Assembly (NCBI RefSeq): GCF_000814025.1
Contig: NZ_JWLL01000003.1
Span: forward strand, 1 to 64,000
Direction: 5' to 3'
Source of the DNA: Tateyamaria sp. ANG-S1
GTDB lineage: Bacteria; Pseudomonadota; Alphaproteobacteria; Rhodobacterales; Rhodobacteraceae
DNA length: 64,000 bases
Position 1 is the stretch's first letter; each line of letters begins with the position of its first letter. Below, in pieces: positions 1 through 64,000 of this stretch. The notes under the pieces are model-generated. The model searched no databases and was not told the origin of the DNA. It saw only the letters and a program-made list of their open reading frames with translations. A program made the position numbers and the translations under genes.

Positions 1-311
1 GGCTCTGGCTCTGGCTCTGGAACGATGACCGGTTCGGGATCGGGCACAACAGGTGTTTCCACCGGCTCGGACACGGGCTCCGGATCGGAAATCTGGGGCA
101 TCTCCGTTGGCGCGGGTGCGGGCACCGGGTCCGCGACGGGAGGCATTTCCGAGGGCGCCGGCGTTGGCGTCGGGTCGGGTGTCGGGATGATCTCGGGGTC
201 GGGCGCTGCGGCCTCTTCCACGCCGCCATCTTCGACAATCGCCTCCAGCCCCTCGTCAATCTTGGACGAGGATTTGAAGAGCCGGTCCTTGAGTTTCTTG
301 AAAAATGCCAT
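1..311 (-). CDS. ftsY: Signal recognition particle receptor FtsY, N-terminal part (runs off the window)
   Basis: This reads leftward from an ATG at 311 and leaves the window before its stop. The start MAFFKKLKDRLFKSSSKIDEG is the amphipathic membrane-targeting segment I know from alphaproteobacterial FtsY. It is followed by an acidic, proline-rich linker of repeated P-E-P units, with no GTPase domain yet. FtsY is the SRP receptor GTPase that docks ribosome-nascent-chain complexes at the inner membrane. Only about 103 codons are visible, so the assignment rests on the N-terminus and linker. The lytic transglycosylase gene is divergent, 48 bases away. Confidence 0.75.
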   Translation of the reverse strand, partial: MAFFKKLKDRLFKSSSKIDEGLEAIVEDGGVEEAAAPDPEIIPTPDPTPTPAPSEMPPVADPVPAPAPTEMPQISDPEPVSEPVETPVVPDPEPVIVPEPEPE

Positions 312-359
312 GATGCCCCGATACTTGACCTGACCCTCACCTAATACGAGCGCGCTGGC

Positions 360-1262
360 ATGAAAAGGTATGAGTTCTGGGCGGTTCTGTTGCTGGCCCT
401 CGCGATGGCGCTGCCGATGCCTGTGGTCGCAAGGTCGCCCGGCACGCTGTGTTCGGACGGCACGCTTGGCCCTGTGGCCTGTATTCGGCCCGAACACGCG
501 GCGTTTGATATCTGCCAGCATATCGAGGATGCGAGCCGCAGGCATCTGCTGGATGCCGGGTTCTTTGCGCGGCTCTTGTGGCAGGAGAGCCGGTTTGATG
601 CCAATGCGCTGAGCCCGGCGGGCGCGCAGGGGATTGCGCAGTTCATGCCCGGGACGGCGAAACTGCGCGGGTTTTCAGACAGTTACAATCCGGCTGAGGC
701 GATGGAGCGGTCGGCGCAGTATCTGGCCGAGTTGCAGCGCCGCTATGGCAATGCCGGGTTGGCGGCGGTGGCCTATAACGGTGGTGAGCGGCGGGCTGAT
801 GGCTTTATGGAAGGCGGCGGGCTGGCGCGGGAGACCCTCAACTATGTCCAGATCATCACCGGCCTGACGGCGGAGGAGTGGCGGGATGCACCGCCTGAGG
901 CCCATGATTTCGCGTTGGAGGCGGGCGAGCCGTTCATGCCCGCCTGCCTTGCCATGGCGCGCAGTCGGAAGGTGAGCAAGATCAAAGGGATACCGGGCAA
1001 GCCGACCCTGCCCAAATGGGGTGCGCAGATCGGGTTTGGAGCGACCAAGGCGGCGGCAGAGCGCAAGGCGCAGGCGGTTGCGCGGTCCTGTCGTGCCCTC
1101 GGCGATGCTAAGGTCGACATCGTGTTTGTGAAGAACCGGGTGCAGGGGCGGCCCGGATATCACATGGCGCGTGTGTCGGGGAATGACCGTGGTGCCGTGT
1201 CGAAGATCTGTCAGGATGTGCGGGCGCAGGGGTGTCCCTGCGCCGTTTACAAGAATTGGTAG
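360..1262 (+). CDS. Lytic transglycosylase (SLT domain) with SPOR-like C-terminus
   Basis: The 300-residue protein starts with a signal peptide (hydrophobic about 7-24, ending VVARS). A Slt-type domain follows: the catalytic glutamate is probably E76 in LLWQESRFD, then GIAQFMPGT (about 91-99) and AYNGG (about 138-142), the standard family 1 lytic transglycosylase motifs. Such enzymes cleave peptidoglycan in the periplasm to 1,6-anhydro-muramyl products. The last 85 residues (WGAQIGFGATKAAAERKA onward, several cysteines) resemble a SPOR peptidoglycan-binding module; that part is weaker. It converges on the NuoE-NuoF fusion gene with 18 bases between stops. Confidence 0.85.
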   Translation: MKRYEFWAVLLLALAMALPMPVVARSPGTLCSDGTLGPVACIRPEHAAFDICQHIEDASRRHLLDAGFFARLLWQESRFDANALSPAGAQGIAQFMPGTAKLRGFSDSYNPAEAMERSAQYLAELQRRYGNAGLAAVAYNGGERRADGFMEGGGLARETLNYVQIITGLTAEEWRDAPPEAHDFALEAGEPFMPACLAMARSRKVSKIKGIPGKPTLPKWGAQIGFGATKAAAERKAQAVARSCRALGDAKVDIVFVKNRVQGRPGYHMARVSGNDRGAVSKICQDVRAQGCPCAVYKNW

Positions 1263-1280
1263 CACCAGACCTGTTAGGCC

Positions 1281-2975
1281 TTAGATTTCGTCCGCGAAGT
1301 GCTGGATCGTCAGCTTGATCGGGTTTGGCGCCGCCTGCCCCAGACCGCAGATTGAGGCATCAGTCATGGCGGTGCAGAGCTCACCCAGCAGGTTCTGGTC
1401 CCATGTGTCCGCCTGCATCAGCTTGACTGCTTTTTCACAGCCCACGCGGCACGGGGTGCATTGGCCGCAGCTTTCATCCTCGAAGAATTTCAGCATGTTG
1501 AGGGCGGCGTCGCGGGCGCGGTCGTGGTCTGACAGGACGACCACCGCTGCCGAGCCGATGAAGGTGCCGTGCGGTTGCAGCGTGTCGAAGTCGAGGGGGA
1601 TGTCGTTCATGGAAGCCGGGAGCAGGCCCGAGGATGGACCGCCGGGTTGGTAGGCTTTGAAGACGTGGCCGTCGGCCATGCCGCCTGCGGCCTCGATGAT
1701 GTCGGTGATTGTTGACCCTGCAGGCAGGAGGTAGACACCGGGTTTGGCGACGCGGCCCGAGACGGAGTAGCTGCGCAGGCCGGTGCGGCCGTTTTTCTCG
1801 GTGCTGTTCAGGACTTCGGGCCCTTCGCGGCAGACGCGGGCGATCCAGTGGAGCGTTTCGATGTTGTGGACCAGTGTGGGCTGGTTGAAGATGCCGACCT
1901 GCGCGACGTATGGGGGCCGGTGGCGTGGGAGACCGCGTTTGCCTTCGATCGACTCGATCATGGCGGATTCTTCGCCGCAGATATAGGCGCCTGCGCCACG
2001 GCGGAGGTCGATGTAGCCTTTGGGGGCGAGGCCTGCCTCTTCGATCCTTTGGATCTCATCGGCGAGGATTTTGAGGACCGCCGGGTATTCATCGCGCATG
2101 TAGATGAAGCAGGTGTCGGCCTCGACCGCCCAGGCGGCGATGAGCATCCCCTCAAGGAAGAGGTGCGGCGTGCGTTCGAGGTAGTAGCGGTCTTTGAACG
2201 TGCCCGGTTCGCCCTCGTCCCCGTTGACGGCGAGGTAGCGGGGGCCTGCATTGGCGCGGACGAAGCCCCATTTGGTGCCGGAGGGGAAGCCTGCGCCGCC
2301 CAAGCCGCGGAGGCCGCTTTCCTTGATTTTGGCTTGGACGTCTTCCCAGTTGCCGTTTGCGCGCAAGGATTTCAGTGCGTCGTAGCCGCCCTGCGCCATG
2401 TAGGCGTCGAGGGATTCGTAGGCCGGGATGTGGGCGTGGGTGTCGTCGGCAGCGATGGCGGCTTGGACCTTTTCGACCGTGGCGTGGTCGATGTGGTTGT
2501 GGCCCAATTCGAGTGTTGGCGCGGTGTCGCAGCGGCCCATGCAGGGGGCGCGGAGGACGCGGACTTGGGTGGGGTCGAGGCCGTCTTCGAGGGCGGCTTT
2601 GAGTTGCTGGGCGCCTGCCAGTTCGCAGCTGAGCGAGTCGCAGATGCGGATGGTGAGGGCGGGGGGTGGTGTTTCGCCTTCCTTCACCACGTCGAAATGG
2701 GCGTAGAAGGTGGCGACCTCGTAGACCTCGGCCATCGACAGGCGCATTTCCTCGGCCAGCGCGCGGAGGTGGGCGGCGGAGAGGTGGCCGTAGGTGTCCT
2801 GGATCAGGTGCAGGAATTCGATCAGCAGGTCGCGGCGGCGGGGTTGATCGCCGAGCAGCGCGCGGACCTCGTCCCACGCCTGATCCTCAAGCGCGCGGCC
2901 CTTGGGGCGGACGCGGCCCTTGCCCTTGCCGGATTTCCAGACGCCTCTTCCGTTGGTCGATTGATCGAGTGCCAT
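1281..2975 (-). CDS. NuoE-NuoF fusion protein, NAD-linked formate dehydrogenase beta/gamma-like
   Basis: The ATG at 2975 is chosen because AGGAGAGGT lies just upstream, although the frame stays open further. The 564-residue product joins two complex I-type modules. A NuoE-like [2Fe-2S] domain (about 30-165) has ligands C112/C117 and C145/C149. A NuoF-like domain has the FMN/NADH motif GLRGLGGAGF at 221-230, GEPGTFKDR, and a [4Fe-4S] site with C503, C506, C509 and C543. Similar fusions serve as NADH-reducing modules of soluble formate dehydrogenases (FdsG+FdsB). No catalytic molybdenum subunit or other hydrogenase or complex I gene lies nearby; both flanking genes are on the other strand. Confidence 0.85.
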   Translation of the reverse strand: MALDQSTNGRGVWKSGKGKGRVRPKGRALEDQAWDEVRALLGDQPRRRDLLIEFLHLIQDTYGHLSAAHLRALAEEMRLSMAEVYEVATFYAHFDVVKEGETPPPALTIRICDSLSCELAGAQQLKAALEDGLDPTQVRVLRAPCMGRCDTAPTLELGHNHIDHATVEKVQAAIAADDTHAHIPAYESLDAYMAQGGYDALKSLRANGNWEDVQAKIKESGLRGLGGAGFPSGTKWGFVRANAGPRYLAVNGDEGEPGTFKDRYYLERTPHLFLEGMLIAAWAVEADTCFIYMRDEYPAVLKILADEIQRIEEAGLAPKGYIDLRRGAGAYICGEESAMIESIEGKRGLPRHRPPYVAQVGIFNQPTLVHNIETLHWIARVCREGPEVLNSTEKNGRTGLRSYSVSGRVAKPGVYLLPAGSTITDIIEAAGGMADGHVFKAYQPGGPSSGLLPASMNDIPLDFDTLQPHGTFIGSAAVVVLSDHDRARDAALNMLKFFEDESCGQCTPCRVGCEKAVKLMQADTWDQNLLGELCTAMTDASICGLGQAAPNPIKLTIQHFADEI

Positions 2976-3180
2976 TGCACCTCTCCTGCCTGCGTGTTGG
3001 GCGCAGAATATCAGCGCCCTTCGGGCGCGTTCAGCCCAAAAGCGACGCCCTGCGATCCAATCGACGCGCCTATCGTCACCATGTCGCCGCCAATCGGTCA
3101 CGCTTTGGCAGCAAATTGGCGTTAACGTCGCCCGCCAGCGCGGTGTCGGAGGCCGCGTGGGCTGAAACCGGAGCGATTCT

Positions 3181-4218
3181 GTGACCCTGCCACCGCTGGT
3201 ACCCTTTGTGATTGCGAGTTTTTTGCCGGGCTTTTGTCTGGCGGCGGCGTGCCTGTTTGGCGGGCCTTGGCCCGGCGTTGCGGTGCTGGTGATCACGGTG
3301 GTGGTGTTCTTTCTCGACAAGCTGCCGGTGCGGGCCGGGGTGACGGACGCGACGGGGCATCGGTTGTCGGAGGTTTTGGGGCTTGCCCACTTTGTGCTGC
3401 TGGGGCTGACCGTGTGGACGATGGGGACGGATTTTCCGATGCGCGACAAGGGGTTGATCGTTGTCGCGGCGGGTCTGTTTTTTGGGCAGGTGTCCAATTC
3501 GAATGCGCATGAGTTGATCCACCGGGCTGACCGCCGGGCCTTTCGCTTGGGGGCCGCGTGCTACAGTTCGATCCTGTTTGGCCATCACACCAGTGCGCAT
3601 CGGCTGGTGCATCACATCCACGCAGCGACCGAGAAGGACCCGGCCACGGCGCGGCGGGGTGAAGGGTTCTGGGCCTATCTGCCGCGCACCTGGGCTGGCA
3701 GTTTTTGCGCAGGGTTACGGGCCGAACGGCAGCGGCACGGGGGAGTCGCGGTGCCCGCGCCCTACCTGTTCTATGGCATTGGTGCGGCGGCAAGCTTGAG
3801 TGCCGCCCTGCTGCTTGGGGGCGTGCCGGGGCTAATCGGGCTGATCCTGATTAGCCTTTATGCGCAGGCGCAGCTGATGCTGTCGGATTACGTGCAACAT
3901 TATGGCTTGATGCGAAAAACCCTGCCCGATGGGCGGCGAGAGCCGATGGGTCCGGCCCATTCGTGGAACGCGCCGCACTGGTATTCGGCGGCGATGATGC
4001 TGAACGCACCGCGTCATTCGGCGCATCATGCGCGCCCTGCGACGGCCTTTCCCCAGCTTGATCTGGATGCAGACCGGATGCCGATGCTGCCCCATTCACT
4101 GCCCATAATGGCCGTGCTCGCGCTGGTGCCGCCGCTGTGGCGGCGTGTGATGGACAAGCGGGTCGACCGCTGGACCGGTGCCGGACCTCAAGGCGAGTTG
4201 ATGCCGGAACCGGCCTGA
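3181..4218 (+). CDS. AlkB-type alkane 1-monooxygenase / membrane fatty acid desaturase family
   Basis: The 345-residue integral membrane protein uses a GTG start at 3181. It carries the three histidine boxes of AlkB di-iron hydroxylases: HELIH at about 110-114, HHTSAHRLVHH at about 135-145, and NAPRHSAHHARP at about 277-288, where classical AlkB has NxQRHSDHHA. Four to six hydrophobic segments surround them. AlkB enzymes oxidise terminal methyl groups of medium-chain alkanes or related lipids using electrons from rubredoxin. No rubredoxin or rubredoxin reductase is next to it, so the substrate is open. The gene is divergent from the NuoE-NuoF fusion across 205 bases. Confidence 0.8.
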   Translation: MTLPPLVPFVIASFLPGFCLAAACLFGGPWPGVAVLVITVVVFFLDKLPVRAGVTDATGHRLSEVLGLAHFVLLGLTVWTMGTDFPMRDKGLIVVAAGLFFGQVSNSNAHELIHRADRRAFRLGAACYSSILFGHHTSAHRLVHHIHAATEKDPATARRGEGFWAYLPRTWAGSFCAGLRAERQRHGGVAVPAPYLFYGIGAAASLSAALLLGGVPGLIGLILISLYAQAQLMLSDYVQHYGLMRKTLPDGRREPMGPAHSWNAPHWYSAAMMLNAPRHSAHHARPATAFPQLDLDADRMPMLPHSLPIMAVLALVPPLWRRVMDKRVDRWTGAGPQGELMPEPA

Positions 4219-4258
4219 GGCACTGGCGGGGGCGCGCGCCCTCTGGCAGAGTGCGCGC

Positions 4259-4654
4259 ATGTTCTTTCGCATGTTGATCGCCGCCTTCACCCTTTGCGCC
4301 AGCGCTGTGTCGTCGGAGCCCATGAGTGCCGCCGAGTTCGAGGCCTATGTCACCGACAAGACGCTGTATTTCGGACGCGCGGGGGAAGCCTATGGCGCTG
4401 AAATCTATCACGAAAACCGGCGCGTGACCTGGTCGTTCCTGGATGGGGACTGCAAGGAGGGGCACTGGTACCCGGAGGGCGAGCTGATCTGTTTCGTCTA
4501 TGAGGATCGGCCCGATCCGCAATGCTGGACCTTTGAAAAAGGTCCGCGCGGTTTGATCGCGACCTTTGCCAATGATCCGGCGAGCACGGAGCTGTACGAG
4601 GCGCAGGATCTGGGCGAGGAAATGATCTGCTACGGTCCCAAGATCGGGGTCTGA
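4259..4654 (+). CDS. Small secreted four-cysteine protein (paralogue of the 7812-8216 product)
   Basis: The 131-residue protein has an N-terminal signal peptide (MFFRMLIAAFTLCASAVSS). No named domain was recognised. The mature part has four cysteines in the contexts GDC, LICF, QCW and MIC. The same four contexts, with the surrounding R-x-V-x-W and F-x-Y-x-D pattern, recur in the product of 7812-8216. Two disulfides in a periplasmic or exported protein are plausible. It lies 40 bases after the alkB-like gene on the same strand and is followed by two hairpins before the convergent xseA gene. Function unknown. Confidence 0.6.
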   Translation: MFFRMLIAAFTLCASAVSSEPMSAAEFEAYVTDKTLYFGRAGEAYGAEIYHENRRVTWSFLDGDCKEGHWYPEGELICFVYEDRPDPQCWTFEKGPRGLIATFANDPASTELYEAQDLGEEMICYGPKIGV

Positions 4655-4672
4655 GGCGGATCGAGATCCGCC
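4655..4672. repeat. Perfect palindrome GGCGGATC-GA-GATCCGCC
   Basis: An 8-bp perfect inverted repeat with a 2-base centre starts immediately after the stop of the secreted-protein gene. It is followed by TTACC, so read leftward it begins GGTAAGGCGGATC. It belongs with the two other GTAAGGCG-type hairpins at 4678-4700 and 10494-10518. It probably helps end transcription between convergent genes, but no T-run follows. Confidence 0.6.
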
Positions 4673-4677
4673 TTACC

Positions 4678-4700
4678 TGTAAGGCGCATCCTGATGCGCC
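4678..4700. terminator. Hairpin GGCGCATC-CT-GATGCGCC between convergent genes
   Basis: An 8-bp perfect stem abuts the xseA stop codon and is preceded by GTAA. With the palindrome at 4655-4672 it fills the whole gap between two convergent genes, so a bidirectional terminator or REP-like role is likely. The lack of a T-run lowers confidence that it acts as a simple intrinsic terminator. Confidence 0.45.
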
Positions 4701-6242
4701 CTAGAACAGCGATCCCTGTTCGGGGGTTTTGGCTGCCTTTTTCGCCACCGTCTTGCCACCACCCAATTTGAGCCGCCCGTCGGCGAATTCAATCTCAAGC
4801 CCGCTGGCCTGTTCGGCGGCAGCCTTGGTCGTCAGCACTTCGCCCCCGCCGCGCACCACGGCATAGCCGCGCGCGAGCGTCGCCTTGTAGCTGAGCGTTT
4901 CGCGCAGGCGGTCCATGGCGTCGAGCTTGCGTTGCAGGCCATCGACCTGTCGCTGGCCTGCCGCCTGAAGGCGGGTTGTGACATCGTGCAGCCGTTCGGA
5001 TTTGCGCGCGGCATCCTGTGCGATCCGGGCGGGAGTCAGGCGGATGGCGCGGGTTTCGAACCGTTCGCGCTTGGCCGCTGCGACGCGGGCGAGCGCGGGT
5101 TCCAGCCGGGCCGACAGCGCCTGCAACCGCCGTTTTTCAGCGTCGAGGCTGCGTTGCAGGGTGGCCGGGCGCAGGCTGCCCGACACATCCGAAAGGCGCA
5201 CCTTGCGCCGTTGGACCCCTGCGATCAGGGCCGGGCCAAGCTGCCCGCCGATCACATCGAGCCGCTGGCGCGGCCCTTCAACCAGCGCGTCGGCGCGGGG
5301 CAATGCGCGGGCGAGGTCGCGCAGGCGCTGTTCGCGCCGTTGCATGGCGCCGCTGACCGCGCCGGTCATGCGCGCGCCTGCCTGTTCGACCCAGGCCAGC
5401 AATTCGTGGCGCACGGGCACCGCCATTTCCGCTGCTGCCGTGGGTGTGGGCGCGCGGCGGTCCGACACGAAGTCGATCAGCGTGGTGTCCGTTTCGTGGC
5501 CCACGGCAGAGATCAGCGGGATGTCGGAGGCTGCAGCGGCGCGTGCCACGATTTCTTCGTTAAAGCCCCAGAGGTCTTCGACCGAGCCGCCGCCGCGAGC
5601 GACGATCAGCAGGTCGGGGCGCGGCAGTGCGCCACCGGGGGTGAGCGTGTTGAACCCCTGGATCGCCCGCACGACTTCGGGGGCGCAGTTGGCCCCCTGC
5701 ACGGCGACGGGCCAGATGAGTACCTTGCGCGGAAATCGGTCGCGCAGGCGGTGCAGGATGTCGCGGATCACCGCACCTTGCAGCGATGTCACCACCCCGA
5801 TCACCTCGGGCAGGTAGGGCAAGGGCCGTTTGCGGGCGTCATCAAAGAGCCCCTCGGCCGCGAGCGCTTTTTTGCGTTTTTCCAGGAGCGCCATGAGCGC
5901 GCCCTGCCCCGCGATGGCGATCCGTTCGGCGTTGAGCGAGAATTTCGATTGGAAACCCGAGGCTGTCATGCGGCCTTCGGCCACGACCTCCATCCCTTCC
6001 TCGGGCATCGTGCCGAGGCCCGGCACCTGCCCTTTCCACGTCATGCAGGACAGGACGTTGCGGTCATCCTTGAGGTCGAAATAGAGGTGGCCGGAGCGGG
6101 CAAGGACCACGCGCCCGACCTCGCCCTTGATCCGGACCCAGCCCAGTTCGCCCTCGATCAGCTTGCGCACCTTGCCCGCGATCTCGGACACCGAGAATTC
6201 AGGTGTGTTCGAGCCGGGAACGGGGTCGTCGATCAGGTCCAT
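4701..6242 (-). CDS. xseA: Exodeoxyribonuclease VII large subunit
   Basis: The start MDLIDDPVPGSNTPEFSVSE at 6242 gives 513 residues, a little above the usual length because of a C-terminal tail. The N-terminal OB-fold (GELGWVRIKGEVG, SGHLYFDLKDD) is followed by the catalytic region with VITSxxGAVIRD-type (VVTSLQGAVIRDILHRL), IVARGGGSVEDLWGFN, SAVGHETDTTLIDFVSDRRAPTPTAAAE (in pieces), and a long coiled-coil. XseA with XseB degrades single-stranded DNA in the cytoplasm. The C-terminus ends KKAAKTPEQGSLF. It is divergent from purD across 67 bases; xseB is not in the window. Confidence 0.95.
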   Translation of the reverse strand: MDLIDDPVPGSNTPEFSVSEIAGKVRKLIEGELGWVRIKGEVGRVVLARSGHLYFDLKDDRNVLSCMTWKGQVPGLGTMPEEGMEVVAEGRMTASGFQSKFSLNAERIAIAGQGALMALLEKRKKALAAEGLFDDARKRPLPYLPEVIGVVTSLQGAVIRDILHRLRDRFPRKVLIWPVAVQGANCAPEVVRAIQGFNTLTPGGALPRPDLLIVARGGGSVEDLWGFNEEIVARAAAASDIPLISAVGHETDTTLIDFVSDRRAPTPTAAAEMAVPVRHELLAWVEQAGARMTGAVSGAMQRREQRLRDLARALPRADALVEGPRQRLDVIGGQLGPALIAGVQRRKVRLSDVSGSLRPATLQRSLDAEKRRLQALSARLEPALARVAAAKRERFETRAIRLTPARIAQDAARKSERLHDVTTRLQAAGQRQVDGLQRKLDAMDRLRETLSYKATLARGYAVVRGGGEVLTTKAAAEQASGLEIEFADGRLKLGGGKTVAKKAAKTPEQGSLF

Positions 6243-6309
6243 GGGCTGTCCTTGTGCCGGAGGTCCCACCAGCTTAGAACCCGCCCCAGCAAAGGCCAAG
6301 GAGCAAGCG

Positions 6310-7575
6310 ATGAACATTCTGATTTTGGGCGGTGGTGGCCGCGAGCACAGCTTGGCCTGGGCGGTGTTGCAGAACCCAAAATGCGACCGGTTGGTGGTGG
6401 CACCGGGCAATGCGGGGATCGCGGCGATTGCGGAATGTGCGTCTTTGGACATCGAGGACGGCGGGGCCGTGGTGGGTTTTGTCGAGGCCGAGAGCATTGA
6501 TTTTGTCATCGTTGGGCCCGAAGCGCCCTTGGCCGCGGGTGTGGCTGACCGGCTGCGGGACGCGGGTGTGCTGGTCTTTGGTCCCAGCCAAGCGGCGGCA
6601 CAGTTGGAGGCATCGAAGGCGTTTACCAAGGCGGTTTGCGATGCGGCGGGTGCGCCGACGGCGGCGTATGGGCATTTCACGGAAGCCAACGCCGCCAGGG
6701 AATATGTCAGCGCGCAGGGTGCGCCCATTGTGGTCAAGGCCGATGGTCTGGCCGCAGGTAAGGGCGTGATCATTGCCGAGACCGTCGCCGACGCCCATGC
6801 CGCCATCGACGACATGTTCGGCGGTGCCTTTGGTGGCGCGGGGGCCGAGGTTGTCATCGAAGAGTTCATGGAGGGCGAAGAGGCGTCCTTCTTTGTGCTC
6901 TGCGACGGGACCGACGTGCTGCCCATCGGCACGGCACAGGACCACAAGCGCGTCGGCGAAGGCGACACCGGCCCCAACACCGGCGGGATGGGGGCCTACA
7001 CCCCTGCCCCGGTGCTAACAGATGCAGTGGCCGAGCGCGCGCTGTCAGAGATCATCCGTCCGACCATGGCCGAGATGGCCAAGCGGGGAATGCCGTATCA
7101 GGGCGTGCTCTATGCCGGGTTGATGATCAAGGACGGCGCGCCGCGGCTGGTGGAATACAATGTGCGCTTCGGTGATCCGGAGTGCCAGGTGATGATGATG
7201 CGGCTGGGCGCGCAGGCGCTCGACCTGATGCATGCGGCCGCCGAGGGGCGGCTGAACACGGCGCAGGTGAACTGGGCGGATGATCACGCGATCACGGTGG
7301 TCATGGCGGCAGACGGCTATCCCGGCAGCTACGACAAAGGGGCGGTGATCGGCGGGCTCGACTCCCTGCCAGAGACGAGCAGCCAGATGGTGTTCCACGC
7401 GGGCACGACCGAAAAGGACGGCAAGATCACCGCGTCCGGTGGCCGGGTCCTGAATGTGACGGCACGCGGTCCGTCCCTGCGCGCAGCAGCAGATGCCGCC
7501 TATGCCATGGTGGACGCCATCGACTTCCCCGGCGGTTTCTGCCGACGCGACATCGGATGGCGGGCGCTGGACTAG
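6310..7575 (+). CDS. purD: Phosphoribosylamine-glycine ligase (GAR synthetase)
   Basis: The ATG at 6310 gives MNILILGGGGREHSLAWAV, the canonical PurD N-terminus; the open frame upstream lies in the xseA start region and is not coding. The 421-residue ATP-grasp enzyme shows GPEAPLAAG, KADGLAAGKGV, EEFMEGEEAS, GPNTGGMGAYTPAP and RFGDPECQ. It catalyses ATP-dependent ligation of glycine to 5-phosphoribosylamine, the second step of purine synthesis. The xseA/purD divergent arrangement is common in Rhodobacterales. Confidence 0.97.
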   Translation: MNILILGGGGREHSLAWAVLQNPKCDRLVVAPGNAGIAAIAECASLDIEDGGAVVGFVEAESIDFVIVGPEAPLAAGVADRLRDAGVLVFGPSQAAAQLEASKAFTKAVCDAAGAPTAAYGHFTEANAAREYVSAQGAPIVVKADGLAAGKGVIIAETVADAHAAIDDMFGGAFGGAGAEVVIEEFMEGEEASFFVLCDGTDVLPIGTAQDHKRVGEGDTGPNTGGMGAYTPAPVLTDAVAERALSEIIRPTMAEMAKRGMPYQGVLYAGLMIKDGAPRLVEYNVRFGDPECQVMMMRLGAQALDLMHAAAEGRLNTAQVNWADDHAITVVMAADGYPGSYDKGAVIGGLDSLPETSSQMVFHAGTTEKDGKITASGGRVLNVTARGPSLRAAADAAYAMVDAIDFPGGFCRRDIGWRALD

Positions 7576-7811
7576 AAATACACCCCCCCGGGCACGCGGA
7601 CCCGGGGACCTGCACCACACAAACCTCGCCACCCCAGCGCTGCCTTTGTCGCGGGGCGCACCGGTCCGGAGCTCCGCCCATTCTCACCTCAAACGCCGCC
7701 CCACGGCGTTTGCCGCTGCGCGGACCGGTTCGAATTCCCTGTTTCAAAAGAATCCCCGCCGGAGGCTCCCGCAGTCTCAACTGTCTCAGCCGTCAGGACT
7801 CAAAGCACAGA
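7576..7811. other. 236-base intergenic segment with nested inverted repeats
   Basis: No open frame here looks coding. The segment holds an outer perfect 9-bp inverted repeat (ACCGGTCCG 7660-7668 with CGGACCGGT 7721-7729), an inner 9-bp hairpin (CAAACGCCG 7690-7698 with CGGCGTTTG 7704-7712), and the palindrome CGGAGCTCCG at 7667-7676. At 7751-7771 there is a partial copy of the dispersed CCGCCGGAGGC repeat. It lies between the convergent purD and secreted-protein genes. Confidence 0.6.
7660..7729. repeat. Nested inverted repeats (outer 9 bp, inner 9 bp)
   Basis: The outer arms 7660-7668 and 7721-7729 are perfectly complementary and enclose a second perfect hairpin at 7690-7712 with loop CCCCA. 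Together they could form a Y- or cruciform-shaped RNA or DNA structure. No transposase or known RNA family was recognised. Confidence 0.6.
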
Positions 7812-8216
7812 CTATGACAAAGGCGCCTGCGTGCACGCCACCGGCTCGTCGCTGATCTCGATCACCTCCTGCACCTCGCCCAGATCATCGGTCGAGGCCA
7901 CGAACAACCGGGCATCGCGCAGGAAGGGCACCCAGCAATGGCGCACGCCGGGCGGGTCGTCGTCATAGTCGAAACAGACCTGACCCTCTTCCACCGTGAC
8001 AAGACCATAGGCACAGGTGCCGTTGGCGCGAGCCCAGACGGTACGGGATCGGGACAGAAATTGCTCGGTCCCCACATGCTGACGGCCGGGGAAGGTTGAA
8101 AAGGTTGCAGTGCTCTGGTCTACCAGGTCAAGGAACTGCTCGGGGCTCAACCGGTCCTGCGCTGCCAGCGGCGCAGCCCAAAGGCACAGAACCAGAGCGA
8201 GCCGGATCACTGGCAC
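7812..8216 (-). CDS. Small secreted four-cysteine protein (paralogue of the 4259-4654 product)
   Basis: The 134-residue protein starts at a GTG (8216) that overlaps the end of the upstream FG-GAP gene by 10 bases, implying coupling. The signal peptide VIRLALVLCLWAAPLAAQ is clear. The four mature cysteines fall in GTC, QVCF, HCW and ACT contexts, matching the 131-residue protein at 4259-4654, along with EQFLDLVDQSTATF and RTVWA against EFEAYVTDKTLYF and RRVTW. Function unknown; likely a disulfide-stabilised exported protein. Confidence 0.6.
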   Translation of the reverse strand: MPVIRLALVLCLWAAPLAAQDRLSPEQFLDLVDQSTATFSTFPGRQHVGTEQFLSRSRTVWARANGTCAYGLVTVEEGQVCFDYDDDPPGVRHCWVPFLRDARLFVASTDDLGEVQEVIEISDEPVACTQAPLS

Positions 8217-8971
8217 GCCAGTGCGCGGGCAAAGGCCGGGCGCCGCGTGTCGTCGCCGAGATATTCAAAAATGAACGCTTCGCCGTCCCAGGCAAAGGCC
8301 ACCAGATCCTTCCAATCCTCGGAAGCGAGGACAAGCTGGGGACCGCTTTGGCACTCGCGCACACCACCGGCGATGTCCGTCTCGCCGATCCGATGATTGG
8401 TCACACCGCGCAGGTCGGCAGCATGGGTCAGTGTCCGGTTCTGATAGCGCCAGATGCGCAAGGTCTTGGCCAGGTGCGGGCGGTCCACATAGGCAATCTC
8501 GGTCACACCGTCGCCATCAAGGTCAGCCGCACCAACAGGGGCCAGCCAGCGGTTGCGGGTGCCGATATGCGGGGTCTCGGTGATCTTTCCGCGCGGGCCG
8601 TAAATGGCGAAGGCGGCACCGGCATACATATCGGTCTCAACAACCATCACTTCGGGCTGCCCGTCCCCGTCGAGGTCGGCAAGACGCGGCGCGAAATCTT
8701 CAAAGACGTGATCGCGGGGCAACGCGAAACGGCGCAGCTCACCACTCTGCATCACAAGTTCCAGCGTGCCCCATTCAATCGCGTCGCCCAGAACGCCATG
8801 GGCGTACCGGTCCGTCGGATCAGCATAGCGCGCCTCGGCGATGACATCGGCCCAGACAGGTGCGACAGCAGCCATCACGCCCAACGACATCAGCCACAAG
8901 CGCACCGATTGCCGCGCGCCGCGGGCGGACGCGCACAACAGGCGCGACAGCAGACGCGGCGCCCCCGCCAT
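8207..8971 (-). CDS. Exported FG-GAP / VCBS-repeat protein
   Basis: The frame yields about 254 residues from the ATG at 8971; a GTG at 8905 would give a more typical signal peptide (RLWLMSLGVMAAVAPVWA), so the start is uncertain. The mature protein has two calcium-binding repeat loops, DLDGDGQPEV and DLDGDGVTEI, typical of FG-GAP/VCBS beta-propeller blades. It lies directly after the ferredoxin gene (the ferredoxin stop ends at 8973) and overlaps the next four-cysteine gene. Role unknown; probably periplasmic, binding Ca2+. Confidence 0.65.
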   Translation of the reverse strand: MAGAPRLLSRLLCASARGARQSVRLWLMSLGVMAAVAPVWADVIAEARYADPTDRYAHGVLGDAIEWGTLELVMQSGELRRFALPRDHVFEDFAPRLADLDGDGQPEVMVVETDMYAGAAFAIYGPRGKITETPHIGTRNRWLAPVGAADLDGDGVTEIAYVDRPHLAKTLRIWRYQNRTLTHAADLRGVTNHRIGETDIAGGVRECQSGPQLVLASEDWKDLVAFAWDGEAFIFEYLGDDTRRPAFARALACQ

Positions 8972-8972
8972 C

Positions 8973-9308
<336 letters not shown>

Positions 9309-9403
9309 TCAATTCCGCGTTCCGCATATCTTTACCGGGCACGAGATAAGGCTGCCAGCCCCTTTTGCGACCCCCTCTTTTGCACTTGCGATCCATTGTG
9401 TTT

Positions 9404-9418
9404 GTTCTATTTTTGTTC
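9404..9418 (+). promoter_or_regulatory. Alphaproteobacterial SOS box GTTC-N7-GTTC (LexA site)
   Basis: The direct repeat GTTC-TATTTTT-GTTC matches exactly the LexA operator known from Rhodobacter and other alphaproteobacteria (GTTCN7GTTC). It sits two bases before the ATG at 9421 of the DnaE2-like remnant and about 110 bases from the divergent ferredoxin start. imuA-imuB-dnaE2 operons are classic targets, which supports the reading that this is the old cassette promoter. Confidence 0.7.
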
Positions 9419-9420
9419 CT

Positions 9421-9873
9421 ATGCAGATCTTTCAACCGCCCAGTTCGCAGGCATTCCCGCAGGCCCCGTCACGGGGGCCTGCCACATGGCCCCGGCCACC
9501 GTCCTGTATGCGCGCCTCCGAAATGGAGGCGCCGCCCGTCAATGCACGGATCGCGGTGGCGGGGCTGGTGATCCTGCGGCAGCGGCCCGGCACGGCCAAG
9601 GGGGTGATTTTCCTGACCCTTGAGGACGAGACCGGCGTGGTGAACATCATCGTCTGGCGCCACATCTACGAACGGTTTCGCCGCGCGGTGGTCGCGGGCC
9701 GGATGCTGAAGGTGACGGGGCGTCTGCAGCGGGCCCACAATGTCACCCATGTGCTGGCCGAGGAGATCGAGGATATTTCCCCCCTGCTCGACCAGCTTCT
9801 GGCCGAGGGCACGGGGCGCCAGATGCAGGCCGAGGCGCGGACAGAGACCTGGGAGAGTCGCAAGGGCGGCTGA
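9421..9873 (+). pseudogene. Remnant of error-prone DNA polymerase DnaE2 (ImuC), C-terminal OB-fold only
   Basis: The open frame encodes about 150 residues. From RIAVAGLVILRQRPGTA through GVIFLTLEDETGVVNIIVW to RRAVVAGRMLKVTGRLQR it matches the C-terminal OB-fold of DnaE2, a polymerase normally over 1000 residues long. The catalytic PHP and polymerase domains are absent, and the first 35 residues are unlike any domain I know. The SOS box ends three bases before the ATG, leaving no room for a ribosome binding site. The simplest view is a large internal deletion of an imuA-imuB-dnaE2 cassette. A small functional OB-fold protein starting at 9508 or 9523 cannot be excluded. Confidence 0.7.
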
Positions 9874-9964
9874 TGCCCCCGGCATCTCGCGCCCAAGGCA
9901 AAGGCTAGGCAGGATGGGCCTGCGCCGGTATGGTGACGGCAAAAGCCCAATCAGAGGCCCGAGC

Positions 9965-10489
9965 ATGACATCTAGACCAACATTTGCCGTCTTGGCGGCA
10001 ACGCTTGCCGTTGCGGGCTGTGCCGACACCAGCGCAGTCACGTCGGCGTCGAATATCGACCCCATTTCGCTGGCCACCGCCCCGCCTGGTGCCGCCCCCG
10101 GCACCTGCTGGGGCAAGAGCGTGAGCCCTGCCGTGATCGAGACCGTGACCCGCAAGATCCTGCTGCAGCCCGCGCAGATCAGCAGCGATGGGCGCGTACA
10201 GACCCCGCCGATCTACAAGACCGAAACCCGGCAGGAGGTCGTGCAGCCCCGCCGCGAGACCTGGTACGAGGTGATCTGCGAAGATGACGTGACCCCTGAT
10301 TTCATCGCCTCGGTCCAGCGCGCGCTGGAGGCACGGGGCTATTATCGCGGCCCGATCACGGGCGAGATAGACCCCGCCACGCGCGCAGCCATCGGCCGCT
10401 ACCAAAGCGCGGAAGGGTTGGAGAGCAAGGCGCTGTCCATCGCCGCCGCCCGCAAGCTGGGCCTGGTCGCCGTCGCCCGCGATACGTGA
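9965..10489 (+). CDS. Lipoprotein with C-terminal peptidoglycan-binding domain
   Basis: The 174-residue protein starts at ATG 9965 and has a lipobox LAVAGC, so it should be lipidated at Cys19 and anchored in a membrane. The C-terminal 60 residues (FIASVQRALEARGYYRGPITGEID, then TRAAIGRYQ) form a PG_binding_1 repeat. The middle, with Y-K-T-E-T-R-Q-E and repeated E/V patterns, is not recognised. It probably tethers the envelope to peptidoglycan. It is followed by a GTAAGGCG-type hairpin and a strong bidirectional terminator. Confidence 0.75.
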   Translation: MTSRPTFAVLAATLAVAGCADTSAVTSASNIDPISLATAPPGAAPGTCWGKSVSPAVIETVTRKILLQPAQISSDGRVQTPPIYKTETRQEVVQPRRETWYEVICEDDVTPDFIASVQRALEARGYYRGPITGEIDPATRAAIGRYQSAEGLESKALSIAAARKLGLVAVARDT

Positions 10490-10493
10490 CGGG

Positions 10494-10518
10494 TGGGCGC
10501 ACCGCAGGTGCGCCTTAC
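10494..10518. repeat. GTAAGGCG-type hairpin GGCGCACC-GCA-GGTGCGCC
   Basis: A perfect 8-bp stem (10496-10503 with 10507-10514) is followed by TTAC, so read on the minus strand it begins GTAAGGCGCACC. It has the same outline as the hairpin at 4678-4700. It lies just after the lipoprotein stop codon. Confidence 0.55.
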
Positions 10519-10533
10519 GATTGGCGTGTCCAA

Positions 10534-10564
10534 TAAAAAAAGGCGCCCCGCGGGGCGCCTTTCG
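10534..10564. terminator. Bidirectional intrinsic terminator
   Basis: A perfect 20-bp palindrome (AGGCGCCCCG/CGGGGCGCCT, 10541-10560) is flanked by an A-run on the left (from 10535) and TTT on the right. It can end transcription of both the lipoprotein gene and the convergent degP gene. Confidence 0.85.
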
Positions 10565-10584
10565 TCATTCCGGGTCATGAGGAT

Positions 10585-12057
10585 TTACTCGGCGAGGCTG
10601 AGTGCCACGAACCGCGGATCGCCCGCACGCCGCACCAGCAGCAGAAGCGACTTGCGACCGGCTTCGCCCACCTCTTCGAGACGGGTTTCGAACTCGGCAA
10701 TGCTATTGACACGCTGCTGGCCCGCTTCGGTGATGATGTCACCGGCGCGCAGGCCCTTTTCAAAGGCTTCCGAGGTCTCATCGACCTCGACCACCGCGAG
10801 GCCCTCCTGATCGGCATCGGCGCCAAGCTGCTCGCGCAGCTCGTCCGTCAGCGTGCTGAGCGTGAGGCCAAGGACATCCTTGGTTTCGGCCTCTGCCGGT
10901 TCATCGGGCGCCGGCGCTGCGGCTGGCACCGCGCCTTCGGCTTCCTCGCGGCGGCCCAGGGTCACGCGCAGCGTCACCGTTTCGCCCGCGCGGAAGACCA
11001 CGACGCGCACCGTTTCGCCCACGGGGCTGTTGCCCACCTGGCGCACGAGGCCGCGGGTGTCTTCGACATCCACACCGGCAAAGCTGAGGATGACGTCGCC
11101 GTCCTGCATGCCAGCCTCAAGCGCGGGGCCTTCGGGCACGGAGGTCACCAGCGCGCCTGCCACCGTCTCAAGCCCGATGGCTTCGGCGATGTCGTCTGTG
11201 ACGTCCTGGATACGCACACCCAGCCAGCCGCGGCGGGTTTCACCGAATTCCTGCAACTGGTCGACTACGCGGGTCACCACGTTGGAGGCCATGGAAAAAC
11301 CGATGCCGATGGAGCCGCCATTGGGCGACAGGATGGCCGTGTTCACGCCGATCACCTGCCCGTCCATGTTGAAGAGTGGGCCGCCGGAGTTACCGCGGTT
11401 GATGGCCGCATCGGTCTGGATGTAGTCGTCATAGGTCCCTGACAACGCGCGGTTGCGGGCCGAAACGATCCCGGCGGAAACGGAAAAGCCCTGTCCCAGG
11501 GGGTTGCCCATGGCCACGACCCAGTCGCCCACGCGGGCGCTGTCGCTGTTGCCGAAGGGCACGAAGGGCAGCGGACCGTCCGCTTCGACCTTCAGAAGTG
11601 CGATGTCGGTGTTGGGGTCGGTGCCGACCAGCTCGGCGGTCAGCTCGTCACCGTTGAAGAATTCGATATTGATCTCGTCTGCGCCTTCGATCACGTGGTT
11701 GTTGGTGACGATGAAGCCATCCTCGGAGATCACGAAACCCGAGCCCAGCGCCGACGAGCGGCGGGGGCGGTCACCGGGGCCGTTGCGGTCCTGGAATTCT
11801 CGGAAAAAATCCTCGAACGGGGAGCCTTCGGGCACGATGCCCTGCGGACCGGTGCGGCCTTCGACCACGGTCGAGGTGGTGATGTTGACCACCGAGGGGC
11901 TGATCTGCTCGGCCAGGGGTGCCAGGCTTTCGGGGCGGGCCTGCGCCATCAGCGCCTGCACCAGCACAAAGGCGAGGCTGAGCGCGCCGAGCCAGAGGGC
12001 GCGCATCAGGGGCGTCGGGGATAACTGTCGTGAGACGGCGATTGCCTGTCGCTGCAT
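10585..12057 (-). CDS. degP: Periplasmic serine protease/chaperone, DegP/HtrA (Do) family
   Basis: The 490-residue protein has an N-terminal membrane or signal segment (about 18-40), a trypsin-like domain with triad H121 (TNNHVIEG), D151 (DIALLKV) and S224 (GNSGGPL), and two PDZ domains separated by an Ala/Pro/Glu-rich linker. This is the Do-type architecture that degrades or refolds damaged envelope proteins. The start ATG follows GCAGGAGTACCCTG. It is the last gene of an hflK-hflC-DUF2065 series, after a 165-base gap that suggests its own promoter. Confidence 0.93.
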   Translation of the reverse strand: MQRQAIAVSRQLSPTPLMRALWLGALSLAFVLVQALMAQARPESLAPLAEQISPSVVNITTSTVVEGRTGPQGIVPEGSPFEDFFREFQDRNGPGDRPRRSSALGSGFVISEDGFIVTNNHVIEGADEINIEFFNGDELTAELVGTDPNTDIALLKVEADGPLPFVPFGNSDSARVGDWVVAMGNPLGQGFSVSAGIVSARNRALSGTYDDYIQTDAAINRGNSGGPLFNMDGQVIGVNTAILSPNGGSIGIGFSMASNVVTRVVDQLQEFGETRRGWLGVRIQDVTDDIAEAIGLETVAGALVTSVPEGPALEAGMQDGDVILSFAGVDVEDTRGLVRQVGNSPVGETVRVVVFRAGETVTLRVTLGRREEAEGAVPAAAPAPDEPAEAETKDVLGLTLSTLTDELREQLGADADQEGLAVVEVDETSEAFEKGLRAGDIITEAGQQRVNSIAEFETRLEEVGEAGRKSLLLLVRRAGDPRFVALSLAE

Positions 12058-12081
12058 CAGGGTACTCCTGCGTAATAGTCT

Positions 12082-12096
12082 TGACCGTTTTGGTCA
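12082..12096. promoter_or_regulatory. Inverted repeat TGACC-N5-GGTCA upstream of degP
   Basis: A perfect 5-bp inverted repeat with a 5-base spacer lies 25-39 bases before the degP start codon, where an operator would be placed. A second hairpin (GTTGCA-TCCG-TGCAAC, 12140-12155) lies further upstream. No known regulator motif could be assigned. Confidence 0.3.
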
Positions 12097-12228
12097 TTTG
12101 CACACGGTCGTGCACTTGTTCACACAGCGTGCATGTAGGGTTGCATCCGTGCAACATCAAAGATGGATCAGCACCAACATGTTTCAACACACCGTGAGCC
12201 TGCCGTGAGCAGCGCTACGGCAAAGGCG

Positions 12229-12423
12229 TTACAATCCAATGAAAAAAGCCAGCCAGATGCAGATCAGACCGCTCACCAGAACGAGAGCGCCAAATTGCCG
12301 GCGCGCGCTTTCGGGCAGCGTCCGCAGCACCTCAAGCACCCGTTCGATAAGCGAAGGGGCCAGCACATAGGCCAGCCCCTCCACCAACATCACAAGTCCA
12401 AGGGCCAGAAGGACCCACGCCAT
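12229..12423 (-). CDS. DUF2065 family small membrane protein
   Basis: The 64-residue protein (MAWVLLALGLVMLVEGLAY...) has two hydrophobic helices and matches the DUF2065 family, found almost always beside hflC in Proteobacteria. The ATG at 12423 overlaps the hflC stop by one base; a GTG at 12426 is the alternative. It probably works with the HflKC complex in membrane protein quality control, but its function is not established. Confidence 0.85.
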   Translation of the reverse strand: MAWVLLALGLVMLVEGLAYVLAPSLIERVLEVLRTLPESARRQFGALVLVSGLICIWLAFFIGL

Positions 12424-13325
12424 CACTGCCTCGCAAGCTCAGGTGAGGCGTTGTTCGGATTGCCGGTCGGCGACTTCAGGTAGTTGAAGAACTCGCTGTC
12501 CGGCGACAGAACCATGGTCGAGTTCGACCCCTGCAGCGAGCGCTGGTACGCGGTCAGAGAGCGGTAGAACTCGAAGAAATCCGGGTCCGCGCTGAAGGCT
12601 TCTGCAAAGATCGCGTTGCGGCGGGCGTCGGCTTCACCGCGAATGATCTCTGCCTGGCGTTCGGCATCCGACGTCAGCTCGACCACCGTCCGGTCGGCTT
12701 GGGCGCGCACACGCTGCGCGGCCTCGCTGCCTCGGGCGCGTTCGTCTGTCGCTTCCCGCTCACGTTCTGCACGCATCCGCTGGAAGGCGGCATCCAGGTT
12801 TTCGGTCGGCAGGTCAGTGCGTTTCATACGCACGTCCACCACTTCGATGCCAAGCGCACGCGCTTCGGCGATGGCACCGTCGCGGATGCGCTGCATCAGC
12901 ACCGCACGGTCTGAGCTGAGGATGTCGTTGGACGTCACCGAACCGAGCACGGCCCGCAACTCGTTCCGCAGGATACCGTCGATGCGGCGGTCGGCTGACG
13001 CCTCGCCACCCGTACCAACGGCCTGACGGAACCGGTTCACATCCGCGATCCGGTACCGCGCAAAGGCGTCGACCACGAGGCGACGATCATCAAGCGGCGT
13101 CACTTCAAGCGGATCGACGTCCCGGCTCAGGATGCGGTCATCATAGCGGACAACTTCCTGAATGAGCGGGATCTTGAAGGCCAGACCGGGGTCTTCCTTG
13201 ACCGCGACGACGCGACCGAATTGCAGGACAAGCGCCTTTTCGCGTTCGTCCACGATGTAGATGGATGACAGACCCACAGCCGCCAGAACCGCGACCATGG
13301 GCAAAAGGAATGCAGATCTACGCAT
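12423..13325 (-). CDS. hflC: HflC, SPFH/band-7 modulator of FtsH protease
   Basis: The 300-residue protein has one N-terminal membrane anchor (about 5-25) followed by an SPFH domain (EREKALVLQFGRVV onward) and a long Ala/Arg/Glu-rich helical region. HflC pairs with HflK in a large periplasmic-side cage around FtsH. The start overlaps the hflK stop by one base, indicating translational coupling and matched stoichiometry. Confidence 0.95.
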   Translation of the reverse strand: MRRSAFLLPMVAVLAAVGLSSIYIVDEREKALVLQFGRVVAVKEDPGLAFKIPLIQEVVRYDDRILSRDVDPLEVTPLDDRRLVVDAFARYRIADVNRFRQAVGTGGEASADRRIDGILRNELRAVLGSVTSNDILSSDRAVLMQRIRDGAIAEARALGIEVVDVRMKRTDLPTENLDAAFQRMRAEREREATDERARGSEAAQRVRAQADRTVVELTSDAERQAEIIRGEADARRNAIFAEAFSADPDFFEFYRSLTAYQRSLQGSNSTMVLSPDSEFFNYLKSPTGNPNNASPELARQ

Positions 13326-14494
13326 CAGTTCGCCTCCGCTGTGTTACGGCGCAATTCATTCAACGGCAAATAGGGCACGACGCCCTGGCCACCGGCACCT
13401 TGGTTCTCGTCAAGGATGATCTTGTCCACGCGGCCCAGCACCTCTTCCATCGTTTCAAGATAGAGACGCTTGCGGGTCACACCGGGTGCTTTCGAGTACT
13501 CCTCAAGCACGGCAGCGAAGCGGCTGGCTTCACCCTCGGCCTGGTTCACCTGCTGCGCGCGGTAGGCTTCGGCCTCTTCCAGAAGCTGTGCAGCCTGACC
13601 ACGAGCCTCGGCGAGCACACGGTTGGCATAGGCGTCGGCAACGTTCTGCAAGCGGTTGCGCTCCTGTTCCGCGGCTTGAACATCGCGGAATGCCGCAATC
13701 ACCGGTTCGGGTGGGTCTGCACGGTCAAAGTTCACGCGGATGATGTTCACGCCGCTATTGTAGCTGTCGAGCGTGGCTTGGATCAGATCCTCCAACCGCT
13801 CTGCAATCGCACCACGGTCCCGGTTCAGGATCGGTGCGAGGTCGGACTGTGCGATGATCTCGCGCATGGCCGATTCTGACACGGCCCGGATGGTCGGGCG
13901 CGGGTCGCGCAGGTTGAACAGGAACTTGTCGGCTTCGGTGATATTCCAGACGACCTGGAAGTCGATGTCGACGATATTCTCGTCCCCGGTCAGCATCAGC
14001 CCTGCGTCGCTACCACGGCCGCCCACACCGATTTCCTCGGTCTGTTCGCGGGTCACCGGGATCACCTCTGCCGTGACAACGGGCCAGGGCGCGAAGTTCA
14101 GGCCGGGATCGCCGGTGCGGTAGTATTCACCCAGAAACAGCTCAACCGACTGCTCTTCGGGCCGGACCGTGTAGAAGCTGGCCAGTCCCCACAGAATGAT
14201 GGCTGCCAGCGCCCCAAGGCCGATGGTCCCGCGCGTCAGGAACGGACCACCGCCCCCTCCGGTGCCACGACCGCCACCGGCATTGCCGCCACCGCGACCG
14301 CCCATCAGCACACGCAGCTGTTCCTGGCCCTTTTTGACCAGCTCGTCGATTTCGGGGATCTGCGGACCCTCATCACCGGGACCGCGCCCGCCATTGCCGC
14401 GGCCACCGCCGCCGCGCGAGCCGTTGCTGCGACCACCGTCGCCGCCGCCCGAGTTTCCGCCACCCCCCCAGGGGCCGCCTGTATTGCCAGCCAT
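13325..14494 (-). CDS. hflK: HflK, SPFH/band-7 modulator of FtsH protease
   Basis: The 389-residue protein has a cytoplasmic N-terminus extremely rich in glycine (residues 1-85), one membrane segment (IGLGALAAIILWGLASFYTV), then the SPFH domain and a C-terminal helical region. The Gly-rich head is typical of HflK but long here. It heads the hflK-hflC-DUF2065 unit, 73 bases after the gor stop on the same strand, and ends in a one-base overlap with hflC. Confidence 0.95.
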   Translation of the reverse strand: MAGNTGGPWGGGGNSGGGDGGRSNGSRGGGGRGNGGRGPGDEGPQIPEIDELVKKGQEQLRVLMGGRGGGNAGGGRGTGGGGGPFLTRGTIGLGALAAIILWGLASFYTVRPEEQSVELFLGEYYRTGDPGLNFAPWPVVTAEVIPVTREQTEEIGVGGRGSDAGLMLTGDENIVDIDFQVVWNITEADKFLFNLRDPRPTIRAVSESAMREIIAQSDLAPILNRDRGAIAERLEDLIQATLDSYNSGVNIIRVNFDRADPPEPVIAAFRDVQAAEQERNRLQNVADAYANRVLAEARGQAAQLLEEAEAYRAQQVNQAEGEASRFAAVLEEYSKAPGVTRKRLYLETMEEVLGRVDKIILDENQGAGGQGVVPYLPLNELRRNTAEAN

Positions 14495-14567
14495 GTGGTA
14501 TTGTTCTCCTCTTGCCGTGCAGCCTGTGCTGCAGCTTGCTTCTTAACTGTGCTTTTTGCCCGAAACT

Positions 14568-16046
14568 TCAAGCAGTCCGCATAGGTGTACGCATGGTCAC
14601 GATTTCTTCAGACATGGTCGGGTGCACGGCCACGGTCCGGTCGAAATCCTCCTTGGTGGCCCCCATCTTGATGGCGACGCCTGCAAGCTGGATCATCTCG
14701 CCTGCATTCGGTGCGACGATGTGACAACCCAGCACTTTGCGCGTGGCCTTGGACACCACCAGCTTCATCAGCACCCGGTCGGGTTGGCCCGCAAAGGCGG
14801 TGCGCATGGGCCGGAAGGAGGTGCAGTAGACCTCGATCTCTTCCTGGTCACGCGCGTCCTCTTCGCTGAGGCCCACGGTGCCCATTTCGGGATGCGTGAA
14901 AATCGCCGACGGGATCAGGTCGTGATCGACCGCTGTCGGGTTGTTTTTGAACGCTGTTTCGACGAATGCCATGCCTTCGCGGATGGCGACGGGGGTGAGG
15001 TTCACGCGATTGGTGACGTCGCCGATGGCATAGACGCTGTCGACAGCAGTTTTGGAGTATTCATCGACGATGATCTCGCCGCGGCGACCAATGTCGATGC
15101 CAACGTCTTCCAGCCCCATGTCGGTGCTGTTGGGATCGCGGCCCGTGGCGAAAAGGACCATGTCATAGACCCCTTCGTGACCTGTGGTGGACTTCACCCA
15201 GATCGGGCCGGTGTGGTCGGGGTTGGGGTCGGTTTTGACACCGCCGTGGGCCATCACAATGTCCTGCTGCGCGCCCGCACCCATTGCGGCGTCGGAGGCG
15301 GTCGGGATGGCACTGCTGTGATCGTCCGATGCCGGGCCCATCTGCAGGATATTTGTGCCGGTATAGAGGTCGATCCCCCGCTCGCGCATGGATTCGGCGA
15401 TCAGGCCGCGCGCCTCGTCATCGAAACCGCGCAGGATCTGGGCGCCGCGGTAGTATTGCGTCACCTCCACGCCCAGCCCGTGCAGGATGCAGGCAAATTC
15501 GCAGGCGATGTAGCCGCCGCCGATGATCAGGATCGATTTCGGCAGGGTGTCGAGGTGGAAGATGTCGTCGCTGACGATGCCCATATTCGCGTTGGGGATG
15601 TCGGGCCGGACGGGCTGACCGCCGGTTGCGATCAGGATGGTCTTGGCGGTCTTGGTCTCGCCCGTGGACAATTCGACCGTGTGCGCGTCTTTCAGCTTGG
15701 CGCGCGCGTCGAAGGTTTCGACCCCGGAGTTCTTGAGCAGGCTGCGATAGACCCCTTCGAGCCGGTCGAGTTCTTTGTTGAGATGGCCGCGGAACTGCCG
15801 CCAATCGAAGGTGCCCGGCGTCATGTTCCAGCCATAGGCATTGGCAACGTCCGCCGTGTCCGAAAACTCGCTGGCAAACACCATCAGCTTCTTGGGCACG
15901 CATCCCCGGATCACACAGGTGCCGCCATAGCGGTCCTCTTCGGCCAGCGCCACTTTGGCCCCCGCCTCGCCCGCGGCCACACGGGCAGCGCGCACGCCGC
16001 CGGAGCCGCCCCCGATCACAAAGAGGTCGTAGTCATAGTCCGCCAT
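14568..16046 (-). CDS. gor: Glutathione-disulfide reductase
   Basis: The 492-residue flavoprotein has the FAD motif VIGGGSGGVRAARVA, the redox pair C44/C49 in GGTCVIRGCVPKK, the NADPH motif ILIIGGGYIACEFA, and the catalytic C-terminal H-P-T-M-S-E-E near residue 475. It reduces GSSG with NADPH in the cytoplasm. It is about 40 residues longer than the family norm because of an extra acidic, Gly/Ala-rich loop (about 245-285, LQMGPASDDHSSAIPTASDA) within the NADPH-domain region. It follows rpiA by 11 bases in a probable operon. Confidence 0.93.
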   Translation of the reverse strand: MADYDYDLFVIGGGSGGVRAARVAAGEAGAKVALAEEDRYGGTCVIRGCVPKKLMVFASEFSDTADVANAYGWNMTPGTFDWRQFRGHLNKELDRLEGVYRSLLKNSGVETFDARAKLKDAHTVELSTGETKTAKTILIATGGQPVRPDIPNANMGIVSDDIFHLDTLPKSILIIGGGYIACEFACILHGLGVEVTQYYRGAQILRGFDDEARGLIAESMRERGIDLYTGTNILQMGPASDDHSSAIPTASDAAMGAGAQQDIVMAHGGVKTDPNPDHTGPIWVKSTTGHEGVYDMVLFATGRDPNSTDMGLEDVGIDIGRRGEIIVDEYSKTAVDSVYAIGDVTNRVNLTPVAIREGMAFVETAFKNNPTAVDHDLIPSAIFTHPEMGTVGLSEEDARDQEEIEVYCTSFRPMRTAFAGQPDRVLMKLVVSKATRKVLGCHIVAPNAGEMIQLAGVAIKMGATKEDFDRTVAVHPTMSEEIVTMRTPMRTA

Positions 16047-16057
16047 CGCGCCAGTCC

Positions 16058-16846
16058 TTAGTCTGCAAGATCGGTGAACAGGTTGTCGCTTTCCAGAAAA
16101 TCGAGCCTGTCCTGTTCCACCGTGCCTTCATTGATGTCGCGCACTTCGACCCGGCCATCGCCATAGCCGATCACGACAGCGTCACAGATATCAATGAAGA
16201 GCCCGTTTTCAACCACGCCCGGCATCTGGTTGAGCACCAGGCTGAGCTGCCGGGGGTTGCCGATACGCTGCAGGTGCAGGTCGAGGATGTGGTTGCCCTC
16301 ATCCGTGACAAAGGGGCGGTCGCCATTCATGCGCAGGGTCGACTGGCGGCCCAGAACATCCATGGACACAAGGGTTTCTTCGACCAGCGCCTGCGTCGTC
16401 TGCCAGCCAAAGGGGATCACCTCGATCGGCAGGGGAAAGGCACCCAGATGCTCGACCTCTTTGCCGATGTCCGCGATCACCACCATTTGATCGGAGGCGG
16501 TCGCCACGATCTTCTCCTGCAAGAGCGCGCCGCCGCCGCCCTTGATCAGGTTGAGGTCACCATCGAACTCATCCGCGCCATCAATGGTCAGGTCGAGCCA
16601 CTTGGCTTCATCAAGACTGATCACCTCGATCCCGACCTCGCGGGCAAGGTCCGCTGTGCGCGTCGATGTGGGCACGCCCTGAAAGCGCAAGCCCCCCTCG
16701 CGCACCTGCTCGCCCAGGCAGCGCACCAGCCAGGCGGCGGTGGACCCGGTGCCGAGACCGACGCGCATCCCGTCCTCGACATAATCGGCAGCGCGCTTGG
16801 CTGCGACGAACTTGGCCTTGTCGATGGGCGACAATTCTCCAGACAT
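16058..16846 (-). CDS. rpiA: Ribose-5-phosphate isomerase A
   Basis: The start MSGELSPIDKAKFVAAKRAA at 16846 gives 262 residues, near the family length; the longer open frame upstream is non-coding. Motifs GLGTGSTA, DGADEFD, IKGGGGALLQEKIVA and the C-terminal GVVENGLFID support RpiA, which interconverts ribose-5-phosphate and ribulose-5-phosphate in the pentose phosphate and Calvin-type pathways. It is followed closely by gor, pairing pentose-phosphate NADPH supply with its use. Confidence 0.96.
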   Translation of the reverse strand: MSGELSPIDKAKFVAAKRAADYVEDGMRVGLGTGSTAAWLVRCLGEQVREGGLRFQGVPTSTRTADLAREVGIEVISLDEAKWLDLTIDGADEFDGDLNLIKGGGGALLQEKIVATASDQMVVIADIGKEVEHLGAFPLPIEVIPFGWQTTQALVEETLVSMDVLGRQSTLRMNGDRPFVTDEGNHILDLHLQRIGNPRQLSLVLNQMPGVVENGLFIDICDAVVIGYGDGRVEVRDINEGTVEQDRLDFLESDNLFTDLAD

Positions 16847-16949
16847 GTGTGACGACTCCCCAAAGTGTGTGGGGCTTATACGCATCGTGCGCGGCCGTTG
16901 CGACCCCAAAGGCTGCGAAATGGCAACCCGAAGGCCGCAGCGACACCAC

Positions 16950-17537
16950 TCAGGCCGGCGCGCCCAAAAGCGCCATCGCTTCCAGGACCTCATCCAGCAC
17001 CACGCGGTCATCGCCATCGAGGTCAAAGGTCATCATCGCGCGCATGGCGGCAAGGGCGCTTTCCGGCATCTCCGCCTCTGCCCGCTTGGCGGCAAAGCTG
17101 CGCAGCTCTGCCCAGCGCACCGTGCTGTCGCCATCGGTATCCGCAGACCGGTGCCAGACCAGAAGCCGCCCGCGCATCGTCGCCGATGCGGCACGCACCA
17201 GCACGTCCAGTTCGGCGCGCGTGACGCTCAGATCATTGTTCAGATCCGCCTCAAGCAAGCGCCGCATCTCGCGGGCGCGCAGCCGCGCGCGTTCCGCGTC
17301 AATCGCCGTCTCGATATCCTCGGCCTCCAGACCCTCGGGCCCGCCATAGCCAAGGATCAGCCCCGCAGCCTCCTGCACGAAGCGGTCGGGGCGTTCGCGC
17401 ATCCGGTCCAGGGTCGCACCGGGGGTTCGGGCCACCAGCACATCGACCAGATCCTGTCCCGACAGCTCCTGCGCCAGCGCGGCACGCCACGGCATCAGGC
17501 AGGCCAAGACCGACATCAACACGATAATCCAGCGCAT
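16950..17537 (-). CDS. Exported EF-hand calcium-binding protein
   Basis: The ATG at 17537 follows GCAGGAGGACGTTTC, a strong ribosome binding site, so it is preferred over the longer frame. The 195-residue product has a signal peptide (MRWIIVLMSVLACLMPWRAALA) and three EF-hand-like loops: DLNNDLSVTRAE, DTDGDSTVRWAE and DLDGDDRVVLDE, plus degenerate flanking helices. It is probably a periplasmic calcium-binding protein of unknown role. It stands 103 bases upstream of rpiA and is divergent from the GST gene. Confidence 0.75.
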   Translation of the reverse strand: MRWIIVLMSVLACLMPWRAALAQELSGQDLVDVLVARTPGATLDRMRERPDRFVQEAAGLILGYGGPEGLEAEDIETAIDAERARLRAREMRRLLEADLNNDLSVTRAELDVLVRAASATMRGRLLVWHRSADTDGDSTVRWAELRSFAAKRAEAEMPESALAAMRAMMTFDLDGDDRVVLDEVLEAMALLGAPA

Positions 17538-17662
17538 GAAACGTCCTCCTGCTCTCCACACAAAGGCGAGTCGGTAAACGCGCAGTTAATCATGGCCCGT
17601 TCTTTGCCGATTTGGTCGTTTTGAGACATTGGATGATGCGCGCAGATGGCTACATAGCGCCC

Positions 17663-18370
17663 ATGGCTTACGTTCTGCACTACGCGCCCGACAACGCCTC
17701 GCTCATCGTGCGGATGACGCTGGAGGAGATGGGGGTCTACTATACCACAGCCCTTGTGGACCGCGCGGCACGTGCCCAGAACGGGGCCGCCTATCGCGCG
17801 ATCAACCCGGCCGGGTTGATCCCCGCGCTTGAAACCCCGCACGGGGTCATGTTCGAAACGGCCGCGATCCTCCTGTGGCTGTCGGACACGCATGGGCAGA
17901 TGGCACCGGCGCAGAACAGCCCAGAGCGTGCGCGCTTTTTGAGCATGCTGTTCTTTGTATCCAACACCGTTCATGCGCAATTGCGGATGCTGTTCTACCC
18001 GGAGAAATACGTGGGCGAGAACCCCGCCGCACAGCGCGCATTACGTGAACGGCTCATATCACAGCACGACACCGCCATGACACTGCCCGGCGCACTTGGT
18101 CTGGTCGATGCCTATATCGACGGGCATTCCGCCCCCGAAGCGCCGTCGATCCTCGAATGCTATATGGCGGCCGTGGTCCGGTGGTGTGCCCTCTATCCCA
18201 TTGGCCAGACGGCATGGTTCAATCTGTCAGCCTATCCGGCCCTTGCCGCTATGGCCGCACGCCTCGACACACGGCCCGCCGCACATGCCGTTGCCCAGGC
18301 CGAGGGGCTGGGTCCAACGCCATTCTCCCGCCCCGTCCTGCCCAATCCACCCGAAGGATCCGCGCTGTAA
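17663..18370 (+). CDS. Glutathione S-transferase family protein
   Basis: The ATG at 17663 gives MAYVLHYAPDNASLIVRMTL and 235 residues. The N-terminal thioredoxin-like half has the NPAGLIPALE and FETAAILLWL motifs of GST glutathione-binding sites, and the C-terminal half is helical. The substrate is unknown. The stop is one base before the sdaA start codon, so the two genes are probably co-transcribed. Confidence 0.85.
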   Translation: MAYVLHYAPDNASLIVRMTLEEMGVYYTTALVDRAARAQNGAAYRAINPAGLIPALETPHGVMFETAAILLWLSDTHGQMAPAQNSPERARFLSMLFFVSNTVHAQLRMLFYPEKYVGENPAAQRALRERLISQHDTAMTLPGALGLVDAYIDGHSAPEAPSILECYMAAVVRWCALYPIGQTAWFNLSAYPALAAMAARLDTRPAAHAVAQAEGLGPTPFSRPVLPNPPEGSAL

Positions 18371-18371
18371 C

Positions 18372-19745
18372 ATGTTTTTGTCTGTCTTCGAGATGTTCAA
18401 GGTGGGCATCGGTCCGTCCTCGTCCCACACCATGGGCCCCATGGTGGCCGCCGCGCGTTTTCTCGACATGATGCGCGCCTCGCCCTTCCAGTTTGCGGGC
18501 GTGCGGGCCTCGCTGCATGGCTCGCTGGCGTTCACCGGCGTGGGGCATGCAACAGACCGGGCCACGATCCTTGGCCTCGCCGGGTTCGTGCCCGACACTT
18601 ATGATCACGATAAGGCCGAGGCGACGCTCGCTGCCCTTGCCGAGAGCCACACGCTGCATCCCGAAGACCTTCCCCCGCTGGCCTTCGACCCCAAGGCTGA
18701 CCTGATTTTCGACTACGACACGCCCCTGCCCGGCCACGCCAATGGCATGATCCTGATGGCGACCGACGCGCAAGGAGACGTGACGCTGCAACAGGTGTTC
18801 TACTCCATCGGCGGTGGCTTTGTGATGACCGAGGAGGAGCTGGCCGCAGGCAAGGCCACCGACGAGGGCGCGCCCGTCCCCTACCCCTTCAAATCCGCTG
18901 CGGAGATGCTGGAGATGGCCGAAAGCTCGGGCAAATCCATCGCCCAGATGAAACGCGCCAACGAGGTATCGCGCAACGGCGACGCGCATCTGCGATCCGG
19001 CACCAAGCGGCTGTGGCAGGTCATGCGCGACTGCATCGACCGGGGCTTGAGCACCGAGGGCATCCTGCCCGGCGGCTTGCAGGTCAAGCGCCGAGCCAAG
19101 GGCATCCACGACAAGCTGATGGATGAACGGGGCATGAACCTGACCGCACCCCACACCATCAACGACTGGATGAGCGTCTATGCCATGGCCGTGAACGAGG
19201 AAAACGCGGCTGGCGGTCAGGTGGTGACGGCCCCGACCAATGGTGCCGCAGGCGTGCTGCCGGCAACGCTGCGCTACTACCTCGACCACGTGCCCGGCGC
19301 GTCAGAAGCACATGTGGAGGATTTCCTGCTGACGGCTGCGGCCATCGGCGGTCTGGTCAAATACAACGCCTCGATCTCAGGCGCGGAAGCCGGGTGTCAG
19401 GCCGAGGTCGGGAGTGCTGCTGCCATGGCCGCTGCCGGGCTCTGCGCCATCATGGGCGGCACGGCGCAGCAGATCGAGAACGCGGCGGAAATCGCCCTCG
19501 AACACCACCTCGGCATGACCTGCGACCCGGTCAAGGGGCTGGTGCAGGTGCCCTGCATCGAACGCAACGGGTTGGGTGCAATCAAGGCGGTGAGCGCCGC
19601 AAGCCTCGCCCTGCGCGGCGATGGCACGCATTTGGTTCCGCTGGATGCGTGCATCGAAACGATGCGGCAAACGGGGGCGGACATGAGCGAGAAGTACAAG
19701 GAAACCTCGCTGGGCGGGCTGGCGGTGAACGTGCCCAACTGCTGA
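18372..19745 (+). CDS. sdaA: L-serine ammonia-lyase (serine deaminase), iron-sulfur type
   Basis: The 457-residue protein starts MFLSVFEMFKVGIGPSSSHT, the SDH-beta signature with the S-S-S-H-T-M-G-P substrate loop. The alpha part includes PTNGAAGVLPATL and three cluster cysteines in the contexts GCQAE, TCDPVKG and PCIER, as in [4Fe-4S] serine dehydratases. It converts L-serine to pyruvate and ammonia. It is a single-chain (alpha plus beta) form, one base after the GST gene. Confidence 0.96.
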   Translation: MFLSVFEMFKVGIGPSSSHTMGPMVAAARFLDMMRASPFQFAGVRASLHGSLAFTGVGHATDRATILGLAGFVPDTYDHDKAEATLAALAESHTLHPEDLPPLAFDPKADLIFDYDTPLPGHANGMILMATDAQGDVTLQQVFYSIGGGFVMTEEELAAGKATDEGAPVPYPFKSAAEMLEMAESSGKSIAQMKRANEVSRNGDAHLRSGTKRLWQVMRDCIDRGLSTEGILPGGLQVKRRAKGIHDKLMDERGMNLTAPHTINDWMSVYAMAVNEENAAGGQVVTAPTNGAAGVLPATLRYYLDHVPGASEAHVEDFLLTAAAIGGLVKYNASISGAEAGCQAEVGSAAAMAAAGLCAIMGGTAQQIENAAEIALEHHLGMTCDPVKGLVQVPCIERNGLGAIKAVSAASLALRGDGTHLVPLDACIETMRQTGADMSEKYKETSLGGLAVNVPNC

Positions 19746-19890
19746 GACGACGCAGGGTTGGTGGGTGGGCGAATTGGCTCTGCCAAGAGTGCACGCACCA
19801 AGCCGCCCCATGACGTCTTGACGCCAATGCGCGTCACCCACGCCTCAAACAAGCTGTTGCGCTTGATCCTCTACCCGGTAGCGTAAACGG

Positions 19891-20808
19891 ATGGATCAAG
19901 ACCGTCCCTTTCTCGGCATCCTCCTTATGTTGGGCTTTTGCATCGTGGCTCCGGTCGGAGACGCGGTGGCGAAAGTGTTGGGACAGTCGGTCCCCCTCAG
20001 CCAGCTTGTCCTCATCCGCTTTGCGGTTCAGGCGGTGATCCTGATCCCCATCGTCTGGGCAGGCTCGCGGCTGTGGAGGATGCGGGGGCGGGTGTTCTGG
20101 CTCACGCTCTTCCGAACGGTCCTCCACATCCTCGGCATCGGCGCCATGTTCACCGCCCTGCAATATCTACCACTCGCGGACGCCGTCGCCATTGCCTTTG
20201 TCATGCCGTTCATCATGCTGCTCTTGGGCAAGTACGTGCTGGGCGAAGAGGTGGGCAGCCGTCGGCTCATGGCCTGTATCGTGGGCTTCATCGGAACGCT
20301 GCTCGTCGTCCAGCCCAGCTTTGTCGAGGTGGGTTGGCCTGCGCTTCTGCCGCTGTTCGTGGCGGTCAACTTCTCGGTCTTCATGCTGGTCACCCGGCAG
20401 ATCGCCAAGGAAACGGACCCCATCGGCCTGCAGGCGGTCAGTGGTGTGATGGCGATCGTGATCATGGGTCCGCTGGTGTTCCTGCTGCAAGGGCGCGAGA
20501 TCCCGGGGATCGAACTGATCCGGCCTGACGCAATGGAATGGTCGCTGCTTCTGGCCATCGGGGGTCTGGGCACCCTCGCCCACCTGCTGATGACCTGGTC
20601 GCTGCGCTATGCGCCCTCGGCCACGCTGGCCCCCATGCAGTACCTGGAAATTCCCTTTGCTACGATCATCGGGTTCATCGTGTTCAGCGACTTGCCCAAC
20701 GGCCTCGCCGCTGTGGGCATCTGCATTACGATTGCGGCTGGGCTATACATCGTTCTGCGCGAACGGGCCATCTCGCGGATGGAGACGCCTGAACCAGCGC
20801 CTGCGTGA
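19891..20808 (+). CDS. EamA/DMT-family transporter
   Basis: The 305-residue protein has ten predicted membrane helices in two EamA repeats (about 8-145 and 155-295), the drug/metabolite transporter architecture. The start MDQDRPFLGILLMLG fits a short cytoplasmic N-terminus. The substrate cannot be read from sequence. Its 3' end overlaps the convergent thiamin pyrophosphokinase gene by 83 bases. Confidence 0.88.
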   Translation: MDQDRPFLGILLMLGFCIVAPVGDAVAKVLGQSVPLSQLVLIRFAVQAVILIPIVWAGSRLWRMRGRVFWLTLFRTVLHILGIGAMFTALQYLPLADAVAIAFVMPFIMLLLGKYVLGEEVGSRRLMACIVGFIGTLLVVQPSFVEVGWPALLPLFVAVNFSVFMLVTRQIAKETDPIGLQAVSGVMAIVIMGPLVFLLQGREIPGIELIRPDAMEWSLLLAIGGLGTLAHLLMTWSLRYAPSATLAPMQYLEIPFATIIGFIVFSDLPNGLAAVGICITIAAGLYIVLRERAISRMETPEPAPA

Positions 20809-21445
20809 CGCCCTCCAGACAGTGGCGCGGCGCAATCAGGATCATGTCCGGACCGGTCATGGTCAATGACACGGGCCCTTCCGCCTCATTCGACGTTCCA
20901 ATCCGCATGATGGGATCAAACTGAAGCCCATCAATCGGCCACCGCAACCCGGTTGAGGTCCCTTGCACCGGGGCAAGCGGCACAAGCGACACCACGTCGC
21001 CGGGCCGGGTGGGCAGGTCCAGCTGCGGCGGGCACAGCATCAGAACCTCGTCACGGCCCAATAGAATGCAAGGCCGGTCGGGATAGCGCGCCAGAACGCT
21101 CAGACACCCAAGCTGATGATCCACGCGCCCGCCAAGAAAACCCACCGCCAGCACCACGGGCGCCGCGATGTGGCGCAGCGCCTTGTCGAAATCGGTGCTG
21201 TCCTGTTCCGCGATATGGTGCTGCCGTTCCAGCGGAATGGCGGCCAGATCATCGCCCGAGACGGAGTCGAAATCTCCAATCACTGCATCCAGCGTCACCC
21301 CCGCCCGCAGGGCCAAAGCCGCACCGCCATCGGCAGCGACGAACCGGGTGGCGAGTGCCTGAACCGCACGCACATCTGCCGCGCTGGCCTCACCTCCGCC
21401 AAACAAGGCCACGGGATCAGTGCTCTGAAGAATTGGGGGAATCAT
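20726..21445 (-). CDS. thiN: Thiamin pyrophosphokinase
   Basis: The 239-residue protein has VALFGGGEAS, AADGGAALAL, GDFDSV (metal-binding), QDSTDFDKAL and GFLGGRVDHQL, the catalytic-domain motifs of thiamin pyrophosphokinase. It transfers pyrophosphate from ATP to thiamin to make TPP. The last ~25 residues go past the usual family end and lie inside the convergent overlap with the DMT transporter gene. No THI-box riboswitch is visible in the 136 bases upstream. Confidence 0.9.
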   Translation of the reverse strand: MIPPILQSTDPVALFGGGEASAADVRAVQALATRFVAADGGAALALRAGVTLDAVIGDFDSVSGDDLAAIPLERQHHIAEQDSTDFDKALRHIAAPVVLAVGFLGGRVDHQLGCLSVLARYPDRPCILLGRDEVLMLCPPQLDLPTRPGDVVSLVPLAPVQGTSTGLRWPIDGLQFDPIMRIGTSNEAEGPVSLTMTGPDMILIAPRHCLEGVTQALVQASPSARWPVRAERCIAQPQS

Positions 21446-21581
21446 GGCAAATTAATGCAATTTTCGGAAACACATCACAATCTCGCCCTGAAATGATACG
21501 TTTGATGGCACAGATTCGGGCCGCTTTGGCCCCGACTGTGTCCTAGTCCATCCTTGCGTATCAGCAGAGGACGAGCATCCG

Positions 21582-23726
21582 ATGATGAATAATAATAAGA
21601 TTTTGACAGTATCCTACGGCACCTTCTCGTGCACGTTGGAAGGATTTGACGACAGTTTCGGCACGATGAAGGCGATTGCAGAGTATTTCCGCGATTTGGC
21701 CGCCGATGACAGATATTTTGGGGCCGAGCCACCGCAACCCGATGCAGAGATGCTGGCACGCATCGCCGAGCGTGAGATCTCGCGCCGCGTGCAGGCGCGC
21801 GAGCAGGAAGGCCGGATTGTCCTGAGCGCGGACACGCAAGCGCCAGATGCCAGCACCGCATCCCCGATGGCCATCGCCGCAGCGACGGCGGCCCCCGCCG
21901 TTGCGCGCGCGCCCGACAGTGCGCCAGAGCCGCAAGTCGACGAACAACCGGAACATGCGGAAGAAGCAGCGGACGCGCCGGTGATGGAAGACACCCCGCC
22001 CGTCCTCGTGGATGGCTCCGAAGTAGACGACGCCGCAATTGTCGAGGCTTTGACCGACGCGCCTGAGGTCGAAGCCGAAGCCGAAGCCGAAGCCGAAGCC
22101 GAAGCCGAAGCCGAAGCCGAAGCCGAAGCCGAAGCCGAAGCCGAAGAATTCTTTGCCAGCGCCCAGGACGATGCAACCCCGGTCGAGGAGGAACCTGCCG
22201 ACGTGGAACTGGTGGCTGAACCGGTCATCGAAACACCCCCGGCCCCAGACAGCATCGCGGCCAAGTTGCAACGTATCCGCGCGGTCGTCTCGCAAAGCCA
22301 AGAAGAGGTGGAAGAAGACGAGATGTTCGAGGACGAACATGCCGATGCCTTCGCCCCCTCCGCTGCGGATGACGCTGCCGAGGAGGATGCACAACCGCAG
22401 GCGATCCTCGCAGAGACAGCAGAAGAGCTGGAAGCGGCACAAGCCACCGACGCGGAACCTGCGGTCGAGGCAGAGGACGACGACCCGATCGCCGACATCC
22501 TCGCCCGCTTCGAAAGCGATGCCACCGCGGATGACGAGACGGAAGATGCGCCTGTCGTGGAGGAAGAGCAAAGCGAAGCCACCGAAGGCGCCAAGGCCGA
22601 AGCGGAAGACCTGCCCACAGCCGACGCCGCGGACGAAGACGAGGACGACATGGGCCTCGACACGCTGGCCGCCCTGATGGCCGCGGATGACGATCAGCCG
22701 ACGACGGACGAAGACAAGGATGACAACATCTTTGACGACACCGCCGAAACGCCGGTCGCCGCCGACGCCCCAGCCAAGCCGCGCGCCCGCGTCATCAAGG
22801 TCAAGCGTGCCGACATTGACGCCGCCATCGCGAGCGGCGCGCTCGAAGAGGTGACGGATGGCGACGCGCCCACCGACAGCTCGCTGTCGGAGGCGGAAGA
22901 GGCGGAACTGCTCGCCGACCTCGCCGAGGTGGAAGCGGAACTGCCACAGGCCGACGAGGACAAAACGGGCGATGCAGAGGCCGATGACGCCGTGTCGGAT
23001 GTGACAGGCGCGGTCGAGGAGACCGAAGACGCGCCCGCCCAAGACGATGCACCCGCCGAGGCCGAAACACAGCCCGTCAAGGACGACGACGTCCAGCGCC
23101 TGATGGCCGAGGCCGACAACCAGATGGAGGAGCCCGAGGGCTCGCGCCGCCGGAATGCGTTCCAGCATCTGAAGGCAGCCGTTATGGCGAAAAAGGCAGA
23201 TGCCGGGATCGGTCAAAAGACCGACGAGGATGAAGGCGCGTTCCGCTCCGATCTTGCCTCGGTCGTCAAACCGCGCCGTCCTGAAACACGCGACAAACGT
23301 GATGCACGCCCGGGCACCGAGCGTCCCGCCCCGCTCAAGCTGGTGGCTGAACAGCGCGTGGACGTCGGCGGCGCCCCCAAGGGCCCTGTCACGCCGCGCC
23401 GGGTCGCCACAGTGGAAGAGACGACGACACCTGGCGACAAAGGCAGTTTTGCCGATTACGCCGCCGATATGGGCGCCCACGACCTGCCCGCCCTGCTGGA
23501 AGCCGCGGCAAGCTATCTCAGCTTTGTCGAAGGCCGCGACCAGTTCTCGCGCCCGCAGTTGATGACCAAGGTGCGCCAGGTGGAGCGCGAGGATTTCAGC
23601 CGCGAAGACGGGCTGCGCTCCTTCGGCCAGCTTTTGCGTGCGGGCAAGATCGAAAAGATCAAAGGGGGCCGCTTTGCCGTCACCGGCGACATCGGCTACC
23701 GCCCCGATCAACGCGAAGCGGGTTAG
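21582..23726 (+). CDS. Long acidic Rhodobacterales protein with conserved N- and C-terminal modules
   Basis: The 714-residue protein has three parts. Residues about 5-50 (KILTVSYGTFSCTLEGFDD, FGTMKAIAEYFRDLAADDRY) look strongly conserved from memory of roseobacter genomes. Residues about 60-610 are low-complexity, very rich in E, D and A, including a pure (EA)12 run. Residues about 620-710 (FADYAADMGAHDLPALLEAAASY, then FSRPQLMTKVRQVERED and SFGQLLRAGKIEKIKGGRF) look like a folded winged-helix-type end. No signal peptide or membrane helix is seen. Function unknown; some databases label relatives CheA-like, which nothing here supports. Confidence 0.7.
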   Translation: MMNNNKILTVSYGTFSCTLEGFDDSFGTMKAIAEYFRDLAADDRYFGAEPPQPDAEMLARIAEREISRRVQAREQEGRIVLSADTQAPDASTASPMAIAAATAAPAVARAPDSAPEPQVDEQPEHAEEAADAPVMEDTPPVLVDGSEVDDAAIVEALTDAPEVEAEAEAEAEAEAEAEAEAEAEAEAEEFFASAQDDATPVEEEPADVELVAEPVIETPPAPDSIAAKLQRIRAVVSQSQEEVEEDEMFEDEHADAFAPSAADDAAEEDAQPQAILAETAEELEAAQATDAEPAVEAEDDDPIADILARFESDATADDETEDAPVVEEEQSEATEGAKAEAEDLPTADAADEDEDDMGLDTLAALMAADDDQPTTDEDKDDNIFDDTAETPVAADAPAKPRARVIKVKRADIDAAIASGALEEVTDGDAPTDSSLSEAEEAELLADLAEVEAELPQADEDKTGDAEADDAVSDVTGAVEETEDAPAQDDAPAEAETQPVKDDDVQRLMAEADNQMEEPEGSRRRNAFQHLKAAVMAKKADAGIGQKTDEDEGAFRSDLASVVKPRRPETRDKRDARPGTERPAPLKLVAEQRVDVGGAPKGPVTPRRVATVEETTTPGDKGSFADYAADMGAHDLPALLEAAASYLSFVEGRDQFSRPQLMTKVRQVEREDFSREDGLRSFGQLLRAGKIEKIKGGRFAVTGDIGYRPDQREAG
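22071..22142 (+). repeat. Hexamer microsatellite, 12 perfect copies of GAAGCC
   Basis: Twelve uninterrupted tandem copies of the 6-base unit lie inside the acidic-protein gene and encode alternating Glu-Ala. Because the unit is two codons, slippage would change length without shifting the frame. Confidence 0.95.
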
Positions 23727-23749
23727 GCCCTCTGCGCGAACCCAAAGAA

Positions 23750-23777
23750 AAGGTGCCCTTGCAAGGGCGCCTTTTTT
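23750..23777 (+). terminator. Intrinsic terminator after the acidic-protein gene
   Basis: AAGGTGCCCTTGCAAGGGCGCCTTTTTT forms a GC-rich hairpin (one G-T pair) followed by six T residues, 24 bases after the stop codon. It is a textbook rho-independent terminator for the plus strand. Confidence 0.88.
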
Positions 23778-23801
23778 CATCCCCGGATGAAACCGCTCCT
23801 G

Positions 23802-24449
23802 TCAGATCGGAAGCGCCCATTCCAAGGGCGCGGGCAATGCGCGGTCTGCCAGATCAACGCGCAACACCCTGCGAGGCGCTCCCGACCGGGATGGCGTCGA
23901 ACGATGCAGCAACAGCATATGCATCACAAGGACATCCCCGGCTCTGGCTTCGGTCACTTCCGTCTCGCATGTCTCAGCAACCGCCGCCGCGTCTGATGTC
24001 GCTATAATCCCTGCAAGATGACTGCCAAGGGCGATTTCCATGGCCCCTTCCTGCGCGCTGCAATCATCCAAATGCAGACGCACAAAAAGCATGTGTTCAA
24101 GGACGGAAACAGGCGGGGCACAATGCCAAACGCCGTCCTTGCAAGACCATGCGTCAAATCCCTGTGTTTCACGGCGCTCCAAGACGGCAATGATCCGATC
24201 TTGATGCCATGGTACTGCCCAGTTGTCCTCCGCATCCTTGGAAAAGGCAACGCCGCGCACCTGGCGCATTCCGGGCCAATGCTCCCGAAGTGCCACCAGC
24301 CAAGGCGGGTCAGCTTGTAAAACAGGATGGGCGGCGTTTAGCCTGCCATTTTCCGTCTGCGCTTGTCTCAGGTACCCTAGCACGTCTGATCGCAGCAGAC
24401 CGCGAAACCATGTCCGCCCGGTCTGCTCGAACTCGGTCCGGTTACCCAT
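23802..24449 (-). CDS. Phytanoyl-CoA dioxygenase (PhyH) family protein
   Basis: The start MGNRTEFEQTGRTWFRGLL at 24449 gives 215 residues. The Fe(II)/2-oxoglutarate ligands are visible as H82 and D84 (PWHQDR) and H182 (LLHRSTPS), with R197 placed to bind 2-oxoglutarate. Family members hydroxylate diverse small molecules; the substrate here is unknown. It overlaps the DUF2842 gene by 8 bases and is the third gene after purA. Confidence 0.82.
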   Translation of the reverse strand: MGNRTEFEQTGRTWFRGLLRSDVLGYLRQAQTENGRLNAAHPVLQADPPWLVALREHWPGMRQVRGVAFSKDAEDNWAVPWHQDRIIAVLERRETQGFDAWSCKDGVWHCAPPVSVLEHMLFVRLHLDDCSAQEGAMEIALGSHLAGIIATSDAAAVAETCETEVTEARAGDVLVMHMLLLHRSTPSRSGAPRRVLRVDLADRALPAPLEWALPI

Positions 24450-24657
24450 CCGGATCCGCCTGACCAATCCCCTTGAACACCGCCTTGAGCGGGAAGGCCC
24501 ACAACACGCCCAGGCCCACATAGACCAGCAACTCCACCAGCACGGAGGGCCGATCAAACAAGGCAACAATGTTGACAGCCACGATGATGTAGAGTGGCAG
24601 CCCGACGATCAGGATCAGCAGCGACAATCGCTTCCGGGTCTTGTAGCGCAGCGCCAT
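24442..24657 (-). CDS. DUF2842 family small membrane protein
   Basis: The 71-residue protein (MALRYKTRKRLSLLILIVG...) has two hydrophobic helices and matches DUF2842, a family found beside purA in Rhodobacterales. It follows purA by 10 bases and overlaps the PhyH gene by 8. Function unknown. Confidence 0.8.
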   Translation of the reverse strand: MALRYKTRKRLSLLILIVGLPLYIIVAVNIVALFDRPSVLVELLVYVGLGVLWAFPLKAVFKGIGQADPDG

Positions 24658-24667
24658 TTAGGCCTCC

Positions 24668-25960
24668 CTAGTCGGCAAACGGATCCCGGACCAGGATCGT
24701 ATCCTCACGCTCGGGCGAGGTAGAAAGTAGCGCGACGGGGCAGTCGATCAACTCCTCGACCCGGCGCACATACTTGATCGCGTTGGCAGGCAGATCGGCC
24801 CAACTGCGCGCGCCCTCGGTCGATTCCGACCAGCCCGGCATCTCTTCATAGACCGGCGTGCAGCGCGCCTGTTGGTCGGCGGCGGTGGGCAGATAGTCCA
24901 GCGTCTCGCCATCCAACTCATAGCCCACGCAGATTTTCAGCGTCTCGAATCCGTCCAGCACATCCAGCTTGGTCAGCGAAATCCCGTTCACGCCGGACGT
25001 GGCACAGGTCTGACGCACAAGGCAGGCATCAAACCACCCGCAGCGTCGCTTGCGCCCAGTCGTCGTGCCAAACTCATGGCCCCGCTCGCCCAGGCGCTGC
25101 CCGTCGTCATCCTCCAACTCGGTCGGAAACGGCCCTTCGCCCACGCGGGTGGTATAGGCCTTCACGATGCCCAACACGAAATCAATACTGCCCGGCCCCA
25201 TGCCAACACCTGTGGCCGCCTGCCCCGCAATCACGTTGGACGAGGTGACAAAGGGATATGTCCCGAAATCAATGTCCAGAAGTGCGCCTTGCGCTCCTTC
25301 GAACAGGATGCGCTTGCCTGCCTTGCGCGCCTCGTTCATCACCTTCCAGACCGGGGCCGCGTATTCAAGGATGGCCGGCGCTACTTCTTTCAACTTGGCA
25401 ATCAGCGCATCCCGGTCCACGGGATCAAGACCCAATCCGCGCCGCAGCGCATCGTGGTGGATCAAAGCGCGATCCACGCGAAGTTCCAGCGTCGTCTCAT
25501 CGGCCAAATCGGCCACACGAACCACACGGCGCCCCACCTTGTCTTCGTAAGCCGGACCAATGCCGCGCCCCGTTGTGCCAATCTTGGCGACCGAGTTCTG
25601 CGATTCCCGCGCACGGTCCAACTCGCCGTGAATGGGCAGGATCAGCGGCGTATTCTCGGCAATCATCAGGGTCTCGGGCGTGATCTCGACACCCTGCCCG
25701 CGCAAGGTCTCGATCTCGGACACAAGATGCCAGGGGTCCAGTACCACACCGTTGCCGATGACCGACAACTTGCCGCCCCGCACCACGCCAGACGGAAGCG
25801 CATGGAGCTTGTAGACCTCACCATCAATGACCAGCGTGTGACCGGCATTGTGCCCGCCTTGAAAGCGCGCGATCACATCCGCCCGCTCGCTCAGCCAGTC
25901 AACAATCTTGCCCTTGCCCTCGTCGCCCCATTGCGCGCCGACAACCACCACATTGGCCAT
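24668..25960 (-). CDS. purA: Adenylosuccinate synthetase
   Basis: The 430-residue enzyme has the P-loop [35 protein letters not shown] and [20 protein letters not shown] (in pieces). It converts IMP, GTP and aspartate to adenylosuccinate, the first committed step of AMP synthesis. Length and all motifs are normal. It leads a purA-DUF2842-PhyH group. Confidence 0.98.
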
Positions 25961-26031
25961 TTGATGCCCTTTCAGAAAGCAAACCCGCGCCCGTATAACG
26001 ATGCGCGGCCCAGAGGCAAACCGCTATCTCG

Positions 26032-26065
26032 TCTTCTTCTGACGAAAAATACCACCGCCGGAGGC
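26032..26065 (-). repeat. Dispersed Rhodobacterales intergenic repeat, copy B
   Basis: Read on the minus strand this 34-base element begins GCCTCCGGCGGTGGTATTTT and continues TCGTCAGAAGAAGA. It matches copy C at 38466-38499 at all but one position (C/A before GTCAG). A shorter relative is at 7751-7771. It lies 72 bases upstream of purA. Confidence 0.85.
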
Positions 26066-26132
26066 TCCCGAAGCTTGCAGCAAGTGCCACATCCGGTCCA
26101 TCAAAGCGAGACGACGACCAAGGAACCGCACC

Positions 26133-26531
26133 ATGGGCTTTCTCGCACGCTGGCTCTTCGCCTTCGGGCTCCTCGCCGCGACATACAACCCCACCGAATA
26201 CAACTACGTGTCCTGGGCCCTGCAGTATGGGTCGGAAAACCTGTCGATCGCCGTGCTGTGCGGACTGCTTTTGCTGATCGCCTACATCATCTACCTGCGC
26301 GCCACGCTCCGCTCCATCGGCGGCTTAGGCATGGCACTGGTGCTTGCGGTGGTCGGCGCGGGGCTCTGGGTGCTTTACGATCTGGGCCTGCTCGCGCTCG
26401 ACAACAACAGCGTTAACACGTGGCTTGGACTTTTTGCATTGTCTTTGGTTCTGGGCGTTGGCCTGAACTGGAGCCACGTACGTCGCCGCCTTTCCGGTCA
26501 GGCCGATATGGATGATGTCGACGAGCGGTAA
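26133..26531 (+). CDS. DUF6524 family membrane protein
   Basis: The 132-residue protein has four hydrophobic helices and begins MGFLARWLFAFGLLAATYNP, the DUF6524 pattern I know from Rhodobacterales (F-N-P-T-x-x-N-Y near the first helix, then SGQADMDDVDE at the C-terminus). AAGGAACCGCACC before the ATG supplies a binding site. It is divergent from purA. Function unknown. Confidence 0.75.
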   Translation: MGFLARWLFAFGLLAATYNPTEYNYVSWALQYGSENLSIAVLCGLLLLIAYIIYLRATLRSIGGLGMALVLAVVGAGLWVLYDLGLLALDNNSVNTWLGLFALSLVLGVGLNWSHVRRRLSGQADMDDVDER

Positions 26532-26590
26532 GGGGGCCAGCCCCCTCGGCCTACGGCCTCACCCCCGGAGTTTATCTGGCAAAGTGAAAG
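26531..26590. repeat. GGGGGCCAGCCCCC...CCCCCGGAGTTTAT intergenic repeat, probable two-way terminator
   Basis: The gap between two convergent genes holds a hairpin GGGGG-CCAG-CCCCC (26532-26545), a second GGCC-TAC-GGCC, then CACCCCCGGAGTTTATCTGG and CAAAGTGAAAG. From memory this composite is one of the commonest intergenic elements of Rhodobacterales genomes. It contains no coding capacity. Confidence 0.65.
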
Positions 26591-26591
26591 A

Positions 26592-26900
26592 TCAGTCGAG
26601 CGTGACCGGTGCGCCATGGGGCGTTCGGAGATAGGCCGCCTCCCACGCGGCGCGCATGTCGCGAAGCGCCGTCGCCTCCGCAGCGCCTGTGTCCGTCAGA
26701 AGGGTTTCGAGGGTTTCGAGCCAGGCCAAGAAATAGTCGTCGCCACCGTTCAGCTCTCTCTCCAGCCCGTGGCGTTTGAGCGTTGCGCCGAAGCGCTCCG
26801 CCCAGTCGGGCCACGCAAAATGCCCCGCCTCGTTCAAATGCACGGTCAGCGCAAAAAGCTGCGCGTGCCACGGGGCTTCGAAAACCGGCTCGGGCCTCAT
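26592..26900 (-). CDS. Nitrile hydratase accessory (activator/metallochaperone) protein
   Basis: The 102-residue protein (PWHAQLFALTVHLNEAG, FAWPDWAERFG) matches the nitrile hydratase accessory/beta-like family, which delivers cobalt to the alpha subunit in Co-type systems. It overlaps the beta-subunit stop by four bases (ATGA), the third gene of an alpha-beta-activator operon, in line with its role. Confidence 0.88.
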   Translation of the reverse strand: MRPEPVFEAPWHAQLFALTVHLNEAGHFAWPDWAERFGATLKRHGLERELNGGDDYFLAWLETLETLLTDTGAAEATALRDMRAAWEAAYLRTPHGAPVTLD

Positions 26901-27571
26901 GGTGCCGACAGATAGCTTTGCCAGAGGTCGAGGATCACCTCATCGTCGGGATGTTCCGGATGCGCCCAGATGTCCCGCGCCTTGACGGCAACCGCATAAA
27001 GCGGCTCGGGTGCCTCACCCAGCCGGTGCGCATTGCTGTCGGGCAAGACATGCGCGCCGTGTAGGCGAACAATCGTCCCGGTGGCCCCGGCTGCGTAGGA
27101 CGGCAGCCGCGTGTGCCCGCCGGACACCATAACGTTCTCGGGGACAGAACGGATCTGGACCGCATCGCCAATGGCAAAGATCGGGGCGACATTGCTGTCG
27201 CGCGTCGCTGGCCCGCCCTTGGCCAGAACACCCGCGACCGCCGCTGCGGCCAAGCGCTTGTTGGCGAGGTCACTCGCGCCATCGGACGTGCCCTGTTCCA
27301 ACTCTGCCCGGGTCACGGCCCCCGTCTCGACCAGCAAGTCCGCCAGCGCAGCCATCCACTTTTCATAGTAGGAAAACCGCCCATAATCCTTGGGCGTCAG
27401 CCGTTCGCGGGCATGGCGCGAGATATCGAGGTTCCACAGCCCCAGCGATCCGCAGGCCAGCGTGATCGCCAGCGCGCGCGGATGCCAGTCGGCATGAAAC
27501 TTGACGTGCTCGGGCTCGGACACAACCGGCCCATCACCGAACCGTCCTCCCATATCGTGCACACGAGTCAT
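26897..27571 (-). CDS. nthB: Nitrile hydratase, beta subunit
   Basis: The 224-residue protein starts [16 protein letters not shown], the conserved beta N-terminus, and has [21 protein letters not shown] (in part), and an SH3-like C-terminal domain ([21 protein letters not shown]). It pairs with the metal-bearing alpha chain to hydrate nitriles to amides. Both ends overlap neighbours by four bases (ATGA), showing tight coupling. Confidence 0.95.
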
Positions 27572-28185
27572 GGGCGGGCCGCCAGTCCACAGCCGATCAT
27601 GCTGTCGCGGGTGACAAGCGCCATCAGCGCGGCCTCGTCCAACCCATCCGTGCCCTCGGGCCTCTGCGGCAGCACCAGGTACCGCACCTCTGCGGTCGAA
27701 TCCCAGACGCGCACAGCCTGCCCCTCGGGCAACGTCACACCGAACTCCGCCAGAACCTTGCGCGGCTCACGCACCGCGCGGGAGCGATAGGCGTCGGATT
27801 TGTACCAGCCCGGCGGGATACCTAGCAAAGGCCACGGGTAGCAAGAGCAGAGCGTGCAGACGACCATGTTGTGGACCGCATCCGTGTTCTCCACCACCAC
27901 CATATGTTCGCCCTGACGGCCATAATACCCCATCTCCGCCAGAACCGGGTCAGCATCCACAAGCAAAGCCGCCTTGAAATCAGGATCGGACCAGGCGCGC
28001 GCGACCACGTGCGCACCATTCTTAGGTCCGATCTTGTTTTCATAAGTGTCGATGATCTCGTCCAGCGCCGCAGGATCAACTAGCCCCTTCTGCGTCAGGA
28101 TGGTTTCCAGCGCCTTGACCCGCAGGGCGGGGTCTGACGGCAACAGGGAATGCGGGTGATCGTGGTCGGAATGGTCATGTGGCAT
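27568..28185 (-). CDS. nthA: Nitrile hydratase, alpha subunit (cobalt type)
   Basis: The ATG at 28185 gives [13 protein letters not shown], a His/Asp-rich head, and 205 residues. The metal site is [11 protein letters not shown] with C110, C113 and C115; Thr after the first cysteine marks the cobalt class (iron enzymes have Ser). The cysteines are normally oxidised to sulfinic and sulfenic acids. The enzyme hydrates nitriles to amides in the cytoplasm. No amidase gene is present in the window. It is divergent from secG across 115 bases. Confidence 0.95.
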
Positions 28186-28300
28186 GGGCCGATCATGGGC
28201 CGCCCCACCGTCAATTGTCCAGAGGCTGAAACCGCCCTTGCCCCCCATCCCAAACTTGCTTAGATACCGCCCATCGCGCAGCAGAGAGCCAAACGCTTCC

Positions 28301-28666
28301 ATGGAAAACGTCGTCCTGATCATCCACCTGATCCTCGCCCTCGGCCTGATTGCCGTGGTGCTGATGCAGCGCTCCGAAGGGGGCGGGCTGGGCATGGGCG
28401 GCGGTGGCGGCGGCGCGACCGCTGGACGGCCCCCGGCCACGGCACTGGGCAAGGTCACATGGATCCTTGGGATCGCCTTCACGATCACGTCCATCACGCT
28501 GACGATCATTGCCGCGCAAAATGCGTCTGGCACGTCCGTCATCGATCAGCTGGGCATCACGCCGCCTGCACAGAACGCGCCCGGTAACGATCTGGTGCCG
28601 CCCGGCAGCGACCTGCTGCCTCCCAGCGCGGATGACAGCGCGCCGCTGGTGCCAAGCGCCGACTAA
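28301..28666 (+). CDS. secG: Preprotein translocase subunit SecG
   Basis: The 121-residue protein starts [20 protein letters not shown], has two membrane helices and the Gly-rich loop [15 protein letters not shown] typical of SecG. The C-terminal tail is Pro/Ser/Asp-rich. SecG joins SecYE and helps SecA cycling. It lies 160 bases upstream of pyrG, the usual Rhodobacterales order. Confidence 0.95.
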
Positions 28667-28716
28667 ACAAAACCTTGCGGGCATCGGAAAAGCTGCAACA
28701 TCATGTTGCGGCATCC

Positions 28717-28746
28717 TTGCCCCTTTGAACCGAATCCTGTTATACT
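28717..28746 (+). promoter_or_regulatory. Candidate sigma-70 promoter for pyrG
   Basis: TTGCCC (28717-28722) and TATACT (28741-28746) are 18 bases apart and lie about 80 bases before the pyrG start. Match to consensus is good at -10 and moderate at -35. A GCAACAT-C-ATGTTGC hairpin precedes it. Confidence 0.4.
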
Positions 28747-28826
28747 GAGGCCCCGTGGGGAACGCATTCTGCGCGTCCACTCACAGCGGCTTTTGGCCAG
28801 ACTGAACCACGGGGGATGCACCGAAC

Positions 28827-30470
28827 ATGGCACGCTATATCTTCATCACGGGCGGCGTTGTGTCATCGCTGGGCAAGGGGCTCGCCTCTGCCGCTTTGGG
28901 TGCGCTTTTGCAGGCGCGCGGCTTCTCCGTACGGCTCCGTAAGCTCGACCCCTACCTGAACGTCGATCCCGGCACCATGTCGCCCTTTGAACATGGCGAA
29001 GTGTTCGTCACAGATGATGGCGCCGAAACCGACCTCGACCTTGGCCACTACGAACGGTTCACGGGCGTGGCCGCACGCAAGACCGATTCCGTGTCCTCGG
29101 GCCGCATCTACTCCAATGTGCTCGAGAAAGAGCGCCGAGGCGACTACCTGGGCAAAACGATCCAGGTGATCCCCCACGTCACCAACGAGATCAAGGATTT
29201 CATCGAGATCGGCGATGATGAGGTCGATTTCATGCTCTGCGAGATCGGCGGCACCGTGGGCGACATCGAAGGTCTGCCCTTCTTCGAAGCCATCCGCCAG
29301 TTCAGCCAGGACAAGCCGCGCGGCCAGTGCATCTTCATGCACCTGACGCTCCTGCCCTACATCGCAGCCTCGGGCGAGTTGAAAACCAAGCCCACGCAGC
29401 ACAGCGTGAAAGAACTCCGCTCCATCGGCATCGCGCCCGACATCCTCGTTTGCCGGTCCGAGGGCCCAATCCCTGCCAAGGAGCGCGAGAAGCTGGCCCT
29501 CTTCTGCAACGTCCGTCCCGACAGCGTGATCGCGGCGCAGGACCTCTCCACCATTTACGACGCCCCCCTCGCCTACCACGCCGAAGGGCTGGACCAGGCC
29601 GTGCTCGACGCCTTCCAGATCTCGCCCGCGCCCAAGCCGGACCTCACCAAATGGGAAGACGTCTCCGACCGCATCCACAACGCCGAAGGCGAAGTGAAGG
29701 TCGCAATCGTTGGCAAATACACCCAGCTTGAAGACGCCTATAAGTCGATCGCCGAGGCGCTGACCCATGGCGGCATGGCCAACCGGGTCAAGGTCAAGGT
29801 CGAGTGGGTCGATGCCGAGCTCTTCGACAATGAAGACCCGGCACCCCACCTCGAAGGGTTCAACGCCATCCTCGTCCCCGGCGGCTTTGGCGAGCGCGGA
29901 ACTGAAGGCAAGATCAAGGCCGCCGAATTCGCCCGCACGCGCAAAGTGCCTTACCTTGGCATCTGCCTAGGCATGCAAATGGCCGTGATCGAAGCGGCAC
30001 GGAACGTCGCGGGCCTCAAAGCCGCGGGATCGGAAGAGTTTGACCACGAGGCGGGCAAAAAGCGCTTCGAACCGGTGGTCTATCACCTCAAGGAATGGGT
30101 GCAGGGCAATCACAAGGTCGAACGCAAGGTCGGCGACGACAAGGGCGGCACCATGCGTCTGGGTGCCTATGACGCAACACTGACCGAGAGTTCACGGGTG
30201 GCACAGGTCTACGGCACTACGGCCATCGACGAACGGCACCGCCACCGCTACGAGGTCGACATCAAATACCGCGAACAGCTTGAAAAGGCAGGGCTTTGCT
30301 TCTCTGGCATGTCCCCCGATGGGCGGCTGCCCGAAATCGTGGAATGGACGGATCACCCGTGGTTCATCGGCGTGCAGTTCCACCCCGAGCTTAAATCCAA
30401 GCCCTTCGCACCCCACCCGCTGTTCGAGGATTTCGTGCGCGCGGCCAAGGACGTGTCGCGTCTGGTCTAG
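28827..30470 (+). CDS. pyrG: CTP synthase
   Basis: The 547-residue enzyme starts [19 protein letters not shown]. The synthetase domain shows [20 protein letters not shown] (in pieces) and GGTVGDIE; the glutaminase domain has GGFGERG, GICLGMQ with the nucleophile cysteine, and the C-terminal [12 protein letters not shown]. It aminates UTP to CTP using glutamine and ATP. Length and motifs are normal. Confidence 0.98.
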
Positions 30471-30527
30471 GACACGCGAAACCGCGCCACCGACAGGTGG
30501 CACGGTCACAGCGCATATGTCTAGCGA

Positions 30528-31139
30528 TCAGGCCCGGCGGGCTCCGAAAAACCGCATGGAAAAGACACCGCCCAAGGCCGTGAGCAACATAAGAACAGCA
30601 GGCGGCAGCGGAACGGCTGCCAGCGACGGGTTCGGGGTCCACACGGCGTAGCTGAAAAAGCTGCTGGTGGACACGTCCGTGGCCGAGAAAGACAACGCCG
30701 AAGCGCCATCATTGTTGCGTCGGTTCCCGTTCACCGCACCGTAGCCCAAGGCTGTGAAGCTGTCGCCTTGATAAGGGGTCAGGATGACACCGAGCTGAGT
30801 GCTTTCAATGCCCAAAGTCAACTCCGGGTCCGTGTCAAACCGTCCAAGCGAGGAATTCAGGAACACCTGATCCAGCAAGGCCAGCGATGCGGCCTGCGCG
30901 TCGGCTGCGGTGCTAAAGGCAAAGTCTGATGCCTCATCACAACCACTATACAGGTCGAAACAGGATCCGTCCCGAAAAGACACTGAATAGAGCGACCCGC
31001 CGACATTCACGTCGCTGGCGCCCCGCAACTGCCCACTGAAAGTATCCAGCGTCAGCGCATGGGCGCCGGATGCACACAGTCCAAAAGCCAGCGCAGCACC
31101 GGCAAAAAGCTTGCGAAAAAACCGAGATTTGAGCGACAC
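30528..31139 (-). CDS. Exported protein with VPLPA-CTERM-like sorting tail
   Basis: A GTG at 31139 with GGAGG five bases upstream is preferred over an ATG at 31205 and gives 203 residues. The N-terminus is a signal peptide (FRKLFAGAALAFGLCASGAHA). The C-terminus is VPLPPAVLMLLTALGGVF followed by SMRFFGARRA: motif, membrane helix and basic tail, as in VPLPA-CTERM substrates of roseobacter exosortases. The middle is predicted beta-rich with two cysteines. It is probably processed and sorted to the surface or matrix. No exosortase gene is in the window. Confidence 0.72.
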   Translation of the reverse strand: MSLKSRFFRKLFAGAALAFGLCASGAHALTLDTFSGQLRGASDVNVGGSLYSVSFRDGSCFDLYSGCDEASDFAFSTAADAQAASLALLDQVFLNSSLGRFDTDPELTLGIESTQLGVILTPYQGDSFTALGYGAVNGNRRNNDGASALSFSATDVSTSSFFSYAVWTPNPSLAAVPLPPAVLMLLTALGGVFSMRFFGARRA

Positions 31140-31378
31140 GAGGGCCTCCGCCTTAGTCAGATGGTTTACGATCTGGTAAGGTTTGCCATCGTGATTTGAC
31201 AACACTCGGACGAAATATGATCAAATTTTAGACAATTCCCGCACAGAACCAAGGCAAGCCAGATGCACCCGATACGTCAAAGCACCCGAAGCCGCGCTTC
31301 ACGAGCGCGTGCATGTGCTTCACACTGGCCGCAGCTACATTACCTTTGTGCCATCCCAGCGAAAGGAGACGACGTTCC

Positions 31379-31867
31379 ATGACCCAACTTGCCCGTCGCA
31401 CCCTGCTTGCCACCGGCTCCGCCGCGGTGCTGACCACCGGCCTCACCTTGCCTGCCCGCGCCCAGGGGCTCGCCCCCACGCCGACCATGCGCGGCGGCGC
31501 CAACAATTATCGCCCCGGCGCGCCCATCGTTGACCGCATCGGCAGGGGCGGCTTCCTGATGACTGGCACCGTGCTGCGCGCAGGCGACGGCGCACCGATC
31601 CCGAATGCGCGTATCCAGATGTGGGCGCACACGACCGAAGGACACGAACGGGACGAACGCAGCCACGGCGCGACGCTCACCGACGCTCAGGGGCGCTTCC
31701 AGATGGACATGCCCCAGATCGTGCCCGCCTTCGGCCAGCCTCACGGGCACCTCGCCTATGACGCCGAATTCGATGACAACGGGTTCGAGACGGTGTTCCT
31801 GCGCCCGATCATGGCCAGCGCCTCTGACACCACGCTCGACGTGCAATTCGTGCTGGTCCCGGCCTAG
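31379..31867 (+). CDS. Tat-exported intradiol-dioxygenase-like protein
   Basis: The ATG at 31379 follows AAAGGAGACGACG and gives 162 residues. A twin-arginine-type signal (MTQLARRTLLATGSAAVLTT) suggests export of a folded metalloprotein. The mature part resembles the beta-sandwich of protocatechuate-type dioxygenases (GTVLRAGDGAPIPNARIQMW, TLTDAQGRFQM, GHLAYDAEF), with possible ligands Y, H and H, but it is shorter than active enzymes and the usual H-I-H motif is replaced by H-G-H. It is adjacent to a ferric-reductase-like membrane gene. Confidence 0.65.
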   Translation: MTQLARRTLLATGSAAVLTTGLTLPARAQGLAPTPTMRGGANNYRPGAPIVDRIGRGGFLMTGTVLRAGDGAPIPNARIQMWAHTTEGHERDERSHGATLTDAQGRFQMDMPQIVPAFGQPHGHLAYDAEFDDNGFETVFLRPIMASASDTTLDVQFVLVPA

Positions 31868-31870
31868 TCT

Positions 31871-32494
31871 TTGGTCCGCACCTGCCTGATCTGGGCGGCA
31901 CTCGTCGTTGCACTCCTCGCCCCGATTGTGGCGGCGGCCTTCAGCCCGCTTTTGCAATGGCGCGAGGGGATCTACATCGGCTCCGGTTTCGCCGGGATCA
32001 TCGGCATGGCGCTGATCCTCGTCCAACAGCTTCTGGCAATCGGCAAACTGCCTGGCCTTCCGCCAGCGCGCAGCCGACGCATCCACCGCGTCACGGGCGT
32101 GCTGCTCGTCCTCGCCGTCATGGGCCATGTGGCGGGCCTCTGGATCACCAGCCCGCCTGACGTGATCGACGTCCTGCTGTTCCGCTCGCCTACCCCCTTT
32201 GCTGTCTGGGGCGCCATTGCCATGTGGGCCGTCTTTGCCGCTGCCCTTGTCGCCGCGCTGCGCAAGCGCCTGCCCATCCGGCTGCAAAACTGGCGCCGAT
32301 TGCACGTCGCACTCACGATTGCGGTTGCAGGCGGCACCGTCCTCCACGCCCTGCAGATCCAGGGCACGATGGAGCCTGTCACAAAATGGATCCTCGGCCT
32401 TCTGATCCTGCTCGCCATGAGCCGCATCCTGCGGACAAAGGGGCTCTGGCCCCGTTTACCCTTTGGCAACACTTCGCACCGCACGCATCGTTAA
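31871..32494 (+). CDS. Ferric-reductase-like (YedZ/FRE-type) transmembrane protein
   Basis: The 207-residue protein has six hydrophobic helices with conserved histidines (RRIHRVTG, GHVAGLW, RRLHVALT, VLHALQ) placed as heme-b ligands of the ferric-reductase-like transmembrane domain. The only in-frame start near the previous stop is TTG at 31871, so the start is tentative. It follows the Tat-exported dioxygenase-like gene by three bases, suggesting that the membrane heme protein passes electrons to that exported partner. Confidence 0.7.
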   Translation: MVRTCLIWAALVVALLAPIVAAAFSPLLQWREGIYIGSGFAGIIGMALILVQQLLAIGKLPGLPPARSRRIHRVTGVLLVLAVMGHVAGLWITSPPDVIDVLLFRSPTPFAVWGAIAMWAVFAAALVAALRKRLPIRLQNWRRLHVALTIAVAGGTVLHALQIQGTMEPVTKWILGLLILLAMSRILRTKGLWPRLPFGNTSHRTHR

Positions 32495-32515
32495 CCATGG
32501 GGTTTACGCCAATCC

Positions 32516-32559
32516 GGTGTACGGGGGGTGCACAGGGGGTGTACGCGCGGTGCATGGCC
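32516..32559. repeat. Two imperfect 22-bp direct repeats GGTGTACG...GGTGCA
   Basis: GGTGTACGGGGGGTGCACAG at 32516 is repeated from 32538 as GGTGTACGCGCGGTGCATGG. Each unit contains GTGTAC and GTGCA half-palindromes, and the 22-bp period is close to two helical turns. It lies in the 167-base gap before rlmJ, which otherwise shows no gene. Confidence 0.6.
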
Positions 32560-32661
32560 CATTTCCCTTGTTTTTCTGGCGTTAACCCGCATTTTCACCT
32601 CGATCCCGCGCGTGGCCCGTTAACCGTTGCGCGTACGGTGCCCATCGGGCCATAAGCGCCC

Positions 32662-33435
32662 ATGCTCAGCTACCAGCACATCTACCACGCCGGAAACCTC
32701 GCCGACGTCCACAAGCACAGCCTGCTCGCCTGGATGCTCGCCTACCTCACGCGCAAGGACAAACCGGTCAGCTATATCGAGACCCACGGCGGCCGCGCAC
32801 TCTATGATCTAGGCACAGATGAAGCGGTGAAAACAGGTGAGGCGGCGCAAGGCATTGCACGCGCCAAGGACTGGTTTTCCGCCGACCATCCATACGCGAA
32901 GTGCCTGACGCAAACCACTGACTTACATGGACAAAACGCCTATCCAGGCTCACCCCTGATCGCCGCACAAACGCTGCGGAACACCGACAGCCTGACCATC
33001 GCTGAACTGCATCCGGCCGAGCACAACGCCCTCGAACTGGCCCTGCCAACGGCCAAGGTCCACCGCGCCGACGGCTTCGCCATGGCGCATTCGATCCTGC
33101 CGCCCACACCGCGCCGCGGCCTGATGCTCATCGACCCGAGCTTTGAGGTGAAGGACGACTACCAGACCATCCCCGGCCATATCCGGAAATATGCACGCGC
33201 CTGGAATGTCGGTATCATTGCCCTGTGGTATCCGATCCTGGCATCAAATGCACACGACAACATGCTGAAATCCCTTGTGAAACATCACCCCGATGCCCTC
33301 CGCCACGAGGTTCGCTTCCCCCCGGCAAAACCCGGCCACGGCATGGTGGGATCCGGCCTGTTTGTGATCCACCCGCCCTTCGGCCTTGCCGAAGAGGCCG
33401 CAATTCTGAAAACTCATTTCAACAAGCTGAAGTGA
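32662..33435 (+). CDS. rlmJ: 23S rRNA (adenine2030-N6)-methyltransferase RlmJ
   Basis: The 257-residue protein starts MLSYQHIYHAGNLADVHKHS, the RlmJ signature, and has YIETHGGRALYDL and LMLIDPSFE; the latter is the DPPYE-type catalytic motif of N6-adenine methyltransferases with Pro-Ser replacing Pro-Pro. It methylates A2030 of 23S rRNA in E. coli. It is followed by the TerB gene after six bases. Confidence 0.92.
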   Translation: MLSYQHIYHAGNLADVHKHSLLAWMLAYLTRKDKPVSYIETHGGRALYDLGTDEAVKTGEAAQGIARAKDWFSADHPYAKCLTQTTDLHGQNAYPGSPLIAAQTLRNTDSLTIAELHPAEHNALELALPTAKVHRADGFAMAHSILPPTPRRGLMLIDPSFEVKDDYQTIPGHIRKYARAWNVGIIALWYPILASNAHDNMLKSLVKHHPDALRHEVRFPPAKPGHGMVGSGLFVIHPPFGLAEEAAILKTHFNKLK

Positions 33436-33441
33436 CCGCCC

Positions 33442-33876
33442 ATGTTCGAACGCCTATTCCCCAAAAGACCCAAAGAAACCAAACCCCTGCCGGAACCGAC
33501 ACCGCAGTTGGCGCTTGGCGCGTTGCTGGTGCGTGTTGCAATGGCCGACCGCGAATATCAGGCCCCCGAAGTGGCCGCGATTGATAAGATCCTCGCCGCC
33601 ACTTTCAATCTTAAACCACTGGAAGCCGCAAAGCTGCGCGCCACCTGCGAAGCGCTGGAACGGCACGCGCCCGGTACGCCGGAGTTCACGGATATTCTCA
33701 GGGAAACAGTCGCTTACGAGGATCGCCTCATGCTCGCATCGGCCATGTGGCAGGTACTGCTGGCCGATGGCGACCACGCCCGCATCGAAGAGGACGTGCT
33801 GCACCAGATCGAAGCCGCCCTCGCCATCACGCCCGATGACAGTGCCGCGATCCGCACGCAAGCGCTTGGCGACTAG
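33442..33876 (+). CDS. TerB-like protein (copy 1)
   Basis: The 144-residue helical protein matches the TerB/tellurite-resistance-type fold: LGALLVRVAMADREYQAPE, then AYEDRLMLASAMWQVLLADG with acidic residues at the metal-binding positions. It is a paralogue of the next gene, which has the same two segments. It follows rlmJ by six bases. TerB proteins are linked to metal stress and membrane-associated complexes; the role here is unknown. Confidence 0.75.
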   Translation: MFERLFPKRPKETKPLPEPTPQLALGALLVRVAMADREYQAPEVAAIDKILAATFNLKPLEAAKLRATCEALERHAPGTPEFTDILRETVAYEDRLMLASAMWQVLLADGDHARIEEDVLHQIEAALAITPDDSAAIRTQALGD

Positions 33877-33900
33877 ACGCTTCCGGCTTATATCGCACAC

Positions 33901-34335
33901 ATGTTCCAAGACCTCCTCAAGCGGCTGATCCAGCCCGAACCCGCCCCCCTGCAAGACGCTGACGCCCGGCTGGCCCTCACCGCTTTGTTGGTGCGCGTGG
34001 CCCGATCCGACAACGACTATTCCGGCGACGAACAGGCGCTGATCGACCAGATCACGCAGGACCGCTACGGGCTTTCTATCAATGATGCCAAGGCTTTGCG
34101 AGCTGAAGCGGAAGCAATGGAGACCGAAGCCCCCGACACCGTGCGCTTCACCCGCGCCATCAAAGACGCCGTCGCCTACGAAGACCGCCTTGCCGTGATC
34201 GAAGCGCTGTGGAAGGTCGTTCTGGCAGACGGGCAGCGCGCGCAGGAAGAGGACGCGCTCTTGCGGCTGGTCACCAACTTACTGGGCATCACCGACCAAG
34301 ACAGCGCCAAGGCGCGCCAGCGCGTCAGCGGATGA
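33901..34335 (+). CDS. TerB-like protein (copy 2)
   Basis: Another 144-residue TerB-like protein, with LTALLVRVARSDNDYSGDEQ and AYEDRLAVIEALWKVVLADG aligning to copy 1 without gaps over most of the length. Tandem duplication is the likely origin. The stop overlaps the start of the PhnD-like gene (ATGA), so all three genes probably form one transcript. Confidence 0.75.
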   Translation: MFQDLLKRLIQPEPAPLQDADARLALTALLVRVARSDNDYSGDEQALIDQITQDRYGLSINDAKALRAEAEAMETEAPDTVRFTRAIKDAVAYEDRLAVIEALWKVVLADGQRAQEEDALLRLVTNLLGITDQDSAKARQRVSG

Positions 34336-35069
34336 TCGCATCGCTCGGCATGTACGACATGCCGCATCTGCGTGACGCCCATGATCGGCTCTGGGCGGGC
34401 ATACGTACGGCCCTTGGATATGGCCCCGATCACCTGACGCGCGACGGTGATCCATGGACGGAATGGCAGGCCTCCGACCTGCTTCTGGCCCAGACGTGTG
34501 GCCTGCCGTATCGGGCACGGTTGCGTGACCAGGTCACACTTGTCGGCACGCCAGATTATGACCTGCCAGACTGTCCATCGGGGTACTACTTCAGTTACCT
34601 GATCCGACGGCGCGACGACCCCCGGTCCTTGAGAGAGCTTTCGAAACGAGGGGTTATGGCCTACAACGAACCGCTATCACAATCCGGTTGGGCCGCTCCG
34701 GTGACGCATTTGGCGGCGCGTGGGCTAAGACCGAAGCGGATCAAACAAACCGGGTCCCACTTGGTAAGCATTCAAAGTGTGCTGTTAAAAACAGCAGATT
34801 ACGCAGCCATCGACGCCGTAACAATGCTCCTCTGGGGCGCTGAAGATATGGATGCGGTTGCTTATCTCGAAGCTTTCGACACGACCGAACCAACACCGGC
34901 ACTGCCCTATATCACCGCACTGGATCGCGATCCCGCACCAATTGCGGATGCGGTGCGCACAGCCATCGCTGCAATGTCGCACGAGGACCGGTGCGATCTG
35001 CGCCTCAAGGGGCTGGTCGACATCCCAGCCTCTGCCTACCTCGACCTGCCCATACCGCCTGCGCCCTGA
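34332..35069 (+). CDS. PhnD-like periplasmic-binding-fold protein lacking a signal peptide
   Basis: The 245-residue protein resembles phosphate/phosphite/phosphonate-binding proteins of the PhnD family: ASLGMYDMPHLRDAHDRLW, LLAQTCGLPYRARL, YFSYLIRRRDD and TGSHLVSIQSVL. It starts directly with the folded domain and has no signal peptide or lipobox, unlike exported binding proteins. It overlaps the upstream TerB gene by four bases. A cytoplasmic ligand-sensing role is possible; no permease is linked to it. Confidence 0.7.
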   Translation: MIASLGMYDMPHLRDAHDRLWAGIRTALGYGPDHLTRDGDPWTEWQASDLLLAQTCGLPYRARLRDQVTLVGTPDYDLPDCPSGYYFSYLIRRRDDPRSLRELSKRGVMAYNEPLSQSGWAAPVTHLAARGLRPKRIKQTGSHLVSIQSVLLKTADYAAIDAVTMLLWGAEDMDAVAYLEAFDTTEPTPALPYITALDRDPAPIADAVRTAIAAMSHEDRCDLRLKGLVDIPASAYLDLPIPPAP

Positions 35070-35193
35070 TCAATCCGGCGTCACCCAACGTCAATTTGCG
35101 CAAATGGCAGGCAAAACGTTCCTTTTGCCCGTGGACAAGGCACATCTTTTCCTCCCTTATACCGTCTGATCGAAACAGACGTAGCTGCCCCAC

Positions 35194-35967
35194 GTGTCCG
35201 ACACTGCTGTTATTGAAATCCGCAACCTGCACAAAGCCTATGGCGCCCTTGAGGTGTTGAAAGGCGTGGATATTCGGGCAAAACGCGGCGATGTGGTGTC
35301 ATTGATCGGCTCGTCCGGCTCAGGCAAATCGACCCTTCTGCGATGCTGCAACCTGCTCGAAGACAGCCAGCAGGGCGAGGTGCTGTTCAAGGGCGAACCG
35401 GTCATATGGAAAGGCCGCGATCACGGCCGCCGCCCTGCTGACGCCAAGCAAGTGATGCGCATTCGCACGAACCTGTCGATGGTGTTCCAGCAATTCAACC
35501 TGTGGGCCCATATGACGATCCTGCAGAACGTGATGGAAGCCCCCGTGACCGTGTTGCGCCGCGATCCAGCCGAGGTTGAAAAGGCCGCGCGCGCATATCT
35601 CGACAAGGTTGGGATCGGCGACAAATGCGACGTCTATCCGGCCCAACTTTCTGGCGGCCAGCAGCAACGCGCGGCCATTGCCCGCGCGCTTTGCATGGAG
35701 CCCGAGGCGCTACTTTTTGACGAGCCAACCAGCGCGCTCGACCCCGAGCTTGAACAGGAAGTCGTCAAGGTGATCAAGGACTTGGCCGCCGAAGGGCGGA
35801 CCATGCTGATCGTTACGCACGACATGAAGCTGGCCCATGACGTGAGCGATCATGTCGTGTTTTTGCACCAGGGCCGGATCGAAGAACAAGGGGCGCCCGA
35901 CGATCTCTTCGGCGCCCCCAAATCCGAACGACTGCGCGGGTTTCTCTCTGCAACCCACGCTGCGTAA
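35194..35967 (+). CDS. Amino-acid-type ABC transporter ATP-binding protein
   Basis: The 257-residue ATPase starts at a GTG (35194); no better start is near. Walker A GSSGSGKST, signature LSGGQQQRAAIARAL and Walker B ALLFDEPTSALD are intact, and the insert after Walker A (EPVIWKGRDHGRRP) is typical of the HisP/AotP group for basic amino acids. It heads a four-gene uptake system with the binding protein and two permeases. A CGTCTG-N7-CAGACG hairpin (35163-35181) is in the leader. Confidence 0.93.
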   Translation: MSDTAVIEIRNLHKAYGALEVLKGVDIRAKRGDVVSLIGSSGSGKSTLLRCCNLLEDSQQGEVLFKGEPVIWKGRDHGRRPADAKQVMRIRTNLSMVFQQFNLWAHMTILQNVMEAPVTVLRRDPAEVEKAARAYLDKVGIGDKCDVYPAQLSGGQQQRAAIARALCMEPEALLFDEPTSALDPELEQEVVKVIKDLAAEGRTMLIVTHDMKLAHDVSDHVVFLHQGRIEEQGAPDDLFGAPKSERLRGFLSATHAA

Positions 35968-35994
35968 ACATATAAACCAACGGGAGTATCACTT

Positions 35995-36717
35995 ATGAAA
36001 TCCATCCTTTTTTCGACGGCTGCTGTCGCAATGACCGCAACCTTTGCACTGGCCGATGGCCACTCGGTCGTGCGTATGGGCACCGAGGGCGCGTACCCTC
36101 CCTACAACTTCATCAATGACGCCGGTGAAGTGGACGGGTTCGAGCGCGAGCTGGGCGACGAGCTGTGCGCGCGGGCCGAGCTGACCTGCGAGTGGGTCAC
36201 CAACGAATGGGACAGCATCATCCCCAACCTCGTGTCCGGCAACTACGACACGATCATCGCGGGCATGAGCATCACGGATGAGCGGGACGAGGTTATCGAC
36301 TTTACCCAGAACTACACCCTGCCCGACCCGTCGGCCTATGTCGCAATGTCGGCTGATGTCGATCTGGAAGGCGGCGTTCTGGCAGCCCAAGCCAACACGA
36401 TCCAGGCCGCCTTCATCGCCGAAACTGGCGCGACACTGGTTGAATTCGCAACGCCCGAAGAAACCATCGCTGCTGTGAAAAACGGCGAAGCCGACGCGGT
36501 GCTGGCCGACAAGGCGTTCCTGACGCCCATCGCCGACGAAGATGCCGACCTGATGATGCTCGACAAGGAAGAGCTGATCGGCGGCGGCATCGGTCTTGGC
36601 CTGCGCGAAAGCGACACCGAGCTGAAAGAGAAGTTCGACGCCGCCATCACCTCGATGAAGGAAGATGGCTCGCTGAACGCGCTGATCGCCAAATGGGAAA
36701 TCGGCGACGGCTTTTAA
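35995..36717 (+). CDS. Periplasmic amino-acid/amine-binding protein (SBP family 3)
   Basis: The 240-residue protein has a signal peptide (MKSILFSTAAVAMTATFALA) and family 3 motifs: RMGTEGAYPPYNF, GFERELGDELC, DSIIPNLVSGNYDTI and MSITDERDEVIDFTQNY. The closest familiar relatives bind lysine/arginine/ornithine or related cationic compounds. It lies 27 bases after the ATPase gene; a leaky terminator follows it. The substrate is a matter of inference. Confidence 0.9.
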   Translation: MKSILFSTAAVAMTATFALADGHSVVRMGTEGAYPPYNFINDAGEVDGFERELGDELCARAELTCEWVTNEWDSIIPNLVSGNYDTIIAGMSITDERDEVIDFTQNYTLPDPSAYVAMSADVDLEGGVLAAQANTIQAAFIAETGATLVEFATPEETIAAVKNGEADAVLADKAFLTPIADEDADLMMLDKEELIGGGIGLGLRESDTELKEKFDAAITSMKEDGSLNALIAKWEIGDGF

Positions 36718-36730
36718 AGACCTCTTGGCA

Positions 36731-36759
36731 GGGCGGAGGACACCTCCGCCCTCGTTTTT
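36731..36759 (+). terminator. Intra-operon hairpin with T-run after the binding-protein gene
   Basis: GGGCGGAGG-ACA-CCTCCGCCC followed by TCG and five T residues lies between the binding-protein and first permease genes. A partial terminator here would make more binding protein than permease, as is common in ABC operons. Confidence 0.7.
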
Positions 36760-36768
36760 CTGACGTTC

Positions 36769-37653
36769 ATGTTTTCCTTCTGTACCGACCCAAGCACCCT
36801 GCCCGACTGGCAGTGGATGGCGTGCTACCTGACCACGGGCAAGCACATGTCGATCTATTGGTCGGTGCTGACTGTCTTTCTTTTGCTGGCCATCACGGCA
36901 CCCACGGCCCTTGCCTTTGGCTTCGCCGGGGCGTCCGCCGCACGCTCGCGCATCGCGCCCGTGTCGTGGTTGGGACGCGGCTACATCGCGATTGTTCGGG
37001 GCGTGCCCGACATCGCATTTTTCCTGTTTTTTGTCATCGCGCTGGATCAGGCCATTGAATACTTGCGCCACCGCGCGCTTTGCCCCGACTGGACCGAGCC
37101 GGTTCGGCAGGGCAACGATTTTGTCGTCTGTGCCGCCGCCAAGATGCCCTTAGGCAATGCACCGCAATGGATTCACGAAACCTACGGCTTTGGTCTTGCT
37201 GTTCTGACTTTTGCCATCGTGTTCGGCGCCTTTGCTGCCAACGTGCTGTTCGGTGCAATGCGCGCCGTGCCCAAGGCGCAGCTTGAGACCGCAGAAGCCT
37301 ACGGCATGACCCCGCGACAGACGTTCTGGCGCGTGATGGTGCCACAGATGTGGGTGTTTGCCCTGCCGGGCCTGTCGAACCTGTGGATGGTGTTGATCAA
37401 GGCGACGCCGCTTCTGTTTCTGTTGGGGGTCGAGGACATCGTCTATTGGGCGCGTGAGTTGGGCGGGACCAAGACGTCGCGCTTTACCGAGTATCCACAT
37501 GGCGACTGGCGGATGTGGTACTTTCTTGCACTGCTGATCTTCTATCTGATGTTCACCCGCGCGTCCGAGATCGTGCTGGACCGGCTGATGGTGCGCCTGA
37601 CCCGTGGACAAGCGACGACGGGCGGTGAAGCACAGCGGAAGGCTGCAGTATGA
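36769..37653 (+). CDS. ABC transporter permease, HisM/HisQ type (1)
   Basis: The 294-residue protein has about five membrane helices and the EAA loop ETAEAYGMTPRQTFWRVMVPQ for contact with the ATPase. Compared with typical permeases of this class (220-240 residues) it has an extra periplasmic loop (about 105-140, rich in Cys and Trp: ALCPDWTEP). It overlaps the second permease by four bases. Confidence 0.9.
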   Translation: MFSFCTDPSTLPDWQWMACYLTTGKHMSIYWSVLTVFLLLAITAPTALAFGFAGASAARSRIAPVSWLGRGYIAIVRGVPDIAFFLFFVIALDQAIEYLRHRALCPDWTEPVRQGNDFVVCAAAKMPLGNAPQWIHETYGFGLAVLTFAIVFGAFAANVLFGAMRAVPKAQLETAEAYGMTPRQTFWRVMVPQMWVFALPGLSNLWMVLIKATPLLFLLGVEDIVYWARELGGTKTSRFTEYPHGDWRMWYFLALLIFYLMFTRASEIVLDRLMVRLTRGQATTGGEAQRKAAV

Positions 37654-38456
37654 GTTGTCTCCAGACCATCGCCGACTACGGCCTGCGTTCCATCGGCATT
37701 GGCGAGCGGCTTTTGCCGCGCGAGGACTTCACGCTGTGCCAGCAGTTCACCCTGATCGGGTCGGGCATGATCTGGAACATCTATTTCGGGCTGCTTGCCC
37801 TTGTGTTCGGCTTCATGCTGGCCACGGCTGTTGCCATGGGCAAGAACGCGCAGTCCAAGCTGATCCGCAAACCATCGGAATGGTTCATTTTCATCTTCCG
37901 AGGCTCGCCGCTCTTTATCCAGTTCTTCTTTGCCTATTTCCTGTTCCTGCAACTCAAGAGCGTGCATCCGTTCTTCGACCCGTTTTCCGCCGCTTGGCTG
38001 GGCGCACTGATCGTGTTGTTCCTGAACACGGCCGCCTACTCGGCCGAGATCTTCTATGGCGCATTGCAGTCCATCCCCAAGGGCGAAGTCGAGGCCGCCG
38101 ATGCTTACGGCCTGTCCGGCTGGCCCCGGTTCAAGCGAGTTGTGTGGCCAACGATGCTTCGGCTGGGCTGGCCAGCCTACACGAACGAGGCGATCTTTCT
38201 GTTTCACGCTACCACGCTTGTTTACTTCTCGGGCTTTCCGGCGTGGCAGCAGCGGGGCGATGCGCTTTACTACGCGAACTACTTTGCGGACAAGACGTTC
38301 AATCCGTTCATCCCCTATCCGATCCTGGCCGGATATTTCATCCTGTTGACACTGATCATCATAGGCATCTTTGGCCTTGTGAACCGGCGGCTGAACCGCC
38401 ATTTGCCCGCCAATACGCGCCAGAAGATGAAACTGCGCATGAACCTGATCCGGTGA
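37650..38456 (+). CDS. ABC transporter permease, HisM/HisQ type (2)
   Basis: The 268-residue permease overlaps the first by four bases (ATGA). It has membrane helices and the EAA loop EAADAYGLSGWPRFKRVVWP. With the first permease it forms the heterodimeric channel of the basic amino acid-type importer. It is the last transporter gene before the glutamine-synthetase-family genes. Confidence 0.9.
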   Translation: MSCLQTIADYGLRSIGIGERLLPREDFTLCQQFTLIGSGMIWNIYFGLLALVFGFMLATAVAMGKNAQSKLIRKPSEWFIFIFRGSPLFIQFFFAYFLFLQLKSVHPFFDPFSAAWLGALIVLFLNTAAYSAEIFYGALQSIPKGEVEAADAYGLSGWPRFKRVVWPTMLRLGWPAYTNEAIFLFHATTLVYFSGFPAWQQRGDALYYANYFADKTFNPFIPYPILAGYFILLTLIIIGIFGLVNRRLNRHLPANTRQKMKLRMNLIR

Positions 38457-38465
38457 AGATTTTGT

Positions 38466-38499
38466 GCCTCCGGCGGTGGTATTTTTAGTCAGAAGAAGA
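38466..38499 (+). repeat. Dispersed Rhodobacterales intergenic repeat, copy C
   Basis: This 34-base copy of the GCCTCCGGCGGTGGTATTTT element (see 26032-26065) ends two bases before the ATG at 38502. Its AGAAGAAGA end therefore serves as the purine-rich leader of the ligase gene. Confidence 0.85.
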
Positions 38500-38501
38500 G
38501 C

Positions 38502-39839
38502 ATGATGCACGATTGGCTTGTCGATAACCCCGAAATCCGCGCGATCCGCGTGGCGGCGGCCGATCTGAATGGCGTGGCGCGGGGCAAGCGGATGCCGGTG
38601 CGCTTTGCCGACAAGGTCACTCAAGAAGGGACGCGCTTTCCTATGTCTGTTCTGAACCTCGACATCTGGGGCGAGGATATTGAGGACAGCCCGCTTGTCA
38701 TGGAGAGCGGCGATCGCGACGGCGTTCTGCGCCCGACCGCGCGTGGTTTTGTGCCGATGCCTTGGCTCAATACGCCCACGGGATTGCTGCCGATCTGGAT
38801 GTATCACGAGGACGGCCGCCCCTTTATGGGCGATCCACGTCATGCTTTGGCTGACGTACAAAAGCGGTTCTCGGACAGAGGGTTGACGCCTGTAGTTGCT
38901 GTAGAGCTTGAGTTTTTTTTGATCGACGATGCAGGAAGCCGGTTGCGTGTGCCGCCGTCGCCGCGCTCGGGCAAGCGCCGGGTAGCGGGTGAGATCCTGT
39001 CGATGCGTACACTCGATGCTTTCGACGATTTCTTTACCGAGCTCTATGACGCATGCGAGGCAATGGACATTCCCGCGGATACCGCCATTTCCGAAAGCGG
39101 GCTGGGTCAGTTTGAGATCAACCTCGTTCACCAGCCCGATGCGCTGAAGGCGGCGGATGATGCGTGGCTGTTCAAGATGCTGGTCAAGGGGCTGGCGCGC
39201 AAGCACGGGTTTGCGGCGTCCTTCATGGCCAAACCCTATCCGGACTATGCGGGCAACGGGTTGCATATGCACTTTTCGGTGCTGGATCAGGACGACAAGA
39301 ACATCTTTGATGACGGCACGGAGGCTGGCAGTGACGCATTGCGCCACGCCATTCAGGGCTGTCTGGCGGCGATGCCCGGGTCCATGCTGGTCTTTGCACC
39401 GCATGCCAATTCCTATGCTCGCCTCGTGCCGGGGGCGCATGCGCCCACGGGCATCGCCTGGGCCTATGAGAACCGGACGGCGGCGATCCGTGTGCCCTCG
39501 GGGCCTGCGCCTGCGCGCCGGATCGAACACCGGTTGGCCGGGGGCGACGTGAACCCGTACCTGTCCATCGCCGCCGTGTTGGGGGCAGCACTGAACGGGA
39601 TCGAGGATGCAGCCGAGCCACCTGCGCCAATCACCGGAAACGCCTATGCGCAGGATCTGCCGCAAGTGCCTGACACGTGGGACGAGGCTATGGTCGCATT
39701 TGAAACCAGCGCGGAGATCGCCCGAGTCTTCGATGCCGAGTTGATCCGCAACCTACTGATGACCAAGCGGCAGGAGGCGAAGCACATGGCCGACCTCAGC
39801 CCCGAGGAACAGACCGAAATCTACCTCGACAGCGTTTGA
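38502..39839 (+). CDS. Glutamine-synthetase-family ligase (PuuA-like), copy 1
   Basis: The 445-residue enzyme has the type I glutamine synthetase catalytic fold: VELEFFLID, ESGLGQFEINL, NGLHMHFSV, YENRTAAIRVP and HRLAGGDVNPYLSIA. It lacks the adenylylation loop of housekeeping GlnA and groups with gamma-glutamylputrescine synthetases, which join glutamate to an amine with ATP. A second such gene is at 40561. The AGAAGAAGAG leader derives from a dispersed repeat. The substrate is not determined. Confidence 0.88.
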   Translation: MMHDWLVDNPEIRAIRVAAADLNGVARGKRMPVRFADKVTQEGTRFPMSVLNLDIWGEDIEDSPLVMESGDRDGVLRPTARGFVPMPWLNTPTGLLPIWMYHEDGRPFMGDPRHALADVQKRFSDRGLTPVVAVELEFFLIDDAGSRLRVPPSPRSGKRRVAGEILSMRTLDAFDDFFTELYDACEAMDIPADTAISESGLGQFEINLVHQPDALKAADDAWLFKMLVKGLARKHGFAASFMAKPYPDYAGNGLHMHFSVLDQDDKNIFDDGTEAGSDALRHAIQGCLAAMPGSMLVFAPHANSYARLVPGAHAPTGIAWAYENRTAAIRVPSGPAPARRIEHRLAGGDVNPYLSIAAVLGAALNGIEDAAEPPAPITGNAYAQDLPQVPDTWDEAMVAFETSAEIARVFDAELIRNLLMTKRQEAKHMADLSPEEQTEIYLDSV

Positions 39840-39878
39840 GCCGCGCACTATCTTCGCGGCGTAACCATCAGGTGATCC

Positions 39879-40568
39879 ATGAAAATCGGCATTCTGCAAA
39901 CCGGCCACGCGCCCGACGAAGTGTTGGGCAGCCTGGGCGACTATGACGCCATGTTCGCGCGTGTTCTGGACGGGCACGGCTTTGACTTCCAGACCTTCAA
40001 CGTCGTCGATATGGAGTTTCCCGACGGGCCGGAGGTGTGCGACGGCTGGTTGGTGACAGGCTCAAAGCACGGGGCCTATGAGGATCACCCGTTCATACCG
40101 CCGCTTGAGAGTCTGATCCGCGCCATTCATGTCTCGGGCCGTCCAATGATTGGCGTTTGCTTTGGTCATCAGATCATCGCGCAAGCCATGGGCGGAAAGG
40201 TCGTGAAGTTCGATGGCGGCTGGTCTGTGGGTCGGCGCGAATACACCTACAAGGGCGAGACGGTCGCCGTAAACGCATGGCATCAGGATCAGGTGGTTGA
40301 GGTGCCGCCGGGGGCCGAAGTCATTGGGTCGAACGACTTTTGCGAGAACGCAGCCCTTGTCTATGGCGACCGCATCTGGACCATCCAGCCCCACCCTGAA
40401 TTCGGTTCGGAGATGGTGGAAGCGCTGGCCACGCACCGCGCGCCCGGCGTCGTGCCTGTCCCGCTGATTGAGGGGGCCCGCGCCCAGCTTGGCATGCCAA
40501 CCCAGCGCCACAAGGTGGCCGAAGACATGGTTGCCTTTTTGAAACAGGGGGCGCGCGTCGATGTCTGA
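39879..40568 (+). CDS. Class I glutamine amidotransferase-like protein
   Basis: The 229-residue protein has the glutaminase triad C94 (GVCFGHQ), H172 and E174 (QPHPEF), and the oxyanion region VTGSKHGAYED. It is of the GuaA-type GATase1 class (COG0518), not the PuuD gamma-glutamyl hydrolase class. It lies between two PuuA-like genes, overlapping the second by eight bases. It may hydrolyse a gamma-glutamyl intermediate or supply ammonia; which is not decided by sequence. Confidence 0.85.
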   Translation: MKIGILQTGHAPDEVLGSLGDYDAMFARVLDGHGFDFQTFNVVDMEFPDGPEVCDGWLVTGSKHGAYEDHPFIPPLESLIRAIHVSGRPMIGVCFGHQIIAQAMGGKVVKFDGGWSVGRREYTYKGETVAVNAWHQDQVVEVPPGAEVIGSNDFCENAALVYGDRIWTIQPHPEFGSEMVEALATHRAPGVVPVPLIEGARAQLGMPTQRHKVAEDMVAFLKQGARVDV

Positions 40569-41922
40569 ACCCTGGACCACACGGCTGCCCGAAGCAGCGC
40601 GGCTTTACCTTGAAGGCAAGCGGCTGGACGAGGTCGAGTGCATCATCGCGGACCTGCCCGGCATCGCGCGGGGCAAGGCGGTGCCCGCCAGCAAGTTCGC
40701 GCGGCAGGACTATTTCCATCTGCCAGACAGCATCTTTTATCAGACCATAACCGGCGACTGGGGCGAGGCTGCGGACGAGGACGGCTTTATCGAAAAGGAC
40801 ATGATCCTGAAGCCGGACATGTCGACGGCCACTGCAGCGCCCTGGACCGGTGACTGGACGCTGCAGGTGATCCACGACGCCTATGACCGCAAGGGCAACC
40901 CGGTGCCCTTCTCCCCCCGCAACGTGTTGAAGCGGGTGGTGCAGCTTTACAAGGACCGGGGCTGGAAACCCGTTGTAGCACCCGAGATGGAGTTCTTCCT
41001 GATCGCCCGCAACCTTGATCCGGCGCAAGAGATCGAGCCGATGGTGGGCCGGTCCGGCCGCCCCGCGGCTGCGCGGCAGGCGTACTCGATGACAGCCGTG
41101 GATGAGTTCGGCCCGGTGATCGACGACATCTACGATTTTGCCGAAGCGCAGGGGTTCGAGATTGACGGCATCACGCAGGAGGGCGGCGCAGGCCAGCTTG
41201 AGATCAACCTGCGCCACGGCGATCCGGTCAAGCTTGCCGACGAGGTGTTCTATTTCAAGCGTCTGATCCGCGAGGCGGCGCTGCGCCACGACTGCTTTGC
41301 GACCTTCATGGCCAAACCCATCGCGAGCGAGCCCGGTAGTGCCATGCACATCCACCATTCGATCATCGATATGGAGACCGGGCAAAACCTGTTTGTCGGC
41401 CCGCAGGAGGGCGACACCGACGCCTTCTTTCACTTTATCGCAGGTCTGCAAAGCCACTTGCCTGCGGCACTTGCCGTCATGGCCCCCTTCGTCAACAGCT
41501 ACCGCCGCTACGTGAAGGACCATGCCGCCCCGATCAACCTCGCCTGGGGGCGCGACAACCGCACGACCGGTATCCGCATCCCCCTGTCCGAGCCGCAGGC
41601 GCGGCGGGTCGAGAACCGGATCGCGGGGATGGATTGTAACCCATATCTTGGCATCGCGGCTTCACTGGCGTGCGGGTATCTCGGTCTGATCCAGGAACAG
41701 AGGCCCTCAGCCCAGTTCCGGGGGGATGCGTATGAGGGCGACGGAGACATTCCGCGCGTTCTGGGCTCGGCCCTTGATCTGTTTGATCAAGCCACCGATC
41801 TGCACGAGGTTTTGGGAACCGAATTCGCGCGCGTCTATTCCATTGTGAAACGCGCTGAGTACGACGAGTTCCTTCAGGTCATTTCGCCATGGGAGCGCGA
41901 GCATTTGCTGCTGAACGTCTAG
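40561..41922 (+). CDS. Glutamine-synthetase-family ligase (PuuA-like), copy 2
   Basis: The 453-residue enzyme shows PEMEFFLIARN, GGAGQLEINL, AMHIHHSIID, NRTTGIRIPLS and NRIAGMDCNPYLGIA, with conserved active-site residues. It differs enough from copy 1 (about one third identical by eye) to suggest a different amine partner. The start overlaps the amidotransferase gene by eight bases. Gene order ligase-amidotransferase-ligase-oxidase points to one gamma-glutamyl pathway. Confidence 0.88.
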   Translation: MSEPWTTRLPEAARLYLEGKRLDEVECIIADLPGIARGKAVPASKFARQDYFHLPDSIFYQTITGDWGEAADEDGFIEKDMILKPDMSTATAAPWTGDWTLQVIHDAYDRKGNPVPFSPRNVLKRVVQLYKDRGWKPVVAPEMEFFLIARNLDPAQEIEPMVGRSGRPAAARQAYSMTAVDEFGPVIDDIYDFAEAQGFEIDGITQEGGAGQLEINLRHGDPVKLADEVFYFKRLIREAALRHDCFATFMAKPIASEPGSAMHIHHSIIDMETGQNLFVGPQEGDTDAFFHFIAGLQSHLPAALAVMAPFVNSYRRYVKDHAAPINLAWGRDNRTTGIRIPLSEPQARRVENRIAGMDCNPYLGIAASLACGYLGLIQEQRPSAQFRGDAYEGDGDIPRVLGSALDLFDQATDLHEVLGTEFARVYSIVKRAEYDEFLQVISPWEREHLLLNV

Positions 41923-41929
41923 GCCGCAA

Positions 41930-41968
41930 AACGGCCCTTCGGGGAGGATTTTTTGGAAATAGGGAAGA
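41930..41968 (+). repeat. CTTCGGGGAGGATTTTTTGG intergenic repeat variant
   Basis: CCTTCGGGGAGGATTTTTTG and GAAATAGGGAAGA lie directly before the ATG of the FAD-oxidase gene. It belongs with the composite intergenic elements of this window that end in purine-rich leaders. The GGGAAGA end acts as the ribosome-binding leader. Confidence 0.5.
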
Positions 41969-43267
41969 ATGGACCTTCTGACGGCCAATGATCAGCCCGG
42001 TGCGTATCCGGACAGTTGGTATGCGGCCACGGCTGACATCCCAGATGTGCGTGCACCGTTGCAGGGACAGATGCAGGCGGACGTGTGCATCGTGGGCGCA
42101 GGCTATACCGGGCTGTCGGCGGCGCTGCATCTGGCGCAGGCCGGTCGGCGTGTCGTCGTGCTTGAGGCGCAGCGCGTGGGCTTTGGCGCCTCGGGGCGCA
42201 ATGGCGGGCAGCTTGGCACCGGGCAGCGGGTTGAACAGCCCCATCTTGAGGACATGCTAGGCAAGGCGGATGCACGCAGGCTGTGGGATCTGGGGCTTGA
42301 GGCTACGGATCTGGTCCGCGATCTGATCGATGCCTATGGGATCGACTGTCTGTATCGTCCCGGCGTGGCGTGGACCGCAGAGAGTGATGGAGATGTCGCA
42401 GAGCTGCACGCCTACGCAGATCACATGGCGCGGCACTACGACCACACGCTTGAGGTGCTGGACCGGGACACCTTTCACGACATCTGCCCGTCGCCCGCCT
42501 ATCGCGGTGGAGTGATCGACCCGCTTTCGGGGCACCTTCATCCGCTGCGCTTTGCGCTGGGTCTGACGCGCGCCGCAGAGGACGCGGGCGCGACAATCTT
42601 TGAGCGCAGCACGGTGACAGGAATTGCTGAAGGCGCGAGGATTGAGGTTCAAACCAAGGCGGGCAGTGTCGCAGCCGAGCATCTCATACTCGCCTGCAAT
42701 GGCTATCTGGGTCGTTTGAACAGGCACGTTGCCGCGCGCGTGATGCCCATCAACAACTTCATCGCCGCCACAGCACCGCTAGAAGACCCTGCCCGCGTGC
42801 TCACCCGCGACATCGCGGTGGCCGATGGCCGTTTCGTGATCAACTACTTCCGGCTTAGCCATGACAACCGTCTGCTGTTTGGCGGCGGCGAAAGCTATGG
42901 CTACCGCTTTCCAACCGACATCGCGGCAAAGGTGCGCGCGCCGATGGCAGAGATCTTCCCCCATCTTTCCGACGTGCCCATAGACTACGCCTGGGGCGGA
43001 ACACTCGCCATCACGATGAAGCGCCTGCCCTATCTGGCGCGGCTGGGCCCCAATGTCCTGAGCGCATCGGGCTATTCCGGGCACGGCGTGGGAACCGCAA
43101 CCCATGCCGGCATGTTGATGGCGCGGGCCATTCAAGGTCAATCGGACGGATTCGATTCCATGGCAGCCATCCCCTCGCGCCCGTTTCCGGGCGGCGCACG
43201 GCTGCGTAACCCGCTCCTGGTGCTTGCAATGACCTGGTACAGCCTGCGCGACAGGCTGGGTGTCTGA
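41969..43267 (+). CDS. FAD-dependent oxidoreductase, gamma-glutamylputrescine oxidase (PuuB)-like
   Basis: The 432-residue protein is a DAO/GlpD-type flavoprotein. The FAD motif VCIVGAGYTGLSAALHL is at about 36-52, followed by GFGASGRNGGQLG, and the C-terminal SGYSGHGVGTATHAG closes the FAD site. Close relatives oxidise the free amino group of gamma-glutamylputrescine to an aldehyde. Its place right after a PuuA-like gene supports this type of reaction. Confidence 0.88.
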   Translation: MDLLTANDQPGAYPDSWYAATADIPDVRAPLQGQMQADVCIVGAGYTGLSAALHLAQAGRRVVVLEAQRVGFGASGRNGGQLGTGQRVEQPHLEDMLGKADARRLWDLGLEATDLVRDLIDAYGIDCLYRPGVAWTAESDGDVAELHAYADHMARHYDHTLEVLDRDTFHDICPSPAYRGGVIDPLSGHLHPLRFALGLTRAAEDAGATIFERSTVTGIAEGARIEVQTKAGSVAAEHLILACNGYLGRLNRHVAARVMPINNFIAATAPLEDPARVLTRDIAVADGRFVINYFRLSHDNRLLFGGGESYGYRFPTDIAAKVRAPMAEIFPHLSDVPIDYAWGGTLAITMKRLPYLARLGPNVLSASGYSGHGVGTATHAGMLMARAIQGQSDGFDSMAAIPSRPFPGGARLRNPLLVLAMTWYSLRDRLGV

Positions 43268-43356
43268 CCTCAATCCCGCCTGTGCGTCACAAAATCGTTT
43301 CCTTTTGCGCCTATCGGATTTAGAAAACCAAAAACCGAGCATAAGGATTCTGAAAT

Positions 43357-44535
43357 ATGACCCTGCCCGACATGCACTCCGCCGAGCCCATCCCCGCTGC
43401 CGCCCGGGCAGAGATTGACAGACTCCTGACCTCCGGCGATCTGTTCCGCTACACGGCGCCGCAAGACGCACCCGTTTCCCTGCTGGAAGCTGAATTTGCC
43501 GAGATGATGGGCAGCAAATTCGCGCTGGCCGTGTCCTCATGTTCGGCGGCGCTGTTCCTGTCGCTCAAAGCGCTGGACCTGCCCCGCGATGCCCGCGTGC
43601 TGATCCCCGGATTTACCTTTGCCGCCGTGCCGTCCTCGGTTCTGCATGCCGATTGCCTGCCGGTGCTGTGCGAAGTGCGGGATGACTACCGCATCGACAT
43701 CGACGACTTCGTGGCGAAGCTGCCCACGGTGCAGGCCGTCATCATCAGCCACATGCGCGGCCACACCTCGGACATGGACGCAATCATGACCCTGTGCCGT
43801 GCTGCACATGTGCCGGTGATCGAGGATGCGGCCCATTCTCTGGGCACGCTGTGGAACGGCCAGAAGATCGGGACCATCGGGACCATCGGCTGCTTCTCCT
43901 TCCAGTCCTACAAGATGATCAACGCTGGCGAAGGCGGGATCATGATCACCGATGATGCCGATCTGGTGGCCCGCGCGATCATTATGTCCGGCGCGTACGA
44001 GCACAATTGGAAGAAACACCCGGTCCTTCAGGATGCCTTTGCCCGGCACCAGAACCAGTGGCCGCTTTACAACCTGCGCATGTCGAACCTGAGCGCTGCT
44101 GTGATCCGTCCGCAACTGCCACATCTGGCAAAGCGGGTCGAAGACGGGCGGCGCAACCATGACCATGTGGCCGCCTTGCTGGAACGCAGCGCCCACATCC
44201 ACGTGCCGGACCCGCTTGCGGGCGAGATCCGCGCACCTGACTCGATCCAGTTCAACCTGGTCGACATGACAGATGCACAGGTAGACGCCTTCGTTGCCGC
44301 AGCAGCCACGCGCGGGGTCAAGGTTCAGGTCTTTGGCGCAAGCGCGGACAATGCGCGCGCCTTTTGGAACTGGCAATTCATCCCCAACCTGCCCGACTTG
44401 CCGCAGACGCGGGCCATGCTGATGCGCGCCTGTGATGTGCGTCTGCCGGTGCACCTGCCGACCGATACCCTGGATGCGGTGGCAGATGCGTTGTGCGACG
44501 CGGTGGCAACGGCGACAGAACCCCGCGCCGCCTGA
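43357..44535 (+). CDS. DegT/DnrJ/EryC1/StrS-type PLP enzyme
   Basis: The 392-residue protein has the family fold: ALAVSSCSAALFLSLKAL, IEDAAHSLGT and the PLP lysine K186 in SFQSYKMINAGEGG. Most members are sugar aminotransferases, but no sugar nucleotide genes are present here. The setting suggests transamination of an amine- or aldehyde-derived product of the flavin oxidase, or an undescribed use. A small tandem 9-base duplication (ATCGGGACC x2, encoding IGTIGT) lies near the active-site lysine. Confidence 0.85.
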   Translation: MTLPDMHSAEPIPAAARAEIDRLLTSGDLFRYTAPQDAPVSLLEAEFAEMMGSKFALAVSSCSAALFLSLKALDLPRDARVLIPGFTFAAVPSSVLHADCLPVLCEVRDDYRIDIDDFVAKLPTVQAVIISHMRGHTSDMDAIMTLCRAAHVPVIEDAAHSLGTLWNGQKIGTIGTIGCFSFQSYKMINAGEGGIMITDDADLVARAIIMSGAYEHNWKKHPVLQDAFARHQNQWPLYNLRMSNLSAAVIRPQLPHLAKRVEDGRRNHDHVAALLERSAHIHVPDPLAGEIRAPDSIQFNLVDMTDAQVDAFVAAAATRGVKVQVFGASADNARAFWNWQFIPNLPDLPQTRAMLMRACDVRLPVHLPTDTLDAVADALCDAVATATEPRAA

Positions 44536-44559
44536 GCGCTGCAGGGCCATTGCAGCGCT
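44535..44559. other. Hairpin AGCGCTGCA-N7-TGCAGCGCT between two transaminase genes
   Basis: A perfect 9-bp stem with a 7-base loop starts at the DegT stop codon. It lacks a T-run, so it may be an mRNA-stability or partial-termination element in the operon. Confidence 0.5.
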
Positions 44560-44583
44560 GACACTGCTGGTTAGTGTTGTGGC

Positions 44584-45501
44584 ATGACCGATTTATCAAA
44601 CGGTGCCGCGTGGATGGGTGGCACAATCATTCCTGTGCAAGACGCAGCAATTCCCGTGACCGACTGGGGCCTGACGCACGCCGATACGGTGTACGACGTG
44701 GTGCCCGTATGGCGCCGGGCGTTCTTTCGGCTGGACGACTATGTGGACCGTTTCATCGCGTCGCTGACCGCCGGACGTTATGACATAGATATGGATCGTG
44801 CTGACATCTGTTCGGCCCTTCACCAGATGGTGGCGGCCAGCGGCCTGCAAGATGCCTATGTCGCTATGGTTGCAGCACGTGGGCGCAATCCCGTCCAAGG
44901 CAGCCGTGACCCGCGTGATTGCACAAACCATTTTTACGCCTGGTGCGTTCCTTATGTTCACATCGTCAAGCCCGATATTGCGGCTCGGGGCACGTCTGTC
45001 TGGATCGCGAAATCGGTTCGCCGTATTCCGACCGACAGCGTGGACCCCAAGGTCAAGAACTACCACTGGGGCGACTTCACATCGGGCCTGTTCGAGGCCA
45101 AAGACAAGGGGTTTGAGACGACACTGCTGCTGGATCACGCGGACCACGTCACAGAGGGCCCGGGCTTTAACGTGTTTGCCGTCTTTGGCGATCGGGTCGT
45201 GACATCCGATCACGGTGTCTTGCACGGTATCACACGGCGCACGGTTCTTGAGATGTGTGCGGAGGCGGGCTTGCAGACAGAAACGCGCCTTCTCCCGCTC
45301 AGTGAATTCTGGCGCGCGGACGAGGTGTTCCTATCGACGTCCGGTGGCGGTGTTATCCCCGTCGCGCGTGTCGACGACCGGCACTTTTCCAACGGCACTG
45401 CCGGACCCGTCGCCACGGCCCTGCGGGCCAAGTACTTTGACTGGATCATGCGCGATATGCACCGGATACCGGTTCAATTTGAAACCGAAGACCAGACGTA
45501 G
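44584..45501 (+). CDS. Class IV aminotransferase (D-amino acid / branched-chain type)
   Basis: The 305-residue PLP enzyme has the lysine K158 in PKVKNYHWGD and the class IV phosphate-binding motif TEGPGFNVFAV. The sequence is intermediate between D-alanine aminotransferase and branched-chain enzymes; R-transaminases that act on amines share this fold. It is the last gene of the amine block and converges on phaR. Confidence 0.87.
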   Translation: MTDLSNGAAWMGGTIIPVQDAAIPVTDWGLTHADTVYDVVPVWRRAFFRLDDYVDRFIASLTAGRYDIDMDRADICSALHQMVAASGLQDAYVAMVAARGRNPVQGSRDPRDCTNHFYAWCVPYVHIVKPDIAARGTSVWIAKSVRRIPTDSVDPKVKNYHWGDFTSGLFEAKDKGFETTLLLDHADHVTEGPGFNVFAVFGDRVVTSDHGVLHGITRRTVLEMCAEAGLQTETRLLPLSEFWRADEVFLSTSGGGVIPVARVDDRHFSNGTAGPVATALRAKYFDWIMRDMHRIPVQFETEDQT

Positions 45502-45576
45502 TCACAGTGTCAGCCGCGCGTCGCTATGCCTACGCGACCCTTGTCCCGCGACGGGGCCCACCTGCAGGTTTTCCCT

Positions 45577-46134
45577 TCAAGACAACTTTGACAGCTTGTC
45601 CTGTAACTCGGCCAGCTGCTTTTTGATGGCGTCCAGATCCTCACCGCTGTCTTTCTCATCGGGATCAGGCTCAGGGCTTGAAGCCCCCCAACCGGTACCC
45701 AGCCCGCCTGTCATCGCTTTCATGAACGCTTCCTGCTGGGCCTGCATCATCTCGAAGCCGGGCATCTTGGCCATGGGGTTCATGGCATTCATGTTCTCCA
45801 TCACCTTGCTTTGACCGTCGCGCAGCATCTCGAACGAGGCTTGCAGGAACTGCGGCACCACGGACGCCCCACCGCCCATGTAGCTGCGCACCAGATCGTT
45901 CAGCACATCCACGGGCAACACACTCTCACCGCGGCTTTCATGCTCTGCAATGATTTGCAGCAGGTACTGCCGGGTCAGATCATCGCCGGTCTTGAGGTCA
46001 ACGATCTGCACCTCGCGTCCATCCCGGATAAAGCCCGAGATATCTTCGAGCGTGACATAGTCGCTTGTTTCCGTGTTGTAGAGCCGTCGGCTGGCATACC
46101 GCTTGATCAACAAGGGTGCTGGTTTTTCTGTCAC
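45577..46134 (-). CDS. phaR: Polyhydroxyalkanoate synthesis repressor PhaR
   Basis: A GTG at 46134 gives VTEKPAPLLIKRYASRRLYN and 185 residues. Residues about 8-70 form the PHB/PHA accumulation regulator DNA-binding domain (RRLYNTETSDYVTLEDI); the C-terminus is a coiled-coil (DAIKKQLAELQDKLSKL). PhaR represses phaP and itself and is released by PHA granules. A CTGC-N3-GCAG operator lies 25 bases upstream, consistent with autoregulation. Confidence 0.95.
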   Translation of the reverse strand: MTEKPAPLLIKRYASRRLYNTETSDYVTLEDISGFIRDGREVQIVDLKTGDDLTRQYLLQIIAEHESRGESVLPVDVLNDLVRSYMGGGASVVPQFLQASFEMLRDGQSKVMENMNAMNPMAKMPGFEMMQAQQEAFMKAMTGGLGTGWGASSPEPDPDEKDSGEDLDAIKKQLAELQDKLSKLS

Positions 46135-46158
46135 GTGCCTGATCTCCCCGATGCCGCG

Positions 46159-46173
46159 TGCTGCAACGCAGCT
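46159..46173 (-). promoter_or_regulatory. PhaR operator (TGCTGC-AAC-GCAGC) before phaR
   Basis: The sequence matches the CTGC-N3-GCAG palindrome reported as the PhaR target in Rhodobacter and Paracoccus. It lies 25-39 bases upstream of the phaR start codon, as expected for autorepression. Confidence 0.7.
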
Positions 46174-46235
46174 TAGGCGGGGTGTGGACAAAAAGAAAGG
46201 GTGTGTGCAGGCGCGGCAAATCAGAGGCAAAAGCG

Positions 46236-47150
46236 TCAATCACCATACGCACCAGTTTGCTCGGATAGGGACATAGCCAGAGCCTCGCGCGCAGGTGTAT
46301 CGCGGAAGTCAGGAAGGGTCGCGCGCAGCTTGCTGCCGTCGATCTGATGCGGGCGGTCCCATTGATAGCGCATCTCAAGCACCTCACGCATCAGAGGGGA
46401 CCACAGCGCTATGATCCGCACCGCCCACCATTGCAGGCGGGACACGCGCATCGGTTTGCCCATGACTTCCTCGACCATTGCGATCAATGCGTCGCCTGTC
46501 AGGGCATAGCCGCCAAAGCCGAACTCTTCGTACCCGTGAAACTCGAACCGCCGCTCGGCCAATGCCACCATCGCGCGGGCCATGTCTGGCAGATAGGCCC
46601 AAGCGTGCATCAGGGTGCGCGGACCGGGATATGTCAGCTCGCCCTGCCCCGCCTTGGGTGCGATGTAGCTTTCGAACTAGTTGCCCGAGGCTTCGGTGTC
46701 CAGAAAATCGCCGCCGCGCAGCACGATGGTGCGTACCCCGCTGTCGCGATACGCGCACTCCATACGGATGCGAATTATTCCCTTGCGGGTCTCGGCCGCC
46801 CAAGTGGTATCTTCGCGCAGTACCGGGGGCATGTCGCGCCCATAGTTGTAGATATTGCCCGGTATCATCACCGTGGCGTCCGCCGCGCGTGCCGCCGCGA
46901 TGACAGCTTCGGTAACCTTTGGCACGGTTTCACTCCACTCAGGGTACGGCGGATGGACCGCGTTAACGATCACCTGATGGTCGATACAGGCCGCCACGAC
47001 CGCAGCGGTATCGGTGGCGTCTACATCCAGGCACCCCGGGCCACGCAATTCACGCCCGGCGCGTGTGACCTGCCAACCAGCGTCGGCAAAGGCGTTTACG
47101 GCTGCGCGTCCAAATCGCCCTTTCGCACCCAAAACAATGACTGATGACAT
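46236..47150 (-). pseudogene. NAD-dependent epimerase/dehydratase-like gene broken by one in-frame amber codon
   Basis: One continuous frame of 304 codons runs from the ATG at 47150 to the stop at 46236, except for TAG at 46677-46679 (codon 158). The N-terminal part has a Rossmann motif VIVLGAKGRFGRAA; the part after the stop (YPGPRTLMHAWAYLPDMARAM) continues the SDR/epimerase family without a gap. The residue lost (between SGN and FES) is probably Trp, TGG to TAG. A single substitution or sequencing error would explain it. The LysR gene is divergent. Confidence 0.85.
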
Positions 47151-47196
47151 GAAGCAGACCTCCTTATGCGTTTGATCTGCCCTCTATCTAAGATCC

Positions 47197-47247
47197 TCAA
47201 TTTCGAATATCATTCGGCATAATTCGAAATAAAACATACGAAATTGA
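47197..47247. promoter_or_regulatory. Inverted TTCGAA-type repeats, candidate LysR operator
   Basis: Between the divergent epimerase and LysR genes lie TCAATTTCGAAT (47197-47208), AATTCGAAAT (47221-47230) and CGAAATTGA (47239-47247). They form overlapping inverted repeats of the kind bound by LysR regulators, close to the LysR start at 47252. Confidence 0.55.
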
Positions 47248-47251
47248 ATAG

Positions 47252-48127
47252 ATGTCTCAGCCTGACTGGTCCCAAATCCAATCCTTTGCCGCCGTTGCCG
47301 AACATGGATCGCTGTCGGCAGCCGCACGTGCACAGAACAGCAGCCAGCCAACGCTAAGCCGGCATATCGCACAGCTTGAGGCAACCTTGGGAACACGACT
47401 GTTCGATCGGTCGCGTGGCGGTATGGTCCTAACGGATGACGGCGCTGATCTGCTGGTTCATGCAACAGCCATGGCAGACGCGGCGGCGCGATTTGACACC
47501 ACGCGCGACGCGCGCGGTTCTGACATCGCAGGCACGGTGCGTCTGACGGCCAGCCATGTGGTGGCCAATTTCATCCTCCCGCCGATCCTGCGCGATCTAC
47601 ATCGCGCCTATCCCGGAATTGAGATTGAGCTGATCGCGTCGGACACGACCGAGAACCTGCTCCGGCGCGAGGCAGATATTGCCTTGCGCATGTACCGCCC
47701 GACACAGCCGGACGTCATCACACGGCACATCACCGATCTGCCGCTCGGCGCCTATGCGGCACCCAGCTACATCGCGCGTCATGGAGCGCCAGAAACGCTG
47801 CATGATTTACAGCACCACACGATCATCGGCTATGACCGCAGCACCTTGATCATTGATGGGTTTGCAGCGCGTGGCCTGGACGTCGGGCGGGATTTCTTTG
47901 CCTTTCGCAGTGATGATCAGGTCTTGTGCTGGCACATGGTCATCGCGGGCTACGGGATTGGATTTACCCAACAACGGGTCGGGGATGCGGACAAGCGTGT
48001 CGTTCGTGTGTCCAGAGACGAGGATGCAGGCAGTATGCCGCTGTGGCTCACAGCGCATCCTGATCTCAGGCGTATCCCTCGCGTGCGCCGTGTCTTTGAT
48101 TGGTTGGCGCGGGCGCTGTCAGCGTAG
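47252..48127 (+). CDS. LysR-family transcriptional regulator
   Basis: The 291-residue protein has an N-terminal winged helix (AVAEHGSLSAAARAQNSSQP, TLSRHIAQLEATLG) and a C-terminal effector-binding domain. It is divergent from the broken epimerase gene and separated by inverted-repeat operators, so it most likely regulates that gene and itself. The effector is unknown. It overlaps the NUDIX gene tail by nine bases. Confidence 0.9.
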   Translation: MSQPDWSQIQSFAAVAEHGSLSAAARAQNSSQPTLSRHIAQLEATLGTRLFDRSRGGMVLTDDGADLLVHATAMADAAARFDTTRDARGSDIAGTVRLTASHVVANFILPPILRDLHRAYPGIEIELIASDTTENLLRREADIALRMYRPTQPDVITRHITDLPLGAYAAPSYIARHGAPETLHDLQHHTIIGYDRSTLIIDGFAARGLDVGRDFFAFRSDDQVLCWHMVIAGYGIGFTQQRVGDADKRVVRVSRDEDAGSMPLWLTAHPDLRRIPRVRRVFDWLARALSA

Positions 48128-48529
48128 GCCTGCGTGCCGCTCAATCATCCCGAGGACCGGCAAAAACAACGGGTGCAACGACTTTCGCGCACGGGGCAGA
48201 TCCGCCCAAAAGACATCAAACACAAGGCCCGCTTCGGGCCCACCGCCTGTCGGCGCATGTCGCCATGCCTCCAACGTTCCGGTCGGCGCGTCCGCCATGA
48301 ATACGTGCCATATCGCGGATGGCGAGGGGCAGATCCAAGTACCGAGCATGGGCAGCGGACGGGTCAGAGACAGGCCAACCTCTTCGAATACTTCGCGTCT
48401 TGCGGCTGCCTGTGTGGTTTCACCCGGTTCAACTGTACCTTTAGGAAGCTGAACCCCAGCAAGCGGGTGGCGAAACAGCAAGATTGCATCGCCACGGCGG
48501 ACAAAGACAACGGACTTATTGACCTTCAT
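48119..48529 (-). CDS. NUDIX hydrolase
   Basis: The start MKVNKSVVFVRRGDA at 48529 (two other ATGs upstream are possible) gives 136 residues. The NUDIX box G-x5-E-x7-REVFEEVGL is intact. The substrate, often a nucleoside diphosphate derivative or oxidised nucleotide, is not evident. The gene's last nine bases overlap the convergent LysR gene. Confidence 0.85.
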   Translation of the reverse strand: MKVNKSVVFVRRGDAILLFRHPLAGVQLPKGTVEPGETTQAAARREVFEEVGLSLTRPLPMLGTWICPSPSAIWHVFMADAPTGTLEAWRHAPTGGGPEAGLVFDVFWADLPRARKSLHPLFLPVLGMIERHAGLR

Positions 48530-48565
48530 GCTTTGAACCATAAGCATCACGATCACTGGGACGCG

Positions 48566-48600
48566 AAAAGAAAAAGGCGGGCCAAGTGTGGCCCGCCATA
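48566..48600 (-). terminator. Intrinsic terminator of the phasin gene
   Basis: On the minus strand GGCGGGCCA-CACT-TGGCCCGCC is followed by TTTTTCTTTT. It lies about 50 bases after the phaP stop and is a standard rho-independent terminator. Confidence 0.88.
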
Positions 48601-48651
48601 GTCACCGCGCCTGTCAGGGAGGAAAGCTGGCGCGATATATCCGTGTGCGAC

Positions 48652-49101
48652 TTACTTAGCAGCAGCAGCTTTCTTGGCCGCGGCGGTCATGTCGCCTGTG
48701 GCTTTCTTGACGGCTGCTTGCGCGTCTTCGCTCATGTCCTTGCCTGCGGCCATCATCAGCTCGACGGTGTCCATCTGCACTTTCTTGGCAACTTCAGCGA
48801 AGGCGGCCATGTGCTCGGCTGTCACTTCAGCATAGGCCGATGCGAAGTCGGTCATGGCTTTGGCGTAGTCGGCAGGCTCTGCCTTGGCTTTGGACATGTC
48901 GCCCAGTTTTGCCAGTGTCTCTTTAGTCCACTTCGAGGAGATCTCGGTCGACTTTTCAGCCGCGTCGATTGCCACGTGGCTCAATTTTTCGTTCAGCGTG
49001 GTTGCTGTTTTGAATGCGTCTTCCATGGCCGCTGTGTCGACGGGGAATGCACCCATCATGTCTTTGAACATCGCGGTCATGTCTTGTGCTTGCTTAGCCA
49101 T
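48652..49101 (-). CDS. phaP: Phasin (PHA granule-associated protein)
   Basis: The ATG at 49101 gives MAKQAQDMTAMFKDMMGAF and 149 residues, all amphipathic helix, ending in an Ala/Lys-rich tail (TGDMTAAAKKAAAAK). This fits the small phasins that coat PHA granules. Two CTGC-N3-GCAG operators upstream show control by PhaR. It follows phaC on the same strand but has its own promoter region. Confidence 0.92.
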   Translation of the reverse strand: MAKQAQDMTAMFKDMMGAFPVDTAAMEDAFKTATTLNEKLSHVAIDAAEKSTEISSKWTKETLAKLGDMSKAKAEPADYAKAMTDFASAYAEVTAEHMAAFAEVAKKVQMDTVELMMAAGKDMSEDAQAAVKKATGDMTAAAKKAAAAK

Positions 49102-49165
49102 TGTCTTCGATCCTTTTGCGCCCTCCGGGTCATCCCGGCGTTTCTGCGTCTGCAAAAAATATACA

Positions 49166-49180
49166 TGCTGCACCGCAGCA
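49166..49180 (-). promoter_or_regulatory. PhaR operator 1 upstream of phaP (TGCTGC-ACC-GCAGCA)
   Basis: A perfect palindrome of the CTGC-N3-GCAG type lies 65 bases upstream of the phasin start. It is centred 27 bp from operator 2, suggesting cooperative binding. Confidence 0.75.
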
Positions 49181-49189
49181 AATCAAGGT

Positions 49190-49210
49190 TTTTGCTGCGA
49201 TGCAGCAAAA
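49190..49210 (-). promoter_or_regulatory. PhaR operator 2 upstream of phaP (TTTTGCTGC-GAT-GCAGCAAAA)
   Basis: A 9-bp perfect inverted repeat around a 3-base centre, between the phaC stop and the phaP start. It contains the full CTGC-N3-GCAG PhaR core. Confidence 0.78.
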
Positions 49211-49241
49211 GAAATTTCCCTTGCGGAAAGGATCAGGGAAT

Positions 49242-51047
49242 TCAGGGCCTTGCCTTGACCGTCACGTAGGTTCCGGGCGCATCTTCCAGCACGGGGTGGG
49301 CAGAATCACCCGGCTCGCGGGCCTTGACCATGGCCCCGCCCCGCTTTTTCAACCAAGCGCCCCAGCGCGGCCACCACGACCCTTCGTTGAAGTCCCCACT
49401 CGCCTGCCACTCTTTGTAATCCAGGGTAAGATCCGGGTTCGTATAGTGTCCGTACTTGTTCTTGCTGGGCGGGTTCACGATGCCCGCGATGTGACCAGAT
49501 TGGGTCATGATGAACGTCTTGTCCTTCGATCCCATCTGCTGAATGCCACGGTAGCTGTCTTTCCATGGCGCGATATGGTCCGTCTCACACGCGATGGCGC
49601 AGAGCGGAACGTCGATGTCCGACAGTTTCAGCGTGTGGCCGAGCAGGTCAAAGCCGCCCTCGGCCAATTCATTGCGCTGGCACAGACCCCGCAGATATTG
49701 CATGGCCATCTTCTCAGGCAGGTTCGCCCCGTCCCCGTTCCAATAGAGCAGGTCAAAGGCCGGTGGCGTCTCTCCCATCATGTAGCTCTTGATGGCGGGC
49801 GTGTAGACGAGGTCGTTTGAACGCAGGAAGGTGAATGTCCGCGCCATGATGATCGACGGCAGGATACCCTTGTCCGCGCACTCCGCCTCAATCCCGTCGA
49901 TGAAGTCATCCGTCAGGAACGGCGTGAACTCGCCCTGATCACTGAAATCCGTGAGCGCAGTGAAGAAGGTGGCGGACTTGATCGACTTGTCCTTGCGCTG
50001 CTTGAGCAGGCTCAGGGTAAGCGACAGCGTGGTGCCTGCGATGCAGTAGCCAATGGCGTTGACCTGATTTTGGCCGGTAATCGCCTTGGCCTCCCGGATC
50101 GCGGCCAGGTATCCGTCCTCGACATAATCCTCCAGGCCCACACCGGCATAGGTGGCATCCGGGTTCACCCATGACACGACAAACAGGGTATGCCCCTGCT
50201 CAACGATCCACTTCACAAGGCTGTTCTGCTGTTTGAGATCGAGAATGTAGAATTTGTTGATCCACGGTGGGAATAGAACGACCGGAGTCTTGTGCACCTT
50301 TTCAGTCGTGGGCGTGTACTGGATCAGTTCCAGCATACGGTTTCGATAGATCACCTTGCCGGGCGTGGTGGCAATGTTGCCGCCTAACTCGAACGCCTTG
50401 TCGTCGGCAAGCTTTACGATCAGCTCACCATTATTGGCTTCAAGGTCCGAAATCAGGTTCTCGAGCCCGTCGATCAGGCTTTGCCCTTCAGTCGCGACCG
50501 CCTTTTCCAGCGCATCGGGGTTGGTGGCGAGGAAGTTGGTCGGCGCCATCATGTCGACGATCTGACGCGAGAAGTACGCAAGGCGCTGCTTCTCGATCGG
50601 GTCCATGTCTGACACGTCCTCGACCGCTTGCGCGATCGCGTCCGCGTTTATCAGGTACTGCTGCTTGACGTAGTTGAAATAGGGGTGCGTGTCCCAGAGC
50701 GGGTTGGCAAAGCGACGGTCTTTCGGTCCGGGGTTCGCCGGGGCCTGTAACTTGCCTTGGGCCAGTGCCTGCTGCGCTTCCACGAAATGGGTCACGGATT
50801 TCGACCAGAATTGCAACTGGTGTTCCAGCACCTTGGCCGGATCGCGAAAGGCTTCGGTCCAATAGGCTGTCGCAGCCTTTTGAAACAGCTCCTGATTCGG
50901 TCCATCGAGCGCCGCGTTATGCGTGCTGCGGTGCGTCAAAACCTGGGTGAGTCGCTGTGTCAGCTCCTCGACCTTTCGGAGATTTGTGTTCAATTTATCG
51001 AGGTTTTCGCCTGTGACAGCACCATCGGTAGTGTCCTTGGTTGTCAT
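49242..51047 (-). CDS. phaC: Class I polyhydroxyalkanoate synthase
   Basis: The ATG at 51047 (MTTKDTTDGAVTGENLDKLN) follows GGGGAAGACG; the 601-residue length is standard for class I. The lipase-like box is GYCIAG with the nucleophile C335; the partner Asp is in CETDHIAPW and His in SGHIAGIVNPP. It polymerises (R)-3-hydroxyacyl-CoA into PHA on granules. It is divergent from phaZ across 148 bases and is followed by phaP. Confidence 0.97.
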   Translation of the reverse strand: MTTKDTTDGAVTGENLDKLNTNLRKVEELTQRLTQVLTHRSTHNAALDGPNQELFQKAATAYWTEAFRDPAKVLEHQLQFWSKSVTHFVEAQQALAQGKLQAPANPGPKDRRFANPLWDTHPYFNYVKQQYLINADAIAQAVEDVSDMDPIEKQRLAYFSRQIVDMMAPTNFLATNPDALEKAVATEGQSLIDGLENLISDLEANNGELIVKLADDKAFELGGNIATTPGKVIYRNRMLELIQYTPTTEKVHKTPVVLFPPWINKFYILDLKQQNSLVKWIVEQGHTLFVVSWVNPDATYAGVGLEDYVEDGYLAAIREAKAITGQNQVNAIGYCIAGTTLSLTLSLLKQRKDKSIKSATFFTALTDFSDQGEFTPFLTDDFIDGIEAECADKGILPSIIMARTFTFLRSNDLVYTPAIKSYMMGETPPAFDLLYWNGDGANLPEKMAMQYLRGLCQRNELAEGGFDLLGHTLKLSDIDVPLCAIACETDHIAPWKDSYRGIQQMGSKDKTFIMTQSGHIAGIVNPPSKNKYGHYTNPDLTLDYKEWQASGDFNEGSWWPRWGAWLKKRGGAMVKAREPGDSAHPVLEDAPGTYVTVKARP

Positions 51048-51068
51048 GTTAACGTCTTCCCCGTAGTC

Positions 51069-51086
51069 TTTGCACGTGCAGCAAAA
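51069..51086. promoter_or_regulatory. Degenerate PhaR-like site between phaC and phaZ
   Basis: TTTGCACGTGCAGCAAAA keeps one full half-site of the phaP operator 2 (TGCAGCAAAA) and a partial second half. It lies 23-40 bases upstream of the phaC start, in the shared promoter region. Confidence 0.4.
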
Positions 51087-51195
51087 GCGCGTGCGCGTGG
51101 TAGTTGTACATGTATGGTCGCATGTTTCAGGGGGCAAAGCGACAAACCGTCCAACGCGGGAGTGCGTACCCGCCCCTAGAGTGAAGGAGAGCGCC

Positions 51196-52470
51196 ATGCG
51201 CTACATGATGAGCTACGATCTCATGGAAACGGTTCGCAACACGAACCAGTGGCTGGGTGCGACCGCCCGCGCCATCGGCGCCTACCCCGCCTTCGCCGCC
51301 CTGCCCAACCCGGCCCTTCAGATGATGTCGGCCTGGGGCGAGGTCACGGAACGCACATTCGAACGTATGGTGGCCAAGCCTGACTGGGGCATCCGCACCT
51401 TCACCTGCGAGGACGGCCGCGACCATCTGGTGAATATAGAAAAGGTCGTAGAGCGTTCGTTTGGCGACCTCATCCACTTCAACGTGTCAGGCCGCAAGAC
51501 ACAGCCCCGCAAGATCCTGCTGGTGGCACCGATGTCTGGCCACTACGCGACCCTCCTCCGCTCGACCGTCAAATCGCTGCTCGTCAATTGCGAGGTCTAC
51601 ATCACGGACTGGCACAATGCGCGTGACATCCCGGTCAGCGCCGGGAAGTTCGATGTGGAGGACTACACGCTCTACCTCGTGGACTTTATGCGCGAGCTTG
51701 GGCCAGACACCCATGTGATTGCCGTGTGCCAACCGGCACCTCTGACATTGGCAGCGACCGCGTACCTGGCGGAAGAAGACCCCAAGGCGCAGCCGGCGTC
51801 GCTGACCCTAATCGGCGGTCCCATCGACCCCGATGCGACCCCCACGGACGTGACCGACTTTGGCCGCCGCGTCACCATGGGCCAACTTGAGGAGATGATG
51901 ATCCAGCGGGTCGGCTTCAAGTATCCAGGCGTCGGGCGCATGGTCTATCCGGGCCTGTTGCAACTCGCGTCCTTCATGTCGATGAACGCCGAGAAGCATT
52001 CAAAAGCCTTTACCGACCAGATCGGTCGCGCCGCGCGTGGCGAGGCGAGCGATCATGACAAGCACAACCGCTTTTATGACGAATACCTGGCGGTCATGGA
52101 CATGACGGCAGAATTCTATTTGTCGACGGTCGAACGCATCTTCAAACGCGGCGAGATCGCCAAGAACATCTTTACCGTGAATGGCAAACAGGTCGACATC
52201 GGCAAGATCACGACCGTTGCGGTAAAAACGGTCGAAGGAGCGAATGACGATATCTCGGCCCCCGGGCAATGCGTGGCGGCACTTGATCTTTGCACTGGCC
52301 TGCCGAACGAGAAAAAGGCAAGCCATGTTGAGCCCGGCGCAGGCCACTATGGTATTTTCGCGGGCAAAAGCTGGCGGAACAACATCCGCCCCCTTGTGTT
52401 GGACTTCATCGACGCCAATTCGCCGCCACCTCCGGGTAAGAAGGCCGCGAACAAGAACCAGGCGGCCTGA
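51196..52470 (+). CDS. phaZ: Intracellular polyhydroxyalkanoate depolymerase
   Basis: The ATG at 51196 follows GAAGGAGAGCGCC. The 424-residue protein has VLVAPMSGHYATLLRST-type sequence (LLVAPMSGHYA) and the nucleophile C178 in IAVCQPAPL, as in PhaZ of the Cupriavidus type, with the terminal His in EPGAGHYGIF. It mobilises stored PHA. The phaC/phaZ divergent pair is typical of Rhodobacterales. Confidence 0.95.
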   Translation: MRYMMSYDLMETVRNTNQWLGATARAIGAYPAFAALPNPALQMMSAWGEVTERTFERMVAKPDWGIRTFTCEDGRDHLVNIEKVVERSFGDLIHFNVSGRKTQPRKILLVAPMSGHYATLLRSTVKSLLVNCEVYITDWHNARDIPVSAGKFDVEDYTLYLVDFMRELGPDTHVIAVCQPAPLTLAATAYLAEEDPKAQPASLTLIGGPIDPDATPTDVTDFGRRVTMGQLEEMMIQRVGFKYPGVGRMVYPGLLQLASFMSMNAEKHSKAFTDQIGRAARGEASDHDKHNRFYDEYLAVMDMTAEFYLSTVERIFKRGEIAKNIFTVNGKQVDIGKITTVAVKTVEGANDDISAPGQCVAALDLCTGLPNEKKASHVEPGAGHYGIFAGKSWRNNIRPLVLDFIDANSPPPPGKKAANKNQAA

Positions 52471-52475
52471 TCGGC

Positions 52476-53057
52476 ATGGCAGGCGTGGATCTCTCCTTCG
52501 CCTGCGATTGTGGAACTCTGCGGGGTACTCTTTCGGGTGTGTCCCCATCAAACGGCACCCGCGCCGAATGCTTCTGTCACGACTGCCGCGCGGCAGAGTT
52601 GTATGCGGGTCAACCCGACCCCGCACCGGGCGCCGTGCAGGTCTATCAAACAGTGCCAGACCGCGTGCGATTTGATGCGGGTGAGGATCAGCTCGCCGTC
52701 TTCTCGCTGTCAGAAAAAGGGCTTCTGCGCTGGCGGGCCCGCTGCTGCGGGGCGCTGCTGTTCAACACGGCACGCAGCCCCAAGCTTGCATTTGCGTCCT
52801 TCCGCACCGACCGGCTGGCAGACGACGCGCCACTTGGTCCGATAAAAGCGCGCGCCTTTATCCGCAAACCCAATGGCAAACGGGGACACGAAGGCGGGTT
52901 TAAATTCCTCGCTGGTCTTGTCGGGCGCGTGTTGCCAAGGTTGCTGACAGGGCGGTGGAAACAAACGCCGTTCTTTACTCCGGACGGCACCCCCACGCGC
53001 GACATACACGTCGTACCCGAGGCAGAGCGATCGCCCCTTTATCCGTCCAAGCCTTGA
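52476..53057 (+). CDS. DUF6151 (GFA-like) family protein
   Basis: The 193-residue protein starts MAGVDLSFACDCGTLRGTL and has several cysteine pairs (CDCGTLRG, CFCHDCRAAE, RCCGALLFN) in the zinc-binding pattern of GFA-fold proteins; it matches DUF6151. It follows phaZ by five bases, so it is probably co-transcribed. Function unknown. Confidence 0.7.
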   Translation: MAGVDLSFACDCGTLRGTLSGVSPSNGTRAECFCHDCRAAELYAGQPDPAPGAVQVYQTVPDRVRFDAGEDQLAVFSLSEKGLLRWRARCCGALLFNTARSPKLAFASFRTDRLADDAPLGPIKARAFIRKPNGKRGHEGGFKFLAGLVGRVLPRLLTGRWKQTPFFTPDGTPTRDIHVVPEAERSPLYPSKP

Positions 53058-53116
53058 CGCAACGCAGTCATCTGCGGCTAAATTCCCGTTATTGGTTAAT
53101 GTGATTGAGGCCCGAT

Positions 53117-55231
53117 ATGGGAAGGCACCTGATCCTCGCCGTCCATGGCATTGGTGAACAGAAACCCGGTGAAACGGTGGATGCCATTGTCGGCGCGGCA
53201 ACCACGGATCTGGTCGATGGCAACAGCACCCAAACGCCAAGGGCGCGTAGAAGCAACGGGCCCGTTGATGTCTACCGCGATCTGATCGAACTGCCGGAAA
53301 AGGAATTCGACGGCACGCCGCGCAAGGCGAAGTTGTTTCCCGTCAATCTGCGCCGGGTGCGTCCCGCGCAAAGCAAAGATAGCGCGAACGAGACTGTCTT
53401 TGCCGAAGTGTTCTGGGCGGACAAGTCCCCCGCCCCCCAAGGGTTCTTTCGCACTGCCTTTGACCTACTCAGTGTGATCCTTGGTTTGGGGTATATCGGC
53501 ATGGACAATGTCGAAAACACGCGCACAAAGCCGTCGATTGCACTGTTTCATGGTTTCACATGGGCGTTCTACGGGCTGGTTGCGCCGCTCAACGCGGTCC
53601 TGCTGATCGGGGCGTTGCTGCTGCTGATTGACGTGACACCCCTCGATATCGGCGTCCATATCCCGACCGCCCTGACGCTGCTTGGACAGGGCCTGATCGC
53701 GCTGGCGATTGCCGCGCTGATCTTTGCAGTTGCGCGGCTCAGCTACCTGATCAGGATTTTCGCAATGGGCCTTGCCGGGTTTGGCGTGCTGATCGTACTG
53801 ATCTGGGCGGCCTATCAGGTGCCTCTGATGGCCTGGCTCGCATATGGGATTGAAACGGCACACGCTTCCATCATGCCATGGTTCGGCGGTTCGGGCGGAC
53901 CGCTCTGTGCTACGCCAACAAAGCCACCAGACAGCTTTCAATTGCGCGCGGATCCGAATGGCTCGCTGGAATGTGTCGTCACGTACACGGTCACATTCCT
54001 CGAGGCATCGTGGTTTCTGACCATTGCGCTGGGTTTCCTTGTCCTTGTCAGCAGCTGGTTCATGCCAAGATCTGCGGCTGAGCCCGCGAATGAGCAATCA
54101 GATACGCTGTATCCAGCGATTGTCGGCGCGATGATCATGTTCTGGATGACATTCACATCGTCATTCTGGTTTTTGTTCCAAAACCTGGTGGCACGTCTCA
54201 GTACTGCGCGCGGGCACCCCGAGCACACACCGATTGCCAAAGCCCACCAACCAGATGGTTTTCTGCACGGCATTTTTCATCGCCAATTCGGTGATGCGCA
54301 GGACACGCTCGGCTTGTCGATCTACGCCCTCGGGTTCTTTCTGCTGGCGGCCTTTACAGTCGTGTTCATACGCCGGTTCAGCCGCGATGCCCTGCGGGCA
54401 GAGAACCCATCGCCCTGGATCGGCCGTGTCATCCTACATCCGTTTTTGTCGTTTTTCCTCAAGCTGTTCGTGGTTGCCATCTTTGCTTTGGCCGTTGCTT
54501 TGTTCCTCGATGCAAGGTTCGACCCCGCATTTATGGCAGAAGGCACATATGTCCGCAGCGCCATGAATGCAGTCGCCTTTGACGAGGCGCGCAACGGGAC
54601 CATCGGTGCCATCGCCCTGGGCCTGGGCGTGTTGATCTACAACTTTCCATCCTTTGTCGCAGGCGCGCTGGGGGTTGTGCGTGACATCGTTTCCTATGCC
54701 GTGCAGGCGCGATGCATCTGCCGTGTGGAAGACGGCAAATACCGGGCGAATTTCATCCTGCGGAACGATATCAACCGACGCTTCACGCGGGTCTTGCACT
54801 ACACGCTGGAAACGATGACGCCATCGCGGATCACGATCATCTCGCATTCCCAAGGCACGGTGATCGCGACACAGATGCTGCAAAGCGGACGGGTCCACGA
54901 CCTACTTGCAAAGTATGGCAACCCGCCGGTGACACTTATCACGATGGGTTCGCCTGTGACACAGGTCTACCGGCACTACTTTCCACACGCTTTCAAGGTG
55001 TCTACGGACAAAATGCCAGACGGTCTGCTTTGGCATAACATCTACCGGATCGACGACTATGTGGGTACGCGGATCGACGAGGATACGGGCGTGAAACAGA
55101 ACCTCGACGTCGATGCCGCCGGTCACTTGGGGTACTTCACCGACTACCAAGTTTGGACCCGGATGTGGGAGGATGTCGGATTTCAGCTGTTTGACAGGCC
55201 GACCGGCAAAGTCAGAGTCACGTCAGGCTAG
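53117..55231 (+). CDS. Large integral-membrane alpha/beta hydrolase-like protein
   Basis: The ATG at 53117 is preferred to a TTG at 53105 because GAGG precedes it; the product has 704 residues. It starts with an alpha/beta-hydrolase-like strand and oxyanion motif (LILAVHGIGEQ), continues with about ten membrane helices (about 110-540), and ends with a lipase-type nucleophile S578 (ISHSQGTVIA), then GSPVTQVYRHYFPH and a possible catalytic H668. The hydrolase core is thus split by the membrane domain. I do not recognise the family. A membrane lipase or acyl hydrolase is the best inference. Confidence 0.65.
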   Translation: MGRHLILAVHGIGEQKPGETVDAIVGAATTDLVDGNSTQTPRARRSNGPVDVYRDLIELPEKEFDGTPRKAKLFPVNLRRVRPAQSKDSANETVFAEVFWADKSPAPQGFFRTAFDLLSVILGLGYIGMDNVENTRTKPSIALFHGFTWAFYGLVAPLNAVLLIGALLLLIDVTPLDIGVHIPTALTLLGQGLIALAIAALIFAVARLSYLIRIFAMGLAGFGVLIVLIWAAYQVPLMAWLAYGIETAHASIMPWFGGSGGPLCATPTKPPDSFQLRADPNGSLECVVTYTVTFLEASWFLTIALGFLVLVSSWFMPRSAAEPANEQSDTLYPAIVGAMIMFWMTFTSSFWFLFQNLVARLSTARGHPEHTPIAKAHQPDGFLHGIFHRQFGDAQDTLGLSIYALGFFLLAAFTVVFIRRFSRDALRAENPSPWIGRVILHPFLSFFLKLFVVAIFALAVALFLDARFDPAFMAEGTYVRSAMNAVAFDEARNGTIGAIALGLGVLIYNFPSFVAGALGVVRDIVSYAVQARCICRVEDGKYRANFILRNDINRRFTRVLHYTLETMTPSRITIISHSQGTVIATQMLQSGRVHDLLAKYGNPPVTLITMGSPVTQVYRHYFPHAFKVSTDKMPDGLLWHNIYRIDDYVGTRIDEDTGVKQNLDVDAAGHLGYFTDYQVWTRMWEDVGFQLFDRPTGKVRVTSG

Positions 55232-55250
55232 AACAGCTACACGCGCCGCA

Positions 55251-55961
55251 TCACCGTAAAATAAGCGGTTGCTTCAGCCAGTCGCGCAGCGCCTGCGTTG
55301 TTTCGGCTGGTGCTTCAAGTGTCGGCAAATGCCCTGCATCCTCCAGCACCTTCAATTCCGCGCCCGGGATCAGCTCCGCCATGAACGTGTGCCGCTTAAC
55401 CGGACACAGCGCATCATGCGCGCCGCACAGCACAAGCGTCGGCACCTTGCACTTGCGCAACGTGCCCTGTTGGTCGCGGCGGCGCTGCAGGGCGCGGGAT
55501 TGGCGGACAAACACGTCGGGCCCCAGCGCATCGGCCATATCCATGACCAGGGCCAGGATCTCATCAACATACGGACCGGGTGCAAGGTAGTTCGGCTTCA
55601 TCTCGTCCCGCATCACCTCGTGCATCCGGCCCGTACGCACCTTGACGATCTGGGGCTCGCGCGCGGCGGCGATCTGCGGCGTCTCGGCCAGCGGATTGGT
55701 GTCCATCAGTGCCAGCCGTGTGATCCGGTCAGGGGCGCGGCGCAACAGCTCCATCGCCACGATCCCGCCCATCGACAGACCGGCAAGGGCAAAGCGCTGG
55801 GGCAGTTCGTCAAGAAGACCGCTTGCAATCTCCTCGATCCGTTCCCCGCGGGTAACGGGCGCCACCATGACAGAAAACTCAGAGGACAACTCGGCGATCT
55901 GCGGGCCGAAGAGCCGCGCGTCGCACATCATTCCGGGAAGAAAAACAAGGGGTTCAGCCAT
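55251..55961 (-). CDS. Alpha/beta hydrolase
   Basis: The 236-residue protein starts MAEPLVFLPGMMCDARLFGP and has the nucleophile S63 in GLSMGGIVAM and a probable H211 in EDAGHLPT. It is of the esterase/lyase-like alpha/beta-hydrolase group; the substrate is unknown. It converges on the large membrane hydrolase gene with 19 bases between. Confidence 0.88.
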   Translation of the reverse strand: MAEPLVFLPGMMCDARLFGPQIAELSSEFSVMVAPVTRGERIEEIASGLLDELPQRFALAGLSMGGIVAMELLRRAPDRITRLALMDTNPLAETPQIAAAREPQIVKVRTGRMHEVMRDEMKPNYLAPGPYVDEILALVMDMADALGPDVFVRQSRALQRRRDQQGTLRKCKVPTLVLCGAHDALCPVKRHTFMAELIPGAELKVLEDAGHLPTLEAPAETTQALRDWLKQPLILR

Positions 55962-56069
55962 GCCCCTGCCCTGCGCGTTTCGCCATGCTCTGCCTGTCTT
56001 CGCCTTGTCGTTTACTTTTAGCTAACCATGACCCGACCGCACAGGCACCACAAGCCCTGCCGCTAGGTA

Positions 56070-57122
56070 TCAGCTTTTAATTTGATCCCAGAACAGCGCC
56101 AGATGACGGCTGACAATCTCGTTATAGCGATCTGATTGCTTAAGTCGCGCAAGACCTGCGTTGAAGCGGTAGAGATGCGCGGTCCCCCGCCAATGCTTTT
56201 TCGAGATAAGCACGTGCAACCCCTCAACCGACACCGGCCGCGACAGGGGTGCAACCCGGTCGGTCAGGTCCATCTCGAACATCTTCTGCACGCCCAGAAA
56301 CTCGTTCAACGCCACAGCGTCCACCTCACCCGCGACCAGCATGTTGAAGCAGTCGTCCGGGGTGGCAGGTTGTTTCAGCGTCACCAGCCCTTCCGACAGC
56401 CACCGCCTGTCCGAGCGGTCGAGGTCATGGGTAAAGTACCCGGCGGGGCGGCACAGCGTCTTGCCGTGCAGGTCACTGTCCTGGTCGAAGGTGAACGGGT
56501 TGTCGCCGTGCGCAAAGAGCAAGATGACCAGATCGACCAGCGGGTCCGAGAAATGGAAATTTGCACAGCGCTCATTCGACGGGTTGCCCGCGCAGTCCGG
56601 TTTGAACCACGGGAACCCCATGTCGAATTCCTTGCTGTCGAGCATGGGAAAGAGGTGCTTGGACCAGTCGTTTTCCCATTCGATGGAGTATGTGAGCGGG
56701 TTCGGCGTTGCCTCGAACGCGGCATTGACCAATTCGGTCAGCATCCCCTGCCCCGGCCAGTCAAGATCGGTGAAGGGTGCGTAATTCGATGCGGTGACAA
56801 GCTTGATTTCCGCCTCGGCCTCCTGCTGCAAGGGCTTGGGATCGGCCTGAACCACCGGCGCAGGTGCTGCAGGCTGGGCAGCGACATTGGGGCATGGAAT
56901 CGACAGCACCGTCCCTGCGGGCAGATCCAAGAGGCTGCCGCCCTGGATGTCTGGGTTGTTGTAGAAGATCAGCGACCAGCGGGACAAATCGCCAAGCTGA
57001 TCTTCGGCGATGGAAAAGAGCGTGTCGCCAGGTGCCACCACAACTGAAGGCTCGCACGCCATGGCGGCAGACCCGACACCGAGCGTGGCCGTTACCGACA
57101 AGGCGAAGCTGCGCACTGACAT
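56070..57122 (-). CDS. LysM-solute-binding protein fusion, copy 2
   Basis: The 350-residue exported protein has a signal peptide (about 1-22), a LysM domain (VVVAPGDTLFSIAEDQLG through LPAGTVLSIPC, about 27-76), a Pro/Ala/Gln-rich linker, then a family 3 solute-binding domain (IKLVTASNYAPFTDLDWPG through DRYNEIVSRHLALFW). It is about half identical by eye to its neighbour. The start overlaps that gene's stop by one base (TGATG), showing coupling. LysM should hold it at the cell wall. There is no permease nearby. Function unknown. Confidence 0.85.
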   Translation of the reverse strand: MSVRSFALSVTATLGVGSAAMACEPSVVVAPGDTLFSIAEDQLGDLSRWSLIFYNNPDIQGGSLLDLPAGTVLSIPCPNVAAQPAAPAPVVQADPKPLQQEAEAEIKLVTASNYAPFTDLDWPGQGMLTELVNAAFEATPNPLTYSIEWENDWSKHLFPMLDSKEFDMGFPWFKPDCAGNPSNERCANFHFSDPLVDLVILLFAHGDNPFTFDQDSDLHGKTLCRPAGYFTHDLDRSDRRWLSEGLVTLKQPATPDDCFNMLVAGEVDAVALNEFLGVQKMFEMDLTDRVAPLSRPVSVEGLHVLISKKHWRGTAHLYRFNAGLARLKQSDRYNEIVSRHLALFWDQIKS

Positions 57123-58198
57123 CAGAACTCCGCCCAGATCTTGGACATATGCCTGTCGATCACCTGCTGGTATGCGCCCGACAGCTTGATGGCATCGAGG
57201 CCCCCATTGATCGTGGACAGAAGCGCGTCCGCCTGCGGGTGATCCTTGTGCACCAGCACATGCAGCCCTTCGATGGAGACCGGGCGGCCCTGCACCACTT
57301 CGACTTGATCCTTCAGCCCCAGATCCTTGATGGCAGAGCGGCCGGTGAACTCATTCATGGCCACTGCGTCCACCTCGCCCGCGACAAGCATGTCAAAGCA
57401 GCCCTTGACCGTCTGTGGCCGTTTCAAGGTGATCTTGCCATCGGAAATCCAGCGCCGGTCTGCGCGGTCCAGATCATGGGTGAAATAGCCCGCCGGACGG
57501 CAGAGAGTGCGCCCTTCGATGTCGCTGTCCTGGGCGAAGGGGATGGGCCGCGTCTTGTCCACGAACAGCAGGATCAGCATCTCGAACATCGGGTCTGAGA
57601 AATGGAAATTCGTGCAGCGGTAATTGTCGGGCGAGCCTGCACAATCGGGTTTGTACCAGGGAAAGGCCATGTCCATCATCGCGTTGGTCATCAGCGGATC
57701 CAGATGCGAGGACCAGTCGTTGACCCAGTGGACGTTGTAATTGTCCGCCGATTGCGAGCTTTGCATGGCGGTGCGCACCACGTCAGTGATCAGCCCCTCG
57801 TTTTCCAGCGCCTGGTCGGTAAAGGGGGCGAAGTCACCGGCGGTCACGAGGTTGATGGACTGTTCCAGTTTGCGACGCGACGGGGTGGCAGCCGATGCTG
57901 TCTGGATCGCTGGCGCTGCGACAGTGGCGTTGCCGCCCGGCAGGCCCACAGGCAGCCCATCGATGCAGCCCAGCCGCAATTCCATGCCCACGCGCAAGGC
58001 ATTGGGGTTCTCGCCGATCACCGACAGGTTGTTGCGGTGCACTTCGGTCCAGGTGGCGGCATTCTTGTACTGGCGGTCGGCGATCAGCGATAGGCTGTCA
58101 CCGCGCTGCACCGTGTAGACGCCACCACAGGACTGGGCGGTTGCAACAGTGGCAGATCCGGCCAGCGCAAGCGCCGCCGCCCCCAAGAATCGTTTCAT
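57122..58198 (-). CDS. LysM-solute-binding protein fusion, copy 1
   Basis: The start MKRFLGAAALALAGSATVAT at 58198 gives 358 residues. It has a signal peptide, LysM (VYTVQRGDSLSLIADRQYK through VGMELRLGC, about 28-79), a Gly/Ala-rich linker and a family 3 binding domain sharing with its neighbour GYFTHDLDR, FPWYKPDCAG, NFHFSDP and LVAGEVDAVA. It is the first gene of the tandem pair. Peptidoglycan-anchored solute capture or sensing is the best guess. Confidence 0.85.
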   Translation of the reverse strand: MKRFLGAAALALAGSATVATAQSCGGVYTVQRGDSLSLIADRQYKNAATWTEVHRNNLSVIGENPNALRVGMELRLGCIDGLPVGLPGGNATVAAPAIQTASAATPSRRKLEQSINLVTAGDFAPFTDQALENEGLITDVVRTAMQSSQSADNYNVHWVNDWSSHLDPLMTNAMMDMAFPWYKPDCAGSPDNYRCTNFHFSDPMFEMLILLFVDKTRPIPFAQDSDIEGRTLCRPAGYFTHDLDRADRRWISDGKITLKRPQTVKGCFDMLVAGEVDAVAMNEFTGRSAIKDLGLKDQVEVVQGRPVSIEGLHVLVHKDHPQADALLSTINGGLDAIKLSGAYQQVIDRHMSKIWAEF

Positions 58199-58322
58199 TA
58201 CCCGTTCCCCCAGGATGTATTTGGGCGACAAAATCCCTTATTTTGCTGGGCTACGTCAACTCACAAACCAGATATTGCGCGCAAGTATATTGGTTGACAG
58301 TTCGCGCATCAGGCGCACCGCA

Positions 58323-58955
58323 TCAGGGGTAGGCGATTCCTCGGAATGGCGGGAAATCTGCGTAACGCCGCTGACGTTGCGCCAAGGGCTCGGTTGGGTT
58401 TTCGCCCCTTCGCAGAAGCAGCCCCCTGGGCGCGATGTAGCTACCAATCATGCGATGCGGGACCGGTCGCCAATCAAGGTTAAAGGCGCAGAGCTTGGGA
58501 AAGAACCACATGCCTGAATATGGCAGGTGGTCGTGGATCCACCATGCGAGGTCCCGCCAGTCGCGCCCCTGTTCGTATTGGTCCGTGAACCAAGGGATCG
58601 CGAGCGACGTGCCAGCAATGGCCTTGTCCCCGTCCGCCCAGTCCCAGATGTGGCATTCGATGGGGTTGTCGTTGCGCGCGCAGTTCAGCTTGTTGTCATT
58701 GCCATATTGGTTGAGTTCGTGCGAACGGTAGCCCGAGCGGATGGCGAGACGTCCAAAGGTTTCCTCAAGCGGGTCGAGGAGTTGGGTGCAAAGCTCCCGC
58801 CCGTTGGCGATAGCGAGGTTCGGATCGCGCGGCAGGTTCTGGATCTGGTGGTAGTTGCCGATCTCGGAATAGAGAAAGTCTCGCACGTAGAAATGTTTCG
58901 ACAGCCGGACGCGCCCGAGGGTTTCGAGGCTCCACATGCTGCCGGGGCGGCGCAT
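58323..58955 (-). CDS. Hypothetical protein with peptidase-M15-like segment
   Basis: The 210-residue protein contains SKHFYVRDFLYSEIGNYHQI and LEETFGRLAIRSGYRSHELN, which resemble the start and the S-G-Y-R-S motif of M15A-type DD-carboxypeptidases/murein-binding domains. The usual H-x-D zinc ligands are not obvious; the C-terminal half (WDWADGDKAIAG, WWIHDHLPYSGMWFFP) is unfamiliar. There is no signal peptide. It starts at the stop of the upstream hydrolase gene (one-base overlap). Function unknown. Confidence 0.5.
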   Translation of the reverse strand: MRRPGSMWSLETLGRVRLSKHFYVRDFLYSEIGNYHQIQNLPRDPNLAIANGRELCTQLLDPLEETFGRLAIRSGYRSHELNQYGNDNKLNCARNDNPIECHIWDWADGDKAIAGTSLAIPWFTDQYEQGRDWRDLAWWIHDHLPYSGMWFFPKLCAFNLDWRPVPHRMIGSYIAPRGLLLRRGENPTEPLAQRQRRYADFPPFRGIAYP

Positions 58956-59836
58956 CAGTCGAGCCTCCTGATCCAGTCGAGCATGCCTGTGACCGCAGTT
59001 TCCGTCTGCCCCGGCGACAGGATGTCACCCACAACCACGTGGCTTTCGATGTCGTCCTTCTCTGTCAGGATCGGGTGCACCGTCTGCCTCGGAGCCCCCC
59101 AGGCTGCGGCAATAGTTCTGGTGCGGTCCGACAGCACGATGTTGTCCTGTTCGGCGTACCAGAAGAGCGCCGGGATCGTTTGTTTGCCGTGGTCCAGCGC
59201 ATGTACTCGGTCGATCAGCGGCACCATCGGCATGACCGCGATGCTAGGATAGTCGAGTGTCCAGTAGGTGGCATGCCGGTCGCTGCGCGCAACAAAGGTG
59301 CGCCGCCTACCGCCAATCCAGGGCAGCCAATGGCGGGCCAGCGGCCATTTCAGCAGGGGCGCCAACGGGTTGTTGATGCCGTAGTTGGGGGCGACGAAGA
59401 TGAAGCCTGCAACACCTTCCATCACGTCCTTGTCTTGCGAAAGCGCCGTGACGATCGTGCCGCCGGTCGAGGTGCTGATGACGATGATCCTGTCGCCCAC
59501 AGCCCGCGCGGCTGTCAGCGCTTCGGTAACGTCGTCGGTCCAAGCGTCCGGCGTGGCCTCAGCCATGGCGTCGGGCGCGCGCCCGTGGCCGGCAAGCCGG
59601 GTGTAGACGAGGTTTGCGCCCAGTTCGCCCGCGATGCGGTCGGGGACGGGGCGGATTTCCTCGGACGAGGCGGAAAAGCCGTGGATGTAGACCACGACCC
59701 AATCCGTGCGGGTGCCGGGTGTGGTGGCCCAGATCACCCGCTTTTCCGTGCCCGGTTTGATGTCGGTGAACTGCGCTTCGGTTTCGGCAAAATAGGCGTC
59801 GATATCGGGGCCGATTCGAGTGGGGTCAAAGGGCAT
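58955..59836 (-). CDS. Alpha/beta hydrolase (serine hydrolase type)
   Basis: The 293-residue protein has VVVYIHGFSASSEE as the oxyanion region, and the nucleophile in VISTSTGGTIVTA. The pattern is near to monoacylglycerol-lipase-type esterases. The start overlaps the upstream transporter gene by 11 bases, and its stop overlaps the next gene by one base, so the three genes are translationally coupled. Confidence 0.87.
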   Translation of the reverse strand: MPFDPTRIGPDIDAYFAETEAQFTDIKPGTEKRVIWATTPGTRTDWVVVYIHGFSASSEEIRPVPDRIAGELGANLVYTRLAGHGRAPDAMAEATPDAWTDDVTEALTAARAVGDRIIVISTSTGGTIVTALSQDKDVMEGVAGFIFVAPNYGINNPLAPLLKWPLARHWLPWIGGRRRTFVARSDRHATYWTLDYPSIAVMPMVPLIDRVHALDHGKQTIPALFWYAEQDNIVLSDRTRTIAAAWGAPRQTVHPILTEKDDIESHVVVGDILSPGQTETAVTGMLDWIRRLD

Positions 59837-61172
59837 GGTCGGCTCTCAGAAGCGCTCGGGCGCGGGGGCGGTAGATCAGCAGGAGGCCGATGATGGAGAG
59901 GGCGAGGATGAGTGCAGGCAGCAGCGTGATCGACAGGCGCAGCGCGCCAATGGCGGCATCCGTCTGGTCAGTGACGCCTTGGGTTGTTTCCTGCCAGCCA
60001 TAGGTGGCCAGCACAAGGCCCAGCAGCAGCGGGGCGATGGCGTTGGCTACTTTCTGGCCGAATATCCAGACGGCGGAGAACGCCCCTTCGATCGCCGCAC
60101 CGGTCTCACGCCGTGTGACGTCCATGAGGTCGGGGAACATGGCCCAGGGGATCTGTTGGTAGGCGCCGTTGGTCATGCCGGCGAGGACGAACATGCCTGC
60201 CATGAGCGTGGTGTTTGTGCTGGGTAACAGCGTGTAGAGCGTGCTGAGCAACGCGATGTAGAGGACGAGCCCGAGGATCAGGGCCTGAAGCTTGCCAAGG
60301 CGCCCGGAGGCGAGCACCCAGATGATCTGACTGAGGATCGCGCCCACCACAAAGGCTGCAAAGAGCAACGACAGCATCGACAGCGCTTGCACGGCACCGC
60401 TGAGCATTGTGTCGCCGGTGTCCTGCACGAGGTAGAGCGCGGCAAAGGGCAGACCGGCGGTGATGGTCGAGACGGCGAGGGTCATGACGCCGTATAGCAC
60501 AACGAGCGTAGCAAATGCCGGGTTTGAAAGGACGAGCCGCAGGGAGGCCATAAGGCCGACCTCGCTGCTGTGTTCGATCCGGGGGGCCCTGCGCGTAAAC
60601 CAGACCGAGGCCCAAATGGGCAGCACCATCAACGGGGCCGCGATCAGCATCGCACCGTCATAGCCCTGGCCCTGTGCAAGGCCGGGGATCACGGCGCCGC
60701 CGATCAGGATACCGATGGACGCAAAGGCCATGCGCCAGCCGGTCATGGCAGAGCGTTCGCGGGGGTCCTGGGTCATCTCCCCTGCCGTCGCGCCGTAAGG
60801 GATCACGACCATGGTGAAGCCGATGGTTGCCACGACAAAGAAGCCTGCGACCCAGAGGGCGCCGGATGTACCGGTTGCAGGAGACATGAACATGGCCACG
60901 GTCCCTGCCGTCATCACCAAGGCACCTACGATCATCCAGGGCGCGCGACGGCCCCAGCGGCTTTGCGTGTTGTCCGACAGGTAGCCGACGAGCGGATCGG
61001 TGATGATGTCAAAGGCCAGAATGCCCGTGGTGATCATTCCCGCAATGGCAACTGGCACCCCAAGCACGGAAGTCAGGAAGGCAAGTACAAGCAATTGCTT
61101 GGCCACCACAAAGACCACGATGCCCATGTCCGCTAGGCCCCAGCCTGCTTTTTGTCCGCGCGACAGCGCCAT
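59826..61172 (-). CDS. MFS transporter of the GPH (glycoside-pentoside-hexuronide) type
   Basis: The ATG at 61172 follows GGGGAGGGGACGTT and gives 448 residues with twelve membrane helices. DPLVGYLSDNTQSRWGRRAP is the GPH/MFS_2 signature between helices 2 and 3. GPH proteins are sugar:cation symporters, though many are divergent. It heads a transporter-hydrolase-M15-like group. Confidence 0.85.
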   Translation of the reverse strand: MALSRGQKAGWGLADMGIVVFVVAKQLLVLAFLTSVLGVPVAIAGMITTGILAFDIITDPLVGYLSDNTQSRWGRRAPWMIVGALVMTAGTVAMFMSPATGTSGALWVAGFFVVATIGFTMVVIPYGATAGEMTQDPRERSAMTGWRMAFASIGILIGGAVIPGLAQGQGYDGAMLIAAPLMVLPIWASVWFTRRAPRIEHSSEVGLMASLRLVLSNPAFATLVVLYGVMTLAVSTITAGLPFAALYLVQDTGDTMLSGAVQALSMLSLLFAAFVVGAILSQIIWVLASGRLGKLQALILGLVLYIALLSTLYTLLPSTNTTLMAGMFVLAGMTNGAYQQIPWAMFPDLMDVTRRETGAAIEGAFSAVWIFGQKVANAIAPLLLGLVLATYGWQETTQGVTDQTDAAIGALRLSITLLPALILALSIIGLLLIYRPRARALLRADHAL

Positions 61173-61244
61173 AACGTCCCCTCCCCAGGTCCGGTTTTGC
61201 GCCACCTTGTCCAAAATCGGCCCCAGCGCCAACAAAACGCGACG

Positions 61245-61997
61245 TCACGCGGAGAGTGTGCTGACCTCCTCCACCGCCCGTTCGATCAGGCGCAGGCACG
61301 TGTCGTCGGAGAACCGGTGATCCGCATCCTTGACCAGAGTGAGCCGCATGTCAGGGCTGTCAGCGTGGTTCAGAAGGCGGACGGCCGTTTCAGTGCTGAC
61401 CGCCGTGTCGGCAGTGCCTTGAAGGCAACGGACGGAGAATGGCAGGGAAAGTGGTTCGCGCAGGACCAGGTTGTTGCGCCCATCCTCGATCAACCGTTTG
61501 GTGATGATGTAGGGCTCCATGTAGTCCGACGGCATTGCGATCTGACCCTTCGCCTCAAGCTCGGCCTTTTGCGCGTCTGTGAAGCTGGCCCAGTAACCAT
61601 CCTCGGTGAAATCCGGCGCAGCAGCGATGGTGACTAGGCCCGCCAACCGATCGGCATGTGCACGGGCATAAAGCAGCGATTGCCAGCCGCCCATGGAACT
61701 GCCGACGACAATCAACTTGCCGGTTGTGAGCGTGTCTAGGGCATGCGCCGTGTCTTCAGCCCAGTCGCCGATGCATCCCTCTTCAAATGTACCTGAGCTT
61801 TCTCCGTGGCCGGAATAGTCGAACCGTAGAAAAGCGCGGCCCTGCGCGCGGCACCATGCTTCAAGGTGGATCGCCTTCGTCCCCTCCATGTCGGATTTCA
61901 GACCACCCAGAAACACGACAAACGGCCCCGACCCGTCGGTCCGGCGGTAGGCCAGCCGCCGTCCGTGTGGTGTCTCAAGATAGTCCGGTCCGCTCAT
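61245..61997 (-). CDS. Alpha/beta hydrolase
   Basis: The ATG at 61997 has AGGAGG six bases upstream, so it is preferred over 62003 and 62060; it gives 250 residues. Motifs are RFDYSGHGESSG, nucleophile S101 in VGSSMGGW and the histidine in DADHRFSD. It is of the carboxylesterase group close to the human ABHD10-like proteins. It is divergent from the ArsR-SRPBCC regulator. Confidence 0.9.
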   Translation of the reverse strand: MSGPDYLETPHGRRLAYRRTDGSGPFVVFLGGLKSDMEGTKAIHLEAWCRAQGRAFLRFDYSGHGESSGTFEEGCIGDWAEDTAHALDTLTTGKLIVVGSSMGGWQSLLYARAHADRLAGLVTIAAAPDFTEDGYWASFTDAQKAELEAKGQIAMPSDYMEPYIITKRLIEDGRNNLVLREPLSLPFSVRCLQGTADTAVSTETAVRLLNHADSPDMRLTLVKDADHRFSDDTCLRLIERAVEEVSTLSA

Positions 61998-62080
61998 GTC
62001 CATCCTCCTGCGTTTTGGCGGATCATCCTGAAGGATTTCGCGACTGTCCATCCCGGTCATTACAAATTCTATAGGTTACC

Positions 62081-62100
62081 ATATTGTCACGTGACTATAT
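62081..62100. promoter_or_regulatory. 20-bp near-perfect palindrome ATATTGTCAC/GTGACTATAT
   Basis: Only one of ten pairs is mismatched. It lies 20 bases upstream of the ArsR-SRPBCC start and in the divergent region shared with the hydrolase gene. A second GTGA-N8-TCAC pair overlaps it. ArsR-family regulators bind such AT-rich dyads next to their own start. Confidence 0.65.
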
Positions 62101-62119
62101 AATCACATATAAGAATTCC

Positions 62120-62893
62120 ATGGATGATCTGTTCAAAGCCTTGTCCGACCCCGCTCGCCGCACGCTGCTTGATGCTTTGCGCGACCGTGACGGTCAGACC
62201 CTGCAGGACTTGCAGGGCCTGCTCGACATGACCCGGTTCGGGGTCATGAAGCATCTGGGTGTTCTGGAAGAGGCCGGGCTGATCACCACGAAAAAGGTGG
62301 GGCGCTTCAAGCACCACTATCTCAACGCCCTGCCCCTGCAGGAAGCGATTGACCGTTGGATCGACCCCTACCGGGTCAAACCTGCGGCCCGAGCGGTACT
62401 CGACCTCAAATATCAGCTTGAAGACGAAGGAGACCCCGAGATGTCAAAACCCGATTTCGTGATGGAGACATATATCAAGACCACGCAGGACCGTTTGTGG
62501 GAGGTGCTGCTGGATGAAGATGCAGTGCGGCATTACCACTTCATCTGCAGCAAGGCGACGCGCAATGGTGATGCGATCACCATGCACTTTCCCGATGGCT
62601 CGCCCATGCTGACCAACCGGCTGCTGTCATCGGATCCCAAAAGCCGGCAGGAATGGACATTCGAGCCGCATTGGGGCCCCACAACCGAGATCCCAGCCAG
62701 CCGCGTGGTGTACTTGATACGTCCCGAGGGTGATTTTGTCCGTCTGACCGTCGAACACTATAAATTGGGCGAACCGGCCGTGCCGGGTGAAGGGGTGGCC
62801 GATGGATGGGTGCGCTGGGCCGCGGGGCTAAAAACCTGGCTTGAGACGGGTGAAGACGCCCATATCGGCCCCATGGATCAGGTGGAGGCGTAA
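62120..62893 (+). CDS. ArsR-type regulator fused to an SRPBCC (AHSA1-like) domain
   Basis: The ATG at 62120 gives MDDLFKALSDPARRTLLDAL and 257 residues; the extension from 62084 would run through the operator. Residues about 1-90 are an ArsR winged helix (TRFGVMKHLGVLEEAGLIT) without the metal-binding cysteines of ArsR/SmtB. Residues about 118-250 form an AHSA1/SRPBCC ligand-binding barrel (TTQDRLWEVLLDEDAVRHYH). The fusion suggests a small hydrophobic effector. It probably controls the MAPEG gene four bases downstream and the divergent hydrolase. Confidence 0.85.
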   Translation: MDDLFKALSDPARRTLLDALRDRDGQTLQDLQGLLDMTRFGVMKHLGVLEEAGLITTKKVGRFKHHYLNALPLQEAIDRWIDPYRVKPAARAVLDLKYQLEDEGDPEMSKPDFVMETYIKTTQDRLWEVLLDEDAVRHYHFICSKATRNGDAITMHFPDGSPMLTNRLLSSDPKSRQEWTFEPHWGPTTEIPASRVVYLIRPEGDFVRLTVEHYKLGEPAVPGEGVADGWVRWAAGLKTWLETGEDAHIGPMDQVEA

Positions 62894-62896
62894 GTC

Positions 62897-63313
62897 ATGG
62901 CGACCGAACTTGGTGTTCTGGGGATACTCGCGCTGATGGCAGCGTCCCTGTGGATTCCGTACATCGTCGGCGTGAATACCGCTCCCGAAGGGTCGATCCC
63001 GGCTGATGCGCCTGACGGCTTTATCCTCTCGCCCGACCCGAATGTGCACCGCCCGTGGGTGCGGCGGGCATATCGGGCGCATCTGAACCTGCTGGAGCAA
63101 TCTGTGCCATTTGCCGTGCTGGTCCTGCTGGTCGATCGCGTGGACGGGTTCACGGCGCTTACGCTTTGGGCCAGCATCGCCTTTCTGCTGCTGCGGATCG
63201 CGCATGCGGTGGGCTACATCACCGGCACGGCGCGCTTTCCAGGCCGTCCGCTGATCTTTACCGGCGGCTGGGTATGTTGCCTTTTGATGGGCTGGGCGCT
63301 TTTTGCGGCCTGA
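62897..63313 (+). CDS. MAPEG family membrane protein
   Basis: The 138-residue protein has four membrane helices and the MAPEG pattern RAYRAHLNLLEQSVPFAVLV and RIAHAVGYITG. The family includes glutathione-dependent enzymes acting on lipids; bacterial members are largely uncharacterised. It follows the regulator gene by three bases, so it is a likely target of that regulator. Confidence 0.85.
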   Translation: MATELGVLGILALMAASLWIPYIVGVNTAPEGSIPADAPDGFILSPDPNVHRPWVRRAYRAHLNLLEQSVPFAVLVLLVDRVDGFTALTLWASIAFLLLRIAHAVGYITGTARFPGRPLIFTGGWVCCLLMGWALFAA

Positions 63314-63317
63314 TGCC

Positions 63318-63345
63318 GATCCGCGCCCTTGACGGGCGCGGATTT
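63318..63345 (+). terminator. Hairpin ATCCGCGCCC-TTGA-CGGGCGCGGAT after MAPEG
   Basis: A perfect GC-rich stem with a TTGA loop and short TTGC end lies five bases after the MAPEG stop. It probably ends the regulator-MAPEG transcript. Confidence 0.6.
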
Positions 63346-63363
63346 GCCGGTTTCGGTATGTGC

Positions 63364-63435
63364 ATGAGCAACCGCATTACACACCGCTATTACTATGGCA
63401 CGCATTCCCTGCGTGCTTTTGGTGTGTCTGCATAA
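63364..63435 (+). CDS. Possible tiny protein or leader peptide (23 codons)
   Basis: Between two terminator-like hairpins lies a short frame, MSNRITHRYYYGTHSLRAFGVSA, or two codons longer from 63358. It contains a Tyr-Tyr-Tyr run and an orderly C-terminus, and stops five bases before a hairpin with T-run. It could be a leader peptide, a small protein or chance. The upstream sequence has only a weak ribosome binding site. A small RNA over the same segment is the alternative. Confidence 0.3.
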   Translation: MSNRITHRYYYGTHSLRAFGVSA

Positions 63436-63439
63436 CACC

Positions 63440-63464
63440 AAGGCCGCGTTCGAGCGGCCTTTCC
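63440..63464 (+). terminator. Hairpin AGGCCGC-GTTCGA-GCGGCCT with T-run before the GNAT gene
   Basis: A perfect 7-8 bp stem followed by TTTCCC lies between the tiny frame and the GNAT gene. It may end a short independent transcript or act as an attenuator for the downstream gene. Confidence 0.6.
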
Positions 63465-63505
63465 CTGCCTTCCCGAACGCGGCGCGTTTGAGAAAGGAGG
63501 CAGAG

Positions 63506-63958
63506 ATGCCCATAGACATACGCAAGATGACCGAAGCCGATGTGCCGCAGGTCGTAACCATGATCAACGGCTTGGCCGCCTGCCATGACGATCAGCCGGA
63601 CATTGATGCGGAGCGTTTGGCGCGTGATGCGCTGGGACCGCACCCATGGGCGACAGTGCTGGTCGCAGATGGCGGGTCACAGTTGCTGGGATATGCGGCG
63701 CTGCTGCCCATGGCGCAGTTGCAGTTCGGCGTACGCGGCATGGATATGCACCACCTGTTTGTCAGTCGCGATGCGCGCGGCAATGGTGTCGGTGGGGCAC
63801 TGGTGCGTGCCTGTCAGAAGCAAGCGCGCGAGATGGAGTGTAGTTTTATGACCGTGGGCACGCACCCCGACAATCGCAAGGCCATGCGGTTCTATGAACG
63901 CGAGGGGTTCCTGCGCCGTAGCGGCCCTGGCCCACGTTTCAGCGTGCGTCTAGCATGA
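63506..63958 (+). CDS. GNAT-family N-acetyltransferase
   Basis: The ATG at 63506 follows AAAGGAGGCAGAG, a strong binding site, and gives 150 residues. The acetyl-CoA motif is in FVSRDARGNGVGGALVRACQ, and HPDNRKAMRFYEREGF is the usual GNAT motif B. The substrate is unknown. It is preceded by a terminator-like hairpin; 42 bases after its stop the window ends with no further gene seen. Confidence 0.9.
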   Translation: MPIDIRKMTEADVPQVVTMINGLAACHDDQPDIDAERLARDALGPHPWATVLVADGGSQLLGYAALLPMAQLQFGVRGMDMHHLFVSRDARGNGVGGALVRACQKQAREMECSFMTVGTHPDNRKAMRFYEREGFLRRSGPGPRFSVRLA

Positions 63959-64000
63959 CAATTGCCGCATGTCGAAAAGCTGAAAAGTGCAAGCCACTTG

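Follow-up and report, generated by a model that had tools for sequence, protein, structure and literature searches.

The ten-gene block A-J of Tateyamaria sp. ANG-S1 combines an amino-acid-type importer with two GS-like ligases, an amidotransferase-fold protein, an FAD oxidase and two PLP enzymes. It is conserved among relatives, where three kinds of transaminase occur at one place downstream of the oxidase. We put a probability of about 0.5 on the reading that the block serves the gamma-glutamyl breakdown of a primary amine or diamine related to a basic amino acid, and that a transaminase branch takes the place of a dehydrogenase in the cluster.

Gene content and layout

The block lies within a window of 64,000 nucleotides from contig NZ_JWLL01000003.1. 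All ten ORFs are intact and on the + strand (35194-45501; Table 1), and the families agree with those named in the sequence-only reading. Intergenic spacings from A to J are, in order, 27, 51, -4, 45, 39, -8, 46, 89 and 48 bp. The importer proteins match ABC_tran (A), SBP_bac_3 (B) and BPD_transp_1 (C and D), and the two ligases match Gln-synt_C with 313 and 335 bits. F matches GATase class I (PF00117, 53 bits) and H the DAO oxidases (239 bits). The two PLP enzymes expected at the end of the block were recovered as DegT_DnrJ_EryC1 (I, PF01041, 202 bits) and Aminotran_4 (J, 117 bits). Terminator-like hairpins number 11 in the region, while shuffled sequences average 9.4; the one between B and C perhaps damps expression downstream of the binding protein gene. 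A promoter scan of the region returned 3 sites, with 3.4 expected by chance.

Table 1. Features of the block in the ANG-S1 window
Feature	Position	Strand	Basis
A: ABC importer ATPase (HisP/PAAT type)	35194..35967	+	profile matches
B: periplasmic binding protein	35995..36717	+	76% identity to PDB 3i6v (159/209 aligned positions)
Terminator-like hairpin, B-C gap	36730..36752	+	10 pairs
C: permease (HisQ/ArtQ type)	36769..37653	+	profile matches
D: permease (HisM type)	37650..38456	+	profile matches
E: GS-like ligase 1	38502..39839	+	profile matches, ligase tree
F: class I glutamine amidotransferase-fold protein	39879..40568	+	profiles; GVCFGH and HPE motifs read in sequence
G: GS-like ligase 2	40561..41922	+	profile matches, ligase tree
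H: FAD oxidase, DAO family	41969..43267	+	profile matches
I: DegT/DnrJ/EryC1/StrS PLP enzyme	43357..44535	+	profiles, alignment, structure comparison
J: class IV PLP transaminase	44584..45501	+	profiles; (R)-selective amine transaminases among the best solved matches

Conservation and linkage in Rhodobacteraceae

Rhodobacteraceae are important in marine nitrogen turnover, and block-type G is common among them: in a sample of 100 genomes, one per genus and not picked by DegT, it was found in 79, a count that excludes 15 genomes whose only G matches fall below 68% identity. The DegT gene is present in 62 of these genomes and lies within 10 kb of a G match in 45 of the 62, whereas random placement would bring the two together in about 0.5% per genome. 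Among 80 named loci, all chosen by DegT and some on short contigs, 42 carry all of A-I. The block is thus more than a chance grouping. At the genome level, block G occurs in 56 of 62 genomes with DegT versus 23 of 38 without it (p 0.0005, kinship ignored). J was found in 19 genomes and is linked in 7; no genome-level association of J with block G was seen in this sample (15/19 with G; p 0.64). If the last two genes were unlinked in relatives, the block as first described would not hold together; linkage speaks for the DegT gene and against J, which is an accessory gene of the block. A class-wide search of 289 genomes with a threshold of E<=1e-70 gave DegT in 9, five of the nine from other families. 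Of the loci fetched, L137 yielded no gene calls.

Importer and binding protein

A cationic amino-acid type had been proposed for the importer, and this class was upheld by PAAT and HisP/HisQ/HisM-type matches. The PAAT set is complete, with an ATPase, an SBP_bac_3 binding protein and two HisQ/HisM-type permeases; the best NCBIfam model of A is HisP (327 bits, below the cut-off of 466). The source of 3i6v, the orthologue of B, is Silicibacter pomeroyi, and the available entry title reads 'in complex with ly...', a ligand which we take to be lysine. Ranks 2-23 of the structure list for B are Lys/Arg/Orn or opine binders. By the 76% identity to 3i6v, A-D would take up a lysine-like cationic amino acid, lysine being assigned here to the orthologue and not to B itself. 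One citing paper, in its available part, ascribes 3i6v to A. variabilis, in conflict with the entry title (PMC8786288).

In Ruegeria pomeroyi the genes SPO2699-2702 have the same order as A-D; the available part of PMC9870897 gives them as an annotated 'opine/polyamine ABC transporter' enriched in co-culture with Micromonas. We set this locus aside as proof: it is at most a candidate orthologue of A-D, and SPO2697 appears as a CoA-binding protein in another listing (PMC8319176, in the portion available).

Ligases, oxidase and probable hydrolase, and their relation to potFGHI clusters

The ligase, oxidase and hydrolase logic of the block stands at family level (Gln-synt_C, DAO and GATase). 'PuuA-like' and 'PuuB-like', as the ligases and oxidase had been called, hold as family types and are loose as names: against NF045547, the model for gamma-glutamylputrescine synthetase (cut-off 650), the two ligases reach only 199 and 177 bits, and among NCBIfam models H comes closest to L-pipecolate oxidase (204 bits against a cut-off of 600). 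H is probably a gamma-glutamyl-amine oxidase. F, probably a gamma-glutamyl hydrolase by its sequence, has gamma-glutamyl peptidase 1 (9k7i, 76 bits) as its best solved relative and scores 23.5 bits against PF07722 (Peptidase_C26; cut-off 20.5), although no single stretch passes alone.

The E. coli Puu pathway consists of PuuA, PuuB, PuuC, PuuD and PuuP. The block shares with it the types of ligase and FAD oxidase and probably that of the GATase-fold hydrolase, but has two ligases, no PuuC, an ABC importer instead of PuuP, and PLP enzymes in addition. The Pau/Spu genes of Pseudomonas are similar in that a single organism has multiple ligases along with a polyamine transaminase; we know of no DegT or class IV enzyme among them. 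Sequence comparison with Pau/Spu was made solely through PDB 4hpp ('Probable glutamine synthetase'), with 63 and 65 bits.

A close likeness is to the potFGHI-type clusters seen here in Rhodobacteraceae, which does not imply orthology with R. pomeroyi SPO3466-3469. These clusters share a G-type ligase (54-61% identical) and an H-type oxidase with the block, some have an E-type ligase, and a class III transaminase is often nearby. They differ in having the PotFGHI importer rather than the PAAT importer of the block and, in some, an agmatinase-like gene; in the fetched clusters no DegT or class IV gene was seen, and only some have a GATase. A ligase tree was built from 122 rows as a quick tree with long branches; of the 80 loci L005-L084 it omitted 70, and it also did without L165-L173 and fragments below 410 aa. 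The 55 block rows of G fall into one clade (support 100) that also takes in L131, a row from a contig edge and outside all categories. This clade adjoins an eight-row set (support 84), five rows of which lie beside pot-type genes, and in this long-branched quick tree it is separate from, not within, the pot-cluster G clade. For E, the 37 block rows likewise group together (support 99). By sequence comparison, the block is a paralogue of the potFGHI-linked gamma-glutamyl clusters. That the block matches no known pathway was therefore too strong a claim, related potFGHI clusters with transaminases being already in print (available part of PMC6328768).

Paralogy of this kind would also suit a second operon for polyamines (putrescine, cadaverine, spermidine), its transaminases being of the end-of-path omega-amino acid type that turns GABA or 5-aminovalerate into the semialdehyde. 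E and G adjoin pot-cluster ligases in the tree, and class III transaminases are present in the pot clusters of relatives. The ANG-S1 genome itself has, on another contig, a potFGHI-type cluster beside which lies a class III transaminase; beyond E and G, the GS-like genes of the genome are limited to GlnA and one resembling GS-III, so E and G may act in trans for that cluster. However, the block importer is of amino-acid type and not PotFGHI, the nearest structures of B bind Lys/Arg/Orn or opines, and the polyamine importer verified in R. pomeroyi is potFGHI, SPO3466-3469 (PMC10130141, available part). Moreover, as far as the accessible text of PMC6328768 goes, five transaminases, four of them from pot-type gene neighbourhoods, used putrescine in vitro and none used GABA. 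We therefore regard a second polyamine operon as rather unlikely.

Proposed route and the place of the dehydrogenase

In the preferred reading, gamma-glutamyl breakdown with a transaminase branch, each reaction and substrate is a prediction from the sequences. E and G, as a specialised pair, would attach amines differing in length or kind to the gamma-carboxyl of glutamate, and H would turn the free amine end into an aldehyde. The aldehyde would go on to be oxidised by a dehydrogenase whose gene lies outside the block, and removal of the glutamate would fall to F. I, J and the class III enzyme of relatives would form a parallel branch passing the amino group of the free amine to a keto acid; a freed amino-aldehyde or an amino acid may be the donor instead. 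Such a branch could make a clustered dehydrogenase unneeded. By the precedent in the available part of PMC6328768, direct transamination of the amine would be at least as likely as re-amination of an aldehyde.

The lack of a clustered dehydrogenase, remarked on from the sequence, was confirmed: none of the ten block proteins matches PF00171, and a motif scan (uncalibrated) of 169 loci of relatives gave 5 candidates and no dehydrogenase at a constant place. Its absence as a peculiarity of ANG-S1 was rejected, given that relatives likewise have none at a fixed place. Elsewhere in the ANG-S1 genome there are 8 PF00171 matches at E<=1e-60, and a gene resembling biosynthetic arginine decarboxylase was noted by eye.

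The DegT enzyme

K186 of I is invariant in 20 of 20 aligned sequences, its own included, and by the family pattern is presumably the PLP lysine. In structure comparison the model of I reaches Z 37-39 to DegT-class aminotransferases, the solved relatives being mostly sugar and cyclitol enzymes. Fic25 is among the 50 nearest structures listed, with three entries (25-26% identity, Z 38), one of which holds a PLP-N2-acetyl-DADH adduct; we take this compound to be a linear diamino acid, and the Fic25 pathway reportedly uses gamma-glutamyl-type protection. This likeness would fit a conversion rather than a breakdown, a form of the aldehyde re-amination suggested in the sequence-only reading, in which lysine or a relative is gamma-glutamyl-protected, oxidised at its far end, transaminated by the DegT enzyme and deprotected by F. 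The persistence of F and I with the importer after loss of E, G and H (L073, L084, L107, L111 and L110, the last on a contig of only 3.6 kb) would also suit it. The same loci argue against it, as I remains where nothing is left to protect or oxidise; Fic25 is no better in Z than many sugar enzymes, and a net benefit is not evident. We hold such a conversion to be hardly probable. In L082 and L109 DegT and importer are kept without E, F, G and H. Since DegT can remain with the importer when E, G and H are absent, the DegT enzyme may serve the importer and not the ligases.

Several loci lacking E-H have DegT adjoining phaR or one to two genes off (L105, L111, L112, L114, L116, L118); in L121 it is likewise near phaR, with F and G several genes away. 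DegT could on this evidence be an old phaR-side gene with a separate, perhaps surface sugar, task, and both it and J mere positional neighbours of the block. Yet in L106 and L117 DegT follows a P450-ligase-ferredoxin set with a GS-like ligase, and in L120 it stands ahead of a class III transaminase and a ligase; none of the three fetched stretches contains phaR. Its co-occurrence with block G is also above expectation, kinship again ignored, and no recurring sugar-pathway genes were seen beside DegT in the loci read by eye. Mere neighbourhood is thus improbable. The block hints that a DegT enzyme may act in catabolism; to our knowledge, no such role is known from print.

The transaminase slot after the oxidase

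In relatives the slot downstream of the oxidase is occupied by one or more of DegT, J and a class III enzyme. At least one of the three lies within 10 kb of G in 54 of the 79 genomes with block-type G: I only in 35, class III only in 8, I and class III in 5, I and J in 4, J only in 1 and all three in 1. The other 25, some on short contigs, have no such transaminase within 10 kb, so the branch would not be obligatory. Mutual exclusion of the three was refuted by G010, L191 and L192, in which they stand consecutively.

The class III slot enzyme is closest to the solved amine:pyruvate transaminases 4grx, 5ztx, 3nui and 4e3q (834-845 bits), presumably Paracoccus and Vibrio fluvialis enzymes. In the family sample, 16 of its 25 members have G or DegT at a distance of 10 kb or less. 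A phylum-wide sample had it in 15 genomes; of the 12 loci fetched (leaving out G020 and G041, already scored unlinked, and G737), 11 carry block genes. TR2 (7qx0), the one transaminase tested in PMC6328768 for which a structure exists, has only 291 bits against the class III enzyme of the block and so belongs to a different branch, a point against the preferred reading.

J scores 235-240 bits against the (R)-selective amine transaminases 6snl, 6xwb, 4ce5 and 4cmd, and 189 against 3wwh. Its best eight chains (232-240 bits) include amine or (R)-selective transaminases, whereas branched-chain-labelled 7dbe reaches 206 bits, other chains so labelled at most 152 and D-amino acid transaminases at most 67. 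The best NCBIfam model is of branched-chain type (152 bits, cut-off 363).

Solved class III and (R)-selective amine transaminases are familiar from biocatalysis, in the synthesis of chiral amines. Unlike the known setting of such enzymes, the slot enzymes sit in a gamma-glutamyl amine cluster, and within the open-licence literature we found no paper, beyond those cited, describing their operon or natural role. The block offers a concrete genomic setting for the class III enzyme and some (R)-amine-transaminase-like enzymes (7/19), so that their natural substrates become testable by knock-outs. It is a tentative suggestion, more doubtful than the preferred reading, that one slot has been filled by three unrelated amine transaminases: the DegT enzyme, the (R)-amine-transaminase-like class IV enzyme and a class III enzyme of Vibrio fluvialis type. 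Were this true, gamma-glutamyl-linked catabolism of amines from lysine-like nutrients would be a natural role of these biocatalysts, and the DegT fold would have been recruited from amino-sugar making to amine catabolism.

Eight J regions outside the block (L203-L210; J 44-59% identical) include two from Rhodobacteraceae, the family of the source strain (L203 and L210), and none of the eight has block-type E-I genes. An importer ATPase 52% identical to A is found in L207, and L208 and L210 have a distant class III gene.

Gene content and surroundings of the block

The best-supported reading of the block, to which we give a probability of roughly one half, is a gamma-glutamyl route, with a branch through transaminases, for breaking down an amine linked to a basic amino acid; the transaminases would act on the free amine, the aldehyde or the final amino acid. 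All ten open reading frames claimed in the sequence-only reading were found, intact and closely spaced.

Genes of the block (labelled A to J), with the location of the block as a whole
Gene	Product	Block location (window)	Strand	Basis
A	ABC ATPase	35194-45501	+	domain scan
B	SBP_bac_3 binding protein	35194-45501	+	domain scan
C, D	two permeases	35194-45501	+	domain scan
E, G	two glutamine-synthetase-like ligases	35194-45501	+	domain scan
F	class I amidotransferase-fold protein	35194-45501	+	domain scan
H	DAO-type FAD oxidase	35194-45501	+	domain scan
I	DegT enzyme	35194-45501	+	domain scan
J	class IV aminotransferase	35194-45501	+	domain scan

The block is preceded at its 5' side by a TerB-domain gene and a PF12974 (PhnD-like) gene, and is followed at its 3' side, on the opposite strand, by a PHB_acc (phaR-like) gene, a weak phasin match and PhaC. 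The PF12974 gene (34332-35069) belongs to a cluster with members in 40 of 120 loci (L005-L124). A terminator-like hairpin at 36730-36752, between the B and C genes, perhaps gives differential expression. The host genome comprises 4.4 Mb in 32 contigs, and its nearest named relatives by DegT, among the matches listed, are Tateyamaria (83-94%).

Conservation within the family

A DegT-led scan of named genomes returned at least 80 loci, titled as Rhodobacterales-type organisms except for L032 and L033, which are titled only Alphaproteobacteria. By gene calls, A-I were complete in 42 of the 80 listed loci and J was present in 13. Counts for the 68 listed loci of at least 17 kb were A 48, B 48, C 49, D 53, E 64, F 67, G 64, H 60 and J 12. 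Because the 80 loci were selected by DegT, a second sample of 100 family genomes, one per genus, was used. Matches to G (E<=1e-150) were found in 94 of these, to DegT (E<=1e-100) in 62, to a class III transaminase known from relatives' blocks (E<=1e-180) in 25, and to J (E<=1e-70) in 19. In 45 of the 62 genomes with DegT, a G match lay no more than 10 kb away from it; the class III enzyme and J were as close to G or DegT in 16/25 and 7/19, respectively. Block-type G, defined by at least 68% identity, occurred in 79 genomes; in 54 of them one or more of the three transaminases lay no further than 10 kb away, and the other 25 had none that close. With kinship ignored, DegT (p 0.0005) and the class III enzyme (p 0.011) showed more genome-level co-occurrence across the 100 genomes than expected, and J did not (p 0.64).

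The transaminase position

Eight sampled genomes in which DegT is not linked (L092, L094, L096, L097, L127, L129, L132 and L138) have a class III aminotransferase after the oxidase, with phaR beyond it in six. J alone occupies this position in L093, and DegT, J and the class III gene are consecutive in G010, L191 and L192. Phylum-wide, the class III enzyme was present in 15 of 398 sampled genomes, all 15 from the same family as the block, and block genes were found at 11 of 12 loci fetched from them. None of eight regions around J relatives (44-59% identity) held block-type E-I genes. The host genome lacks a close class III enzyme, the best match being 36% identical. That one slot is shared by three unrelated amine transaminases, a catabolic DegT among them, is a tentative and rather doubtful proposal.

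Against PDB 4grx, 5ztx, 3nui and 4e3q the class III protein (example L097:10228-11595) reaches 834-845 bits, and against 4e3r 812 bits. These five entries carry the labels aminotransferase, transaminase or pyruvate transaminase; the match after them drops to 405 bits. We take these top matches to be Paracoccus and Vibrio fluvialis enzymes. The same protein passes NCBIfam subfamily model NF004767 'aminotransferase' (551 vs 517 bits). The top solved matches of J are amine or (R)-selective transaminases (232-240 bits), but chains with the label branched-chain aminotransferase reach 206 bits, so the former label is provisional for J.

The structures nearest to the predicted DegT model (pLDDT 84), at Z 37-39, are those of sugar and cyclitol aminotransferases; Fic25, seen with an N2-acetyl-DADH adduct, ranks among these nearest structures. 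The varied gene contexts of DegT link it to the importer and, separately, to GS-like ligases. The importer, F and DegT are kept without E, G and H in L073, L084, L107, L111 and L110 (a short contig), and L082 and L109 retain just the importer and DegT. In three genomes (L105, L106 and L117) DegT comes after a cytochrome P450-ligase-ferredoxin set, and at L120:7483-11620 DegT, a hemL-like class III transaminase (NF005453, 699 bits) and a GS-like ligase are consecutive. H is missing from five loci having E, F, G and I (L020, L023, L041, L078 and L079), in two of which, L020 and L023, an amine oxidase (PF01593 in L020) lies between D and E.

The P450 loci, from three genera (L105:553-8230, L106:1622-8253 and L117:1361-8415), hold genes for an aldolase, a GntR regulator, a GATase, a P450, a GS-like ligase and a ferredoxin ahead of DegT, which looks like a P450-dependent gamma-glutamyl amine pathway. 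DegT relatives (38-41%) from other alphaproteobacterial families (L170, L171) adjoin a gene judged by eye to be histidinol-dehydrogenase-like; L170 additionally has TRAP transporter genes.

Relation to potFGHI-linked clusters

In other genera a second cluster joins potFGHI-type genes to a G-type ligase at 54-61% identity. An H-type oxidase is often part of it, and some of these clusters also include an E-type ligase, an agmatinase-like gene or a class III transaminase (35-38%). In a quickly built tree of 122 ligases with long branches, block E formed a single clade of 37 rows (support 99) and block G another, of 55 block rows plus L131 (support 100), adjoining an 8-row pot-type set (84). One G row labelled as block (L155) grouped within that set, and other pot-type G rows lay deeper. 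Work with mutants links R. pomeroyi potFGHI (SPO3466-3469) to cadaverine, putrescine and spermidine (PMC10130141). Putrescine was a substrate of class III transaminases taken from neighbourhoods with potF and a ligase, and GABA was used by no enzyme in the tested set (PMC6328768). Given the ligase kinship and this published work, the block is a specialised paralogue of an already known kind of cluster. Alignment, judged by eye, indicates that E and G retain most GS-type active-site motifs, with one asparagine differing between G and GlnA.

Elsewhere in the host genome, C28:189911-195412 encodes a potFGHI-type importer and a class III transaminase that is 35% identical to the block type; the gene calls for this region include no GS-like ligase. 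Contig C6 carries a GS-III-like ligase with glutamate-synthase-like subunits (L174), whose adjoining genes, by eye, resemble those of the beta-hydroxyaspartate cycle.

Importer substrate and aldehyde oxidation

B is 76% identical to PDB 3i6v over 209 positions (74% in structural alignment), titled, as far as legible, 'from Silicibacter pomeroyi in complex with ly'; we assume the ligand to be lysine. Ranks 2-23 of the structural list are Lys/Arg/Orn or opine binders; proteins that bind cystine, histidine and glutamine appear further down. R97 of B, which does not vary across 25 aligned sequences (B itself among them), is presumably the carboxylate ligand, judging from the family. We infer that the importer takes up an alpha-amino acid whose side chain is positive, and not a plain diamine. 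The host has two PF02784 matches, by eye one LysA-like and one resembling biosynthetic arginine decarboxylase, and through the latter arginine might be converted to agmatine.

An uncalibrated two-motif scan of gene calls gave five aldehyde dehydrogenase candidates in 169 loci, none recurring in one place; the nearest, which belonged to a pot-type cluster (L153), was separated from an E-I type gene by 1.3 kb. The host genome holds eight PF00171 matches elsewhere (E<=1e-60), so a dehydrogenase could act in trans. In an uncultured Tateyamaria (L007:15984-18733), the other strand encodes an aldehyde dehydrogenase candidate and a 31% H-like oxidase about 5-7 kb beyond DegT.
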